From an uncultured SAR86 cluster bacterium (GTDB lineage: Bacteria > Pseudomonadota > Gammaproteobacteria > Magnimaribacterales > AG-339-G14), in NCBI GenBank assembly GCA_902632605.1, contig CACPDB010000005.1:1-64000 (forward strand): a DNA stretch of 64,000 nt, given 5' to 3'. Shown here piece after piece: positions 1 to 64,000 of the stretch. The notes below the pieces were generated by a model, which searched no databases, had not been told where the DNA came from, and saw only the letters and a program-made list of their open reading frames with translations. The translations under genes and the position numbers were made by a program. Positions within the stretch are counted from its first letter, which is position 1; each line of letters starts with the position of its first letter.

Positions 1-1
1 T

Positions 2-190
2 TCAAGTTTTGAGGCAACAGACTTTGATACGATCGGTGGAATTGTCTTAAATGCTTTTGGTAAAATTCCTTTGGTGAATGACTCAATTGAGATACAAAAT
101 TTTCACTTTACTGTTTTAGCAGCAAATAAAAGACAAATTTTAAAATTGAGAATTAAAGTTTTAAAGACTGATCCTGAAGAACTTAACTAA
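2..190 (+). CDS. C-terminal end of CorC/HlyC-type transporter-associated domain protein (partial)
   Basis: The frame is open from the left edge to a TAA and gives 62 residues. It contains FDTIGGIVLNAFGKIP, followed by a beta-rich stretch ending LKLRIKVLKTDPEELN. This matches the C-terminal CorC_HlyC domain found after the CBS pair in CorC/YbeX magnesium-cobalt efflux proteins and in related DUF21-CBS proteins (family knowledge). The upstream CBS or membrane domains lie outside the window, so CorC cannot be told from YtfL/HlyC-like relatives. Its stop overlaps the 3' end of the opposing oxyR gene by 8 nt. Confidence 0.7.
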   Translation, partial: SSFEATDFDTIGGIVLNAFGKIPLVNDSIEIQNFHFTVLAANKRQILKLRIKVLKTDPEELN

Positions 191-1085
191 AATTCTCCTT
201 GAGAATTTTTTTTAGCTCTGACACAAGCAATTCAACATCTTGAATGCCGCCATAATTAGGCCTTATGACTATGGCTATTTCTCTATGAGGGCCAGACTCA
301 TTGAGATGTAAATTTTTAAGGTCTGGATTGCCTAGCATCAACTGACTAATGGCCATTTTTGGTACCAGGGTACTACCCATGCCGCTTTTTACAAACTGGA
401 CTAATGTATTTAAGGAAGAGGCTTTGAAAGAAATATTACTTGCCTGTTTCGTCATTTTGCATGCTGCAAGTATATGATCTTTTAGACAATGTCCTTCCTC
501 TAGTAACAGTAATTCAGATCGATCTAGTTCACTGGCTTTAATCTCTTTAACCTTAGAGCGAGGATCATCTTTCTTTGTAATCCAAAAAAAGTCTTCTGCC
601 CAAATTTTTATAGGTATCAAACCTTTAAGTTTGAAGGGTAAGGCAAGAATAGCCATATCCAAATCTCCTTTTTTGACTTTATCAATTAGCTCATTTGATT
701 GACCTTCGGAGATGTTTAAATTTAATTTAGGAAACTTAGAGCTTAAAGACTTTATGGCAAATGGCATTAAGAAGGGGCTGATGGTCGGTATAACTCCAAG
801 AGATATAGGATGTGAAAGCGGTTGTGAATTGTTTTCAGAAATTTTTTGAATGTCTTCCAACTGCAACTTAATATTTTTATATTTCTTTAAAATTTTTTCA
901 CCTAGTTTAGTAACAATTACTTTCTTGTTATTTCTTTCAAAAATTTCAAAACCCAGTTGGTTTTCCATTTCTGATATAGCATTACTCAAAGTGGAAGCCG
1001 AAACATAACACTTATCCGCGGCATTTTTAAAATGCAACTCTTTTTCTACCGCTAAGGCATAATTTATTTGTTTAACGCTAATCAT
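183..1085 (-). CDS. oxyR: OxyR-type LysR-family peroxide sensor/regulator
   Basis: The protein has 300 residues: an N-terminal LysR helix-turn-helix (about 1-60) and a C-terminal LysR substrate domain (about 90-295). The redox motif of OxyR is present. Cys200 and Cys209 sit in GHCLKDHILAAC with the spacing of E. coli Cys199/Cys208, the pair that forms the peroxide-sensing disulfide. The gene is divergent from katG with 108 nt between the starts, the usual OxyR/target arrangement. It therefore probably activates katG under peroxide stress and may repress itself. No clear Shine-Dalgarno precedes the ATG. The OxyR call rests on the cysteine pair plus the neighbour. Confidence 0.9.
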   Translation of the reverse strand: MISVKQINYALAVEKELHFKNAADKCYVSASTLSNAISEMENQLGFEIFERNNKKVIVTKLGEKILKKYKNIKLQLEDIQKISENNSQPLSHPISLGVIPTISPFLMPFAIKSLSSKFPKLNLNISEGQSNELIDKVKKGDLDMAILALPFKLKGLIPIKIWAEDFFWITKKDDPRSKVKEIKASELDRSELLLLEEGHCLKDHILAACKMTKQASNISFKASSLNTLVQFVKSGMGSTLVPKMAISQLMLGNPDLKNLHLNESGPHREIAIVIRPNYGGIQDVELLVSELKKILKENFS

Positions 1086-1090
1086 TTATA

Positions 1091-1105
1091 TTCGATTTTT
1101 TCGAA
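1091..1105. promoter_or_regulatory. Inverted repeat in the oxyR-katG intergenic region (candidate operator)
   Basis: TTCGA-TTTTT-TCGAA is a perfect 5-bp inverted repeat with a 5-nt spacer. It lies 6 nt upstream of the oxyR start, inside the 108-nt divergent region. LysR-type regulators bind short interrupted dyads near their own promoter, so it is a reasonable autoregulatory site. It does not match the full four-part ATAG/CTAT OxyR consensus of E. coli. Function is inferred. Confidence 0.35.
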
Positions 1106-1193
1106 CATTAAATAAGAAATATTCATATTTTACAATACATAAAAATATAGTTTAAAATTAAAACAGTTTTGTTTTTTATATGAGGTGAAATAA

Positions 1194-3337
<2,144 letters not shown>

Positions 3338-3369
3338 CTCTTTGGTCGAAAGTTCTTCTTGGCTTTTAA

Positions 3370-4681
<1,312 letters not shown>

Positions 4682-4682
<1 letters not shown>

Positions 4683-6040
4683 TAACTATCAAGATACCCA
4701 CTGATCTCATAAATATCTGCTGGCGATAAAATTCCTGAAGCCAATTTCAATTCTAAAGTACTAATGATGTAATCGTACTTAGCAGCAATGAAATCTCTTT
4801 GTGCTGAAAAATAATTTTTTTCTGCGTTTAATAAGTCAACAATATTTCTGGTGTTTTCTTCATAACCAACCATAGTTGCTTTGAGCGCAAAATTTGAGGA
4901 TTTTAAAGAAGCTTTCCTAGCACTCACATTGGCTAAATTGGTTAATACAGAAGTAAATTTTGTTTTTACATCCCTAATTACAAATCTTTCAGTAAGAAGC
5001 TCTTGTTGATCTGCTTGCTTTGATAAGGCTTTAGCTTCTCTTCTTTCTGCATGCAATAAGCCGCCTGTAACAATTGGCCAATTGAATTCCAAACTATATC
5101 TAGTCTGTTCTATGCCATTAGGCCCATAAATAACATTAGGACCTCCTGCACCCAATGCAAAATCAACAATACCTCTAGAATTATTTTGGGTAATATTTGC
5201 AACCAAATCTATATCTGGGAAATGAGAGGCGAGCTTTGCCTGAGAATTTTTCTTGGCGGCTGTTGCGTTTAACTTAGAAGCTTTGAGGGTAAAACTATTT
5301 GCCAAAGCCAATTCAGCCCATTGATCTTGTTCTATTGGATCAGGCTTACTCACGGGAAAATCATCATTTAAATCCTTAATGTCAGGCGCATCTCCAATGA
5401 TTGAAATCATTGCCTCCCTGGCAAATTCGAGTTGTCCTTCAGAAGCAATTTTTGAAACTCTAGCTAAATCATAAAACGCCTGAGCCTCTTGATATTCAGA
5501 TTTAGACGAAACTCCTTCTTCATAGAGTCGTTTGGTTCGATCTCGTTGCTTTTTAATAGATTGTTCTTCCAATCTCGCAACTTCAAGATTTTTTTTAGCT
5601 TTCAAAAGATTAAAATAAACATTGGAGATTCTAATAATGGTTTCTTGTTGTGAAAGTGCAAATTTTGCCTCTGCAGCCTCGCTCAATGCTTTGCCTTGAG
5701 AAAATTGAAACCACGTATCAACTCTGAAGATCGGTTGAATCAAATTAGCTGAGTAATAATTAGAGTTGCTGCCTTGGGTATCAGTAAATAAAGCAGCATT
5801 TGATTCGGTATTTTTATTTTCATTCCATGTAGTTCCCGCTCTAAGAGAAAACTTGGGCAGCAAGCCTGCCATGGCTTTATTTTTTATCTCTTTATTAGCA
5901 TTAAATGTTGCTTCATCAATTTTCAGCTGCGGATCGTTCGTAAGAGCAAGTTCATAAACATCTGCTAAAGTAGCTGAATGACCATAGGAACATAAAAATA
6001 AAAGGGATAAAGTTATTAGAAATGATGCAAATTTTTCCAA
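4682..6040 (-). CDS. tolC: TolC-family outer membrane efflux channel protein
   Basis: The 452-residue protein has an N-terminal signal sequence (FASFLITLSLLFLCSYGHSA) and two OEP-type coiled-coil/barrel repeats. It begins with the TolC-like ATLADVYELALTNDPQL and contains a FNWPIVTGGLL strand. It forms the outer-membrane duct for type I secretion and tripartite efflux. The open frame runs upstream to 6172 across the divergent thiC start. I choose TTG at 6040 because AGGAG lies just upstream and the signal peptide follows at once. The 44 extra residues do not look like an export signal. It is first in a tolC-mutM pair. Confidence 0.88.
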
Positions 6041-6125
6041 AAGAAGCTCCTCTTGAGTTAAATTATGTTTAGGAAAGACATCATAATTTTTTGTAACCTT
6101 TTTTACCATTAAAATAATCAAATAA

Positions 6126-7883
<1,758 letters not shown>

Positions 7884-7885
7884 AG

Positions 7886-8362
7886 ATGAAACAACAAGGC
7901 GATCAAATTTCAGATGCTACTCTGAGAAAATTAGGATCTGAGGGCATCGATTCTATTCAATTAAACGAATACTCCAAAGACAAAAAGTTAGTTCTTATTG
8001 GAGTTCCTGGAGCATTTACACCTACTTGTTCGGTAAATCATGTCCCAGGATTTATTGAAAAAGCAGATGAAATTCTTGCTAAAGGAGTAGATGAAATAAT
8101 CTGTATCTCGGTAACCAATCCTTGGGTTATGGATGCTTGGGGAAAAAATTTAAACGCAGACAAAATAACTATGTTATCGGACGGAAACTGCGAATTCACT
8201 GAGAGTATGGGACTCATTATGGATGGTAGCGGCTTTGGTCTTGGGAAAGTATCGTCGAGATATGCTGCTATCATCGAAGATGGGAAGGTAAATTGCTTAC
8301 TTGCAGAAAAAGGTGGCGCATTTGAAGTAAGTAGTGCTGAAAATATTCTAGAACACTTATAA
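7886..8362 (+). CDS. Peroxiredoxin (Prx5-like, redoxin family)
   Basis: A thiol peroxidase of 158 residues in the Prx5/redoxin group. The peroxidatic motif is PGAFTPTC with Pro41, Thr45 and Cys48. Further cysteines occur downstream, but a resolving cysteine cannot be assigned by eye. It likely reduces H2O2 or organic peroxides with thioredoxin or glutathione. It starts 2 nt after thiC and ends 2 nt before parE, so it looks like the middle gene of a thiC-prx-parE-parC operon. Pairing with the oxygen-sensitive Fe-S enzyme ThiC is suggestive only. Confidence 0.88.
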   Translation: MKQQGDQISDATLRKLGSEGIDSIQLNEYSKDKKLVLIGVPGAFTPTCSVNHVPGFIEKADEILAKGVDEIICISVTNPWVMDAWGKNLNADKITMLSDGNCEFTESMGLIMDGSGFGLGKVSSRYAAIIEDGKVNCLLAEKGGAFEVSSAENILEHL

Positions 8363-8364
8363 GC

Positions 8365-10260
8365 TTGGCTAACAGAGACTACACATCTGAATCCATTGAG
8401 GTGCTTTCGGGTCTAGAGCCCGTTAGAAAAAGACCTGGAATGTATACAGATACAACCAGCCCCAATCACTTGGTGATGGAAGTGATTGATAACAGTGTCG
8501 ACGAGGCTTTAGCAGGTCATGCAAAAGAAATTTCAGTTGTCTTAAATAAAGATTTTTCTGTATCTGTTGAAGATGATGGCAGAGGCATGCCAGTTGATAT
8601 TCATCCTGAAGAAAAAGTACCAGGTGTGGAATTAATTTTTTCAAGATTGCATGCAGGTGCTAAGTTTTCAAACAAAGATTATGTCTTTTCTGGCGGCCTT
8701 CACGGTGTTGGTGTTTCAGTTGTAAACGCTCTTTCAACTTACCTTGATGCGGAAATCAAACGAGATGGAAAAAAGTATGAGATTAAATTTAAAGACAGTG
8801 TTAAAAAAAAGGATCTAAAGGTTATAGATAGTGTTGGACAAAGAAATTCAGGAACAAAAATTTTATTCAAAGCCGATCCATCATTTTTTGATACCGAAAA
8901 AATCTCTGGAAAATATCTTTCCAATTCTCTCAAAGCCAAAGCCGTTCTTTGCCCGGGTCTTAAAATAAAATTTAAGGATGAGGTTAACAAAACGAAAGAG
9001 GAGTGGTGTTTTGTTGATGGGCTTGGAAAATATTTAAGTACTTCGCTAGGCGAGGGCGAATATCTTCCTGATGAGCCAATCGAAGGAGAGTTTGAGGATG
9101 AGGAAAGCTCTCTGGCTTGGGCGGTGGCTTGGGAATTAAGAGATCAAGAAAGTATTACAGAAAGTTATGTGAATCTAATTCCCACCATTCAAGGCGGCAC
9201 GCACGTTGCTGGTATGCGAACTGGAATAACCGATGCCTTGAAAGAGTTTTGTGAATATCGAAATTTAATCCCTAAAGGCGTAAAAGTTACCGCGGAAGAT
9301 GTTTGGAAAAATGCCTCATTTGTTCTTTCCGCAAAACTAAAAGACCCACAATTTTCTGGGCAGACCAAAGAGAAACTGTCTTCAAAAGATTTTCAAACTA
9401 TTGCAGCGAATATTACAAGAGATGCTTTTGCCATTTGGCTTAATAAGGAAACAGAGCTCGCTGAAAGAATCGCTAATATCGCAATAGATAACGCACAAAA
9501 AAGAGTCAAGGAAAGTAAATCGGTAGAGAGAAAAAAAGTTACCAAAGGGGTAACCCTTCCAGGAAAACTTTCTGATTGCGTTTCATCTAATTATGAAGAA
9601 ACCGAATTGTTTTTAGTTGAAGGAGATTCTGCCGGCGGTTCAGCGAAACAGGCGAGGGATAGAAACTTTCAAGCTGTTATGGCCCTAAAAGGTAAAATTT
9701 TAAATACTTGGGAAGTTGATACCGATGCGGTAAACCAATCGCAAGAGGTAAAAGATATTGGTATGGCAATTGGTTTACAGCCTGGATGTAGAGTCTTAGA
9801 TGGCTTGAGATATGGAAAAATATGTATCTTGGCAGATGCAGATTCTGATGGTCTTCATATTGCAACGTTGATTTGTGCTTTATTTCTCAAACATTTTAGA
9901 CCTCTAGTAGAGGAAGGTAGGTTATATGTAGCCCAACCTCCTTTATTTAGAATCGATCAAGGTAAGGACATTTATTACGCCCTGGATGAAAAAGAAAAAG
10001 ATGACTTGGTAAAAAAACTTACATCACAAAATAAAAGAACTAAAGTTGAAATACAAAGATTTAAAGGTTTAGGCGAAATGAATCCTTCACAGTTGAAAGA
10101 AACTACCATGTCCCAAGACGTAAGAAAATTACTGCAACTTAAATTGGAAAAAGGAAATAGTGCAACAACGATGTTCAATATGTTGCTTTCTAAAAAAAGA
10201 GCTTCAGATAGAAAAAGTTGGTTAGAAAGCAAAGGAGATTTGGCTAGTATCAATGACTAA
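8365..10260 (+). CDS. parE: DNA topoisomerase IV subunit B
   Basis: The ATPase subunit of topoisomerase IV, which decatenates daughter chromosomes. It has 631 residues, nearly the E. coli length of 630, and aligns with ParE rather than GyrB from its first residues ([19 protein letters not shown]). The GHKL ATPase motifs are [11 protein letters not shown] and [14 protein letters not shown]. The TOPRIM motifs are [11 protein letters not shown] and DADSDGLH. It lacks the long GyrB insertion. The start is TTG, 2 nt after the peroxiredoxin stop. Its end overlaps parC by 8 nt, allowing coupled translation of the two subunits. Confidence 0.96.
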
Positions 10261-12481
10261 AGAAAAAAGTTTAAGTATTGGCGGTTTTGCAGAGAGAGCT
10301 TATCTCGATTACTCCATGTATGTAATCTTAGATAGGGCACTTCCTTTCATTGGAGACGGCTTAAAGCCAGTTCAAAGAAGAATAATTTATGCGATGTCAG
10401 AAATAGGGTTGAAATCTACATCCAAATTTAAGAAAAGCGCAAGAACCGTGGGCGAGGTGATAGGTAAATTTCATCCTCATGGAGACAATGCCGCTTACGA
10501 GGCAATGGTCTTGATGGCACAGAATTTCTCAACTAGGTATCCCTTGATAGAAGGACAAGGAAATTGGGGTTCTCTAGATGATCCAAAGAGTTTTGCTGCA
10601 GTAAGGTACACAGAGTGCAGGCTGTCTGCATATGCACAAGTATTGCTTTCGGAATTATCTCAAGGAACTGTAGATTGGGGGCCTAATTTTGATGGCACTT
10701 TGATTGAACCAAGATTTTTATCATCAAGAATTCCAAATGTTTTACTCAACGGTGCGTCTGGTATTGCAGTAGGCATGGCAACAGATATCCCGCCGCATAA
10801 TTTAAACGAAGTTGTGGATGCAACCATCGCCCTTATTGACTCCCCTAAACTTTCTGTAAAAGAGTTGTTAAAAATTATTCCAGCACCTGACTTCCCAACC
10901 AAGGCAGAGATTATCTCAACGTCTGAAGAACTTTTGGAAATGTATCAGACTGGAAGAGGAGCAGTTAAGTTAAGAGCAACATATGAAATAGAAAATGGCG
11001 AGGTTGTAATTTCAGCTCTTCCATATCAGGTTTCAACAACAAGGATTCTAGAACAGATTGCCGCACAAATTGATTCCAAAAAAATGAATTTAATAGAAGA
11101 CTTAAGAGACGAAAGCGATGGTGAAAATCCTGTAAGAATTATTGTCGTGCCGAGATCGAATAGGGTTGATAAAGATGCTTTGATGAGTCATCTCTTTGCT
11201 ACAACAGACTTACAAAAGAATGTCAGAGTTAATCTGAATGTGATTGGTTTAAGCGGAAGGCCAAAAGTTTTCGATTTGAGAGAAATTCTAAAAGAATGGA
11301 TCACTTTTAGAACACAAACTGTCAAAAGAAGGTTGCAACACAGGTTAGATTGGCTCAACGATAGATTGCACATTCTTGAAGGTTTGATGATCGCTTATCT
11401 AAATTTAGATGAGGTAATTAAAATAATCAGAACTCATGACGATCCAAAAAAACAATTAATCAAAAAATTCAAACTCACTGAAATTCAGGCAAACGCTATT
11501 CTTGATATTCGTTTACGGCAGCTGGCAAAGCTTGAAGAACAGAGCATCATCGAAGAAAGGGATTCATTAAAAGCAGAAGCAAAGGAAATCGAAAAAATAC
11601 TTAATTCTGCTTCTCGCTTAAAAACTCTAATCAAAAAAGAGCTAAAAGAAGATCAGGAAGAATTTGGGGATGAAAGAAACAGTATGCTTGCCGAGGCAGA
11701 GGAAGCAAAAGCTTTTGATGAAAAGGAACTTATTTCAAACGATCCAATGACTGTTGTTCTATCAGAAAAAGGTTGGATTCGTGCTGCCAAAGGACATGAT
11801 GTGGATGTTGAAGGATTACAATACAGAGAGGGCGATTCTTACTTATCTTCATCTTTTGCGAGAAACAGTCAAAATGCAGTTCTCTTGGATAATTTTGGCA
11901 AAGCTTATACCTTACCCATTCATCAATTACCATCTGCAAGAGGTCAAGGAGATCCAGTTTCAGGAAAGATTAATGCACAATCTGGAGCAACTTTTCCTGG
12001 TGTGATTGCAGGATCGGAAGAAACCATGGCTGTCTTAGCGTCTAATTTAGGCTATGGTTTTGTGGTCAAATTAGGAGATCTGCAAACAAAAAACAAATCA
12101 GGTAAAGCGGCTTTGAATGCAAAGAATGCTAAACCAATCACACCTAAAATTCTTTCAGCAGTTGAAGAAAATTACATTGCCTCGATTACTCAAGAAGGCA
12201 AAATGCTTATTATCGAGGCAGGCGAATTACCAATTTTAGGAAAAGGAAAAGGCAATAAAATCATTTCAATTGATAAAAAGAAATTTGAAGCTAAAGAAGA
12301 CCAACTTATGTATTTGGTAACTTTTAAAAAAGGAGAGTCCATAAAACTCTATAGTGGCAAACAACACTTTGTAATCAAGCCAAACGATTTAGAAAATTTT
12401 CTAGGAAATCGGGGCAGAAAAGGAAATTTCCTTCCAAAAGGTTATCGCAAGGTTGATAAAGTTGAAGTAATCTCTGAGTAA
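10253..12481 (+). CDS. parC: DNA topoisomerase IV subunit A
   Basis: The DNA-cleaving subunit, 742 residues. The active-site pair Arg118-Tyr119 lies in [13 protein letters not shown]. The breakage-reunion core spans about 1-490, followed by a C-terminal beta-pinwheel domain. In the quinolone-determining region [12 protein letters not shown], Asn79 occupies the position of E. coli Ser80 and Glu83 matches Glu84. The ATG lies inside the end of parE. Its TAA abuts the argD stop with no base between them, so termination cannot use an intergenic hairpin. Confidence 0.96.
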
Positions 12482-13675
12482 TTACTTCAAAGTTTTGGCT
12501 GCCTTTTCAAATCTTTTAAAACCTTCTTCAATTTCTTTGTCTGAAATAATTAATGATGGGGCAATCCTAATTGTGTTTTCTCCAGCAGCTTGAACCAATA
12601 TTAATCCTTTTTTATAACAGGCATCAATAAAATCTTTTGCTTTTACTTTTTTTAAGTCACAACAAATCCATAGGCCAGCTGATCTTACATCTTCAAATAA
12701 ATCAAACCTTTCTGATAATTTGTTTAAATGTTCATGAAAGTTAAATGTTTTTTTCATGACCCCTTTTAAAACTTTTTGAGACGAGACTATTTCTACAACT
12801 TTCTTAGCAACTTCGCAGGCAAGGGGATTTCCTCCGAAGGTACTACCGTGAGTACCTGGCTGAAAAGCGTTAGCAATTTTACCAGTCGTTAAAGTTGCCC
12901 CAATTGGTATTCCACCACCAAGGCCTTTTGCCAGAGTAGAAATATCGGGCTTAACGCCGTAACCCATATAAGCCATTAAAGTTCCTGTTCTGCCAATACC
13001 ACTTTGTACTTCATCAAATATCAAAAGACAGTCTTTTTCATTAGCCAATTTTCTAAGGCCTTCTAAGAAAGGATTTTCTGCTCTAATTATTCCCGACTCT
13101 CCTAGAATAGGTTCTACGAAAATAGCAGCGGTTTTTTTGGAAATAGCTTTTTTGACAGAGTTAAGATCGTTAAATTTCGCTCTCTTGAATCCCTGCAAAA
13201 GTGGACCAAAACCTGTTTTTTGAAATTTCGAATCGCCGGCGGTTATGTTTAACATCGATCTGCCGTGAAAAGCATTTGTAAAAACAATAATTTCATGTTT
13301 CCCGGGCTTGCCTTGGTCGAAATAATATTTTCTGGCTAATTTAATTGCTGCTTCATTTGCTTCATTTCCGGAATTAGAGAAAAACACCTTATCGGCAAAA
13401 GTTTTATCAGAAAGCATTCTGCTTAGCTCTAATGCTGGCTTGTTGTACAAATAATTACTCACATGCCAAAGCTTTGTTGATTGTTCTTTCAAAACTTTGT
13501 TAAGTTGTGGATGAGAATGACCAAGACAAGTAACGGCAATACCTCCGCCAAAGTCTATATAGTCTTTCCCTTGTTCGTCCCATAGAACTGACTTTTTACC
13601 TTTTACAGGAATAAATGATGCCGGAGCATAATTTGGCATCAAGGAAGTTCTATTTATAGAATTAATCTTTGTCAT
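12482..13675 (-). CDS. argD: Acetylornithine/succinyl-DAP aminotransferase family
   Basis: A class-III PLP aminotransferase of 397 residues. It probably converts N-acetylglutamate semialdehyde to N-acetylornithine in arginine synthesis, and related enzymes also serve the lysine pathway. The PLP lysine is Lys250 in STLAKGLGGGIPIGA. The cofactor aspartate lies in LLIFDEVQSGIGRTG. The N terminus (LMPNYAPASFIPVKGKKSVLWD) is typical of ArgD. No other arginine gene is nearby, so the substrate is assigned by family resemblance only. Confidence 0.88.
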   Translation of the reverse strand: MTKINSINRTSLMPNYAPASFIPVKGKKSVLWDEQGKDYIDFGGGIAVTCLGHSHPQLNKVLKEQSTKLWHVSNYLYNKPALELSRMLSDKTFADKVFFSNSGNEANEAAIKLARKYYFDQGKPGKHEIIVFTNAFHGRSMLNITAGDSKFQKTGFGPLLQGFKRAKFNDLNSVKKAISKKTAAIFVEPILGESGIIRAENPFLEGLRKLANEKDCLLIFDEVQSGIGRTGTLMAYMGYGVKPDISTLAKGLGGGIPIGATLTTGKIANAFQPGTHGSTFGGNPLACEVAKKVVEIVSSQKVLKGVMKKTFNFHEHLNKLSERFDLFEDVRSAGLWICCDLKKVKAKDFIDACYKKGLILVQAAGENTIRIAPSLIISDKEIEEGFKRFEKAAKTLK

Positions 13676-13741
13676 TTTTGCTATTGATTATTGAAAATAT
13701 CATAATCTGAGCAGTTTTTTTCATAAAAAGGTATTTTGTTA

Positions 13742-14224
13742 ATGGTTATAACTGAACAAATTGATAATGGATATAGATTATCTTTGATGCCAAACAGTTC
13801 AATCTCCTGGCAGGGAAGTTTATTATTTTTAGCGCTAATTTCCTTTCCTATAACTATTATCGGTCTCACTTTCTTTTTTTACGGCGCCCCGATTATTCTT
13901 CCCTTTGCAGGGTTAGAAATTTTAATCGTCGGGACAGCTCTTTATGTTGTTTTTAAAAAAAGTTCAAAGAAAGAAGTCATCACGCTCACCAAAGAAAAAT
14001 TAACTATTGAAAAGGGTCTCTTTAGACCGGATTCAGTTTCGGAATTCATCAGGGAATGGTCATATGTTTTTGTTGAAAAACCTTCTCATCATTGGTATCC
14101 AATTAAAATTGTTATATCTTCTAAGGGAGAAAAAATCCCTGTCGGGAATTTTTTAACAGACGAAGAAAAAAAAGAATTTGTCAGCAGTTTGGAAGAAATT
14201 ATCAGCGAATATCGAGCAGACTAA
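13742..14224 (+). CDS. DUF2244 integral membrane protein
   Basis: A 160-residue protein of unknown function. It resembles the DUF2244 family, with an N-terminal RLSLMPNSSISWQGSLLFL motif and two membrane segments (about residues 25-45 and 50-70) joined by PIILPFAGLE. A soluble C-terminal half follows. I chose ATG at 13742 over an in-frame TTG two codons earlier because AAAGG lies 10 nt upstream of the ATG but only 4 nt from the TTG. It is divergent from argD and ends 1 nt from the acyl-CoA dehydrogenase stop. Confidence 0.75.
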   Translation: MVITEQIDNGYRLSLMPNSSISWQGSLLFLALISFPITIIGLTFFFYGAPIILPFAGLEILIVGTALYVVFKKSSKKEVITLTKEKLTIEKGLFRPDSVSEFIREWSYVFVEKPSHHWYPIKIVISSKGEKIPVGNFLTDEEKKEFVSSLEEIISEYRAD

Positions 14225-14225
14225 A

Positions 14226-15392
14226 TTACTTAGCTCTCTGATTAAAACGTCTACCAATCATTGCTGAAGCAATATTTACTTTTTGCACATCAATTGTTCC
14301 GCCAGCAATACCCCAACCAAAAGAGTCTCTGACACGTCTCTCCATTTTGTATTCTTTGTTGAATCCATATCCACCCATAAGCTGCATTGCATTCGTAGTG
14401 ACCTCTCTTGAGATTTCATTGGCAAAACATTTTGCAGTGCTTGATTCCAAAATATCAGGTAAACCATTAGCGGCATTGAAAACTGCACGGTGAATCAAAA
14501 GTCTAGATGCTTCCACTCTGATGAGCATGTCAGCAAGTTTGATTTGAACTGCTTGAAAATCAACCAATTGCTTACCAAATTGCTCCCTTTCTTGAACATA
14601 TTCTCTGACATAGTCTAAAGCTGCTGCTGCTTGAGATAGAGCCATTGTTGCATTACCGCATCTTTCTAAGTCAAAGGTTTCCATTAATTTTTTGAACCCA
14701 TCTTCAGGCTCAACCAATAAATTATCAATTGGAACTTCTACATTATCGAAGTAGATATCTGCTGAGGGTATTCCACGCCAACCCATCAAGCTCTCACTAT
14801 TTCCGAAAGTCAGTCCCGGCGTATCAATATCAACAAAAACCGCACCAATACCTTTTGCAGCAGGGGCATCAGACATTCGGGCATAAACTACATAACCATC
14901 AGAATGACCGGCACCCGAGCACCAACGTTTGGTTCCATTTATTATGATTTTATCTCCTTTGATTTCAGCTTTGGTTGTTAAATCGGTCAAACCAGTTCCA
15001 GCATTGGGTTCTGACATACTAACAGCTACCACCATCTCACCTTTACAAACTTTTGGTATCACTCTTTTCTTTAGTGCATCCGATCCAAAATGCTCTATAA
15101 CTTTTACAGGACCTGCATTTGCTTCAAATACTGGCCATCCTACTGCAGAAGATATCTTTCCAAATTCTTCGAGAACTATGATGGCATCAAGATTTGATAG
15201 CCCAAGTCCACCATACTCCGTTGGTGTATTGATTCCTAAAAAGCCCAATTCACCTATTTTTTTTAGCATATCCTTTGGCACAGGATTTGCTGATTCTTCC
15301 ATCTCATCAGCTAATGCTGTTAATTCATTTTGAGCAAAATCTCTTGCGACTTTTTGCAACTCTAATTGTTCTGAAGTTAATTTAAAATCCAT
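14226..15392 (-). CDS. Acyl-CoA dehydrogenase family flavoprotein
   Basis: The 388-residue FAD enzyme should desaturate an acyl-CoA at the alpha-beta position. It has the N-terminal helical domain, the middle barrel (VVAVSMSEPNAGTGLTDL, KRWCSGAGHSDGY) and the C-terminal domain (QLMGGYGFNKEYKMERRVRD). The usual IYEGT-type glutamate is replaced by IAGGT. A Glu in the helix-G motif FDLERCGN, used as catalytic base by isovaleryl- and long-chain-type enzymes, is present at residue 243. I start at MDFKLTSEQ. An ATG 21 nt upstream lies before the probable transcription start implied by TATAAT at 15405-15410. Substrate unknown. Confidence 0.88.
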   Translation of the reverse strand: MDFKLTSEQLELQKVARDFAQNELTALADEMEESANPVPKDMLKKIGELGFLGINTPTEYGGLGLSNLDAIIVLEEFGKISSAVGWPVFEANAGPVKVIEHFGSDALKKRVIPKVCKGEMVVAVSMSEPNAGTGLTDLTTKAEIKGDKIIINGTKRWCSGAGHSDGYVVYARMSDAPAAKGIGAVFVDIDTPGLTFGNSESLMGWRGIPSADIYFDNVEVPIDNLLVEPEDGFKKLMETFDLERCGNATMALSQAAAALDYVREYVQEREQFGKQLVDFQAVQIKLADMLIRVEASRLLIHRAVFNAANGLPDILESSTAKCFANEISREVTTNAMQLMGGYGFNKEYKMERRVRDSFGWGIAGGTIDVQKVNIASAMIGRRFNQRAK

Positions 15393-15420
15393 AATGAAAG
15401 GATAATTATACATATTGAGT

Positions 15421-15426
15421 TAAAAT
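15421..15426 (+). promoter_or_regulatory. -10 hexamer for thioesterase gene
   Basis: TAAAAT ends 7 nt before the ATG at 15434. No Shine-Dalgarno is visible and the -35 is not recognisable. This is consistent with a leaderless transcript. Confidence 0.35.
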
Positions 15427-15433
15427 CTTCATC

Positions 15434-15850
15434 ATGACATCGAAAAAATTTTCTACCCCTAAAGGTTATGAAATTATTAATCAATCCGAAGATCATATTG
15501 CGAATATTGGACAAGGTTTTTACAAAAGAAATGACTCAGGAGATTTGATTATGGCTTTCTGGGTAAGAGCTGAAAACGGAAATTCTGGTGGAGTTGCTCA
15601 CGGTGGAATGTTGATGAGTATTGCAGATTACTGCTTGTGTTCTGTTGCAATGGAATCAAAAGAGAATTATGCAGCAACGATAAGCTTTAGATCGGAATTC
15701 GTAGCTCCGGCAAAGGTTGGCTCCTTGGTAGAAATATTTACTACGATCACGAAAGAAACGAGAAGTCTTGCTTTTGGGCAAGGTCGCATAGAATGTGAAG
15801 GTGAAATAGTCCTTAGTTTTTCTGGAATAGTAAAAAAGATAAAAAAATAA
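15434..15850 (+). CDS. PaaI-type hotdog-fold acyl-CoA thioesterase
   Basis: A 138-residue single-domain hotdog protein with the HGG motif and the aspartate region typical of PaaI/YdiI thioesterases (GGVAHGGMLMSIADYCLC). The later ATISFRSEFVAPAKVGSL strand matches the family core. It likely hydrolyses an acyl- or aryl-CoA in the cytoplasm. It is divergent from the acyl-CoA dehydrogenase gene, so both may act on the same type of substrate (inference). Its stop lies 1 nt from the stop of the opposing phosphofructokinase gene. Confidence 0.83.
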   Translation: MTSKKFSTPKGYEIINQSEDHIANIGQGFYKRNDSGDLIMAFWVRAENGNSGGVAHGGMLMSIADYCLCSVAMESKENYAATISFRSEFVAPAKVGSLVEIFTTITKETRSLAFGQGRIECEGEIVLSFSGIVKKIKK

Positions 15851-15851
15851 A

Positions 15852-17096
15852 CTAATTTAATTTCTTTTTTACTTTTATCTTCTTTAGTTCAGCAACATCA
15901 GGAAGACCATTTACATATTTTATTGGCGCCTCTCCTTTTATAAGAGGACTTAAATATGTTTTTCCTGCTTGAGTAATTTCAAAACCATTTTTAGAAATAA
16001 ATTTTTTTGGCATAGTTTTTTCGACATTTGCCACATTTTTTAGAGGTGCAGTAGCTAACTTCCATTTATAAGGTGAATCATTTATCCTTTTGATAACCGG
16101 CATAACAGCTGTCTTCCCAGATATAGCTAGTTTTACCGCATGTTCTCCTACGGCATAAGCCTGATCTAGATCGGTTTTTGATGCTATGTGTCTTGCTGAG
16201 CGTTGTAAGTAATCTGCTACTGCCCAATGATTTTTTAATCCTATCTTTGAAATCATTTCAGCTAAAATAGGCGCCACTCCTCCAAGCTGTCTGTGACCAA
16301 AAGCATCCGATAAACCTGAGTCTGCTAAAAACCTTCCGTTTTTTGTTTGGGTACCTTCCGAAGCAACAATTACACAATAACCTTGTTTTTTGATGGTTTG
16401 TTTGACTTTAGTAATAAATTTAGTTTTCTCAAAAGGCACTTCAGGAAGCAAAATAATGTGTGGCGGATCTCCTGGCTTTGTTGCTGCTAAACAGGATGCT
16501 GCAGCAATCCATCCCGCATGTCTTCCCATTACTTCCAAGATGAAAACTTTCGTTGATGTTTCAGCCATGCTTTTTACATCAAGTCCAGCTTCTAAAGTTG
16601 AAGTAGCGATGTATTTTGCTACTGAACCGAAACCTGGAGAGCAGTCCGTATAAGGTAAATCATTATCAACTGTTTTTGGTACCCCAACACATTTCAATGG
16701 AAACTTTAGTTTTTTTGCCATTTCAGATACCTTAAAAGTAGTATCTTGACTGTCTCCTCCACCGTTATAGAAAAAATATTCAATATCATGCGCAGCAAAA
16801 ACTTCAAACAATCTCTCATATTCTTTCTTTTGCTTTATAGGATCCTTTAATTTAAATCTGCAAGAGCCAAATGCTCCACCCGGAGTTTGTTTCAGTTTCG
16901 CAATATTTTTCTTAGATTCTTTTGAGGTATCTATTAGCTCTTCATTAAGAGCTCCAAGGATTCCATTCTCACCTGCAAGCACCTTGTGTATTTTTTTGGA
17001 TTTATTTACAGTCTCAATGACACCACATGCAGATGCATTTATTACAGCTGTCACTCCGCCAGATTGGGCATAGAAAGCGTTTTTAATTTTTGTCAT
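15852..17096 (-). CDS. Pyrophosphate-dependent 6-phosphofructokinase
   Basis: Catalyses reversible fructose-6-phosphate + PPi to fructose-1,6-bisphosphate + Pi. The 414-residue protein has the PFK nucleotide loop (QSGGVTAVINAS). PPi specificity is readable. Where ATP enzymes have GGDGS it has GGGDS, which puts Asp115 at the position of E. coli Gly104. PKTVDND puts Lys141 in place of the ATP-type glycine in PGTIDND. Both changes are the accepted PPi signature. No ATP-dependent pfkA is in the window. It is divergent from mpl with 52 nt between the starts. Confidence 0.92.
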   Translation of the reverse strand: MTKIKNAFYAQSGGVTAVINASACGVIETVNKSKKIHKVLAGENGILGALNEELIDTSKESKKNIAKLKQTPGGAFGSCRFKLKDPIKQKKEYERLFEVFAAHDIEYFFYNGGGDSQDTTFKVSEMAKKLKFPLKCVGVPKTVDNDLPYTDCSPGFGSVAKYIATSTLEAGLDVKSMAETSTKVFILEVMGRHAGWIAAASCLAATKPGDPPHIILLPEVPFEKTKFITKVKQTIKKQGYCVIVASEGTQTKNGRFLADSGLSDAFGHRQLGGVAPILAEMISKIGLKNHWAVADYLQRSARHIASKTDLDQAYAVGEHAVKLAISGKTAVMPVIKRINDSPYKWKLATAPLKNVANVEKTMPKKFISKNGFEITQAGKTYLSPLIKGEAPIKYVNGLPDVAELKKIKVKKKLN

Positions 17097-17102
17097 TGAG
17101 GC

Positions 17103-17108
17103 AATATA
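17103..17108 (-). promoter_or_regulatory. -10 hexamer for PPi-phosphofructokinase
   Basis: On the minus strand TATATT ends 6 nt before the ATG at 17096. TTCCCA (plus coordinates 17126-17131) sits 17 nt upstream and matches TTGACA at 4 of 6 positions. The transcript would begin at or next to the start codon. Confidence 0.45.
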
Positions 17109-17136
17109 ACTGAAAAAAGGTTTTGTGGGAAAAGGA

Positions 17137-17142
17137 TATAAT
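17137..17142 (+). promoter_or_regulatory. -10 hexamer for mpl
   Basis: A perfect TATAAT ends 6 nt before ATG 17149, placing the predicted transcription start on the initiation codon. The hexamer also decides the start, because an in-frame GTG at 17125 lies upstream of the probable transcript start. Confidence 0.5.
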
Positions 17143-17148
17143 CATAAG

Positions 17149-18492
17149 ATGAAAATATATGTCTTAGGTATTTGCGGAACATTTATGGGCGGACTTGCGC
17201 AGTTGGCAGCAGAAAAAGGCATTAAGGTTTCTGGTTGTGATGAGAATGTATATCCTCCCATGGATCAAGTCTTAGTCTCCAATGGCATAAAGATTGACGA
17301 AGGATACAATCCAAAAAATTTACCCAAAGACGTTGACTTGGTTGTTGTAGGGAATGTAATAGCACGCGGCAATCCCATGATCGAAAAAATACTCAATAAA
17401 GGCATAGACTTCATTTCTGGCCCAGAGTTTTTATCAAAGTATTTATTAGCTAAAAGGCATGTTGTAGCTATAAGTGGAACTCATGGAAAAACCTCAGTGT
17501 CTTCTATGGTTACAAAAGTACTTCTAGATAATGGAGTAGATTGTGGTTATTTAATTGCTGGACGAGCAAAAGATTTAGATGCAACTGCTTCATTAGGAAC
17601 TCATGAATTTTTCGTCATAGAGGCTGACGAATATGACACTGCTTTCTTTGATAAAAGGTCAAAATTTATTCACTACCACCCCAAAACCCTTTTAATCAAC
17701 AATCTTGAATTTGATCATGCTGATATTTTTAGTAGTCTTAGTGATATTAAAAAGCAATTTCATCATCTATTGAGATTGATGTCTTCCTCGTCAACATTAA
17801 TTTTTCCCGAGCATAACATCAATATTAAAAATGTCATGAAAATGGGTTTTTACAGTCAAAGCCTACCTTTCAATACTAAATTTGCAAGAGGATGGCATGC
17901 CAAGAAAGTTACGGCAGATTCTTCTAAATTTGATATTTTCAAAGATAAAAAGAAAAAAGCATCAATAAGTTGGTCATCTATTGGTGAGCATAGTCTTCAA
18001 AATGGATTAGCTAGCTATTTAGTCTGTAAATCCTTAGGCTTGAAATCAAAAGATATTGCAGAGTCACTTTCGAAGTTTAAAGGCGTTACGAGAAGAATGG
18101 ATCTGGTTGGAGATAAAAGCAGCGTCAAAGTTTATGACGACTTCGCACACCATCCTACTGCCATTAAATATACTCTTGAGGGCCTGAGAAAAAAAGTAGG
18201 AAGTGAGAAGATAATTTGTCTTTTGGAAATGAGGTCCAATACGATGCTTTCTGGATATCACGATAAAAAAATTCCAAAGGCAGTTGCTTCAGCTGATCAA
18301 GTTTTTATCTTTTCTAAAGATAAGAAGCAAATTACAGCTTTAGAAAGTGAAAGTAAAAATATCGTAGCGTGCTCCACTACGCAAGAATTTTTGAGAAAAC
18401 TCTCTAGCTTAAATTTAGACAACACCCACTTGATTTGTTTATCTAATGGCTCTTTTGATGGTATCCATCAAGCTATCTTAGAAAGAATTTAA
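17149..18492 (+). CDS. mpl: UDP-MurNAc:L-Ala-gamma-D-Glu-mDAP ligase (murein peptide ligase)
   Basis: Recycles cell-wall tripeptide by ligating it directly to UDP-N-acetylmuramate. From the chosen ATG it has 447 residues, close to E. coli Mpl. The N-terminal MKIYVLGICGTFMGGLAQLA and the DENVYPPM segment are diagnostic of Mpl rather than MurC. The ATP loop is SGTHGKTSVSSM. The C-terminal ligase domain includes VYDDFAHHPTAIK. Its TAA interlocks with the carotenoid oxygenase stop at TTAA 18489-18492. It supports murein recycling together with the lytic enzymes at 25.6-27.7 kb. Confidence 0.94.
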   Translation: MKIYVLGICGTFMGGLAQLAAEKGIKVSGCDENVYPPMDQVLVSNGIKIDEGYNPKNLPKDVDLVVVGNVIARGNPMIEKILNKGIDFISGPEFLSKYLLAKRHVVAISGTHGKTSVSSMVTKVLLDNGVDCGYLIAGRAKDLDATASLGTHEFFVIEADEYDTAFFDKRSKFIHYHPKTLLINNLEFDHADIFSSLSDIKKQFHHLLRLMSSSSTLIFPEHNINIKNVMKMGFYSQSLPFNTKFARGWHAKKVTADSSKFDIFKDKKKKASISWSSIGEHSLQNGLASYLVCKSLGLKSKDIAESLSKFKGVTRRMDLVGDKSSVKVYDDFAHHPTAIKYTLEGLRKKVGSEKIICLLEMRSNTMLSGYHDKKIPKAVASADQVFIFSKDKKQITALESESKNIVACSTTQEFLRKLSSLNLDNTHLICLSNGSFDGIHQAILERI

Positions 18493-19793
18493 TCTAAATT
18501 AATCCAACTACCGTGAAATCCAAAAGGCACTCTTTGAGGCAAAGTTACTCTAGCTACTGGTGTTTCGGAAAAATTCTGAGCATCTAAAATAACAAAATCA
18601 CTTAAATCAGTTGTTTTATCGTAAACAAAACCAACTACATAACCATCATCTTCTGATTTGGCATTTTTCTTAGGTATAAAAACCGGTTCAGCAGCTTGGC
18701 AACTTTCACCAAAATCATGAGTAATGGTTTCACTTTTTTCAAAATCATGTTTGAAATAGTTGTTGAGTCTTCCATCGTTAAGCAAGTAGCCAAAACGATG
18801 TTGTTTGCCGTCATAATCTGGATGAACTCTGGAAAATTCCATAGGTCTATCGTCCAACATTTCTTCAGAACATGTTTTAGCTTTTGGATCTAGAATCCAT
18901 CTTGTAAGAAAAGGTTTTTGTCCCATGGGTAGGGGGTTATCAAAATCAAACAGTCTTTCGTATCGACAAAAGTCTAGGATAACTTGGCCATTTTCATTTT
19001 CATACGAATTTACTATATGAAATAAAAACCCTGGATTTACTTCTATCCAGATAATTTCATCGGTTTTTTTGCTTTGTAATCCTACTCTGGAAGTATGTTT
19101 GTCATTCCAGACTACTGGATAATCTCCACCAATGGGATTATTGTCATCATCTCTTCTACCAAGATTAAAAGTCACGGGTAGGTCAAAAATTAGAACATAA
19201 TTTTCAGTAATAGCACAATCATGAACCATTGGTCTGCTGGGTGTTTCTATGATTTGATCTTTGATGAGTTTTCCGTCGCTATCTATAGTCACGTAGTGAA
19301 CTTGGCCTAATCCATTTACGTATTCCCCGAAATCGTAACTTACGGCATGCATTTCACCAGTATCTGAATCAATCTTTGGGTGGGCAGTAAATCTTTTATT
19401 ATCTGCTGCTGGAAAAGGCTCTTCTTCAAGAAAATTCATCTCGGAGTCCATAATAACTGGTGAAACTCCTCCTTCGACTAAAGCATAAATTTTTTCACTA
19501 TGTTTAAGCACATGAGTATTGGGGCCAAAACCAAAAGGCGAGGTCACAAATTTATTCTTGTACCAAAGAGCTTTTCCATCTTCTACTCTTATGCCATGAA
19601 TCATACCGTCACCAAAAAAAGGATGATAATTTTCATGATTTATTGGCTCTTTTGGATTAGGTCCGTTTCTAAGAAATAGACCTGATAGCTCTCTAGGTAA
19701 TTCACCTGTGATTTTTAATTCAGTTGTAGATGTTTCTTCTACCGGATACCAGTTTCCAGATAAAAATTTATTTTTACTTTCTCTTTTAATCAT
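18489..19793 (-). CDS. Carotenoid cleavage oxygenase (RPE65/CCD family)
   Basis: A non-haem Fe(II) dioxygenase of 434 residues forming a seven-bladed propeller. The four iron ligands can be placed: His138 (FTAHPK), His191 (MVHDCA), His259 (FLFHIVNSY) and His427 (FGFHGSW). The N-terminal LFLRNGPNP and FFGDGMIHG motifs are typical. Family members cleave carotenoids, apocarotenoids or stilbenes. The substrate cannot be read here. Retinal supply for proteorhodopsin usually uses the unrelated Blh enzyme, so apocarotenoid or lignostilbene-type chemistry is equally possible. It overlaps the upstream dedA gene by 8 nt, so the two are co-transcribed. Confidence 0.9.
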   Translation of the reverse strand: MIKRESKNKFLSGNWYPVEETSTTELKITGELPRELSGLFLRNGPNPKEPINHENYHPFFGDGMIHGIRVEDGKALWYKNKFVTSPFGFGPNTHVLKHSEKIYALVEGGVSPVIMDSEMNFLEEEPFPAADNKRFTAHPKIDSDTGEMHAVSYDFGEYVNGLGQVHYVTIDSDGKLIKDQIIETPSRPMVHDCAITENYVLIFDLPVTFNLGRRDDDNNPIGGDYPVVWNDKHTSRVGLQSKKTDEIIWIEVNPGFLFHIVNSYENENGQVILDFCRYERLFDFDNPLPMGQKPFLTRWILDPKAKTCSEEMLDDRPMEFSRVHPDYDGKQHRFGYLLNDGRLNNYFKHDFEKSETITHDFGESCQAAEPVFIPKKNAKSEDDGYVVGFVYDKTTDLSDFVILDAQNFSETPVARVTLPQRVPFGFHGSWINLD

Positions 19794-20394
19794 TTTTTTT
19801 ATCCTCTCTTAAATTCATCGGATCTTTATATACAGTATAAATAGTTATGACAAGAATGAATCCAATTAATACATAATTAAAATATTCTATAAATGCAACA
19901 CCTAAAAAGTAGCCGCTTAAAACATACAAAGAAGTCCAAACCGGAGCAGACAATATAGTTACAGGAAAAAAAATTCTTTTATGCATTCCTAAAAAACCTG
20001 CGGTAAAGGGTACGACACATCTCAATGGACCAAAAAACCTTCCTAATGCGACACTTAAAATTCCGTACTTTTGCATAAATTTTTGAGCCTGTTTTATATA
20101 GCCATGATAATTATCTGGTACCCAATTAAATAGTTTCGAGGAGTCTTTTCCAATCAGTCTTCCTAAGCCGTAACTTACTGAATCCCCTGTAATCATTCCC
20201 ATGGTTGCGTAAAAAGTTATCTCAAAAGGACTTATTCCAACTGTTGCTGCAAGCGCTCCAACGCCGGGGACAATTAATGTAGCAGGCGTAAACAGACCTG
20301 CAATGAAAAGGGATTCAATAAAAATCAACGCAAAAATAGTCCAATTTACCCAATCAGGATTTGTTTCTAAAAAAGAAAGGATAGAATCGAACAT
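19786..20394 (-). CDS. DedA-family (SNARE-associated/VTT domain) membrane protein
   Basis: A 202-residue polytopic inner-membrane protein. The first helix holds TIFALIFIESLFIAGLFTP, followed by PGVGALAATVGISP and the conserved GRLIGKD. The core FGPLRCVVPFTAGFLGMHKRIFF carries the conserved arginine and proline of DedA proteins. DedA relatives act in undecaprenyl-phosphate or phospholipid flipping and in membrane energetics (family knowledge). It is first in a two-gene operon with the carotenoid oxygenase. Confidence 0.88.
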   Translation of the reverse strand: MFDSILSFLETNPDWVNWTIFALIFIESLFIAGLFTPATLIVPGVGALAATVGISPFEITFYATMGMITGDSVSYGLGRLIGKDSSKLFNWVPDNYHGYIKQAQKFMQKYGILSVALGRFFGPLRCVVPFTAGFLGMHKRIFFPVTILSAPVWTSLYVLSGYFLGVAFIEYFNYVLIGFILVITIYTVYKDPMNLREDKKND

Positions 20395-20429
20395 ATGCAG
20401 ATAATTAAATTATTGCAATAATACAGTAC

Positions 20430-21692
20430 ATGAGTGCAAAAACATCCCTTTCAGAGTTAGATTTAATCTGCAAACAAGCTCAAGAAGCAAAGATTGAGTT
20501 AAGAAGATCTTCGAAAGCAAAAAAAAATGACGCGCTAAAATATGCTGCTGAGTTTTTGTTAAAGAACAAAGCAAAGCTTATAGATGCAAATACAATTGAT
20601 ATGGAATTAGCCAGTCAGAAAGACTTACAAGATTCATTTGTTGATCGACTTGAGCTGAATGAAAAAAGGATAGATTCAATGATTTCTGGATTAGATAAAG
20701 TCATAAATTTAGACGATCCAGTAGGTCAAACGGATCAACCCCACACTTCGCCATCTGGTTTCGAAGTATCAAAAATGCGTGTTCCTCTTGGTGTGATAGG
20801 GATTATTTATGAATCTCGGCCAAATGTTACTGCAGACGCATCTGCATTATGCTTGAAGTCTGGTAATGCATGTATCTTAAGGGGAGGATCTGAAGCAGCT
20901 AATTCTAATGCTGTAATTGAGGAGTGCATGCAGGATGGTTTGGATAAAGCATCATTGCCTAAATACTCTATACAGCTTATAAAAAATCAAGATAGGAAGC
21001 TTGTAGGAGAAATGATTAAGCGGGAAGGAGATATCGATTTATTAATCCCTAGGGGTGGAAAAAGTTTAATTAAAGTTGTTTCTGATGAAGCCAAAATTCC
21101 TGTGCTCAAACATTATGAAGGTTTGTGTCATGTCTTCATAGATAAGGATGCTGACTTAAAAAAAGCCATAGAAATATCCGTAAATGCAAAAACATATCGT
21201 TACGGAATCTGTGGAACGATGGAGACTTTGCTAACTTCAGAAGAGGTAGCAGCAAAAGTTTTACCAGAGATTAAAGCTGAGTTGGATAAATTGGGCGTAG
21301 AAATAAGAGGTTGTGAAAAAACTAAAAAAGTTATCGATGTTAAATCTGCTTCAGATGATGATTGGATTACAGAGTATCTTGCTCCAATTCTTTCTGTGAA
21401 AGTCGTTTCAAATCTTCAAGCGGCAATCTCGCATATAAATAAGTATGGCTCTGGTCATACCGACTCTATTGTTTCTGAGAATTTTTCAGCGGTAGAAATT
21501 TTTTTCAATGAAGTTGATTCTTCATCGGTTATGCATAATCTGCCAACTTGTTATGCAGATGGATTTGAGTATGGACTCGGAGCTGAAGTAGGCATATCCA
21601 CGGATAAGTTGCATGCTAGAGGACCTGTTGGATTGGAAGGCTTAACAAGTCAGAAATTTGTAATTAAAGGCCAAGGACAACTTAGATCATAA
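20430..21692 (+). CDS. proA: Gamma-glutamyl phosphate reductase
   Basis: The second step of proline synthesis, NADPH reduction of glutamyl-5-phosphate to the semialdehyde; 420 residues. The catalytic cysteine is Cys261 in NAKTYRYGICGTMETLL. Conserved YESRPNVTADA and LIPRGGKSLI segments are present. It leads a long same-strand series whose gaps are 0-7 nt or overlaps (proA, nadD, rsfS, mrdA, rodA, mltB, dacA, dat), and this position before nadD is common in gammaproteobacteria. The start lies 35 nt from divergent dedA. Confidence 0.96.
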   Translation: MSAKTSLSELDLICKQAQEAKIELRRSSKAKKNDALKYAAEFLLKNKAKLIDANTIDMELASQKDLQDSFVDRLELNEKRIDSMISGLDKVINLDDPVGQTDQPHTSPSGFEVSKMRVPLGVIGIIYESRPNVTADASALCLKSGNACILRGGSEAANSNAVIEECMQDGLDKASLPKYSIQLIKNQDRKLVGEMIKREGDIDLLIPRGGKSLIKVVSDEAKIPVLKHYEGLCHVFIDKDADLKKAIEISVNAKTYRYGICGTMETLLTSEEVAAKVLPEIKAELDKLGVEIRGCEKTKKVIDVKSASDDDWITEYLAPILSVKVVSNLQAAISHINKYGSGHTDSIVSENFSAVEIFFNEVDSSSVMHNLPTCYADGFEYGLGAEVGISTDKLHARGPVGLEGLTSQKFVIKGQGQLRS

Positions 21693-21695
21693 TTG

Positions 21696-22316
21696 ATGAT
21701 AAAAAGATTAGGTATCTTTGGTGGAGCGTTCGATCCAGTTCATAAAGGCCACACTCAATCTCTAAAATACATCAGCGATCTAAAAATTATTGATGAAATC
21801 CAGGTCATTCCAAATTATGAATCACCTCACAACAAAGATATTCAAACTGACGAGAAGCATCGTCTAAAAATGCTAGAAATAGCTTTTAAACAAAATAAAA
21901 ATATTAAGCTGAATGATATTGAATTAAAAAATAAAACCAAATCCTATACTTACGAGACGCTTAAATACCTCAAAGACATTTATCCCAAAAAACATCTATC
22001 TTTAATTATAGGTTTGGATTCTTTATATAGCTTTACAACTTGGAAAAATTGGGAAAACATTTTGTCTTTGTGTTCGCTTTTAGTTTTGGAAAGAAAATTG
22101 AATGACAGTTTAGGACTTAATAGGGAGTTAGAAAGTAAAATATCACCTGATTATGAAGATTTTTTTTCTGGTCATGGAAAAATTCTCATTTTAAAAAACG
22201 ATTTGATAAACATATCTTCAACAGACGTTAGACTAAAATTAAAGAATAATGAAAACCTAAAAGGCATAGTTGATGATCAAGTATTGGAATACATCTCAAA
22301 TAAATCTCTTTATTAA
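21696..22316 (+). CDS. nadD: Nicotinate-nucleotide adenylyltransferase
   Basis: Adenylates nicotinate mononucleotide to deamido-NAD; 206 residues. The nucleotidyltransferase motif is GIFGGAFDPVHKGH and the C-terminal motif is SSTDVRLKL. I start at the ATG rather than the TTG immediately before it. In many gammaproteobacteria nadD follows leuS-lptE-holA. Here holA faces the end of this operon about 6 kb away, so the ancestral block appears split with peptidoglycan genes between. Confidence 0.93.
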   Translation: MIKRLGIFGGAFDPVHKGHTQSLKYISDLKIIDEIQVIPNYESPHNKDIQTDEKHRLKMLEIAFKQNKNIKLNDIELKNKTKSYTYETLKYLKDIYPKKHLSLIIGLDSLYSFTTWKNWENILSLCSLLVLERKLNDSLGLNRELESKISPDYEDFFSGHGKILILKNDLINISSTDVRLKLKNNENLKGIVDDQVLEYISNKSLY

Positions 22317-22323
22317 AGTTTAA

Positions 22324-22650
22324 ATGCCCAAAAAATCAAAAAAAATTATTCAAAATAGTTTAGAAGAGATAAAGGCACAAAATACAATATTCTTGGATCT
22401 ATCAAAATTAAACAGTTTTACAGATTTTTTGGTCATAACTTCAGGAACTTCTTCCCGTCATATGTCGGCTATAAAAGATAAATTATTAGAAGATTTGAAA
22501 AGTAATAAAATATCAATCAGCGGGGTTGAAGGCCAAAACTCTAGTGAATGGATTCTTTTAGACTTGGGAGATTTTGTAATAAACATTATGTCTAAGGACT
22601 CAAGAGCATTGTATGATTTGGAAAGTCTTTGGGATCCAGCTTTGAATTGA
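22324..22650 (+). CDS. rsfS: Ribosomal silencing factor RsfS
   Basis: A 108-residue member of the Iojap/RsfS family, which binds ribosomal protein uL14 and blocks subunit joining during starvation. Conserved features include FTDFLVITSGTSSRHMSAI and the SEWILLDLGDFVINIM strand. It lies between nadD and mrdA. The rRNA methyltransferase gene rlmH, which normally sits directly after rsfS, is absent. The next ATG, that of mrdA, follows after 1 nt. Confidence 0.93.
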   Translation: MPKKSKKIIQNSLEEIKAQNTIFLDLSKLNSFTDFLVITSGTSSRHMSAIKDKLLEDLKSNKISISGVEGQNSSEWILLDLGDFVINIMSKDSRALYDLESLWDPALN

Positions 22651-22651
22651 A

Positions 22652-24478
22652 ATGAAAAATTTTTCTAGAGGAAGATTCAAATCAGGAGAAGAATATTCTA
22701 GGGCTCTGTTTTTTTTATCACCTTTTATTTTTCTCTTTTCAATATCGCTTTTTCAAGTCATGAACTTAACTTTGTTTCAAGGTGATAAATATCAAACAAT
22801 AGCTGAGTCAAATAGGATTTATCAAAAACCCATTAATCCCGTGAGAGGCTTCATATATGACAGAAAGGGGACTTTGTTAGCTGAAAATATAGTCCAGAGA
22901 GATCTTTATGTTACTCCCGCCTATATTGAGGATTCTGCTAAAACAATTTTGATGTTATCTAATTTATTAGATATGCCTTATGAACTTTTGGAAGAAAACT
23001 TCTCAAAGGGTGAAAAAAAAGTAAAGAAGTTTGATTCTTTTCCTTTGGTAAAAGCTCTAAATGAAGAACAGATTGCAAAAGCCAAAGTAAACTTAGATTC
23101 AATTTCAGGTATTGAAGTCAAAGCCACTCTTAAAAGATATGCTCTCCATGAGGAAACTATGGCTCATGTATTAGGATACGTCGGAGATATTTCTTCCAAT
23201 GAAATTAGAAAGGACAAGCAATTAGCGGAATTACAAAATACTCAAATTGGAAAAACAGGTATTGAAAAAGAGTTTGACTCCATTTTAAGAGGTAAACCCG
23301 GGATTCAGACTCAAGAAAGAGACGTCAAAGGCAAATTAGTAAGGATTTTAGATACTCAAGGAGCTGAAGACGGAAAAGATATTTACTTATCAATTGACCA
23401 AAGATTACAAGATCATCTCTTCAAGCTTTTTAAAAACAGAAGAGGAGCGCTAGTAGCCCTAGAGCCAAAAACTGGTTTGGTTAGAGCTTTGATTAGCTCC
23501 CCCTCGTTCAATCCAAACATATTAAACTCAATTGTAGATACCGATGAGGTAGAAAGTTTATTTTCAAATAAAGAAAGTCCAATATTTAATAGAGCCGTTT
23601 CGGGTCAATACCCTCCAGCATCAACTTTAAAGCCTTTTGTAGGTCTTGCTGCAATAGAAAATGAAGTAATCAGCTGGGATAAAAAAATTAAAGACGATGG
23701 TGAATTTTATGTTGAGGGAGATCCAAGACCTTATCGTGGCTGGAAAGAAAATGGACATGGAAGAGTAGACATGAGGAAAGCGATTGTAGAATCCTCTGAC
23801 GTATATTTTTATACCATTGCTTTTGACTTAACTTTAGCAGGAATAAGACCAATGCTTGACAGTTTTGGCTTTGGTAAAAAAACAGGTCTATCCGACTTTG
23901 AGTCCAATGGTCTTCTTCCCGACAAAAAATGGAAATTAGGCTACAAAGGAGATTTTTGGTTCAAAGGTGACACAATAAATTTGGGAATAGGACAGGGCTA
24001 TATTTTAGCCACACCACTTCAATTAGCAATGGCTTATTCTGGTCTCGCAAACAAAGGAGTAATTTATCAGCCTCAATTCATACAACCGACAGACGAAAAA
24101 TCATTTAAACCAAAAAAGGTAGCTGAAATTAAGCTTTCCGATAGTAAATCCTGGGAAAAAATGGAACAAGCTCTAGTCGATGTGATTTCTGCAAGAAATG
24201 GAACAGCTCATAAAGTTTTTGATGGTAATTCAGCTGTTATTGCAGGAAAAACAGGTACTGCACAAATTAAAAGTATTCTTCCAGGTAAAGAATACGATGC
24301 AATTCGAGAAAATCCCGCGTTACGAGATCATGCTCTTTTCGTGGGCTATGGACCAGTAGAAGATCCAAAACTAGTTGTAGCAGTCGTCATTGAAAATGGC
24401 GAGTCAGGTAGTGAAGTTGCCGCTCCAATTGTTAAATCTGCAATAAATTATTACAAAGGAGGGCTTGATGCGGAATAA
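22652..24478 (+). CDS. mrdA: Penicillin-binding protein 2 (peptidoglycan transpeptidase)
   Basis: The elongasome transpeptidase, 608 residues. One N-terminal membrane anchor (about 18-40) precedes the PBP dimerisation domain (about 60-230) and the transpeptidase domain (about 260-600). The active site is Ser324-Thr-Leu-Lys327 in PPASTLKPF. The second motif is SSD, as in E. coli PBP2 (SAD), and the third is KTG in GKTGTAQ. It works with RodA, encoded next with an 11-nt overlap. Periplasmic side of the inner membrane. Confidence 0.96.
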   Translation: MKNFSRGRFKSGEEYSRALFFLSPFIFLFSISLFQVMNLTLFQGDKYQTIAESNRIYQKPINPVRGFIYDRKGTLLAENIVQRDLYVTPAYIEDSAKTILMLSNLLDMPYELLEENFSKGEKKVKKFDSFPLVKALNEEQIAKAKVNLDSISGIEVKATLKRYALHEETMAHVLGYVGDISSNEIRKDKQLAELQNTQIGKTGIEKEFDSILRGKPGIQTQERDVKGKLVRILDTQGAEDGKDIYLSIDQRLQDHLFKLFKNRRGALVALEPKTGLVRALISSPSFNPNILNSIVDTDEVESLFSNKESPIFNRAVSGQYPPASTLKPFVGLAAIENEVISWDKKIKDDGEFYVEGDPRPYRGWKENGHGRVDMRKAIVESSDVYFYTIAFDLTLAGIRPMLDSFGFGKKTGLSDFESNGLLPDKKWKLGYKGDFWFKGDTINLGIGQGYILATPLQLAMAYSGLANKGVIYQPQFIQPTDEKSFKPKKVAEIKLSDSKSWEKMEQALVDVISARNGTAHKVFDGNSAVIAGKTGTAQIKSILPGKEYDAIRENPALRDHALFVGYGPVEDPKLVVAVVIENGESGSEVAAPIVKSAINYYKGGLDAE

Positions 24479-25568
24479 ACCTTTAAGTTTTTCAGTTGAT
24501 ATCAGATTGAATCAAAGGAGAAATTTATTAAATTTTGATTACTCCATTGTTCTTACGGTTTTTCTTTTGGGTCTCTTTGGTTTAGCAATGATTTATAGCG
24601 CAAGTGGGTCCTTTGCTCTGGTTCTAAGACAGGCATTGTACTTTTTTCTAGGAGCAATCTTGATGATTACTGCGGCAATGTCCAATTTCAGAAAAATGGA
24701 ACCTATATATTTGAATGCAGTTTGGATAGGATTTTTTTTCTTGGTTTTAGTTTTGGTTTTGCCAAATTCTGCAACCACGAATCGATGGATAAATTTAGGC
24801 TTCATTGGGTTTCAACCTTCTGAGCTTATGAGGTTTTTATTGCCTATTTCTGCAGCAGCTTATTTAACACGAAATCCACAGATAAAATTATCCGACTGGA
24901 TAATCGTTCTGGTTGCGACATTGATAGCTTTTATTTTAGTTTTCTTGCAGCCAGATTTTGGTACCTCAGCAATTGTTTTGCTCTCTGGGATAATGCCAAT
25001 AATCTTATCTGGTCTGCCATGGAGATTTATTATTTATAGTTTTTTGGGAGGCATTGGAACTCTTCCTTTCCTATGGATGAGCTTGATGGATTATCAAAAA
25101 GATAGAATTTATACCTTTATCAGCCCCGAAAGTGATGCCTTAGGTTCAGGATGGAATATTGCACAATCCAAGATTGCCATCGGATCTGGGCAATTTTTTG
25201 GAAAGGGCTATATGGAAGGAAGTCAAAGCCAACTGGATTTTATCCCTGAAAGCCATACCGATTTTATTTTTGCAGTAATTGTCGAGGAGTTTGGATTCTT
25301 AGGCGCTCTTGTACTTTTTCTTCTTTATGCTTTTTTAATTCATCGTCTCTTATATGTTGCTAAAAGCAGTAATTCAAAATTTGCAAAATTGGTCTCAGGG
25401 ACGCTTTCAATTATTTTAGCTGCCTACATAACAATAAACATTTCAATGGTAGTTGGCATCTTTCCCATAGTAGGTATGCCTTTGCCATTCATTAGTCAGG
25501 GGGGAACAGCACTAGTGGTTAATATGATTACTATCGGTATAATTTTATCTTTAAGGAGAACGACTTGA
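24468..25568 (+). CDS. rodA: RodA peptidoglycan glycosyltransferase (SEDS family)
   Basis: An integral membrane SEDS polymerase that partners PBP2 in cell elongation; 366 residues and about ten membrane helices. SEDS signatures include the conserved region QPDFGTSAIVLLSG and the C-terminal GMPLPFISQGGTALV. I use ATG 24468, because AAAGGAGG inside the end of mrdA gives a strong ribosome binding site. The TTG one codon earlier is less likely. Its stop overlaps the mltB TTG. Confidence 0.96.
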   Translation: MRNKPLSFSVDIRLNQRRNLLNFDYSIVLTVFLLGLFGLAMIYSASGSFALVLRQALYFFLGAILMITAAMSNFRKMEPIYLNAVWIGFFFLVLVLVLPNSATTNRWINLGFIGFQPSELMRFLLPISAAAYLTRNPQIKLSDWIIVLVATLIAFILVFLQPDFGTSAIVLLSGIMPIILSGLPWRFIIYSFLGGIGTLPFLWMSLMDYQKDRIYTFISPESDALGSGWNIAQSKIAIGSGQFFGKGYMEGSQSQLDFIPESHTDFIFAVIVEEFGFLGALVLFLLYAFLIHRLLYVAKSSNSKFAKLVSGTLSIILAAYITINISMVVGIFPIVGMPLPFISQGGTALVVNMITIGIILSLRRTT

Positions 25569-26515
25569 AAAAAATAAGTTTGCTTTTGCTTTTAGCTTTT
25601 TTTGTGCCTCTAATTCATGTGGATTATTCAAAAAGTTATGAAACATTGTCTTTCATAGATGAAATGGTTTCGAAATATAAATTTGAAAAATCTTATTTGT
25701 TAGAAATTTTCAAAAGTGCTGAAAAAAGAGAAAAAATAATAAATTCTATGAATAGACCCGCAGAAAAGAAATTTTCTTGGGCTCAATACAAATCTAGGTT
25801 GATTTCGCCCATCAGAATTAACAACGGCGTAAGTTTTCTTAAGAGATTTTTACCAGAGTTTGAAAAAGCAGAACAAGAATTTGGAGTTCCCAAAGAAATT
25901 ATTGCAGCTATTATAGGTATAGAATCTAGTTATGGATCTATTACTGGCAGGGAAAGAGTAATAGATTCGCTATCTACTCTTGCCTTTGATTATCCAAGAC
26001 GAAGCAAATTTTTTACTAAACAACTAGAGCATTTTCTCTTACTTACTAGAGAAGAAAAACTTGACCCCCTAGTTATGAAAGGTTCGTATGCTGGAGCTAT
26101 GGGCTATGGCCAATTTATACCAAGCTCTTATCGAGCTTATGCAATAGATTTCGATGACGATGGAATAAGAAATATTGTAACAAACCCAATTGATGCAATT
26201 GGCAGCGTTGCAAATTATTTGAGTAAGCATGGCTGGGAAAGAAATGCCATCATAGCAGAGGCTCTCACAAAAAATGATGTGAACTCAAACTTCAAGACAT
26301 CACTTTCGTTAAAAGAACCAGATACTCTAGAACTAGTATCTAAAATAGATTTATCTAATAAAAAATACTTACAAATAAATTTTGAAAATAAAGAATTTTG
26401 GTTGGGTCACAAAAATTTATATGTCTTATCACGTTATAATAGAAGTTCCTTTTACGTCATGGCAGTCTTTCTTCTGAGCCAAGAAATTGACTATGCGTTT
26501 AGAGTAAAAATATGA
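25565..26515 (+). CDS. mltB: Membrane-bound lytic murein transglycosylase B family
   Basis: Cleaves glycan strands to 1,6-anhydro ends. 316 residues with an N-terminal signal segment (KISLLLLLAFFVPLIHV) that lacks a clear lipobox cysteine, so it may be periplasmic rather than a lipoprotein. The catalytic glutamate is Glu120 in IIGIESSYGSITG. The family block YAGAMGYGQFIPSSY is present. The start is TTG overlapping the rodA TGA, supported by AAGGAG upstream. It overlaps dacA by ATGA. Confidence 0.93.
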   Translation: MKKISLLLLLAFFVPLIHVDYSKSYETLSFIDEMVSKYKFEKSYLLEIFKSAEKREKIINSMNRPAEKKFSWAQYKSRLISPIRINNGVSFLKRFLPEFEKAEQEFGVPKEIIAAIIGIESSYGSITGRERVIDSLSTLAFDYPRRSKFFTKQLEHFLLLTREEKLDPLVMKGSYAGAMGYGQFIPSSYRAYAIDFDDDGIRNIVTNPIDAIGSVANYLSKHGWERNAIIAEALTKNDVNSNFKTSLSLKEPDTLELVSKIDLSNKKYLQINFENKEFWLGHKNLYVLSRYNRSSFYVMAVFLLSQEIDYAFRVKI

Positions 26516-27663
26516 AAAAAATCCTCTTAATAAGTTTTATATTCTCTACCGTAGCTTTCTCACAAACTTTAATCCCAAAATTACCGCAAATTACTGCTTC
26601 TAGCTTTTTACTTATTGACGCTGAAACAAATAAAATAATAGCTCAACAAAATCCAGAGGCCTCAACAGGATTGGCGAGTATCACAAAAATAATGACTAGT
26701 TACATAGTGGCTGACTATTTAAAGCAAGGATTTTTAAACATTAAAGACTCCACCATCGTAAGTGAAAAATGTTGGCGAATGGAGGGCTCGAGGATGTTTA
26801 TCCAAGAAGGCAAAAAAGTTCTGATAGAAGATTTGATGCGCGGTATGATTATCCAATCTGGAAATGATGCAGCTTGTGCCTTAGCTGAACATATTGCAGG
26901 AACTCAAGAAGATTTTGCGAGTCTTATGAATGACTATGCTAAAAAAATGGAGTTAAAAAATACAAACTTTACCAATCCTACGGGCTTACCAAATGTTAAC
27001 CACTATTCAACAGCTGAAGATATTGCAAAATTAAGTAAAGTTTTAATAAAAGACTTTCCTGATGAATATTCAATCTACAGTGAAAAAGAATTTACCTATA
27101 ATGAAATTAGGCAATTAAATAGAAATAGTTTACTTTGGCAAGATGACTCAATAGATGGTATTAAAACAGGCCATACAAGAGCGTCAGGATATTGTTTGGT
27201 AGCCTCATCCAAAAGAGCAGACATGAGGCTAATTTCGATAGTTCTTGATAGTGCCTCTGAAAAATCGAGACTTCAAGATACTAGAAGATTACTAGATTAT
27301 GGTTTTAAGTATTATCAAACTAAAAAAATAATAGCTAAATACCAACCAATATCTATAGTTGATGTCTGGGGTGGAATGGAAGATAAATTAGAACTTGGTC
27401 CTGAAAAAGACATTTTTATAACATTAACTAAACCTACTTTTGACAGACTTACAATTGAGGCATCAAAAAATTTGGGTGTAAAAGCTCCTGTCAGAAAGGA
27501 TTCGGTCATAGACAGATTAGATATCAAAGTTGATGGGGAAACCATTCAATCTGTAGATTTGGTTGCTGTAAATAATGTTCAAAGAAAAGGGATTGTCATT
27601 GCTACTTTAGAATCTTTGCTGTTCTACGTTTATAGTTTCTTCATGCAAGATGAAATAAATTAA
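26512..27663 (+). CDS. dacA: D-alanyl-D-alanine carboxypeptidase (PBP5/6 family)
   Basis: Removes the terminal D-Ala from murein pentapeptides; 383 residues. A signal peptide (about 1-18) precedes the serine peptidase motifs Ser56-Ile-Thr-Lys59, Ser116-Gly-Asn118 and Lys218-Thr-Gly220. A PBP5-type C-terminal beta domain and a terminal amphipathic anchor helix (about 363-380) follow. It overlaps mltB by 4 nt and the aminotransferase gene by 1 nt (TAATG). D-Ala released by this enzyme is a substrate for the next gene product. Confidence 0.95.
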   Translation: MKKILLISFIFSTVAFSQTLIPKLPQITASSFLLIDAETNKIIAQQNPEASTGLASITKIMTSYIVADYLKQGFLNIKDSTIVSEKCWRMEGSRMFIQEGKKVLIEDLMRGMIIQSGNDAACALAEHIAGTQEDFASLMNDYAKKMELKNTNFTNPTGLPNVNHYSTAEDIAKLSKVLIKDFPDEYSIYSEKEFTYNEIRQLNRNSLLWQDDSIDGIKTGHTRASGYCLVASSKRADMRLISIVLDSASEKSRLQDTRRLLDYGFKYYQTKKIIAKYQPISIVDVWGGMEDKLELGPEKDIFITLTKPTFDRLTIEASKNLGVKAPVRKDSVIDRLDIKVDGETIQSVDLVAVNNVQRKGIVIATLESLLFYVYSFFMQDEIN

Positions 27664-28496
27664 TGTCAATTTGTTTTTTAAACGACAAATATTTAGATAT
27701 TCAAGAAGCAAAAATCTCACCACTGGATAGAGGTTTTCTTTTTGGAGATGCTATTTATGAAGTAATCATTTCAGTAAATAAAAAACCTTTCGAACTTAGT
27801 GCTCATTTAAACAGATTAAAAAAAAATATAACTTCATTAAAGTATTCATTATCAGATCAAATTGATCTAGAACAAATAATTCTAGAAGTAATATCCAGAA
27901 ATATTTTTTTGAACCAGGTAATTTATGTTCAAATCTCCAGAGGTACAGACATTGTAAGAGACCATATTCCAAGTAATGATTTAACACCCACTATATTTGT
28001 ATCTTCTCATGAATTGAAAACTGAGTTTTCTCCAAGTTCTGGTGAGAAGGCAATTTTATTAGAAGATTTTAGATGGAGAAAAAGTCAAATAAAGGCAACT
28101 TCTTTATTAGCCAATGTCATTTATAGAACTGAGGCTAAACACCAAGAAGTTTTTGAGACTATTCTTTTTGAAGATGGATTCATTACTGAAGGCGCAGTAA
28201 GTAATGTTTTTTGCACTATTGATAATAAAATTATTACGCCGCCCTTAACAGAAAATATTCTTCCTGGAGTAACGAGAAAAGTAATTTTAGAGTTAATTCA
28301 AGATGCCTCTTTGGAATACGAAGAGACAAAAATTCCCGTTGATTCTATTCTTTCAGCAGAAGAAATTTGGGTTACTAATTCAACTAAAGGAATCATTCCA
28401 ATCATTGAACTTGATGGTAAAAAAATAGGATCTGGATTACCGGGTGAAAAATATCTTCAAATTTCTAAAGCTTTTATCAATAAACTTACAGGTTAG
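27663..28496 (+). CDS. dat: D-amino-acid aminotransferase (class IV PLP fold)
   Basis: A 277-residue class-IV aminotransferase. PLP lysine Lys144 in SQIKATSLLA matches Lys145 of the D-alanine transaminases. The phosphate and Glu region EGAVSNVF and the entry motif DRGFLFGDAIYEV are conserved. Its place directly after dacA, a conserved gammaproteobacterial order, favours D-Ala/D-Glu interconversion over branched-chain transamination, but specificity cannot be proved from sequence. Its TAG interlocks with the holA stop at 28493-28496. Confidence 0.85.
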   Translation: MSICFLNDKYLDIQEAKISPLDRGFLFGDAIYEVIISVNKKPFELSAHLNRLKKNITSLKYSLSDQIDLEQIILEVISRNIFLNQVIYVQISRGTDIVRDHIPSNDLTPTIFVSSHELKTEFSPSSGEKAILLEDFRWRKSQIKATSLLANVIYRTEAKHQEVFETILFEDGFITEGAVSNVFCTIDNKIITPPLTENILPGVTRKVILELIQDASLEYEETKIPVDSILSAEEIWVTNSTKGIIPIIELDGKKIGSGLPGEKYLQISKAFINKLTG

Positions 28497-29404
28497 ATAT
28501 ACCCAAAATTTACAACAATTTTTCTTAATTCTGTCCAGAATTCTGCCTTGCCTGTTTTAAAGTCTTTATCAAGATCTGCAATTTTTTTTCTTAAACTTTT
28601 AATTTGTGGGGGTGATATTTTCTTTGCTTTTATTTTAAGTTTGAAAAGGTAATCTTTTGGAACACCTTTTAGAAAAAAATTTGGATTCTTTTTGTATTGC
28701 TCTAATCGATCAAGTTGCTGGTGTATGACAGCAATTATACCTGGCTCATTTTCTTTATTTAATTTCATAATTTCCAAAATTTCTAAAGATTTTGAAATTT
28801 GGTTAGACAAACAACTATTGATTAAACTAAAGACATGATATTCGGAGCTATCTTTTACAAATTCATAATCTGTATGTTTTTGATTTAAACATTTTAGAAA
28901 CTTTAGCTCTTGATAAGCAGACAATAAATTTTCTTCATTTCGAGAGGCAATTAAATTAATACCTTCCTCGCTTAGAAGCAAATCCATATTTTTTGCCTCG
29001 CCTTTAATCCAATCCTTAAATTGATTTGAATAGACTGGTTGAACTTCGGAGATATCTAGGTATTTTTTTATTTTTTTAAACCAAGCAGATGTTTTTATCT
29101 TTTTATTTAATGAAGAAATAACAATTATACGATCTGGGTTATCGTCTCCTAATAAGCCCAAAAAAAAATCTAAATCATCTTTAAGGATACTTTTTTCTTG
29201 AAGACGCAAATCTATTATTTCTTTTTCACTAAATAAACTCCCTTGTTGATTTTCAATATTTATTTCTTCTTTAAAACCTTTTTTGTAAAAGAAAATCTTT
29301 CTACTCTGGAAGCCTTCTTTTTTAAGATTAGAAATAAATTCGTCTCTCAATTTAGAGTTTAGTAACTCATCATTGCTTAAAATTAATTTATGCTGATTAC
29401 GCAT
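28493..29404 (-). CDS. holA: DNA polymerase III subunit delta
   Basis: The delta subunit of the clamp loader, which opens the beta clamp. 303 residues, shorter than E. coli HolA (343). The sequence is divergent but keeps the family layout: a degraded AAA-like region (about 15-200) with DRIIVISSLNKK, and a C-terminal helical collar with VIHQQLDRLEQY. The identification is strengthened by position: it is last in the conserved leuS-lptE-holA order and overlaps lptE by 8 nt. Confidence 0.85.
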   Translation of the reverse strand: MRNQHKLILSNDELLNSKLRDEFISNLKKEGFQSRKIFFYKKGFKEEINIENQQGSLFSEKEIIDLRLQEKSILKDDLDFFLGLLGDDNPDRIIVISSLNKKIKTSAWFKKIKKYLDISEVQPVYSNQFKDWIKGEAKNMDLLLSEEGINLIASRNEENLLSAYQELKFLKCLNQKHTDYEFVKDSSEYHVFSLINSCLSNQISKSLEILEIMKLNKENEPGIIAVIHQQLDRLEQYKKNPNFFLKGVPKDYLFKLKIKAKKISPPQIKSLRKKIADLDKDFKTGKAEFWTELRKIVVNFGYI

Positions 29405-29918
29405 TGCTTTTTTCTGAAAAGAAAATCAATAATTCATTGACTGCCTCACTGAAGAAATCCAATTTAATTTCATCTGCTTGTTTTTCATTTGAAAGAATAC
29501 TTTCGGTATCGTAAGAAAAATCCTCTGATGTAAAGATTGGAATCTCATGGGCAGTATTAGTATTTTTATCAAAAATACTTAACTTAACTTGATAATCTAG
29601 ACTTACTACAGCAGGAAAAAAATTTTCATCGGTAGCTTCTAGAAATTTACCCAGTCTATGGTTACTGATTTCAATTACAAAATCTGCAGCATCTTTAGTT
29701 TCTGCTAGATTCGCATTCATTAAGAAAAAATTCTTTTTTAATTCTTGCACAAGAGAGAAGTTAAGGGGATTTTTTTGAAACTCAAAAAAAATCGCAATCT
29801 TTTGTTCAGAATAATTAAGTGGTTTAAATCCACATGAAGCAACGAAAAAAACAAGCAAGGAATTTAAAAAAATTCTTTTTAAATTAAATGACAAAATTAA
29901 CGAGTTTTTTTGGAACAT
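29397..29918 (-). CDS. lptE: LPS-assembly lipoprotein LptE
   Basis: An outer-membrane lipoprotein that plugs the LptD barrel for lipopolysaccharide insertion. 173 residues with a signal sequence and a lipobox ending at Cys29 (FFVASCGF). The remainder is divergent, as is common in this family, so position between leuS and holA is the main support. The ATG lies 35 nt inside leuS. An in-frame TTG at 29894 would give a shorter signal peptide and an 11-nt overlap, and is a plausible alternative start. Confidence 0.82.
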
Positions 29919-32271
29919 ATATAGTTTTTTTTATATTTTCTTTTTCTAAATATTTTTTTACATTTTCTAATTCTTTACTTTCTTCAATAATTGTCTCTTC
30001 GCTACTTGATATATCCAAAAGGATTTTTCCCCTTAATTTACCATTAATCTGAATTGCAATTGTCATTTCGTTTCCTTCTAATTGGTCTACATCATAGGTA
30101 GGCCAATTTTCATTGTGGATAGGAGTTTTTTTACCCAAAGCTTCCCATAATTCATGACAGACATGAGGAATGATTGGCGACAACATAACTACACTTTTTT
30201 CAATTATTTCTTTAAAGAATTCATTACTCTCTTTTGAAACGGAACTTCTCAACATTTCTTTGGGAATGGCATTTAATAATTCCATAATCGCTGCGATTGC
30301 GGTATTGAATTGATTTTTATCTCCAAAGTCCGCAGAGACTTTTTTAATCGTTTGATTCAATTTAATTTTGATATCACTTAAATCCAATGACTGTACCTTA
30401 TTGTCTATAGTCTGATTGAACAAGCTTTGTGATAAAGACCAAAGCCTTTTTATAAACTTATGAGAACCATTAACTCCGGAATCCGACCATTCCAAAGATT
30501 GCTCAGGAGGTGCAGCAAACATTGAAAACAACCTTACGGTATCGGCACCATATTTCTCAATCAACTCATTAGGATTTACAGTATTTCCTTTAGATTTTGA
30601 CATTTTTGATCCGTCTTTCAGAACCATACCTTGACACAACAATCTTTTAAATGGCTCTCTCACACTAATCAAAGATAAATCATTCATGGCTTTACAAAAA
30701 AAACGCGAATACAAAAGATGAAGAATTGCATGCTCTATTCCGCCTATATATTGATCTACTGGCATCCAATAATCTGCTTCAGCATCAAGCATTGATTCTG
30801 AAGATTTATAAGAAGCAAATCTTGCAAAATACCAAGATGATTCAACAAAAGTATCAAAAGTATCTTTCTCTTTGAAATAATCTAATCCATTCAATTCGAT
30901 TTTTTCCTTGGCAATTTCTTCCTGACTTAAATCATTGAAAGGCAAAACTTCATCATCGTCATCCGATATGAACATGGGTATTGGAGCTCCCCAAGTTCTT
31001 TGTCTTGAAACTCCCCAATTTCTTAAACGAAAATTTATTTTTTTTATTCCTTTGAAACCGAAATTATTTTCTTCTGTTAAAATTGAAAAAGCTTCTTCAA
31101 AAGAAAGTCCATTTAATTTATCAGAATTAATTAAAATTCCTTTCCCTTCTATGGCACTTTCTATTTTGTCTAATTTTCCTCTACCATCGTCTATGACTTG
31201 AATGATTTCAATTTGCTCAGCTTGGGCAAACTCAAAATCTCTTTGGTCGTGACCGGGGACGCCCATTAAAGCCCCCGAGCCATAATCAGCCAAAACGAAA
31301 TTTGCCACCCAAATATCTATCTCTTTATTTGAAATGGGATGAATTGCCTTAGTCCTTAATTTGAAACCCTTTTTTTCTTGTTTTGATAAATCTGCTTCTG
31401 CTTGTTTTACATTGGAGTTATTTTTTATCCACTCAGCTAATTCGTGATTATCTTTTGCTTCTCTTTCTACAATTTCGTGATTGAAAGACAATGCCATGAA
31501 AGTAACTCCCATGATGGTATCTGGTCTGGTAGTAAATACTTCAATACTATCTTCAGAATCCGAAATAAACTTAAACAAAACTCCCTTGGATTTTCCTATC
31601 CAATTTTTCTGCATTGTCTTTACTTGTTCAGGCCAACCATCTAAAAGATCTAGATCTTTCAAAAGCTCATCAGCGTAATCGGTGATTTTAAAAGACCACT
31701 GATTGATAATTTTTTTTTCTACTGCAGCACCGGATCGCCAACCTTTACCGTCAATAACTTGTTCATTTGCGAGAACTGTTTTATCAACAGGATCCCAATT
31801 CACCTCAGTCTTTTCTCTGATAACCAGACCTTTTTCGTAAAGCTTACAAAATAACCATTGCTCCCATTTATAGTAATCTTCACTACATGTTTTTAATTCT
31901 CTCCGCCAGTCATAAGCAAAGCCCAAAGATTTAAGTTGGAGCTTCATTTCTTGGATATTTTTCTCTGTCCAATCTTTGGGCGAAACTTTATTTTGAATAG
32001 CGGCGTTCTCAGCAGGCAATCCAAAAGCATCCCAGCCCATTGGTTGTAGTACATTTTTCCCTTTTAGTCTTTGATATCTTGAAATCACATCACCGATTGT
32101 ATAGTTTCTTACATGCCCCATATGACACTGTCCAGAGGGATAAGGAAACATACTCAAACAATAAAATTTTTCTTTTTTAGGGTCGGGTTCAACCTCAAAA
32201 GACTTATTTTCTTCCCAATACTCTTGAGCCTTTTTTTCGATTAATTGAAAGTTATACTCAGTTTCTGACAT
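29884..32271 (-). CDS. leuS: Leucyl-tRNA synthetase
   Basis: A class-I synthetase charging tRNA-Leu; 795 residues, somewhat shorter than E. coli (860). HIGH-type motif PSGQCHMGH at His50-His53 and KMSKS in [11 protein letters not shown]. The CP1 editing domain is present ([16 protein letters not shown]). The C-terminal domain ends at [12 protein letters not shown]. It starts on the last base of the accC stop (TAATG) and belongs to the accB-accC-leuS-lptE-holA run. No T-box or leader is visible. Confidence 0.97.
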
Positions 32272-33611
32272 TAGGAAATATTTAGAATTTCTTTAAGATA
32301 ATTTATAGAAATATTTCCCTCAACAAAGTTTTTTTCATTAAAGATTTTATCGTGCAGATCAGTATTGGTATCAATTCCTTCAATGTACATTTCTTCAAGA
32401 GCCACTCTCATTTTTCTAATGGCGTCCAGTCGGTCTTTGGAGTGAGAGCAAATCTTGGCGACCAATGCATCATAATATTGCGGGACTTTATATCCCGAAT
32501 ATAAATGCGAGTCGGTTCTGATTCTAAATCCACCTGGAGGATGGAATTCTGTGACCAAACCTGGCGATGGAATAAAGGTCTCAGAATGTTCTGCATTTAT
32601 TCTGCACTCGATTGCATGCCCTCGACAATTTATTTCTTCCTGCGAAAATCTTATTTCTTCACCCGCTGCAATTTTAATTTGTAACTTTACTAAGTCGATT
32701 CCTGTAATCATTTCGGTAATGGTGTGTTCTACCTGAAGGCGGGTATTCATTTCAATGAAATAAAATTCTCCATTTTCGTAGAGAAATTCAAAAGTTCCCA
32801 AGCCCCTATAATTAAGTTTTTTACAAGTATCTACTGAAACTCGCCTTATCTCTTGAAGTTTTTCTTCTGGTATTCCAAAAGCTGGTGCTTCTTCAATAAT
32901 TTTTTGATTTTTTCTTTGGATGGAACAATCTCTTTCAAAAAAATGAATCACATTTCCTGCATTATCTGCAGCTATTTGAATTTCAACATGTCTAGGAGAG
33001 GTTAAAAATTTTTCTATATATATTTCATCACTACCAAAACTATTTAAAGCCTCTCTTTGAGTAAGTTGTAACTTATCAAGTAAATCAGCTTCTTCTTCAA
33101 CTATTTGAATACCTTTTCCACCGCCTCCTGCAGCGGCTTTAATGATTATTGGATATCCAATCTTTTTTGCGATTTCCATTGTCTCCCTGTTGGTTGCAGA
33201 AATTCTTCCCGTGCCTGGAACACATTGCATACCAGAACTCGAAACTGATTCTTTCGCTGAAATTTTATTACCCATGATCTTTATACTCTCTGGGTCGGGA
33301 CCAATAAATGTATATCCACTTGCTTGAACTTGTTCTGCGAAGTGATCGTTTTCTGCTAAAAAGCCTACTCCGGGATGAATGGCATCACTGTCTGTTACTT
33401 CACAGGCACTTATAATAGCTGGGATATTTAGATAACTCTTTGCAGACTCTGCTGGCCCGATGCAAACAGATTCATCTGCCATTTTTACATGTTTTAAATC
33501 TTTATCTGCTTCAGAGTAGATAGCAACTGTAGAGATTCCCATTTCTTTACAGGCTCTAAGAACTCTAAGAGCTACTTCTCCTCTGTTGGCAATGAGAATT
33601 TTTTTGAACAT
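32271..33611 (-). CDS. accC: Biotin carboxylase subunit of acetyl-CoA carboxylase
   Basis: An ATP-grasp enzyme carboxylating biotin on AccB, the first step of fatty-acid synthesis. 446 residues. It begins [16 protein letters not shown]. The glycine-rich ATP loop is [12 protein letters not shown]. The catalytic segment contains [14 protein letters not shown]. It directly follows accB (stop and start abut) and couples to leuS through TAATG. Carboxyltransferase genes accA and accD are not in the window. Confidence 0.97.
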
Positions 33612-34082
33612 TTATTCTATTACAAATAAAGGTTGACCAAATTCAACTGGTTCAGCATTTTCTATTAAAACTTGTTTGATAGTTCCAGAAGAGTCTGCCT
33701 TTACTTCATTCATCATTTTCATAGCTTCAATGATACAAAGAACATCTCCTTCTGAAATTTTATCGCCAACCGATACAAAATCTTTTGCTCCTGGATTTGG
33801 AGCTGCATAAAAGGTTCCGACCATTGGAGAGTCAATGGTTTGACCAGATATTTTTTCAACATCAGTTGATTGACCACTATCTTCTTCCGAGGAGAGATTG
33901 TTCTTAGCAGCCGATGGCTGCGGAGCAGGGGCAACAACATTGGACGTTACAATTTGCTCTTGAATAGGAATAGAAATTGCTTTGACAAGTTTTACTGACT
34001 CTTCTCCTTCTTTAATTTCAATTTCATTAAGTTGTGACTCTTCTAACATTTCTATAAGTTTTTTTACTTTTCTAATATCCAT
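33612..34082 (-). CDS. accB: Biotin carboxyl carrier protein of acetyl-CoA carboxylase
   Basis: The biotin carrier, 156 residues. N-terminal domain (1-40), a flexible Ala/Pro/Ser linker (about 45-75) and the biotinyl domain. The biotin attachment lysine is Lys122 in [19 protein letters not shown] upstream of the ATG is a strong ribosome binding site, suited to the high BCCP demand. The order aroQ-accB-accC is the standard gammaproteobacterial arrangement. Confidence 0.97.
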
Positions 34083-34094
34083 AGTTTCTCCTTA

Positions 34095-34529
34095 TTAAAA
34101 TCTATCTATTGCTAGCTCTAGAGCAGCTTTGTATCCCTGCTCACCAAATCCAGAAATTATCCCAACAGCTATATCTGAAAAATAAGACTTTTCTCTGAAA
34201 GCTTCTCTATTAAAAATATTGCTTATATGAATTTCTATAAGCGGAATGTCTACTCCAAGAATAGCATCTCTTAGTGCAACACTTGTGTGAGTGAAAGCAC
34301 CTGGATTGAACAAAATACATGATACTTTTTCTTCTTTTCCTGTTTGAATTCTATCTACAAGTTCATGCTCTGCATTGCTTTGAAAGGTCTTCAAGTCAAC
34401 TTTATTTTGTTTTGCTAATTCAATTAAATTGTTTTCTATTTGTTCCAAGGTATGTTCACCATAGATATCTGTTTCTCGCTTACCAAGTAAATTAAGATTG
34501 GGTCCATTTAAAAGAAGAAAACTTTTCAT
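34095..34529 (-). CDS. aroQ: Type II 3-dehydroquinate dehydratase
   Basis: The third step of the shikimate pathway; 144 residues, the normal type II length. N-terminal signature LLNGPNLNLLGKRETDIYG with the catalytic tyrosine, then FNPGAFTHTSVALRDA and EIHISNIFNREAFR. It precedes accB, as in many gammaproteobacteria. TAAAAT at 34537-34542 ends 7 nt from the ATG, so it may have its own promoter in addition to read-through from the DsbD-like gene. Confidence 0.96.
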   Translation of the reverse strand: MKSFLLLNGPNLNLLGKRETDIYGEHTLEQIENNLIELAKQNKVDLKTFQSNAEHELVDRIQTGKEEKVSCILFNPGAFTHTSVALRDAILGVDIPLIEIHISNIFNREAFREKSYFSDIAVGIISGFGEQGYKAALELAIDRF

Positions 34530-34536
34530 TTATTTG

Positions 34537-34542
34537 ATTTTA
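34537..34542 (-). promoter_or_regulatory. Candidate -10 hexamer for aroQ
   Basis: TAAAAT on the minus strand ends 7 nt before the aroQ ATG, in the 21-nt gap after the DsbD-like gene. Its spacing matches the other leaderless-type promoters here. It is weaker evidence because aroQ can also be read from upstream. Confidence 0.3.
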
Positions 34543-34550
34543 GACGAAAT

Positions 34551-34988
34551 TTAATCGATTTTCACAGAAGATATCCTTTTTTTATCGTATTTTATGACAA
34601 TATTTTTTGTTTTACTGGGGTAACAGACCTTATTCTCATAGCATCCTTGATAGTTTAAGACTATCTTCTCCTTATCCCTGGGGGTAAATTTGATACTAAA
34701 GTTAGAGTCAACAATTTTAGTTAGACCAAAAAATACATCTTCTTTTTCCTTCTTATTTCCTTGAAACTCAAAATACATATTTGAATCATTTGAATCTTTT
34801 AAATTTATTTTATTTAGATATATGTAGGTTTTGGGCATCAAACGAAAATTTACTAAAATGTTTCGATTTTTAAGTTCAGCAGAAAGTATAAAAGCTTCAT
34901 GAACAGTAGGTATAAGATCCTTTGAGTCAAATATTTGTGCATGACTGAGAAGAGAAAAAAAGCCAACTATAAATAATTTTTTTTTCAT
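34551..34988 (-). CDS. Free-standing DsbD N-terminal (alpha) domain protein
   Basis: A 145-residue exported protein with a signal peptide (about 1-17) followed by one DsbD-alpha immunoglobulin-like domain. The redox pair is Cys116 and Cys122 in YQGCYENKVCYPSKT, the CX5C spacing of E. coli DsbD Cys103/Cys109. Full DsbD continues with eight membrane helices and a thioredoxin domain. Here a stop follows, with no sign of a frameshifted remainder before aroQ. It occupies the dsbD position of the conserved dsbD-aroQ-accB-accC order. It presumably accepts electrons from a separate CcdA/DsbD-beta protein. GGAGAA precedes the ATG. Confidence 0.8.
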   Translation of the reverse strand: MKKKLFIVGFFSLLSHAQIFDSKDLIPTVHEAFILSAELKNRNILVNFRLMPKTYIYLNKINLKDSNDSNMYFEFQGNKKEKEDVFFGLTKIVDSNFSIKFTPRDKEKIVLNYQGCYENKVCYPSKTKNIVIKYDKKRISSVKID

Positions 34989-35002
34989 GTAATCTTCTCC
35001 AT

Positions 35003-36583
35003 ATGAATATTTTGGAAGTAAAAAATCTATCCATTTATTTTAATACAAATAAAGATAATCAAGTTTTAGCAGCTTCAGATATTTCTTTTTCTATTCAAAA
35101 GGGCGAAACACTTTCTATTGTTGGGGAATCGGGTTCTGGAAAAAGCATAATCGGCTTATCAATTATGAAGTTACTTCCTTATCCTCTAGCAGGTCATGGA
35201 CTAGGAAGTAAGATCCTTTTCAAAGGGAAAGATATTCTTCAAAATTCAAATTCGCGAATGCGTAAATTGCGAGGAAAAAAAATATCAATGATTTTTCAAG
35301 AGCCCATGACATCTTTAAATCCTTTTTTGAAATGCGGAGAACAAATAAAGGAGAGTATTTTTAATAGTTCTTCAAATTTTGATAAAAAAAATCGAGTTAC
35401 TGAGCTTCTAGAAGAAGTTGAATTTGCAGATCCTAAAAAAATCTTTAATTCCTATCCACATCAAATTTCGGGAGGACAAAGACAAAGAGTCATGATTGCT
35501 ATGGCTATTGCAAATGAGCCAGATTTATTAATTGCTGATGAACCAACGACTGCTCTTGATGTCAGTGTTGAACAAAGTTTATTAGTGTTATTAAAAAAAA
35601 TACAAAAAAAAATGGGAATGAGCATCATATTCATTTCTCATGATCTAAATATTGTAAGAAAAATATCAGATAGGGTTTTGGTCATGCAAAAAGGTGAGAT
35701 CAAGGAAGAAAACTCAATGAATGAAATTTTTCAAAACCCTAAGGATTCTTATACTAAAAAGCTCATTAATTCGTCTCCAGAGCCAAAGCTGGGGACTATC
35801 GATCTAAATGATGAAATTTTAAAAATCTCTTCCTTAAATTTAATTTATTCAAAAAGAGATTTTATTGGGAGGACCTCCAGTTTCTCTGCTCTTAAGAACA
35901 TAAATTTGTCTATTAAAAAAAATTCTGCATTTGGTTTGGTAGGAGAGTCTGGATCAGGAAAGTCGTCTCTTGCGAGATCGATATTAGGAATTGAAAAATT
36001 TTCGGGAGAAATATTCTTTAATGATAAAAATATCTCAAATTACAATAATAAAGAAAAAAAACATTTCAAAAAAAATTGTCAGCTTGTTTTTCAAGATCCT
36101 TTTAGCTCTCTTTCGCCAAGACAAAAAATATTCGATATTATTAAGGAGGGACTTGATATCCACGAACCTTCTTTAAACTCCTCACAAAAGAAAGAGAAAG
36201 TTTTGAAGGTTCTAGAAGACGTAAAAATGGATGAAAGTTGTCTTGTTAAATTCCCACATGAGTTTTCAGGCGGCCAAAGACAAAGAATTGCCCTTGCAAA
36301 AGTATTAATTTTAGAGCCAGAGTTTGTCATCTTAGATGAACCAACCTCTGCTCTTGATATATCTATCCAAAAAGAAATTATCAACCTTTTATTAGATTTA
36401 CAGTCAAAAAGAGGATTGAGTTATTTGTTGATTAGTCATGATCTAAAAGTCATTAATGCTATTGCAGATGAAATAGTTGTTTTAAAGTCAGGTAAAATAG
36501 TCGAACAAGGCAAGCGAGATGAAATTTTTTATGATGCTAAAGAACATTATACGAAATCCTTAATTCAGGCTGCTTATAGTTAA
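35003..36583 (+). CDS. yejF: Dipeptide/microcin-type ABC transporter ATPase with two ATPase domains (YejF-like)
   Basis: A 526-residue duplicated ATPase. Domain 1 (about 1-250) and domain 2 (about 270-526) each have Walker A GESGSGKS, the signature SGGQRQR and Walker B (LLIADEP, FVILDEP). This layout is typical of YejF, GsiA and DdpDF-type peptide importers. No permease or binding protein is adjacent, so the partners are encoded elsewhere. The start lies only 14 nt from the divergent DsbD-like gene and lacks a Shine-Dalgarno. TGTAAT ends 9 nt before the ATG. Substrate unknown, probably oligopeptides. Confidence 0.88.
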   Translation: MNILEVKNLSIYFNTNKDNQVLAASDISFSIQKGETLSIVGESGSGKSIIGLSIMKLLPYPLAGHGLGSKILFKGKDILQNSNSRMRKLRGKKISMIFQEPMTSLNPFLKCGEQIKESIFNSSSNFDKKNRVTELLEEVEFADPKKIFNSYPHQISGGQRQRVMIAMAIANEPDLLIADEPTTALDVSVEQSLLVLLKKIQKKMGMSIIFISHDLNIVRKISDRVLVMQKGEIKEENSMNEIFQNPKDSYTKKLINSSPEPKLGTIDLNDEILKISSLNLIYSKRDFIGRTSSFSALKNINLSIKKNSAFGLVGESGSGKSSLARSILGIEKFSGEIFFNDKNISNYNNKEKKHFKKNCQLVFQDPFSSLSPRQKIFDIIKEGLDIHEPSLNSSQKKEKVLKVLEDVKMDESCLVKFPHEFSGGQRQRIALAKVLILEPEFVILDEPTSALDISIQKEIINLLLDLQSKRGLSYLLISHDLKVINAIADEIVVLKSGKIVEQGKRDEIFYDAKEHYTKSLIQAAYS

Positions 36584-36592
36584 TTTTTTTAT

Positions 36593-38263
36593 ATGACAAA
36601 AATAAATAAACGAAAATATTCAGCTCCTCTAGTTGATGGACCCGAACAAGCTCCTTCAAGATCAATGTTAAGAGCTGCAGGTTTTGAAGACGACGATTTT
36701 AGAAGACCTCAAGTTGGAGTTGCTTCTACGTGGTCTAACGTAACACCATGCAATATGCACATCAATGACCTTGCATCGTTAATTTGTGATTCAATTGATC
36801 AAGAAGAGTTGAAGGCCGTTTTATTTAATACCATAACAATCTCGGATGGAATCTCGATGGGGACCTTGGGTATGAGATATTCATTGGTTTCAAGGGAAGT
36901 CATTGCTGACTCAATCGAAACAGTGGTTGGCTGTCAGTCTTTTGATGGCGTCGTTGCAATCGGAGGTTGTGATAAAAATATGCCGGGGTGTTTAATTGGC
37001 TTAGCGCGACTCAATCGCCCATCCATTTTTGTTTATGGCGGCTCAATAAGGCCTGGGGAAAACCATACAGATTTGGTTACTGTGATGGAAGGGGTAGGAA
37101 GTTTCTCAAGCAATCAAATTTCTGAAGAAGAATTAATTGCAATAGAAAAAACAGCTCTACCTGGACCAGGCTCTTGCGGAGGAATGTATACCGCGAACAC
37201 TATGGCTTCTGCAATTGAAGCTTTGGGTATGAGCTTACCTGGAAGCAGCTCACAAGACGCAGTTTCAACAGATAAACAAGAAGATTGTAGGAAAATTGGT
37301 AATGCAATCAACAATCTGCTTGAAAAAGATATCAAGCCCACAGACATTATGACTAGAAAAGCTTTTGAAAATGCTATTCGTGTTGTGATTGCTTTGGGCG
37401 GATCAACCAATGCTGTACTTCATTTGTTAGCCATGGCAAAAAGTGTAGACATACCATTGAATATTGACGATTTTGAGGAAATAGGTAAAACCAGTCCATT
37501 ATTAGCAGACTTAAGGCCTTCAGGACATTTTCTTATGTCTGAGTTGAATGAGATTGGCGGTATACAACCTTTGATGAAAACTCTTTTAGACGCCAACCTT
37601 CTTCATGGTGATACTTTGACAGTAACAGGTAAAACCATGGCAGATAATTTGAGTGATGTTAAACCTTATCCAGAAAAGCAAAAGATCATAATGCCTTTAG
37701 ATAAGCCTATTAAAAAAGATAGTCATTTGAAAATTTTAAAGGGAAACCTTGCAAGTGAAGGAGCTGTTGCAAAAATTACTGGAAAAGAAGGTCATAGTTT
37801 TTCAGGCTCAGCTAGAGTCTTTAATTCTGAAGAAGAAACCTTAGACGCTATTTATGGCTCTAATATCCAAGAAGGAGATGTAATTGTTGTAAGATACGAA
37901 GGACCTGTCGGTGGTCCAGGCATGAGAGAAATGCTCAAACCAACATCGGCAATTATGGGTCAAGGACTTGGAGATAAAGTAGCTTTTATTACGGATGGAA
38001 GATTTTCCGGCGGTTCTCATGGCTTTGTGGTTGGACACGTGACACCCGAAGCTGCAAATGGTGGCTTAATAGGGCTTTTGAAAGATGGCGATAGAATAAC
38101 TATAGATGCTTTGAAGGGAACGATTGATGCAGACATACCAGCAAATGAACTAGAAAAAAGAAAGAAAAATTGGAAGAATCCTAAACCAATACCTAAAAAA
38201 GGCGTCTTGGCTAAATATGCTAAAACTGTTCAATCAGCTTCTGAAGGTGCGGTTACAGACTAA
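36593..38263 (+). CDS. ilvD: Dihydroxy-acid dehydratase
   Basis: An Fe-S dehydratase in isoleucine and valine synthesis, 556 residues. Cluster cysteines are Cys53 (VTPCNMH), Cys126 ([10 protein letters not shown]) and Cys195 ([13 protein letters not shown]). The length is that of the shorter [2Fe-2S] type rather than E. coli IlvD (616). C-terminal [17 protein letters not shown] is conserved. It sits 7 kb from ilvIHC rather than beside it. The start is 9 nt after yejF. Confidence 0.96.
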
Positions 38264-38269
38264 AAAAGC

Positions 38270-38297
38270 TTGTTTTATTTGAATACGCCCTCATAAT
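38270..38297 (+). promoter_or_regulatory. Sigma-70 promoter of trxA
   Basis: TTGTTT (38270-38275), a 16-nt spacer and CATAAT (38292-38297). The -10 ends 6 nt before the trxA ATG and no Shine-Dalgarno is present, so the predicted transcript is leaderless. This is one of the better -35/-10 pairs in the window. Confidence 0.5.
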
Positions 38298-38303
38298 AAA
38301 AGT

Positions 38304-38627
38304 ATGTCCAAACCCATTGAGCTAAACGACGAAAATTTAGAGGAAACACTCTCAAACTCTTCTATACCGGTGCTTGTTGATTATTGGGCTGAATGGTGTG
38401 GACCTTGCAAAATGGTTGCTCCGGTTTTAGAAGAGCTAGCAGCCGAACTTGACGGTAAATTAACCATTGGCAAGATTGATGTAGATTCTAATAGGGATTC
38501 AGCTGCCAAACAAAACGTCATGAGCATACCCACCCTTATATTATTTAAGGACGGACAACCTATTGATCAAAGGATCGGTGCTTTAACGAAAAATCAACTC
38601 CAAGATTTCATTAACGAACATATTTAA
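38304..38627 (+). CDS. trxA: Thioredoxin 1
   Basis: The cytoplasmic disulfide reductase, 107 residues. The active site is Cys32-Gly-Pro-Cys35 in AEWCGPCKM, with the cis-proline in SIPTLILF. It is a likely electron donor for the two peroxiredoxin or thioredoxin-type enzymes in the window and, through CcdA-like proteins, for periplasmic reduction. trxA upstream of rho is a widely conserved pair. Confidence 0.97.
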   Translation: MSKPIELNDENLEETLSNSSIPVLVDYWAEWCGPCKMVAPVLEELAAELDGKLTIGKIDVDSNRDSAAKQNVMSIPTLILFKDGQPIDQRIGALTKNQLQDFINEHI

Positions 38628-38727
38628 CAATAAAAAAACTAGACTCATAATTTCTATAGTGGTACATTGAAAATCTTCTTTTAGTAGAAATACTCAAAAC
38701 CTTTAATTTATACAAATATTTAATAAG

Positions 38728-39990
38728 ATGCATTTAGGGGAACTTAAAGCAAAACCAGTAGAGGAATTACTCATTATCGCTGAGGGTATGGGTATCGAAA
38801 ACCTATCACGTCAAAAAAAACAAGACGTTATTTTCAACATTTTAAAAACTCATTCCAATGGCGGAGAAGATATTGAAGGAGAAGGTGTTTTAGAAATTTT
38901 AAATGACGGTTTTGGATTTTTGAGATCGCCATCATCTTCTTACCTTGCCGGTCCTGATGATATATACGTCTCACCGAGTCAGATTAGGAGATTTGGTTTA
39001 AAAACAGGTGATTCTGTTTCTGGAAATATAAGACCTCCAAAAGATGGTGAAAGATACTTTGCTTTGCTAAAAATAGATCAAATAAATTTTGAACCGTCAG
39101 ATAAAACAAAAAATAAAGTTGCCTTTGAAAACCTTACTCCGTTATTTCCAGAAGAAAGAATCATTATGGAATCAGGTAATGGAACAACAGAGGACCTTTC
39201 TGCAAGAATAATTGATTTGGTATCTCCCACTGGAAAAGGCCAAAGAGGACTGATTGTCTCACCTCCAAAAGCTGGTAAAACTCTTCTAATGCAATCAATT
39301 GCTCATTCTATTGAAAAAAATAGCCCTGAAAGTAAATTGATGGTCTTGCTTGTAGATGAAAGACCGGAAGAAGTTACTGATATGAAAAGATCTGTGAGAG
39401 GTGAAGTTGTTGCAAGTACTTTTGATGAACCTCCTTCTCGTCACGTTCAGGTTGCGGAAATGGTTATTGCTAAAGCTAAAAGACTCGTCGAAAAGAAACA
39501 CGACGTTATAATCTTACTCGACTCTATTACAAGATTGGCAAGAGCATATAATTCAACTCAAGCAGCTTCAGGAAAAATCTTAACCGGAGGAGTTGATGCA
39601 AATGCTTTAGAAAAACCAAAAAGATTTTTTGGAGCAGCAAGAAATATTGAAGGCGGTGGAAGTCTGACTATCATTGCAACTGCATTAATTGATACCGGCT
39701 CAAGAATGGATGAAGTTATTTTTGAAGAATTTAAAGGCACCGGTAACCAAGAAATTCATTTGGATCGAGCTATTGCTGAAAAAAGAATATTTCCTGCCAT
39801 CAACATTAGAAGATCGGGAACCAGAAGAGAAGAACTTATTACCGATGATGCTGAACTAGCAAGAATTAATATTCTTAGAAAACTACTTCATGAAATGGAA
39901 GATATTGATGCAACTGACTGGTTAATTGATAAGCTAAGCAAACATAAAACCAACAGTGAATTTTTCGATTCTATGAAGAAAGGCAAATAA
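38728..39990 (+). CDS. rho: Transcription termination factor Rho
   Basis: A hexameric RNA helicase, 420 residues. The N-terminal Rho_N helical domain (1-45) is followed by the RNA-binding OB domain (about 50-120, with GFGFLRSP) and the RecA-like motor (Walker [10 protein letters not shown], Walker [17 protein letters not shown]). The 100-nt trxA-rho interval contains TATACA (38709-38714) 13 nt before the ATG as a possible -10, and no obvious hairpin. Its 3' end overlaps rsmD by 20 nt. In a genome with few intrinsic terminators Rho should carry most termination. Confidence 0.97.
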
Positions 39991-40552
39991 CCTCAGCTAG
40001 AACATAACTTTTTCTTCCCATACTTTTTTCCTTTTTTAAAGATAAAGATTCTGGAATTTTTAAATTAAAATTTTTTTCAAACTCAAAATAAATCTTTCCG
40101 CCTTTGGATAAAAGATTTTTATTTAAAATATTTTTAAGCAAATCATCAATCAAATTATTATTAAAAGGTGGATCAATAAAAATCAAATCATATTTGAAGT
40201 CAGATTTATAATTCTTCACCCAGTCCAAGCATTCTGCACAAAAAAAATCACAATTTTCTTTCATACTCATTTCCAAATAAACTTTTTCAATTTTTTGGAG
40301 GAAGTCTTTATTTTTTTCTACAAAAGTAACTCTTTTTGCTCCTCTAGAGACTGCTTCTAAACCTAAAGCTCCTGTTCCAGAAAAAAGGTCTAAACAATTC
40401 ATTTCACTTAAATTTTGTCCCAACCAATTAAAAAGTGTCTCTTTTGCTCTATCTGGAGTTGGTCTCAAGTCTTCGCTTATATCAAAGTAAATTTTTTTAC
40501 CTTTCCATTTTCCTCCTGTGATTCTAATTTCGCCTTTTTTTTCTATCTTCAT
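39971..40552 (-). CDS. rsmD: 16S rRNA (guanine966-N2)-methyltransferase
   Basis: A SAM-dependent methyltransferase of 193 residues. It has the RsmD start [11 protein letters not shown], the SAM loop [20 protein letters not shown] and the catalytic DPPF motif ([11 protein letters not shown]). I choose ATG 40552. The longer in-frame ATG (40576) adds a non-conserved MSCIIINE, and TATCAT 7 nt before 40552 would place the transcript start there. Its 3' end lies within rho. Confidence 0.92.
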
Positions 40553-40608
40553 TTCATTTATGATAATACATGACATAATCTGGTTTTAAATTTACCTTTT
40601 TACCTACT

Positions 40609-41067
40609 TTGAAAGAAAAATTTCTAGAAATTCTTAGAACAACAAAGCAAAACGTTTTTGTTTTAGCCGCAGAAAGCGGTGATCAGAGACATGCCATGAC
40701 GGTTTCTTCAGTTTTCTCAGTATCATTGGAACCTATGTCAATGGCAGTTAGCGTCAACCAAAGCGCAAGTCTTCATGATATTTTGACTGTTGATAGTAAA
40801 TTTTCTTTAAACCTTTTAGCCTCAGATCAAACCGAAATTGCTGAAATCTGTAGTGGTAGTGAAGAAGGACAAATTAGATTTGAACATTCTGATTGGGAAT
40901 TTTCTGAAACTCCTTATTTAAAATCTGCACAATCTATTTTATTTTGTATTTGTAGAAAAATAGTTCCTTTGTATTCTCATTCTTTAGTGATTGGCGAAGT
41001 TCAAAACTTATCTCATTCTGGAAAAATGAATCCCTTAATATATCAAGACGGGAAATATGAAACTTAA
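40609..41067 (+). CDS. Flavin reductase-like FMN-binding split-barrel protein
   Basis: A 152-residue flavin reductase domain (HpaC-like) with the family pattern AMTVSSVFSVSLEPMSMAVSVNQ and the C-terminal NPLIYQDGKY. Such proteins reduce FMN or FAD with NAD(P)H, often for a two-component monooxygenase. No monooxygenase partner is adjacent. The start is TTG, with no clear Shine-Dalgarno. It overlaps the following outer-membrane protein gene by 11 nt, so the two are co-translated, which is an unusual pairing. Confidence 0.8.
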   Translation: MKEKFLEILRTTKQNVFVLAAESGDQRHAMTVSSVFSVSLEPMSMAVSVNQSASLHDILTVDSKFSLNLLASDQTEIAEICSGSEEGQIRFEHSDWEFSETPYLKSAQSILFCICRKIVPLYSHSLVIGEVQNLSHSGKMNPLIYQDGKYET

Positions 41068-43378
41068 ATTAATAAAAACATTATTACTGTTTTTATTTTC
41101 TGGAGTCATAACAGCATCAATAACAGTTGACGGAATTTTGGATGAACCTGCATGGGACAATGCTCAAACTTTAAGTGATTTCGTAACTGTTTACCCTAAT
41201 GACAAGTCAAAACCAAAATATAAAACTGAAGTAAAAGTTTTTTCTGATGACAAGGGCATATATTTTGGTTTTGTAAATGAACAGCCAATTGAAACGCATA
41301 CTCCCCTAAAACACCCCAGAGACAAATGGTTTGTTGATGCAGATAGAAATTTTATCATGATAGATTTCGATGGTAATGCAACTGTAGGTTACGAATTTTC
41401 CGTCACGCTGGGCGATACTTTACGAGATGCAATTATAACTAATGAAAATGAGCTATCAGATAGCTGGGATGCAATTTGGTATGCAAAAACACACCAGACA
41501 AAGACTGCTTGGTTTTCTGAATTTTTTATCCCATGGGAAGTAGCTCCAATGAATATCATCGAAGGAAAAAAAAGAAATATAAAGCTGACCTTTGTGAGAA
41601 GACACCATTCAGAAAACAAGTTTTATAACATTCCAGGACTTTGGGCAGAACAATCTCCTTTTTTGTCCAGGTTTTTAGGCATAAAAGTAGATAATCCAGA
41701 AAATATTAAGACGTCCAGAGTAGATTATTTTCCTTACTTAAGTTTCACCAACAACTTTGTTGAAAACAACAGAAACATAAATTTTGGTGGAGAAATTTTT
41801 TGGGATATTAATTCAGAGTCAAAACTGGATGTTTCTATAAACCCAGATTTTGGTCAGGTTGAAAGTGACGATCTAATTGTAAACTTCTCTGCAATTGAAA
41901 CTTATTACAAAGATAAAAGACCTTTTTTTACAGAAAACCAAACCCTCTTTGAAATCACTGGGTGGAATCTCTATTTTGTAAACACTAGAAGGATTGGAGG
42001 TATTCCTGACAAATGTTCGCCTATCAATGAGACTTTAAAAGGCCAGTGTGCAAACAGTCTCGTAGATTCTTCAGACATTGATCTTGCTTTAAGGTATACC
42101 CAAAAATCTCAGGAAAATGAGTTTGGATTTTTCTCTGCTTTTGAAGCCAACAGTCTTCATTCTTCGGGAAGAGACTACTTTGCAGGTCGTTATCGAAGAA
42201 ATATTTCTGAAGCAAATGGCAAGATGGGTTATATGGTAACTGCCGTAGACAGACCTTCCATAAATAGAGAAGCCTACGTGCATACTGTAGATTTTGATTT
42301 TAAGCCTTCTGCCCCGACAAGAGTTTATGGATGGTTGAGTCAAGCTCATATCAAAGACAATCAAAACGATACGGTCGGAACAGGAGCAAGAGTGGTTGTC
42401 ACAAAAGGATTTTCTGATCAGCTATTTATTTTAGGGGCTATAAATTATTTAGATGAAGATTTTAATATCAATGATATGGGATACATTGAAGAATATAACA
42501 AAATCTCGGTTGGTGGATTTTTGCAATACATCCGCCCAATTAGAGATAAAAAATCAAAAGTTGCACAGACAATATTAAAAGTAAATGGAGGGCACAATAG
42601 ATCTACCGAAGGATATGGAAACGGAATAGGGTTCATTACGGAACTTGAATTATATATGCGAGATAATTCTTACTTGAGTTTAAAGTGTAACTGCACAGTC
42701 AAAAGAGGAAAGGATTTCACTGAAACAAGAAACTACCCAACTGCACCTTATATTGAAAGTTTGGCAAATTATGATTTTCAATTGGCTTACTTTACTCCTC
42801 GGACAGACAGGATTAGACCATTTGTAAAGTTTGGTCTAGCTACTGGAGGCTATAGAATAAATGACTTAGATTCAGATCTACAACACGAAACAGTTAACTT
42901 TGGACTTGGCTTAATTTTGACTACCTCAAGTCAATTTCGAGCTTCTTTGGATTTTTTTGAGTACCAAAAAGAAAACAATTGGGAAGTTTGGCAAAGAGAA
43001 AACTTTTTTGGATATTTTGATAAGGAAATGGTTTCCTCAGGAATCAACTTAGATTGGTTTCCTGGAAATAATCAAGAATTTAGATTAAAAGCCTTTATTT
43101 ATGGAATCAAGGCAAACAACGCAAGGGCTTTTCGAGTTAATCAAAATGGTTATATGTCTTCTTCTTCTGATGCGATCAATCCTTTTCAAGTTTCAGAAAC
43201 AGCATTCCAAATAAGATATAAATATGAACTTTCACCATTATCAAATCTATATGTGGTTTATACTCGCGGAGGAAAATCTTCCGGACTCCTTAAGGATTCT
43301 TTTGACGGACTCTATTCAAACGCTTGGAATGAGCAAACTTTGGATAAATTTATCGTAAAAATAAGATATAAATTTTAA
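41057..43378 (+). CDS. CBM9-like/DUF5916 outer-membrane beta-barrel protein
   Basis: A 773-residue exported protein. A signal peptide (about 1-20) precedes a carbohydrate-binding family-9-like domain (about 21-210, starting ITVDGILDEPAWDNA). A DUF5916-type C-terminal region (about 225-773) follows, rich in alternating aromatic strands and ending FIVKIRYKF, the terminal aromatic of an outer-membrane barrel. DINPDFGQ-type motifs appear as SINPDFGQVESDD. Members are widespread in marine bacteria and uncharacterised. A role in binding or passing carbohydrate or another polymer is a guess. Its stop interlocks with the next gene at 43375-43378. Confidence 0.8.
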   Translation: MKLKLIKTLLLFLFSGVITASITVDGILDEPAWDNAQTLSDFVTVYPNDKSKPKYKTEVKVFSDDKGIYFGFVNEQPIETHTPLKHPRDKWFVDADRNFIMIDFDGNATVGYEFSVTLGDTLRDAIITNENELSDSWDAIWYAKTHQTKTAWFSEFFIPWEVAPMNIIEGKKRNIKLTFVRRHHSENKFYNIPGLWAEQSPFLSRFLGIKVDNPENIKTSRVDYFPYLSFTNNFVENNRNINFGGEIFWDINSESKLDVSINPDFGQVESDDLIVNFSAIETYYKDKRPFFTENQTLFEITGWNLYFVNTRRIGGIPDKCSPINETLKGQCANSLVDSSDIDLALRYTQKSQENEFGFFSAFEANSLHSSGRDYFAGRYRRNISEANGKMGYMVTAVDRPSINREAYVHTVDFDFKPSAPTRVYGWLSQAHIKDNQNDTVGTGARVVVTKGFSDQLFILGAINYLDEDFNINDMGYIEEYNKISVGGFLQYIRPIRDKKSKVAQTILKVNGGHNRSTEGYGNGIGFITELELYMRDNSYLSLKCNCTVKRGKDFTETRNYPTAPYIESLANYDFQLAYFTPRTDRIRPFVKFGLATGGYRINDLDSDLQHETVNFGLGLILTTSSQFRASLDFFEYQKENNWEVWQRENFFGYFDKEMVSSGINLDWFPGNNQEFRLKAFIYGIKANNARAFRVNQNGYMSSSSDAINPFQVSETAFQIRYKYELSPLSNLYVVYTRGGKSSGLLKDSFDGLYSNAWNEQTLDKFIVKIRYKF

Positions 43379-43572
43379 GTCTTACATTTTCTGCAGTAAA
43401 GATTACCCGAAAATAATTTTGTAAGATTTTTTGGTAAATAATCCCCACATTCATAACATTTAACCAGGTCTTTGTTTTCCTTATCTAAATCAACTTCTTC
43501 TTGTTTGAAGAGCCTAGAAAGACCTGAAAGGATTCCAATGAATGCCAGAATTAAAATAAGATTTAGAATCAT
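43375..43572 (-). CDS. Small membrane-anchored zinc-ribbon protein (PP0621-like)
   Basis: 65 residues: one N-terminal membrane segment (about 2-20) and a zinc ribbon with Cys39, Cys42, Cys60 and Cys63 (KCYECGDYLP, NLYCRKC). It resembles the small PP0621-family proteins of gammaproteobacteria, whose function is unknown. It begins 2 nt after bamD and so is probably co-transcribed with it. Confidence 0.72.
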   Translation of the reverse strand: MILNLILILAFIGILSGLSRLFKQEEVDLDKENKDLVKCYECGDYLPKNLTKLFSGNLYCRKCKT

Positions 43573-43574
43573 AT

Positions 43575-44348
43575 TTAGGATTTTTCCCCAGTTTCTTTAT
43601 TAGAAGCCTCTATGAATCTTTTTAAAACTTCGGCTGCTTTATTTTTTAAATCTTCTTTTCCCATAAGGTCATAGGCTTGAACTTTTATTTCTAATGCTTT
43701 TTGAAACTCTTCAGAATTAGGGAGATTTGAAATGATATAGTCTGCCCTTGATACAGCTGCAATATATGCTTTTCTTTCAATATAGAATTCGGCTACTTCA
43801 ATTTCTTGTTTAGATATCAAACTTCTTAGAAACAGCATTCTTCTTTTTGCATCTTCTACATATGAACTTTCAGGAAATCTAGAAATGAATTCAGTCAATT
43901 CGTCAAACGATTCTTTAGCTTGTGTCAAATCTCTTTTGTAGGTAAGTTCTCCCAATATTGGCACATTGCTTAGCAATTCTTTTTCTTTGGAAAACTTTGC
44001 CAAGCCTTTCATATAGTAAGCGTAATCTGTATTGGGATGCCTCGGGTGAAGACTTATAAATCTTTCTGCGGCAACGACTGCGGATTCATATAATCCATTT
44101 TCATAGTATGCATAAATAAGCTCTGCTTGAGCTTGCTCTGCATACTTTCCAAATGGGAATCTTCTTTCTAAAGATTCTAGAGCATCAATTGCCATGGAAT
44201 AATTTCCAGATTTTATTCGCTCTTGTGATTGATCATAGATTTCTTTTTCTATTTTTGCAGGCGTCATAGGTTCTTCAATATTTTGAGTAGCACAACTTAT
44301 GACAAGGCCGACTAAAATTACCAGAGAAAGATTTAAATAAATTTTCAT
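43575..44348 (-). CDS. bamD: Outer membrane assembly lipoprotein BamD
   Basis: An essential lipoprotein of the BAM complex, 257 residues. A signal sequence with lipobox Cys19 (GLVISCATQ) is followed by TPR-type repeats (AIDALESLERRFPFGKYAEQAQ, ERFISLHPRHPNTDYAYYMKG). Length and repeats match BamD. It is divergent from rluD, the conserved gammaproteobacterial pairing, with only 22 nt between the starts. Confidence 0.94.
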   Translation of the reverse strand: MKIYLNLSLVILVGLVISCATQNIEEPMTPAKIEKEIYDQSQERIKSGNYSMAIDALESLERRFPFGKYAEQAQAELIYAYYENGLYESAVVAAERFISLHPRHPNTDYAYYMKGLAKFSKEKELLSNVPILGELTYKRDLTQAKESFDELTEFISRFPESSYVEDAKRRMLFLRSLISKQEIEVAEFYIERKAYIAAVSRADYIISNLPNSEEFQKALEIKVQAYDLMGKEDLKNKAAEVLKRFIEASNKETGEKS

Positions 44349-44356
44349 TAAATAAG

Positions 44357-44364
44357 TTTATCAT
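44357..44364. promoter_or_regulatory. Overlapping divergent -10 elements between bamD and rluD
   Basis: In the 22-nt gap, TTTATCAT offers TATCAT (44359-44364) on the plus strand, ending 6 nt before the rluD ATG. It also offers GATAAA on the minus strand, ending 8 nt before the bamD ATG. Both genes lack a Shine-Dalgarno. One partly symmetric AT element could serve both directions. Confidence 0.4.
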
Positions 44365-44370
44365 TCTGCC

Positions 44371-45324
44371 ATGAGGATAAAGAAGAATTTAATTTCTAGA
44401 GAAATCATTGAAAAGCTATCTAACAAACGTTTAGATATCGTTTTGGCTGAAACATTTCCAGAATATTCTAGAAGCAGACTAAAAAAATGGCTCGAATGCG
44501 ATTTAGTCTGTGTCAATCAAGAAATTGTTAACAAGCCCAGTTATAAAGTCACCTTCCCAGCAAAATTAGAATTGAGAGTGCCAGATGATAATCTCACAGA
44601 AGATTTACCAGAAAAAATTAAGATAAACATCGTTTATTCTTCTGATGCATATATTGTTATTGATAAAATTGCAGGAATGGTGGTCCATCCAGGAGCTGGC
44701 AATAAATCTGGAACATTATTGAATGCCTTATTACATCAATACCCCGAATTAAAAAAATTACCTAGAGCAGGGATTGTTCATCGTTTGGATAAAGATACTT
44801 CAGGGCTGATGGTAGTAGCAAGAAATGAACCTGCCATGCAGAGCTTATCGGAACAAATCTCCAACAGGTCAATTAAAAGGATTTATCAAGCTTTTGCAGT
44901 TGGGAGGATAGAAAGATCCGGGAAAGTTGAGGCGCCAATAGGCAGACACCCAAAGAATAGACAAAAACAAGCAATTATAGATTCTGGTCGAGAGGCCATT
45001 TCACACTACAAGGTAATAGAAAATTTTGGCTCTTATTGTCATCTTGAAGTTTCCTTAGAAACCGGAAGAACTCACCAAATACGTGTTCATATGAATCACC
45101 TAGGCTTTCCTTTAATTGGCGATCCTCTTTATGGCAGGCGCAGAAGATTTGCAAAAAACACTCACCAAAAACTTAGAGAAATAATAGAAAGCTTTCCCAG
45201 ACAGGCACTACATGCTGATAAACTGAGTTTTATAGATCCTGCAACTTCAAAAGAAGTGAACTTTCAATCCAAATTACCCTCTGATCTAGTTGAATTAAGG
45301 GAAAACCTTTTAAATCAAGCATAA
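44371..45324 (+). CDS. rluD: 23S rRNA pseudouridine synthase (RluD)
   Basis: Makes pseudouridines in helix 69 of 23S rRNA. 317 residues: an S4-like N-terminal domain (SRSRLKKWLECDLVCVN) and a catalytic domain with Asp140 in GIVHRLDKDTSGLMVVA. GRTHQIRVHMNHLGFPLIGDP is also typical. Divergence from bamD supports RluD rather than RluC. Confidence 0.95.
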   Translation: MRIKKNLISREIIEKLSNKRLDIVLAETFPEYSRSRLKKWLECDLVCVNQEIVNKPSYKVTFPAKLELRVPDDNLTEDLPEKIKINIVYSSDAYIVIDKIAGMVVHPGAGNKSGTLLNALLHQYPELKKLPRAGIVHRLDKDTSGLMVVARNEPAMQSLSEQISNRSIKRIYQAFAVGRIERSGKVEAPIGRHPKNRQKQAIIDSGREAISHYKVIENFGSYCHLEVSLETGRTHQIRVHMNHLGFPLIGDPLYGRRRRFAKNTHQKLREIIESFPRQALHADKLSFIDPATSKEVNFQSKLPSDLVELRENLLNQA

Positions 45325-45329
45325 TTTTC

Positions 45330-45358
45330 TTGACTTGCTTACAAGGACTGTCAAAATT
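45330..45358 (+). promoter_or_regulatory. Sigma-70 promoter of the ilvIHC operon
   Basis: TTGACT (45330-45335) is followed after 16 nt by CAAAAT (45352-45357), or after 17 nt by AAAATT. This leaves an about 30-40-nt leader before ilvI. No leader peptide rich in Ile, Val or Leu and no attenuator hairpin are visible. Confidence 0.5.
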
Positions 45359-45396
45359 CGCTCCCTTAAGAGATTTCTTCAAATTTTTTTAGAAAA

Positions 45397-47139
45397 ATGG
45401 CAAAAGTTATGACATCTGGCGGCGAAGCTTTAATTAGGGCTTTAGCTGATGAAAATGTAGACATCATCTTCGGTTACCCTGGAGGTGCTGCTTTGCATAT
45501 TTATGATGCCATCTATCAGCAAGAACGAGTACAACATATCTTAGTGCGACATGAACAAGCTGCAACTCATGCAGCTGATGGCTTTGCAAGAGCTACTGGA
45601 AAACCCGGAGTTTGTTTGGTAACTTCTGGACCTGGAGCTACTAATGCAATTACTGGTATCGCTACGGCATACATGGATTCAATTCCTTTGGTTGTTATTT
45701 CTGGCCAAGTACCAAATCATTTAATAGGCACCGATGCTTTTCAAGAAACCGATATGATGGGTATTTCTAGACCCATTGTAAAACATAGTTTTTTAGTACA
45801 AAAACCAGAAGAAATTCCGGTTATTGTCAAAAAAGCATTTCACATTGCTACTAGCGGCAGACCCGGGCCAGTCGTAATTGATGTTCCAAAAAACTTAACC
45901 GATCCAAATGAAAAGTTTGAATATAAATTTCCATCAGATTTGTATCTTAGATCATTCGCCTTATATGACGAAGCACAAGATAGAGACGTAAAAAAAGCTG
46001 TGAAATTGCTTACCGAGGCAGAAAGACCTGTCATTTATGCCGGTGGTGGAGCTATCAACTCCAATGCTGCAGAGGAAATATATGAATTTGGAAAATTGAT
46101 GGGCTGTCCCGTTACTAATACTTTAATGGGTCTTGGTGTATACCCAGCATCAGATGAACAATTTGTTGGCATGTTAGGCATGCATGGTACTTATGAAGCA
46201 AACATGGTGATGCATGAAGCAGATTTGATCATGGCAATTGGAGCAAGGTTTGATGATCGAATTACCAACAATCCAAACAAATTCGGTCTGCAAGCAAAAA
46301 AAATACACATTGATTCCGATCCTTCTTCAATCGACAAGATCATAAATGTAGACGTATCAATGACTGGAAATGCAAAAAAAGTTATTTCTCAAATCAACAA
46401 AGAACTAAAGGCTATGAATTTCGATAACAAAAAATTTAGCCCTTGGATGAAAAAAGCCATGCAGTGGCGTTCTGAACACGGACTGAACCATAATATGTTG
46501 AATCAAAAAAATACAGGCGATATTATTTTGCCCCAACAAGTTATTCAGTCTGCTTATAAAGCAACTGGTGGCAAGGCATTTGTAACTTCAGACGTTGGTC
46601 AGCATCAAATGTTTGCGGCACAGTATTATCATTTTAATGAGCCCAGAAAATGGATCAATTCAGGTGGATTAGGAACCATGGGTTTTGGTTTGCCTGCTGC
46701 AATGGGAGTTAAATTTGCTTTTCCTGATGAAACGGTTGCTTGCATCACGGGAGAGGGCAGCATTCAAATGTGTATTCAAGAATTATCAACTTGCGGACAA
46801 TATGGGTTGCCCATAAAGATTATAAATCTTAACAATAGAGCGCTTGGCATGGTTAAACAGTGGCAGGATATGCAATACGGCGGTCGATATTCAAGTATCT
46901 CTTACGAAGACTCCTTACCTGACTTTATCAAGCTTGCAGAATCCTACGGACATGTTGGTATGAAGGTAGAAAAGCTTTCGGAACTAGAAGCGGCAATGGA
47001 AGAGTGCTTTGCTTTAAAAGACAAATTGGTTTTTCTTGATGTCTATGTTGATCCAGATGAGCATGTTTATCCTATGTTGAAAGCTGGCGGAGATATGTCA
47101 GAAATGTTCTTAAGTAAAACAGAAAAAACTTTCAAATGA
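45397..47139 (+). CDS. ilvI: Acetolactate synthase large subunit
   Basis: A TPP-dependent synthase, the first common step of branched-chain amino-acid synthesis; 580 residues. N-terminal GYPGGAALHIYDAI and the catalytic glutamate region LVRHEQAATHAADGFARATG. The middle FAD domain follows, then the C-terminal TPP domain (GLGTMGFGLPAAMGVKFA, TGEGSIQM, NNRALGMVKQWQ). It overlaps the regulatory subunit gene by ATGA. Calling it ilvI rather than ilvB follows the adjacent ilvH and is conventional. Confidence 0.95.
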   Translation: MAKVMTSGGEALIRALADENVDIIFGYPGGAALHIYDAIYQQERVQHILVRHEQAATHAADGFARATGKPGVCLVTSGPGATNAITGIATAYMDSIPLVVISGQVPNHLIGTDAFQETDMMGISRPIVKHSFLVQKPEEIPVIVKKAFHIATSGRPGPVVIDVPKNLTDPNEKFEYKFPSDLYLRSFALYDEAQDRDVKKAVKLLTEAERPVIYAGGGAINSNAAEEIYEFGKLMGCPVTNTLMGLGVYPASDEQFVGMLGMHGTYEANMVMHEADLIMAIGARFDDRITNNPNKFGLQAKKIHIDSDPSSIDKIINVDVSMTGNAKKVISQINKELKAMNFDNKKFSPWMKKAMQWRSEHGLNHNMLNQKNTGDIILPQQVIQSAYKATGGKAFVTSDVGQHQMFAAQYYHFNEPRKWINSGGLGTMGFGLPAAMGVKFAFPDETVACITGEGSIQMCIQELSTCGQYGLPIKIINLNNRALGMVKQWQDMQYGGRYSSISYEDSLPDFIKLAESYGHVGMKVEKLSELEAAMEECFALKDKLVFLDVYVDPDEHVYPMLKAGGDMSEMFLSKTEKTFK

Positions 47140-47648
47140 ATCATATTGCCTTGCTAATGGAAAACCAACCTGGAGCTTTATCTAGGGTGATAGGTTTATT
47201 TTCTCAAAGAGGTTATAACATCGATTCTTTATCGGTAGCTCCAACACAAGACGAAACACTTTCCAGATTGACCATGACCATTGGCGAGGAAGGTGCAGAC
47301 ATCAATCAAATTCTAAAACAACTTTATAAATTGGTTGATGTCGTAATGGTTCAAAATTTAAGTGAAGCCGATTCATTAACCTTGGAACTTGCATTAATTA
47401 AATTAAATAAGTCCAAAACAGATGTAGAGAATCTTTTAAAAAATTATGAATTTGAAAGAGAAATTTTAGATGAAAAAGACAACTACACAGTTTTCAAAGT
47501 TTTAGGCGATACTCGAGAAATTGAAAAGTTATTGTCTGAATTGAAGAAAGAAGATTTTTTAGAAGTTACAAGGTCTGGAACTTTAGGGATGACCAAAGGC
47601 AATGAGTCCTTGGCAACTAATGATCAGACTAAAATTTCTTACGATTAA
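47136..47648 (+). CDS. ilvH: Acetolactate synthase small (regulatory) subunit
   Basis: 170 residues with an N-terminal ACT domain (ALLMENQPGALSRVIGLFSQRGYNI split by a short linker) that confers valine feedback. The second ALS_ss domain contains ELALIKLN and the C-terminal LEVTRSGTLGMTKG. It is coupled to ilvI by a 4-nt overlap. Confidence 0.95.
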   Translation: MNHIALLMENQPGALSRVIGLFSQRGYNIDSLSVAPTQDETLSRLTMTIGEEGADINQILKQLYKLVDVVMVQNLSEADSLTLELALIKLNKSKTDVENLLKNYEFEREILDEKDNYTVFKVLGDTREIEKLLSELKKEDFLEVTRSGTLGMTKGNESLATNDQTKISYD

Positions 47649-48695
<1,047 letters not shown>

Positions 48696-48700
48696 ATTTT

Positions 48701-49693
48701 TTAGCTTTCTTCTTCAGAGAGATTTTTAAGTTGCTTCATTAAATTGAAGTGACTGTCGTCTCTCATGGGTAGAAAATCATGATCGTATGCTTTTTCTGGA
48801 TTCTCTCTGACTCTTCTGTCTAAGGCCTTAGCATCTGGGCCAATAAGTATGCGCCACTCTTTGGCTTTGACCCCATCTAAAATTACTTTAGCTGCAGCTT
48901 CGGCAGAGGTGATGGCTTTTTCTTTAAAATCCTTTTGTCTATTCATGACCGATTCACGAAACATTTCTAAGGAAAGGTTATGTACTGGCGCACCCACTTT
49001 AATCCATCTATCTTTCATTTCTTGAAGTTCTTCATCATTCAAATCAGCAATGTCTTTTTGGCCCAAAACTTTTCCAGAATTTTCACTAATCGAAGTACCA
49101 ATATGTCCTGGCATTACAAGGGACACTCCAAGGTGTGGCGCATTGATGCGAAAATCATTAATTAAGGCTTCGGTAAAACCTTTGACGGCAAATTTTGCTG
49201 CAGAGTAAGAAGTGTGAGGTTGGGAATGTCCTAGAGTTGCCCAAAAACCATTTACACTACTAGTATTGATCATATGACCTTCTTCGCTTTTAAGTAGGGC
49301 GTCCATAAACGCTCTAGAGCACAAATAAACTCCATCCCAACAAATCTTAAAAGTTCTTTCCCATTCTTCTATTCCAGAAAGAACAAAACTTGCACCACCG
49401 CCAATACCGGCATTATTAAAAAGTAAATTGATATGTTCGGTTTCTTGTTGCTCTAAAACTTCATCTCTAAAACGCAAGACATCTTCTTCAGAAGAAACAT
49501 CGCATAAGTGTTTGGTGATTTTTACATGAGGATATTTTTTTGTAGCTTCTTGGAAGGTCTCTTCCATATTTTCTTCAATGACATCGCAAATAGAGACATG
49601 ACAACCTTCCGCAGCTAGTTGATAAGTGAGTTCTCTTCCCATGCCTGTTCCACCGCCTGTGATCACCGCAATTTTTTCATCAAAATTTTCCAT
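48701..49693 (-). CDS. Short-chain dehydrogenase/reductase (SDR)
   Basis: 330 residues, a classical SDR fold with a C-terminal extension. The NAD(P) motif is TGGGTGMGRE (about 12-21). The active site is Ser145/146 (MINTSSVNG), Tyr163 and Lys167 (TSYSAAKFA). NNAG appears as LLFNNAGIGGG. AGGAGAAAG precedes the ATG. Substrate unknown. The extension of roughly 60 residues (VRENPEKAYDHDFLPM and beyond) is seen in marine SDRs and steroid- or acyl-type reductases. Confidence 0.87.
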   Translation of the reverse strand: MENFDEKIAVITGGGTGMGRELTYQLAAEGCHVSICDVIEENMEETFQEATKKYPHVKITKHLCDVSSEEDVLRFRDEVLEQQETEHINLLFNNAGIGGGASFVLSGIEEWERTFKICWDGVYLCSRAFMDALLKSEEGHMINTSSVNGFWATLGHSQPHTSYSAAKFAVKGFTEALINDFRINAPHLGVSLVMPGHIGTSISENSGKVLGQKDIADLNDEELQEMKDRWIKVGAPVHNLSLEMFRESVMNRQKDFKEKAITSAEAAAKVILDGVKAKEWRILIGPDAKALDRRVRENPEKAYDHDFLPMRDDSHFNLMKQLKNLSEEES

Positions 49694-49758
49694 CTTTCTC
49701 CTAAAAATAATTTTCTAAAGTTTTTTTACTTTACATAGTATCTACAAGAAAAAAAACC

Positions 49759-49764
49759 TATAAT
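49759..49764 (+). promoter_or_regulatory. -10 hexamer for tRNA-Ile
   Basis: A perfect TATAAT 44 nt before the mature tRNA, in the 115-nt gap after the divergent SDR gene. The -35 is unclear. Confidence 0.45.
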
Positions 49765-49808
49765 CCTTTTTCCAAGATCAGCAAGATAAGGTTTTTACTT
49801 CTAATTTT

Positions 49809-49885
<77 letters not shown>

Positions 49886-49895
49886 GTAACCCTTA

Positions 49896-49910
49896 TTTTG
49901 ACAGTCAAAA
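49896..49910. repeat. Perfect palindrome TTTTGACAGTCAAAA
   Basis: A 15-bp palindrome with 7-bp arms and one central base, 11 nt after tRNA-Ile and 41 nt before the sulfatase start. With a 1-nt loop it is a poor hairpin, so a protein-binding site is more likely than a terminator. Function unknown. Confidence 0.5.
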
Positions 49911-49950
49911 TTTCATATTTTATATTCTTTTTTTAGAGATAGGATTCAAA

Positions 49951-51594
49951 ATGCTCAAAAAAACGCTTTACTCACTTATTGCAATTGTTTTTATTGGGAT
50001 TATTGCTTGGGAATACAAAGTAAATATCTTAATTTGGTCTATACCAAAAGTAGCCGCTATCTTTATGCCGGTTCAAGAAAATATTCCTACTTCTTGGTCA
50101 GCGGGCCCGGAAGCTACGAGTGAAGATGAAAGACCAAACATCATTTTAATCTTGGCAGATGATATGGGTTACAACGATATTTCCATGCATAACGGTGGAG
50201 CAGCAGACGGTTCTTTAAAGACCATCCATATAGATTCTTTAGCAGAAAGCGGAATTTTGTTTTCTCGAGGTTACGCAGCGAATGCGACTTGTGCGCCTTC
50301 CAGAGCGTCCATCATGACTGGAAAATATCCAACCAGATTTGGTTACGAATTCACTCCAGTACCTGCAACCGGACGATTGATCTTGTCTTGGCTTGCTGAA
50401 GAAGACGATGCAGTACTCAAAGCAAGAATTGATAACGAAGTTTCAAGAAATTTGCCTCCTGTGTGGGAACAAGGAATGCCTACCGAGCAAATTACCATTG
50501 CTGAGGTTTTGCGCGATGCTGGATATTACACAGCTCACATTGGAAAATGGCATCTTGGTCATGCCAATGGCATGGACCCATTGAGTCAAGGATTTGAAGA
50601 TTCTTTATCTCTAGTTGGTCCCCTATATGCTCCGGAGGACGATCCAGAAATAGTTAATGCTAAGTTCGATACTGGAATTGATCGAATGATTTGGGGAATC
50701 GGTCAGTATTCAGCAAGATTCAATGAAGGCGAGCTATTTGCCCCGGATAAATATGTCACTGATTACTATACTGATGAGGCATTAAAAGTTATTGAAAAAA
50801 ATAAAAACAGACCATTCTTTTTGTATTTAAGTCATTGGGCAGTACATAACCCACTTCAAGCCTTACGAAGCGATGTTGAACAAATGAGTCATATGGCTGG
50901 TCACAATCTTCAGGTTTATTCCGGCATGATTGCGGCACTCGATAGAAGTGTTGGAAAAGTGGTTGCAAAACTTAAAGAGTTAGAAATTTATGGCAAAACT
51001 ATGATCATTTTTACCAGTGATAATGGTGGAGCAAATTACATTGAATTGGAAGACATCAATAAGCCCTATAGAGGATGGAAAATAAGTTTTTTTGAGGGTG
51101 GAATTAGAGTTCCATATATTGTCAGCTGGCCTGATGAGATTAAACCAGGACAAAAATCCAATAGCGCTGTACACCACTTTGATATTTTCTCCACAGTTAC
51201 TTCTGCCGCTGGAATAAAATTTAAAGGAGCAGATTTAGACGGGGTTAATCTTCTCCCTTATATTAAGAAAGAAAAATCTTCAGAACCTCATAAAACTCTT
51301 TTCTGGCGCTCGGGAAATCACCAATCCGTTTTGCACGAAAATTGGAAGTACATCGTAAGCAAAAAGGAAAATTTTCGTTGGCTTTTCGATACTTCCGTCG
51401 ATCCTACAGAGAAAAATAATTTAATTGAGTCATATCCAGAGAAAGCAAAATTACTTGAAGACTTAATTGCTAAATTTAATTCTGAGCAAGCAGAACCTAT
51501 TGTGCCATCAGCTTATGAAGCACCAATAATGATCGATAAATATGATGGACAAGAATACGAAGCAGGGGATGAGTATATCTATTGGTCGAACTAA
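49951..51594 (+). CDS. Type I sulfatase (arylsulfatase family)
   Basis: A 547-residue formylglycine sulfatase. The signature CAPSRASIMTGKYPTR contains Cys114, to be converted to formylglycine. Metal-binding Asp70 and Asp71 lie in ILADDMGYND, and TSDNGG occurs in the C-terminal half. An N-terminal membrane segment (about 5-25) suggests a periplasmic, membrane-tethered enzyme. AGGA precedes the ATG. No formylglycine-generating enzyme or anaerobic maturase is adjacent. Likely substrates are sulfated polysaccharides or aryl/alkyl sulfates, but this cannot be resolved. Confidence 0.92.
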   Translation: MLKKTLYSLIAIVFIGIIAWEYKVNILIWSIPKVAAIFMPVQENIPTSWSAGPEATSEDERPNIILILADDMGYNDISMHNGGAADGSLKTIHIDSLAESGILFSRGYAANATCAPSRASIMTGKYPTRFGYEFTPVPATGRLILSWLAEEDDAVLKARIDNEVSRNLPPVWEQGMPTEQITIAEVLRDAGYYTAHIGKWHLGHANGMDPLSQGFEDSLSLVGPLYAPEDDPEIVNAKFDTGIDRMIWGIGQYSARFNEGELFAPDKYVTDYYTDEALKVIEKNKNRPFFLYLSHWAVHNPLQALRSDVEQMSHMAGHNLQVYSGMIAALDRSVGKVVAKLKELEIYGKTMIIFTSDNGGANYIELEDINKPYRGWKISFFEGGIRVPYIVSWPDEIKPGQKSNSAVHHFDIFSTVTSAAGIKFKGADLDGVNLLPYIKKEKSSEPHKTLFWRSGNHQSVLHENWKYIVSKKENFRWLFDTSVDPTEKNNLIESYPEKAKLLEDLIAKFNSEQAEPIVPSAYEAPIMIDKYDGQEYEAGDEYIYWSN

Positions 51595-51623
51595 ATAAAC
51601 CTAAATAAAGTAGAGGCAAGATT

Positions 51624-52652
51624 ATGAAAGTATTTTTAAGAGTCTTAATTTTAGTAGCTTTGGGATTAGCTATTTTTAGTTTTTATATAACTAGAGATGG
51701 AGAGCTTTATACTCCCAAAGGCGAGGGCGAAGTGAAACTAAATTCTGGAACTTATGAAGCATTCCCTTTACCTGAATATGCTTCGAAAATGATTGATCAG
51801 AACTATAAAAGTTACTTTGTTGAAGTAGAACCGGGTTTGAAAGTTCACGTCCTAGAGACTGGAGAAGGTTTTCCTGTTTTTTTAATGCATGGAAATCCTA
51901 CTTCAGGATTTTTGTATAGAAAAGTTCTGGAATACCTCCCTTTAGACAAGGTCAGGGTTATTATGCCTACCAGTCTTGGACTTGGTTTTTCCACAAAAAT
52001 TCCTGCAAGCATGCACACTGCAGATAATCATATTCGATGGATAAATAAAGTCCTTACAGAACTGGAACTTACTGAATTGGTATATGCCGGCCAAGATTGG
52101 GGCGGCCCAATTGGAATGGGTGCTTTAGCTTTATCGCCTAATCTTCTTAAGGGGGCAGTTTTATTGAATACTGGATTTAATGCACCAACTGAAGAAATGG
52201 ATCTTTCTCCAGCACATGCAATTGTAAAAACTCCAGTTATCGGAGAAATGATTATCGAAGTAGTTTTTTCAATTTTTGAAAGATTGAAGGGAGTTCAAGG
52301 AGATCCAAACTCTTGGACTCCAGAGGTAGCTGAATTATATGGCAAACCTGTCGATGACAGCGGCAATTACAAAGCTCCTCTTGCAATGATGAGGATGGTT
52401 CCTGACGGACCAAATCATCCAAGTGCCCCAGCTTTACGCAAGATAGAAGAATATGTTCAATCTTTAGAGATTCCATCAGAAATAGTCTGGGGAATGAATG
52501 ACCCTATTTTAGGAAAAGGACTTCCTATAATGAAGGCAAACTTTCCAGATGCACCTGTGACAGAAACCTCTGCAGGACACTTTCTTCAAGAAGAAGTTCC
52601 TCTTGAAATTGCTGAGGCATTAATAAGAGTAATTTATAAAATTAACAATTAA
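51624..52652 (+). CDS. Alpha/beta hydrolase, haloalkane dehalogenase-like
   Basis: 342 residues with an N-terminal membrane segment (about 5-22) and an alpha/beta-hydrolase domain (about 65-340). HGNP (89-92) forms the oxyanion turn. The nucleophile elbow is Gln157-Asp158-Trp159-Gly-Gly, as in DhlA-type haloalkane dehalogenases: Asp nucleophile followed by the halide-binding Trp. The acid may be the Asp in WGMNDPIL and the base the His in SAGHFLQEE. Membrane anchoring is unusual for this family. It follows the sulfatase by 29 nt with an AGAGG ribosome site, so they are co-transcribed. Confidence 0.82.
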   Translation: MKVFLRVLILVALGLAIFSFYITRDGELYTPKGEGEVKLNSGTYEAFPLPEYASKMIDQNYKSYFVEVEPGLKVHVLETGEGFPVFLMHGNPTSGFLYRKVLEYLPLDKVRVIMPTSLGLGFSTKIPASMHTADNHIRWINKVLTELELTELVYAGQDWGGPIGMGALALSPNLLKGAVLLNTGFNAPTEEMDLSPAHAIVKTPVIGEMIIEVVFSIFERLKGVQGDPNSWTPEVAELYGKPVDDSGNYKAPLAMMRMVPDGPNHPSAPALRKIEEYVQSLEIPSEIVWGMNDPILGKGLPIMKANFPDAPVTETSAGHFLQEEVPLEIAEALIRVIYKINN

Positions 52653-52665
52653 ATTTTCTTGGGAA

Positions 52666-52690
52666 CACCCCTTCCAGAATCGAAGGGGTG
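52666..52690. terminator. Hairpin between convergent dehalogenase-like and TonB-receptor genes
   Basis: CACCCCTTC (52666-52674) pairs perfectly with GAAGGGGTG (52682-52690): a 9-bp GC-rich stem and a 7-nt loop. No long T-run follows on either strand. It is the only strong hairpin at a convergent junction in the window and probably terminates both genes. Confidence 0.6.
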
Positions 52691-52710
52691 CTCTAGGGGG
52701 ATTCTCTAAC

Positions 52711-54738
52711 TTAGAAGTTAAAGTTCAGTTTGATACCGAAGTTTCGGCCAGCTAAAGGCACTTCATTTTTAACATACGAAGTATGATTTCTAGCTTTTTC
52801 ATCCAAAAGGTTTTTTCCAAAGACAGCTAAAATTAGTTCCTCGTCATTACCAATGGCAATGGTTCTTCTGATATCTAAATCAACCATGGTGTAGCCTTCT
52901 GATACCGACTCTCCAAAACTAATGTCATCTTCTTTTTGTACATCCATAATTTTGACGCCATAAATAACATTTGAATTTTCTAGGGCAAAACGATAGACAT
53001 TTTTGATTGGAGTGATTCTTGGAACATTTCCACCACTTCCAAAAGTTCCGACAACTTCTTCTCTTCCATAGGAAATTTGAAGTTCTCCGTTGTTTGTAGA
53101 AAAAGATCTACCTACTTCGAATTCATAACCATTGAAATCAGCATCGGCTTGAGAATAATCTACATTCGGTCTACCACTAGTAACTGTTCCTCTATTTTTA
53201 ATATAAATGTAGTCATCTACTGCGTTTGCATAAACCGAGGCATTAACAAAGTATCCATCATTTTCATAGCTCACACTAAAATCCAAATTATTGGATCTTT
53301 CTGATTCTAAATTTACATTACCAAACTCATTTCTAGCCGCAGCCAGGTGAGTTCCATTCATGAAAAGTTCTATTTCAGATGGAGCTCTGGCAACACTTGA
53401 AATACCAAGAGTTATACCAACATTGTTTGCTACATCCCAACCCATAGTAAGTGCAGTGCTCAAGTTACTCTCGCTTATATCATGAAGAGTGTTTCCAATT
53501 GCACCATCTCGATCAACCTGATCTAGACGAACACCAAAATCAATGTCCATGACTTCTAGTTCTCTGCAAATGAAATAACCAAAGCTCAACATTTGAGAAT
53601 CAACCGGTTTCATGAAAGCTTCTTCACCTATGATTGCTACATCTTCTTGACTTGCATTAATTGTTACACTTTGTCTGTTACCACTATCTTGATTTCCAAT
53701 ATCAAGCTTCATGCCAAATTCAAAAGATTCATTGGTAAAGGTAGTTGGACCGTGCTCCTCCTCTTCCTCTTCTTCTTCACCATGATGCTCACCTTCTACA
53801 TGAGCTTCAGTAAAGGTGTAATCATTTACTTGTAAGAAGTAACTCAACTTGTCCAGTCCACGCAGATTAGTTGCCGCTCCTTCAAGGGTTAAGTTTTCGG
53901 ATTCAGTATCTACTTGGATCCTCTCTTCATGTTCTTCTTCACCTTCACCATGCTCTTCCTCTTCTTCACCGTGGAAAGCTATTCCATAGGTATTTTCAAT
54001 TTTTCCCACAGAAAAACCAAAGTAACCCCAGTCTCTAACAACCGAAGTACCAAATTTGTGACTAAATGTTGCGAAATCAGAGTTCTCTAAAGATGTTTTA
54101 GCCTCTGGAGAACCTTCGTGTATGATAGCGCCACTTGGCACATCATAACTTTCGAAATTTACTTCTTTCAGAGCATAAGTCAGATTTACATCGTTGACGT
54201 TTCCCTTATAAGAAAAACTTCCAGCAGTTCCCATGTTTGCTGTTTGTCTTTCAAGACCGATATTAAAATCGTTACCTTCAAAGTCTTTACTAGCAATTGT
54301 TTGATCGACGATATTGATTATTCCACCCATTGTTCCGTTGGAATACAACAAAGACGAAGGACCACGAACAACTTCTATTTGTTGTAAGTCGTTCATATCC
54401 ACGTCGTTTAAATGATCAGAACCCAAACCAGAGACATCTCTTACCAACTTACCGTTAGAAAGTATTCTTACTCTAGTACCACCCATACCTCTAATGATCG
54501 GTTGGCCAACGCCAGGACCAAAGTTTGAAGAATTCACTCCAAGTAAATAATTTAAGCTTTCTCCAAGATTTGTCGAAGCCGAATAATTGATGTCATCGCC
54601 TTTGATGACAAAAACTGGTGAATCGATTTCTGCAAGAGTTGCGCCGCCCAAAGATGAAGTAACGACAATTTCTTCATCCATTGCGTGAAGCACATTCAGA
54701 AATGCAAAACACAAAATAAAATACAAAGATTTTTTCAT
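52711..54738 (-). CDS. TonB-dependent outer membrane receptor, probably metal (zinc)-related
   Basis: 675 residues: signal peptide (1-19), a plug domain (about 25-150, with GQPIIRGMGGTRVRIL and VEVVRGPSSLLYSNGTMGGIINI-like segments) and a C-terminal barrel ending in FGIKLNFNF. Two predicted loops are packed with His and Glu: residues 256-273 (HGEEEEEHGEGEEEHEER) and 313-330 (HVEGEHHGEEEEEEEEHG). Such loops occur in the zinc receptor ZnuD (family knowledge), hence the zinc suggestion. AGGAGG precedes the ATG. It follows a small His-rich secreted protein gene and a triple 8-bp repeat. Substrate is inferred. Confidence 0.88.
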   Translation of the reverse strand: MKKSLYFILCFAFLNVLHAMDEEIVVTSSLGGATLAEIDSPVFVIKGDDINYSASTNLGESLNYLLGVNSSNFGPGVGQPIIRGMGGTRVRILSNGKLVRDVSGLGSDHLNDVDMNDLQQIEVVRGPSSLLYSNGTMGGIINIVDQTIASKDFEGNDFNIGLERQTANMGTAGSFSYKGNVNDVNLTYALKEVNFESYDVPSGAIIHEGSPEAKTSLENSDFATFSHKFGTSVVRDWGYFGFSVGKIENTYGIAFHGEEEEEHGEGEEEHEERIQVDTESENLTLEGAATNLRGLDKLSYFLQVNDYTFTEAHVEGEHHGEEEEEEEEHGPTTFTNESFEFGMKLDIGNQDSGNRQSVTINASQEDVAIIGEEAFMKPVDSQMLSFGYFICRELEVMDIDFGVRLDQVDRDGAIGNTLHDISESNLSTALTMGWDVANNVGITLGISSVARAPSEIELFMNGTHLAAARNEFGNVNLESERSNNLDFSVSYENDGYFVNASVYANAVDDYIYIKNRGTVTSGRPNVDYSQADADFNGYEFEVGRSFSTNNGELQISYGREEVVGTFGSGGNVPRITPIKNVYRFALENSNVIYGVKIMDVQKEDDISFGESVSEGYTMVDLDIRRTIAIGNDEELILAVFGKNLLDEKARNHTSYVKNEVPLAGRNFGIKLNFNF

Positions 54739-54754
54739 AATTTCCTCCTAAGAA

Positions 54755-54778
54755 ATTAAAAAATTAAAAAATTAAAAA
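54755..54778. repeat. Three tandem copies of ATTAAAAA upstream of the TonB receptor gene
   Basis: Perfect 8-bp units at 54755-54762, 54763-54770 and 54771-54778, just upstream of the AGGAGG ribosome site, between the His-rich small gene and the receptor gene. Copy-number change by slippage could alter leader length. With three copies this is only suggestive. Confidence 0.6.
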
Positions 54779-54795
54779 AAGTTTAAAGGTTGGTA

Positions 54796-55083
54796 TTATT
54801 GAGGCGGGGCTCTAGAAAAAAAGTAAGACTGATTCTTTTTCTGATGAAAACTGAAGTGTTCAATTTCTATGTTGTTAGAGAAAAAGAGATGATATGAAGC
54901 GAGTTCAAGTTCATTACTTACTTGATCACTTGTACAAGTAAGACATTCATTATGAAACTCAATTTCGTGATGTTCAGCATCTTGAACTTCATGAGAATGA
55001 TCATGAGACAGTTCTCCAAGTAAGCCACTTGAAGCTAAAACTAAGCTAAAAAGAATTGCTAGTTTGTTTCCTTTTCCTAACAC
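54796..55083 (-). CDS. Small secreted His/Cys-rich protein
   Basis: 95 residues from a GTG start. A signal-like segment (about 7-22) is followed by a metal-ligand cluster with His27, 29, 31, 38, 39 and 44 and Cys47 and Cys50 (HDHSHE, EHHEIEFHNECLTC). The protein ends in SRAPPQ, a terminal R-A/G-P-P pattern I associate with short proteins near metal-uptake loci. No other in-frame ATG exists. TATAAT at 55096-55101 (minus strand) ends 12 nt before the GTG. It heads a two-gene unit with the TonB receptor and may be a periplasmic zinc chaperone (inference). Confidence 0.7.
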   Translation of the reverse strand: MLGKGNKLAILFSLVLASSGLLGELSHDHSHEVQDAEHHEIEFHNECLTCTSDQVSNELELASYHLFFSNNIEIEHFSFHQKKNQSYFFSRAPPQ

Positions 55084-55092
55084 GCGTGAGAT

Positions 55093-55118
55093 TGTATTAT
55101 AAAAAAATATTTTTTACA
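55093..55118. promoter_or_regulatory. Promoter/possible operator in divergent region before the His-rich gene
   Basis: The region contains a perfect minus-strand TATAAT (55096-55101). It is bracketed by TGTA (55093-55096) and TACA (55115-55118), an imperfect AT-rich dyad of 26 bp. Fur-family regulators such as Zur bind AT-rich dyads at such positions, but the match to a Zur consensus is weak. Confidence 0.3.
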
Positions 55119-55148
55119 CTTTTCATGTAATTTTTTTGGGAGAAAGAT

Positions 55149-55736
55149 ATGAGATTGTCATTTATTTTATTAACAGTAATTCTTATTTCGTGTTCGGAAA
55201 TTTCTCATAATTCAGCAGAGTGGCAAATTAAAACTTATTCTTCTGCTGCACCTTCATATATTGGAGATTTTGCTACCGTGATAGGCGGTAATGGAGAAAT
55301 ACTCAGAGAAGGAACTAATGGTTGGATTTGCCAACAAGGCAATCCAAGACCTTATCCAAAAGACGGATGGAAATCTGCCCATGAAGCCATGCCAGCGTGT
55401 CACGATGAAGAAGGAATGAAATGGATGATGGCCTATGCTAAAGGAAAGACCCCTAATTTAAGCAGAGACACTTATATGTGGATGCTGCATGGCGATGTTG
55501 GTGAAGACAATTTAGTACCTGGCGTTTTGAATGAGAGTGATTCAACTCCAGGACAATGGATTGAATCAGGCCCTCATTTAATGCTGATGCCAAAAGATCC
55601 AAAAAGCCTCAAAAATTTTCCTAGTGATTTTACACAAGGAGAGCCATACGTCATGTTTCCAGGGACAGTTTATGCCCATTTAATGATTCCTGTGGAGGGT
55701 TATTACGATTACCAGCCTTCGGCTAAACCAGACTAA
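55149..55736 (+). CDS. Uncharacterised exported lipoprotein
   Basis: 195 residues. A signal peptide with lipobox Cys15 (VILISCSE) precedes a globular domain with recognisable blocks: LREGTNGWICQQ, AMPACHDEEGMKWMMAYAKG, MWMLHGDVGEDN, SGPHLMLMPKDP and PYVMFPGTVYAHLMIPV. I recall similar blocks in unnamed proteins of soil and marine bacteria but know of no assigned function. Two domain cysteines (TNGWIC, MPAC) could form a disulfide. GGGAG precedes the ATG. It is divergent from the His-rich gene, and its stop is 1 nt from the epoxide hydrolase stop. Confidence 0.78.
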   Translation: MRLSFILLTVILISCSEISHNSAEWQIKTYSSAAPSYIGDFATVIGGNGEILREGTNGWICQQGNPRPYPKDGWKSAHEAMPACHDEEGMKWMMAYAKGKTPNLSRDTYMWMLHGDVGEDNLVPGVLNESDSTPGQWIESGPHLMLMPKDPKSLKNFPSDFTQGEPYVMFPGTVYAHLMIPVEGYYDYQPSAKPD

Positions 55737-55737
55737 C

Positions 55738-56868
55738 TTATAAAGAGCCAAAGAAACTTCTTAGTTCTTGGATATAAAGTTCTGGCTTTTCTAAAGCTGC
55801 AAAGTGCCCGCCTGAATCTAAAACGTTGTAATACTTTAGATTACTGTAACGTTTTTTAAGCCAACGTTCGGATGCCTTGAAAATCTCTTTTGGATAGATA
55901 CTTACACCGGTAGGCGTTTTAACTTCGCCTCCATTGAATTCACCAAAACTTTCCCAATAAAGTCTGGCGGAGGATGTTGCTGTTTCCGTTAACCAATAAA
56001 ACATAACATTAGTCAGCAACTCATCCCTTGATACGGCATTTTCTGGATGACCATCACAATCCGTCCATTGATAAAATTTTTCTAAAATCCAAGCTGCTTG
56101 ACCCATGGGCGAATCTGTCAAACCATAGCCTAAAGTTTGCGGTCTTGTGGATTGTTGTTTGGAATAACCAGAGTCCCATTCTTGATAAAATTGAAATCCT
56201 GCTAAAGCGTTTTGCTCGAATTCAGTTAAATCATTCATGGTATCCATATCAGGAGAAACTACTGCCATATTTAAATGAATAGCTTCACAGTCAGGATCTT
56301 GTGTGCCGAGAGCAGTGGTAACCGCAGAACCCCAGTCGCCACCTTGAGCAAAATATTTTTTGTAACCAAGGTTTTTCATGAGTTGAGAAAAAGTATCTGC
56401 AATCTTTTCTACACCAAACCCAGGTTTTGTGGGTTTTCCTGAAAATCCAAATCCAGGTAAAGAAGGTGTCACAACATGAAAAGCTTCTTTAGGATCTCCG
56501 CCGTCAATTGTTGGATCTGCTAAAGGTTTAATCACTTGTAGAAATTCCATAATGGAACCTGGCCAACCATGAGTGATGATTAAAGGTTTGGCTTCTTTGT
56601 GAGGAGACGGGAAATGAATGAAATGAATATCCAAATCATTTATTTTTGTTATGAACTGAGGAAATTCATTAATATTTTTTTCATGTTTTTTCCAGTCATA
56701 ATCATTCAACCAATATTCATGAATTTCTTTCATGTAATGCAAAGGAATGCCTTGAGTCCAATCATCCGGCGTCTCCTTTTCGGGCCATCTTGTGAGTTCC
56801 AAACGTTTTTTTAAGTCTTCAAGCTTACTTTCAGGTATAGCTATTGAGAAATCTTTTATTTCTGACAT
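55738..56868 (-). CDS. Microsomal-type epoxide hydrolase
   Basis: 376 residues: the EHN N-terminal domain (about 1-105, with RLELTRWPEKETPDDWTQG) and an alpha/beta hydrolase core. The oxyanion turn is HGWPGS (100-105). The nucleophile is Asp178 in AQGGDWGSAV. Ring-opening tyrosines and the C-terminal His (SGGHFAALEKPE) fit the family. It converts epoxides to diols. Cytoplasmic, since no signal is seen. Its promoter would lie in the 89-nt divergent gap before the small membrane protein gene. Substrate unknown. Confidence 0.9.
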   Translation of the reverse strand: MSEIKDFSIAIPESKLEDLKKRLELTRWPEKETPDDWTQGIPLHYMKEIHEYWLNDYDWKKHEKNINEFPQFITKINDLDIHFIHFPSPHKEAKPLIITHGWPGSIMEFLQVIKPLADPTIDGGDPKEAFHVVTPSLPGFGFSGKPTKPGFGVEKIADTFSQLMKNLGYKKYFAQGGDWGSAVTTALGTQDPDCEAIHLNMAVVSPDMDTMNDLTEFEQNALAGFQFYQEWDSGYSKQQSTRPQTLGYGLTDSPMGQAAWILEKFYQWTDCDGHPENAVSRDELLTNVMFYWLTETATSSARLYWESFGEFNGGEVKTPTGVSIYPKEIFKASERWLKKRYSNLKYYNVLDSGGHFAALEKPELYIQELRSFFGSL

Positions 56869-56957
56869 GGTATCTTTGAATACAAATTTTATGTTGTATT
56901 ATTTCTCCTCAAATAAGAAAATATCATAATTAGTTAAAAAACTTACGATTTTTTATA

Positions 56958-57167
56958 ATGGAAAAATTTGCAGAGCGCTTTTCAACCCATCTTACAAATT
57001 GGGGGCTAGTTTGGTTTTGTTTGATTTTTTGGGGAAGTATTTTTAATGCAATTTTCCTTAATTTTTTTAACTTCAGTTCAGAATTCTATTTAAACTATCT
57101 AGGCTACTTCGCAGGACTTATTCTTGGAGTGTTTGCTAAATATAAGGCTTGGGGTTGGTTAGGATGA
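56958..57167 (+). CDS. Small two-helix membrane protein coupled to a desaturase gene
   Basis: 69 residues with two hydrophobic segments (about 15-35 and 44-62), including LVWFCLIFWGSIFNAIFLN and YLGYFAGLILGVFAKY. I do not recognise the family. Its stop overlaps the desaturase ATG (ATGA), so the two are translationally coupled and may form a membrane complex. The ATG sits inside a TATAAT (56954-56959) and lacks a Shine-Dalgarno, so the exact start is uncertain. Confidence 0.62.
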   Translation: MEKFAERFSTHLTNWGLVWFCLIFWGSIFNAIFLNFFNFSSEFYLNYLGYFAGLILGVFAKYKAWGWLG

Positions 57168-58072
57168 ATCAATTTACTTTGGATAGCCAAAAACTTCTCT
57201 CTATCGATGAGGAACGTTTAGTTGCCAGAACCTTCATGGGCAGAATAGAGTGGGAAATGATTGTCATTGGCTTAGGACAATTTTTAGTCTGGCTGGGGAT
57301 TTGGGCAATGGTTCTAATGGGATCTTTGTCGCTTTGGGCTGGATTTGTACTTAGCACTATTTCAACTGCATTCTCATATCTACCGTCTCACGCAGGTCAG
57401 CACGGTCATCTATCTGGAAAGAATAAAAAATTAAAATGGGTAAACGCATTTGTCGGCCAGATTTCTTTAATTCCTCTTGCGCAATCGCACCATGTTTTAA
57501 AAGCTCTTCATATGAAGCACCATGCTTACACCAATAACTCCGAAAGAGATCCTGATTTTTTTCATACTCACGTTGATCACTGGTGGCAAGCAGCTATAAA
57601 TGTTCACGGTCAGACTAATGGCGGAGACTCAAGACTACAAAAAATGATGGAGATGTATATCGAAAAAGATGAAAACTTCAAGGCCGATGTAGAAAAAGGA
57701 ACCCCTTTTGCTTTGATGTTTTTTTTCGGGCAAATGATCGCAGCCTTTTATTTTCCTCTGGAAACTTTGTTTCTATGGTGGCTTCCTAGAAAACTTGTAA
57801 CTTCATATTTAGGAGTTATCTTTTCTCACGAACCCCATAAAGTTTTACCACAGGGAAGATACAAAGATACAAGGTTCTGGGTAAATGGAATCCCAAGATT
57901 TTTCAATCACTCCATGCAAATCCATGTGATGCATCATATGTATCCAAATATTTGTCATTTCGATGAACCGAAAGCGATAGAGGCACTAAAGCCATATATG
58001 ATAGCTAGAGGCATTCCTGGTGCTGAAGATCTTCCTGATAAGATTTCTTATAAACTTTTATCCTTTAAATAA
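57164..58072 (+). CDS. Membrane fatty-acid desaturase/hydroxylase-type di-iron enzyme
   Basis: 302 residues from ATG 57164, which overlaps the preceding TGA. Three His boxes are visible: HAGQH (76-80), HMKHH (116-120) and HVMHH near the C terminus, with membrane segments around 33-70 and 190-210. These are the hallmarks of membrane di-iron desaturases. Fatty-acid desaturation is most likely. Carotenoid or sterol oxidation cannot be excluded. The longer frame from 57149 lacks support because it would start inside the previous gene without a better ribosome site. Confidence 0.86.
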   Translation: MNQFTLDSQKLLSIDEERLVARTFMGRIEWEMIVIGLGQFLVWLGIWAMVLMGSLSLWAGFVLSTISTAFSYLPSHAGQHGHLSGKNKKLKWVNAFVGQISLIPLAQSHHVLKALHMKHHAYTNNSERDPDFFHTHVDHWWQAAINVHGQTNGGDSRLQKMMEMYIEKDENFKADVEKGTPFALMFFFGQMIAAFYFPLETLFLWWLPRKLVTSYLGVIFSHEPHKVLPQGRYKDTRFWVNGIPRFFNHSMQIHVMHHMYPNICHFDEPKAIEALKPYMIARGIPGAEDLPDKISYKLLSFK

Positions 58073-58074
58073 CA

Positions 58075-58656
58075 TTGGCTTACACTATAAGCATTGGTGA
58101 AAATGCTCCTGACTTTGATTTGGTAGGAACCGATGTAGATTATTACTCTTTGGATTCCTTTCGAGAATACGAAAATTTAATAATTTTCTTTACTTGCAAC
58201 CACTGTCCGTATGTCACCGGATCAGACGAAGTCACGCGAGCAACAGTAGAGAAATTCCAAGGACCAAGATTTAAGTTCGTTGCAATTAATTCAAATAGCA
58301 AAAATACCTACGAAGAAGATAGTTTTGAAAATATGGTTAAAAGAATAGATGACTTAAAATTTCCATGGCTTTATCTTTATGACGAGACACAGAAAGCAGC
58401 TAGGGATTATGGGGCCTTAAAAACTCCCCATTTTTTTGTTTTTGATAAAGAAAGAAAGTTGGTTTACACCGGACGAGGAGTTGATTCTCCAAAAGATTCA
58501 TCTAATATTAAAGTTAACGATTTAGAAAGAGCTCTTGAAGAACTCAAAGAAGAAAGAAAAATATCAGTGCCAGTTACCAATCCCATTGGCTGTAATATTA
58601 AATGGGAGGGCAAGGAAGCACACTGGATGCCTGCAGAGGCATGCGACTTAATATAG
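58075..58656 (+). CDS. Thioredoxin-fold protein of the AhpC/TSA-redoxin group
   Basis: 193 residues with CXXC at Cys41 and Cys44 (FFTCNHCPYVTGSDEV), a thioredoxin-like core (FKFVAINSNSK, FPWLYLYD) and the cis-Pro region KTPHFFVFDKERKL. Members with the CNHCPYV motif are common in bacteria and lack a defined partner. No signal peptide. It starts with TTG 2 nt after the desaturase stop, implying a desaturase-thioredoxin-crotonase operon, so it may supply electrons or repair in that context (inference). Confidence 0.82.
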   Translation: MAYTISIGENAPDFDLVGTDVDYYSLDSFREYENLIIFFTCNHCPYVTGSDEVTRATVEKFQGPRFKFVAINSNSKNTYEEDSFENMVKRIDDLKFPWLYLYDETQKAARDYGALKTPHFFVFDKERKLVYTGRGVDSPKDSSNIKVNDLERALEELKEERKISVPVTNPIGCNIKWEGKEAHWMPAEACDLI

Positions 58657-58666
58657 GAGATAAAAA

Positions 58667-59374
58667 ATGTCTGAGCTAGCTACTTTAAAAACAAAAGGAG
58701 ATGTATCGATAATTACTTTGGATGATGGAAAGGCCAACGTTTTTTCTTATCCAATGTTGGAAACCCTTCAAAAAATTCTTTCCGAGATACCCAAAGATAA
58801 AGGTTCAGTAATTATTACCGGAAGAGATGGAATGTTTTCTGGAGGTTTTGATTTAAAAACTTTCGCATCTGGGGATGTTGATCAAATTAAAAACATGTCG
58901 GCTTTGGGGTTCAAAACTTTATTTGATTTGTATACCTTTCCAAGACCAGTAGTTGCTGCAATTTCAGGTCATGCTGTAGCGCTAGGTATTTTTGTAGTTT
59001 GCTGTTGTGACTACCGAATTGGGATAGATGGAGAATTTGTGGTTCAAGCAAATGAAGTAAGAAACAATATGGATATTCCCGTACCTATTATGGAAATTGC
59101 AGCCAGTAGGGTAGACAAACAACACATTTATAGAGCTCTTTTTCACGCAGATCCTTACAAAATGTCTGATGCTGTTAATGCCGGTTGGATTGATGAAGTC
59201 GTTTCTTCTCCAAGTGATCTTATGACAAGAGCGATGGAAAAAGCAGAAGATTTGGCAACTTTAGGTCATCCGATGTACCAAAAAACGAAAGAAGTTTTTC
59301 AACAAGATATTGTAGAAAAAATCCAGGCAAATTTACCTAATCCTTCAGATAGTCCAAGTTTCGTATCGGTTTAG
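58667..59374 (+). CDS. Enoyl-CoA hydratase/isomerase (crotonase) family protein
   Basis: 235 residues, somewhat short for crotonases. The oxyanion-hole segments are MFSGGFDLKTF and GHAVALGIFVVCCCDYRIG. A Glu in VVQANEVRNN sits where many hydratases place a catalytic acid. It acts on an acyl-CoA of unknown chain. AGGAGA precedes the ATG. It is last in the desaturase operon and is followed by tRNA-Ala. Confidence 0.86.
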   Translation: MSELATLKTKGDVSIITLDDGKANVFSYPMLETLQKILSEIPKDKGSVIITGRDGMFSGGFDLKTFASGDVDQIKNMSALGFKTLFDLYTFPRPVVAAISGHAVALGIFVVCCCDYRIGIDGEFVVQANEVRNNMDIPVPIMEIAASRVDKQHIYRALFHADPYKMSDAVNAGWIDEVVSSPSDLMTRAMEKAEDLATLGHPMYQKTKEVFQQDIVEKIQANLPNPSDSPSFVSV

Positions 59375-59398
59375 TTATTTGTAAACTTCTTATATAAT
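59371..59398 (+). promoter_or_regulatory. Promoter of tRNA-Ala
   Basis: TTAGTT (59371-59376), a 16-nt spacer and a perfect TATAAT (59393-59398). This puts the transcript start about 5 nt before the mature tRNA. The -35 overlaps the crotonase stop codon. Confidence 0.5.
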
Positions 59399-59409
59399 CC
59401 AATTCCTTT

Positions 59410-59485
59410 GGGGCTATAGCTCAGCTGGGAGAGCGCCTGATTTGCATTCAGGAGGTCCGCGGTTCGATCCCGCGTAGCTCCACCA
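59410..59485 (+). tRNA. tRNA-Ala (anticodon TGC)
   Basis: 76 nt with encoded CCA. Acceptor stem GGGGCTA pairs with TAGCTCC and includes the G3-U70 wobble that defines alanine identity. Discriminator A is followed by CCA at 59483-59485. Anticodon TGC is at 59443-59445 in loop TTTGCAT with stem CCTGA/TCAGG. It stands alone, not in an rRNA spacer. Confidence 0.97.
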
Positions 59486-59514
59486 AAATATTACATTTCT
59501 TCATTTTTTATTTA

Positions 59515-59520
59515 TATAAT
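59515..59520 (+). promoter_or_regulatory. -10 hexamer for the amidohydrolase gene
   Basis: A perfect TATAAT ends 6 nt before ATG 59527. No Shine-Dalgarno exists. TTACAT at 59491-59496 is a weak -35 with an 18-nt spacer. A leaderless transcript is predicted, in the 41 nt between tRNA-Ala and the gene. Confidence 0.5.
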
Positions 59521-59526
59521 TACCTT

Positions 59527-61428
59527 ATGAGAGCATTACACGACTTAGTCATTAGAAACGGAAAAATTGTAGATGGCAGCGGAAAAAAACCGTTTCATGG
59601 TGATGTTGCTATTGATAATGGAAAGATATCTGCAGTAGGAATCGTTGAGAGTCCTGGTAAAAAGGAGATTGACGCAAAAGGTAACATTGTCACTCCTGGG
59701 TGGGTAGACATACATACTCACTATGATGGTCAAGTTTGTTGGGACCCATATTTAACACCATCAAGTTGGCATGGAGTTACTACAGTAGTGATGGGAAATT
59801 GTGGGGTTGGTTTTGCCCCCGTTAAACCTGGCGATGAGGAATTTTTAATTCAATTGATGGAAGGAGTTGAGGATATCCCAGGTACGGCTCTTCACGAAGG
59901 AGTTGACTGGAATTGGGAGACTTTTCCAGAGTTTTTAGATGCAATTGAAAAAAAGGATTTTGTCATGGATCTAGGTTTCATGATTGGACATGGTCCTTTG
60001 AGAAGTTACGTCATGGGTTATGAAAGATGTCAAAGTCAAGTTGATGCCTCGAAAGAGGAAATTTCGAAAATGTCGGATATTGTCACCGAGGCAATTGAAT
60101 CTGGCGCTTTAGGGTTTAGTACTTCCAGAACGATTTTACATCGGGATGTTCACGGAGTTTATGTACCTGGAACAGAAGCAAGCTCAGAAGAAATGAAGTC
60201 TTTAGCTTTTGCGATCGATAAAGCTGGCGAGGGAACATTGGAAATTGTTTCTGATTGGCTTGATAAAGAAATCGAAATGTCTTGGATGAGAGAATACGTT
60301 GAAAAAAGCGATTGCGGACTGACAGTTCTCCAAACAAGTGGAGATGCAATAAAAACAACTTTATTTTGTGAAGAACAGTTTCTTAAAGGTAAAAATGTTA
60401 GACCTCAATTCCCAGGTAGGAATGTGGGAATGATGTTTGGTTTAGAAAGTTCTTTGCATCCTTTTATTGGTCATCCTTCTTATCGTGAAATAGCAGACCT
60501 TCCTTTATCTGAAAAGGTAAAAATTATGAAAGATCCTGCTTTTAAGGAAAAACTTCTTAATGAAAAACCAAATTTTGCTTCTGAGATAGAAAAATCAATG
60601 AATGATCAAGGCAATACCAAATCTCAAGAAGAAATCAAAGAAGCAGCTAATCTAGGTCTTAAACTTATTTCCAATTACGATACTCAGTTTATTTTAGGAG
60701 ATCCTCCTAATTATGAGCCTGGAAAAGAGGACAGTATTGCAGCTTTAGCAAAATCCAAAGGCATAGCTGAGCTTGAAGTCATTTATGATGAATTTCTTAA
60801 AAACGATGGCACTAATTTAGTTTATGCCTGTTTTACTCCATACGATAATCACAAATTAGATTTTGTAGAACGAGCTTATAGTCTTAAATCCTCTGTAGCT
60901 GGCGGAAGCGATGGTGGAGCTCATTGTGGATTGATATGCGATGCTAGTATGCCCACAACTAACTTATCACACTGGGCAAGAGACAGAGAGGCTGGTAAAA
61001 AAATTCCGATTGAATTAATTGTTAGAAAACAAACTAAGGATACTGCCGAAACTTATGGTTTGTTTGACCGAGGGGAAATTAAAACAGGGATGTTAGCCGA
61101 TTTGAATATCATTGATTTCGAGAAGCTTAATGTTACTCATCCAAAAATGGTATATGACCTGCCTTTGGGAGGAAGAAGATTAATTCAAACCTCTTCAGGT
61201 TACTTGGCTACAGTTAAAAGCGGTGAAGTAGTCTACGAAGCTGGTGAAGCGACAGGAGTTCTTCCTGGAAAATTAATTCGAGGAAAACAAACTTGTGAAG
61301 TAAAAACGGAAAAAGAAAGGGTACCTTTCATTGATCGAACTCTTCGTTTAATGTCTGTTAAAGCTTTTAAATTACTCTGGAATTTCAGAAAAAGCTCAGT
61401 TAAAACGACAGTTGTTTCTGACGACTAA
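59527..61428 (+). CDS. N-acyl-D-amino-acid deacylase-type amidohydrolase
   Basis: A 633-residue cytoplasmic amidohydrolase family 3 protein. Starting blocks are IRNGKIVDGSGKKPFHGDV and the metal site VDIHTHYDGQ. The D-aminoacylase-like VVMGNCGVGFAP has a metal-ligand cysteine. The C-terminal metal region is AGGSDGGAHCGL. Relatives cleave N-acyl-D-amino acids, but the long insertions and the family name alone do not fix a substrate. It converges on an MFS transporter gene with interlocked stops (61425-61428). Confidence 0.85.
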   Translation: MRALHDLVIRNGKIVDGSGKKPFHGDVAIDNGKISAVGIVESPGKKEIDAKGNIVTPGWVDIHTHYDGQVCWDPYLTPSSWHGVTTVVMGNCGVGFAPVKPGDEEFLIQLMEGVEDIPGTALHEGVDWNWETFPEFLDAIEKKDFVMDLGFMIGHGPLRSYVMGYERCQSQVDASKEEISKMSDIVTEAIESGALGFSTSRTILHRDVHGVYVPGTEASSEEMKSLAFAIDKAGEGTLEIVSDWLDKEIEMSWMREYVEKSDCGLTVLQTSGDAIKTTLFCEEQFLKGKNVRPQFPGRNVGMMFGLESSLHPFIGHPSYREIADLPLSEKVKIMKDPAFKEKLLNEKPNFASEIEKSMNDQGNTKSQEEIKEAANLGLKLISNYDTQFILGDPPNYEPGKEDSIAALAKSKGIAELEVIYDEFLKNDGTNLVYACFTPYDNHKLDFVERAYSLKSSVAGGSDGGAHCGLICDASMPTTNLSHWARDREAGKKIPIELIVRKQTKDTAETYGLFDRGEIKTGMLADLNIIDFEKLNVTHPKMVYDLPLGGRRLIQTSSGYLATVKSGEVVYEAGEATGVLPGKLIRGKQTCEVKTEKERVPFIDRTLRLMSVKAFKLLWNFRKSSVKTTVVSDD

Positions 61429-62726
61429 ACTGAAGTTTCCAGATTAGCTTTATCTCGAGCATATCTTCGCCCTGCAAAGTAATAGCATGGGATGGCAAGT
61501 GATCCGATAAAACCAAAGATTAATAAAGCCCAGGTATAAGGTTCTGCAATGGCACCTTTGGTTAAATCAATTAGAATTCCAGCTCCTAGGGAACCGATAG
61601 TAAGACCAATTAAGTTTATACAAAGAATATAGAAAGCAACGATTGTCGCTCTAATTTTCTCCGGAACTAACTCTTGAACTGTAGAAAAAGTGGGTCCATA
61701 AAAACATCCCAACTGAAAATAACCAACGACTACACCAACCCAAAAAATTACCGTTGTTGGTTCCACAAATCTATAAATTACACCTATTGGTAATAAAATA
61801 AGAGATAACCAAAATAAGAAAATCGGTCTACCCTGATTGGTTTTCTCCAACCACCAGTCACTTACTAGCCCACCAAACAAAACTCCCGCCAGTCCGGCAA
61901 AGACAGCGATAATTCCAGATATTTGAGCGATGACACTTCTATCAAAACCTCTTTCCTCAACAAGCCATATTTGTTCAAAGGCGGCTGCACCAAGAATAAT
62001 ATGATAGAAAACTCCTCCAGAGATGGTGAGCGTTAGAGCAGGTGATTTTTTTAAAGCATTAACCAAGATTGTCATTACTTCCGAGAAAGATAGTTTCTCT
62101 TCTTGGGCTTCGATTAAATTTTGACTTTCAACTCTTTTTTTATCTTTAAAGAGCAACATGCAAAGTCCTAAAAAGACACCTAGGATTCCTAACATATAAA
62201 AACATCCACGCCACCCAATCGTCTCTCCAAGTAAGCCTTCTAAAAAAATTGGCGATTTTATATCCGCAACAAATCCAACCAATAAAAGACTTATCGCAAC
62301 ACCCAAGGGAACTCCTAAGTAATAAAATCCAGCAGCAAACCCCATCCTTTTAGGTGGGAAGGCATCGCCCAAGAGAGACATTGATGTTGGGGTTATGATT
62401 GATTCACCGACACCAATAAACATTCTCGGCAGAGCTAAAGTAATAAATCCTTTGGCTGCACCTGAGGCCATTGTGAAAACACTCCAAAGCACCACTCCAA
62501 AAGCAATCAACTTAGATCTATTTACACGATCAGCTAGAGCTCCCATGAACAGACCCATTATTGAGTAAAAGAAAATAAAAGCCAAAGAGGTAAGCAGTCC
62601 AAATTGCCAACCTGTAAGCTCTAGTTCCGGAACAATGTAGTTGGCAAAACTTGCGATTAATTGTCTATCTGTAATATTGAGAAGATTTAATACAGTCAGA
62701 AAAAAAAGAAGTCTATATGGATTCAT
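61425..62726 (-). CDS. Major facilitator superfamily transporter
   Basis: 433 residues with about twelve membrane helices. MFS signatures include the loop GALADRVNRSKLIAFGVVLWS between helices 2 and 3 and ITDRQLIASFANYIV in helix 1. It resembles the spinster/anion-cation symporter group common beside catabolic genes. I start at MNPYRLLFF. An in-frame ATG 30 nt upstream adds a polar segment without a ribosome site. Substrate unknown, possibly a carboxylate or product of the neighbouring amidohydrolase (inference). Confidence 0.86.
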   Translation of the reverse strand: MNPYRLLFFLTVLNLLNITDRQLIASFANYIVPELELTGWQFGLLTSLAFIFFYSIMGLFMGALADRVNRSKLIAFGVVLWSVFTMASGAAKGFITLALPRMFIGVGESIITPTSMSLLGDAFPPKRMGFAAGFYYLGVPLGVAISLLLVGFVADIKSPIFLEGLLGETIGWRGCFYMLGILGVFLGLCMLLFKDKKRVESQNLIEAQEEKLSFSEVMTILVNALKKSPALTLTISGGVFYHIILGAAAFEQIWLVEERGFDRSVIAQISGIIAVFAGLAGVLFGGLVSDWWLEKTNQGRPIFLFWLSLILLPIGVIYRFVEPTTVIFWVGVVVGYFQLGCFYGPTFSTVQELVPEKIRATIVAFYILCINLIGLTIGSLGAGILIDLTKGAIAEPYTWALLIFGFIGSLAIPCYYFAGRRYARDKANLETSV

Positions 62727-62785
62727 ACTTATAGGATATTGTGAAAGAATTATCATAGTATAGGATTTTTAAAAAAATATAAAAA

Positions 62786-63385
62786 ATGTTTGTTTTGGGC
62801 GTAACAGGTGGAATTGGGTCTGGCAAATCAGCAGCAACTGATATTTTTTCCTCTCTGGGAATTAAGATAGTTGATGCCGATGTTTTATCTAGAGTCCCTG
62901 TTCAAAAAGGAGAAGCAGGCCTTTTTGAGATAGAAAAAAGATATGGTTCTGAAATTCTTCTTGCTACAGGTGAACTGGATAGAAAAAAATTAAGAGAAAT
63001 AATATTTGAAAAAGAAGAGGAAAAAGATTGGTTAGAAAATTTACTTCATCCTTTAATAGCGGATTTAATAAAAGAGGAATTAAAGTCATCTACTTCCAAG
63101 TATACAATCCTTGCCTCGCCATTGTTGTTCGAAACTAAACAGTCCGATTATTGCGATGAAGTACTGGTTATTGATGTATCTGAGGAAACTCAAATTTTAA
63201 GAACAAAGACGCGAGACGATGTTCCTGAAGAACAAGTGAAAACTATAATTCTTTCGCAAATCAATCGTTCTGAAAGACTCAGATTAGCAACTCATATCAT
63301 AGAAAACGAAAATACTTTAGATGATCTAAAAAAAGCTGTAACAGAATTACATCAAAAAATAATTACTCAAATTGAAACCAAATGA
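62786..63385 (+). CDS. coaE: Dephospho-CoA kinase
   Basis: The last step of CoA synthesis, phosphorylating dephospho-CoA. 199 residues with P-loop GVTGGIGSGKSA at the N terminus, the DADVLSR motif and the LASPLLFE segment. It overlaps yacG by 4 nt (ATGA), the standard coaE-yacG order. The penultimate enzyme, CoaD, is at 3.4 kb. Confidence 0.95.
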   Translation: MFVLGVTGGIGSGKSAATDIFSSLGIKIVDADVLSRVPVQKGEAGLFEIEKRYGSEILLATGELDRKKLREIIFEKEEEKDWLENLLHPLIADLIKEELKSSTSKYTILASPLLFETKQSDYCDEVLVIDVSEETQILRTKTRDDVPEEQVKTIILSQINRSERLRLATHIIENENTLDDLKKAVTELHQKIITQIETK

Positions 63386-63534
63386 AATGTCCAAGTTGTA
63401 AAGAAGAAATTTCAGAAAGCGCTGATAAAAAATTTAGACCTTTCTGCTCAGAAAGATGCCGCTCTTTGGACCTGTCAGATTGGCTTAACGAAAGAAATGT
63501 TATTTCTTCGGACTTATCTCATTCAGAAGATTGA
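63382..63534 (+). CDS. yacG: DNA gyrase inhibitor/zinc-binding protein YacG
   Basis: A 50-residue protein starting on the ATGA overlap with coaE. The zinc ligands are Cys3 and Cys6 (MKCPSCKE) and Cys22 and Cys26 (FRPFCSERCRSLDLSDW), matching YacG. A typical acidic tail follows (SSDLSHSED). E. coli YacG inhibits gyrase by binding GyrB. Its 3' end overlaps the opposing ThiE-like gene by 16 nt. Confidence 0.9.
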   Translation: MKCPSCKEEISESADKKFRPFCSERCRSLDLSDWLNERNVISSDLSHSED

Positions 63535-64000
63535 AAAAATCCACTTATACCTGCAATACCTTGAGCACCATTTTCTTGTGCAATTCTAAGGTCGTCTTGC
63601 TTTAAACCTCCCAAAGCAAAACTCGGCCCTGGAAATAGCTTAGCCAGTTTTGAAAATTTCTCCCAGCCCAATGCAGGATTTTTATTAACAACATTTTTTA
63701 TTGGAGAGATAAATATATAATCCAGCCCAAGTTGTGCAGCTTTAATAACTTCTTTTTTATTATGACAGGAAGCACCGGTCAAAGAGGAACTCAACTGATT
63801 TGTTTCTATCAAATCTCTGGAGGTTAGATGTAGGCTTTCATGACCGGAAATATTTTTTACCAATCCTGAATTCAAAATTACTTTGCCTCCCTTATTTTCG
63901 TAAATTTCTTTGGTTTTATTCCAATGCTCTGATGAAAAATCTATTACATCTACTCTGTAGATCAAGTACTTAGAAGTATCAGATAGTTTTTCAATTAGAG
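63519..64000 (-). CDS. ThiE/TenI-like domain, C-terminal part of a larger protein (partial)
   Basis: The minus-strand frame is open from a TGA at 63519 to the right edge, about 160 residues. It shows the thiamine-phosphate synthase barrel pattern: GASCHNKKEVIKAA, DYIFISPI and FALGGL. A TTG at 63965 is a possible internal start, but the frame continues upstream (LIEKLSDTSKY). In many gammaproteobacteria the gene next to coaE-yacG encodes MutT (Nudix), often fused to a ThiE-like domain. This is probably the end of such a fusion; the Nudix part lies outside the window. Confidence 0.72.
   Translation of the reverse strand, partial: LIEKLSDTSKYLIYRVDVIDFSSEHWNKTKEIYENKGGKVILNSGLVKNISGHESLHLTSRDLIETNQLSSSLTGASCHNKKEVIKAAQLGLDYIFISPIKNVVNKNPALGWEKFSKLAKLFPGPSFALGGLKQDDLRIAQENGAQGIAGISGFFQSSE

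Follow-up and report, generated by a model that had tools for sequence, protein, structure and literature searches.

A detached DsbD alpha domain in the dsbD slot of SAR86 bacteria, possibly served in trans by a ScsB-type hub

In a window of 64,000 nucleotides from an uncultured SAR86 cluster bacterium (the window being the whole stretch of DNA analysed here), the 145-aa product of positions 34551..34988 on the minus strand is a real, conserved and detached canonical DsbD alpha domain. SAR86 bacteria are abundant in the surface ocean. Our reading of the whole, to which we assign a probability of roughly 0.6, is that this alpha-only protein would move freely in the periplasm as a thiol shuttle and receive its electrons in trans from a ScsB-type hub encoded on another contig (C4) of the same genome. 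The reading is backed by the conserved reduction of the gene, by catalytic parts that are intact, by the hub's class and by the recurring pairing of the two.

The identity of the protein was established from an open reading frame with an ATG start, its Pfam match, its orthologs and an AlphaFold2 model. DsbD_N (PF11412) is its sole Pfam match, covering residues 28-130 with an E-value of 6.7e-12 and a score of 45.9 bits against a curated cut-off of 25. Residues 1-18 (34935..34988, minus strand), read by eye, have the basic start and hydrophobic core of a signal peptide and no lipobox cysteine, and the model (mean pLDDT 88.0) is poorly ordered with low pLDDT at this end, which fits a signal peptide. 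A profile built from 19 orthologs finds DsbD alpha domains of known structure, best of all E. coli 1l6p (4.8e-28). The alignment to 1l6p equates the cap-loop motif D84-V-F-F-G88 (34725..34739, minus strand) with D68-E-F-Y-G72 of E. coli nDsbD, and the redox pair C116-X5-C122, within YQGC....CYP (34623..34643, minus strand), aligns with C103/C109. According to the passages of PMC7347389 on the E. coli protein, the D68-G72 cap loop shields C103/C109 and opens for partners. Y57, D84, G88, G115, C116 and C122 are invariant in 19/19 rows of the ortholog alignment. The structure prediction, suggested as a check in an earlier note made from the sequence alone, returned an Ig-like DsbD alpha fold: all 18 PDB matches of the model at E < 0.001 are DsbD alpha domains of N. 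meningitidis or E. coli, with 6dps, 6dnv and 1jpe the closest. Fold, CX5C pair and cap loop are thus common to the SAR86 protein and to nDsbD of these two species, but there nDsbD forms the N-terminal end of a membrane protein with three domains, whereas here it is the entire secreted-type protein, 145 aa long and without a membrane domain or a C-terminal thioredoxin domain.

On the same strand, the gene is followed by aroQ (34095..34529; PF01220, E 2.3e-55), which marks the dsbD slot, then by accB (33612..34082) and accC (32271..33611), both assigned by position and by translations recognised by eye, and by leuS. Coordinates, the PF11412 match and this synteny agree with the earlier note, which had read a dsbD-slot gene upstream of aroQ-accB-accC reduced to a secreted-type alpha domain; the codons and the alignment place the CX5C pair at Cys116 and Cys122, as it had said. 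Its statement that the membrane and thioredoxin domains are missing without debris is likewise borne out, since the 21 bases between the stop codon and aroQ leave no room for a membrane or thioredoxin remnant, and no DsbD_TM match lies near the gene, the single one in the genome being on another contig. A divergent peptide-type ABC transporter ATPase (35003..36583, plus strand; PF00005/PF08352) flanks the gene on the other side and stands outside the proposed relay. This flank varies among relatives. In f2, a SAR86 family with larger genomes, the divergent neighbour of the alpha-only gene (L036, L037 and L039) is a small gene for an extracytoplasmic protein, which Pfam calls the copper chaperone PCuAC in L036 and L039, the two tested. 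In some genera of f1 (L047, L048, L051 and L052) the divergent ATPase is absent and ilvD adjoins the alpha-only gene. In f3 (L038 and L040-L045) a gene for an alpha/beta hydrolase of about 335 aa (PF07859 in L041, the one tested) lies between the alpha-only gene and the ATPase, and L045 has one further gene there.

The alpha-only frame is present in 42 of 61 genomes of the order (this genome and 60 relatives). It occurs in 25/25 of the f1-f3 genomes that are at least 90% complete, and the misses in these families are less complete genomes. A frame of about 136-196 aa lies beside aroQ in 20/20 loci of the order, which were fetched around alpha-only matches and in each of which (L036-L055) the profile confirms it. 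A scan of named genome contigs with the AroQ of the window retained 80 loci, 21 of them SAR86-type, including three that are not titled SAR86 and were assigned by their similarity and gene content; the alpha-only frame is present in 20 of the 21, and the remaining locus is cut by a contig end. Family f4 differs, with the gene in 0/8 genomes, four of them at least 90% complete, and with no alpha frame within 1.5 kb upstream of aroQ in the seven where aroQ was found. It keeps the ScsB-type hub, and most f4 genomes also keep DsbC and CcmG. Since f4 lost the alpha-only gene and kept the hub, some members of the order can do without the alpha-only protein.

DsbD_N is matched at two places in this genome and DsbD_TM at one. 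The second DsbD_N match belongs, together with the DsbD_TM match and a Thioredoxin_7 match, to a 670-aa protein on contig C4 (G000:C4:131167-133179, equal to L004:7168-9180), which is of the ScsB class and is not the missing half of the alpha-only protein. Sequence comparison links its N-domain to P. mirabilis ScsB-alpha (6c29; 7.7e-8), and a chain of 6c29 is also the top structural match for this domain in the hub model (pLDDT 76.4; 4.4e-12). The N-domain has CX3C instead of CX5C in 21/21 copies, with CX3C as a mark of the ScsB class being our own reading of the 6c29 alignment. The gamma domain resembles DsbD gamma (2fwh) and keeps WCITC. A profile of the SAR86 core scores 392-589 bits to ScsB-type and chimeric cores versus 42-129 to full canonical cores, with the separate core of genome G133 intermediate at 211 bits, and a core tree of 43 rows splits ScsB-type from canonical cores with a support of 100/100. 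Exactly one DsbD_TM match per genome was found in 24/24 genomes of the order searched. The hub shares its ScsB-alpha-like N-domain, membrane core and thioredoxin domain with the ScsB proteins of P. mirabilis, S. Typhimurium and C. crescentus, but unlike them it coexists with a free canonical alpha domain and has no ScsC beside it: no scsC was recognised by eye in the 16 kb around the hub, where its neighbours are an algH-like gene, an HNH-type gene and pyrB, the latter two named by reading. These results change two points of the earlier note. It had considered a relay split between the alpha domain and a CcdA-like protein elsewhere, and no lone CcdA was detected in this genome, the single DsbD_TM protein being an ScsB-type DsbD that is complete, alpha-like N-domain included. 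The relay is therefore not simply cut in two; rather, a canonical DsbD probably lost beta and gamma in a lineage that possesses a hub of a second type. It had also held that a full-length DsbD elsewhere in the genome would speak against its reading. Such a protein does literally exist on C4, but because it is of another class the observation of a detached alpha domain stands.

That an ScsB-type core can serve a canonical alpha domain is best argued from natural chimeras. A canonical-type alpha domain is joined to an ScsB-type core in L196, L203, L223, L225, L235, L248, L275 and L276, that is, in six of the 80 named aroQ loci plus genomes G070 and G206; named carriers include Rhodanobacter, a Porticoccaceae bin and SAR92 H231. 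The existence of such proteins means that the two parts are compatible in one chain, and by their sequences the chimeras suggest that the core can serve the alpha domain; from them one would expect alpha and core to be exchangeable between classes. In the two Rhodanobacter loci (L196 and L248) the first alpha domain lacks CX5C in a motif search, and L251 holds an ScsB-type core with its front cut off.

The arrangement is not confined to SAR86. In a class-wide draw of 184 genomes, 165 had a match to the alpha profile and 171 to DsbD_TM, and none of the 165 lacked DsbD_TM. Ten genomes with an alpha match and only weak DsbD_TM matches were examined closely, namely G000 and G016 (SAR86), G070, G114, G133, G134, G154, G190, G192 and G206; eight are alpha-only, and G070 and G206 are the chimeras mentioned above. 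The alpha-only gene neighbours aroQ in G114, G133, G134, G154 and G190, with a thioredoxin-like gene in between in G133 and G134, and no aroQ lies within the 10 kb fetched for G192. The hub candidates differ: G190 has a lone CcdA-like protein of 246 aa besides its alpha-only gene, G133 has a CcdA-like protein of 245 aa and a separate membrane-thioredoxin protein of 414 aa, and G114, G134, G154 and G192 have a single weak DsbD_TM match each, which may be of ScsB or CcdA type. The OM182 bin FRAM18_bin281 and strain LSUCC0112 each combine an alpha-only gene in the slot with one ScsB-type hub. Alpha-only genes in the aroQ slot recur in other Gammaproteobacteria, and where the hub was classed it is non-canonical. 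All 8/8 alpha-only genomes have a hub versus 6/19 genomes without alpha (hypergeometric 0.0014, or 0.0026 with SAR86 counted once), a comparison that was made post hoc with very small genomes among the 19 and is indicative only. Copies outside the slot, L111 (G107) and L113 (G217), both occur in genomes that also have a full canonical DsbD; L114 (G212), cut by a contig end, was left out of the counts, and the 281-aa alpha frame of G138 was taken as a possible contig-edge case. A single origin of all alpha-only genes is disfavoured by their scatter in the alpha tree, where they need 7 changes, yet a single clade remains compatible with the AU test (p 0.138). We lean to independent origins because of this scatter, because LSUCC0112 groups with a canonical DsbD in a starred pairing and because the host lineages differ.

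In canonical DsbD, electrons pass from cytoplasmic thioredoxin through beta, gamma and alpha to DsbC, CcmG or DsbG, as outlined in PMC7347389 and PMC4460558. In the relay that we propose for SAR86, electrons would pass from a cytoplasmic thioredoxin, plausibly the one without a signal sequence at 38304..38627 (plus strand; PF00085, E 1.3e-32), to the ScsB-type hub on C4, the one remaining hub. Its gamma domain (WCITC) would most likely reduce the free alpha domain in trans, and this alpha domain, presumably a thiol shuttle of Ig fold with a CX5C pair and a shielding cap loop, may then reduce thioredoxin-fold acceptors such as DsbC, CcmG or the thioredoxin module of an MsrA-Trx-MsrB protein. 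The target search proposed in the earlier note was fruitful in part: DsbC was found in this genome, and CcmG above the cut-off was found in relatives and not in this assembly, which is 92.6% complete. Of the 32 genomes searched, 28 have DsbC_N and 25 have a dsbE-like match that passes the cut-off, f4 included in both cases; the loss of the alpha-only gene is therefore not tied to loss of these targets, in a co-loss test of low power given that f4 is one event. A secreted-looking MsrA-Trx-MsrB fusion is encoded at L004:13456-14763 (G000:C4), about 4 kb from the hub. According to PMC6210582, the substrates of nDsbD in Neisseria include PilB, whose N-terminal Trx-like domain it reduces, and by analogy the thioredoxin module of the fusion is a candidate target of the alpha protein, with the difference that the Trx-like domain of PilB is N-terminal and that of the SAR86 protein lies in the middle.

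Some observations count against reduction in trans. The f4 hub exists without the alpha-only gene and can thus apparently serve the cell alone; this assembly yielded no CcmG over the cut-off; the hub has an alpha-like domain of its own, so a second exit domain is not strictly needed; and the alpha-only gene evolves faster than aroQ. The last two would also fit an alpha-only protein with a new reductant or a job unrelated to the hub, for instance as partner of another periplasmic thioredoxin, in copper handling or as a redox sensor, and so would the divergent extracytoplasmic neighbour in f2, PCuAC in L036 and L039. We consider such a new role unlikely, since PCuAC does not adjoin the alpha-only gene in f1 or f3, the protein retains the CX5C pair and cap loop typical of alpha domains that exchange disulfides, and not one of the 165 genomes with an alpha domain is without a hub.

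Less probable still is that the alpha domain is a remnant of dsbD, of little use and on its way to being lost, as its disappearance from f4 (8/8) and its rate of evolution might suggest. By the NG86 method, omega of the alpha-only genes is 0.17-0.40 (15 pairs from six genomes), compared with 0.05-0.16 for aroQ (10 pairs) and 0.13-0.17 for the hub (3 pairs), and in the three nearest comparisons it is 0.19-0.24 versus 0.06-0.08 for aroQ. These values indicate purifying selection on the gene, though with weaker constraint than on aroQ next to it. Omega stays below 0.41 in all 15 pairs, the six invariant residues hold in every ortholog row, the gene is retained in all 25 near-complete f1-f3 genomes, and the fact that it has long persisted in genomes streamlined to 1.2 Mb speaks for its being used.

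With regard to the history of the gene, 15 outgroup loci (L096-L110) that encode a full-length DsbD were compared, and in 11 of them aroQ follows on the same strand, directly after dsbD in 5 and after a thioredoxin-like gene in 6. In the 59 non-SAR86 named loci, the region upstream of aroQ holds a canonical full DsbD in 33 (in one of them, L249, it is far from aroQ with another gene between), a chimera in 6, an alpha-only gene in 2, a core cut at a contig edge in 4 and none of these in 14, of which 5 have less than 2 kb of upstream sequence. Because the slot mostly holds a full canonical dsbD in outgroups, reduction in place is the simplest history, and parsimony favours the view that canonical dsbD lost its beta and gamma domains at this locus in an ancestor of SAR86. 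These same loci speak against a separate alpha gene having been inserted into the slot without ever being part of a full dsbD here, which we regard as very improbable, even with an alpha tree so weakly resolved that it gives no strong support for a position of the SAR86 clade among the canonical DsbDs. Truncation of a full dsbD by misassembly or frameshift has next to no probability and is rejected, because relatives carry the same short gene in the same slot, as the comparison of dsbD loci proposed in the earlier note brought out, and because of the short gap to aroQ and the lack of a DsbD_TM nearby. Among the loci surveyed, L203 is a contig titled Verrucomicrobiaceae that carries the gammaproteobacterial dsbD-aroQ-accB arrangement and is possibly misbinned, and many gammaproteobacterial DsbDs (L099, L104, L108, L194, L213 and others) have two tandem alpha domains, usually with CX5C in both.

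Parts of a reducing relay on separate chains are known from CcdA-type split systems such as those of H. pylori and B. subtilis, and G190 and G133 resemble these. Such systems use a lone CcdA, whereas the SAR86 hub is a complete ScsB-type protein and no lone CcdA accompanies it. Katzen and Beckwith reportedly expressed E. coli DsbD as three separate domains in 2000, and separate domains are said to be able to work together. That system was engineered with all domains from one DsbD, whereas the SAR86 arrangement is natural and its alpha domain is of another class than its hub. We found no description of a detached DsbD alpha domain in the open-licence literature, which is weak evidence of absence. 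The review PMC4460558 notes that the role of ScsB in CcmG reduction had not been analysed, and the relation of ScsB hubs to DsbD targets is the question that the SAR86 pairing touches. Families f1-f3 versus f4 offer a natural comparison, with the same hub in the presence and absence of a free alpha domain.

More tentatively, and at somewhat less than even odds in our judgment, a canonical alpha domain may part from its membrane protein and diffuse freely as a shuttle that draws on a hub of another class, so that one ScsB-type hub would feed its own alpha domain in cis and a canonical one in trans, each for its own targets, with several gammaproteobacterial lineages having reached the alpha-only or fused state independently. 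If true, periplasmic reducing pathways would be modular in a way that is absent from the literature we found.
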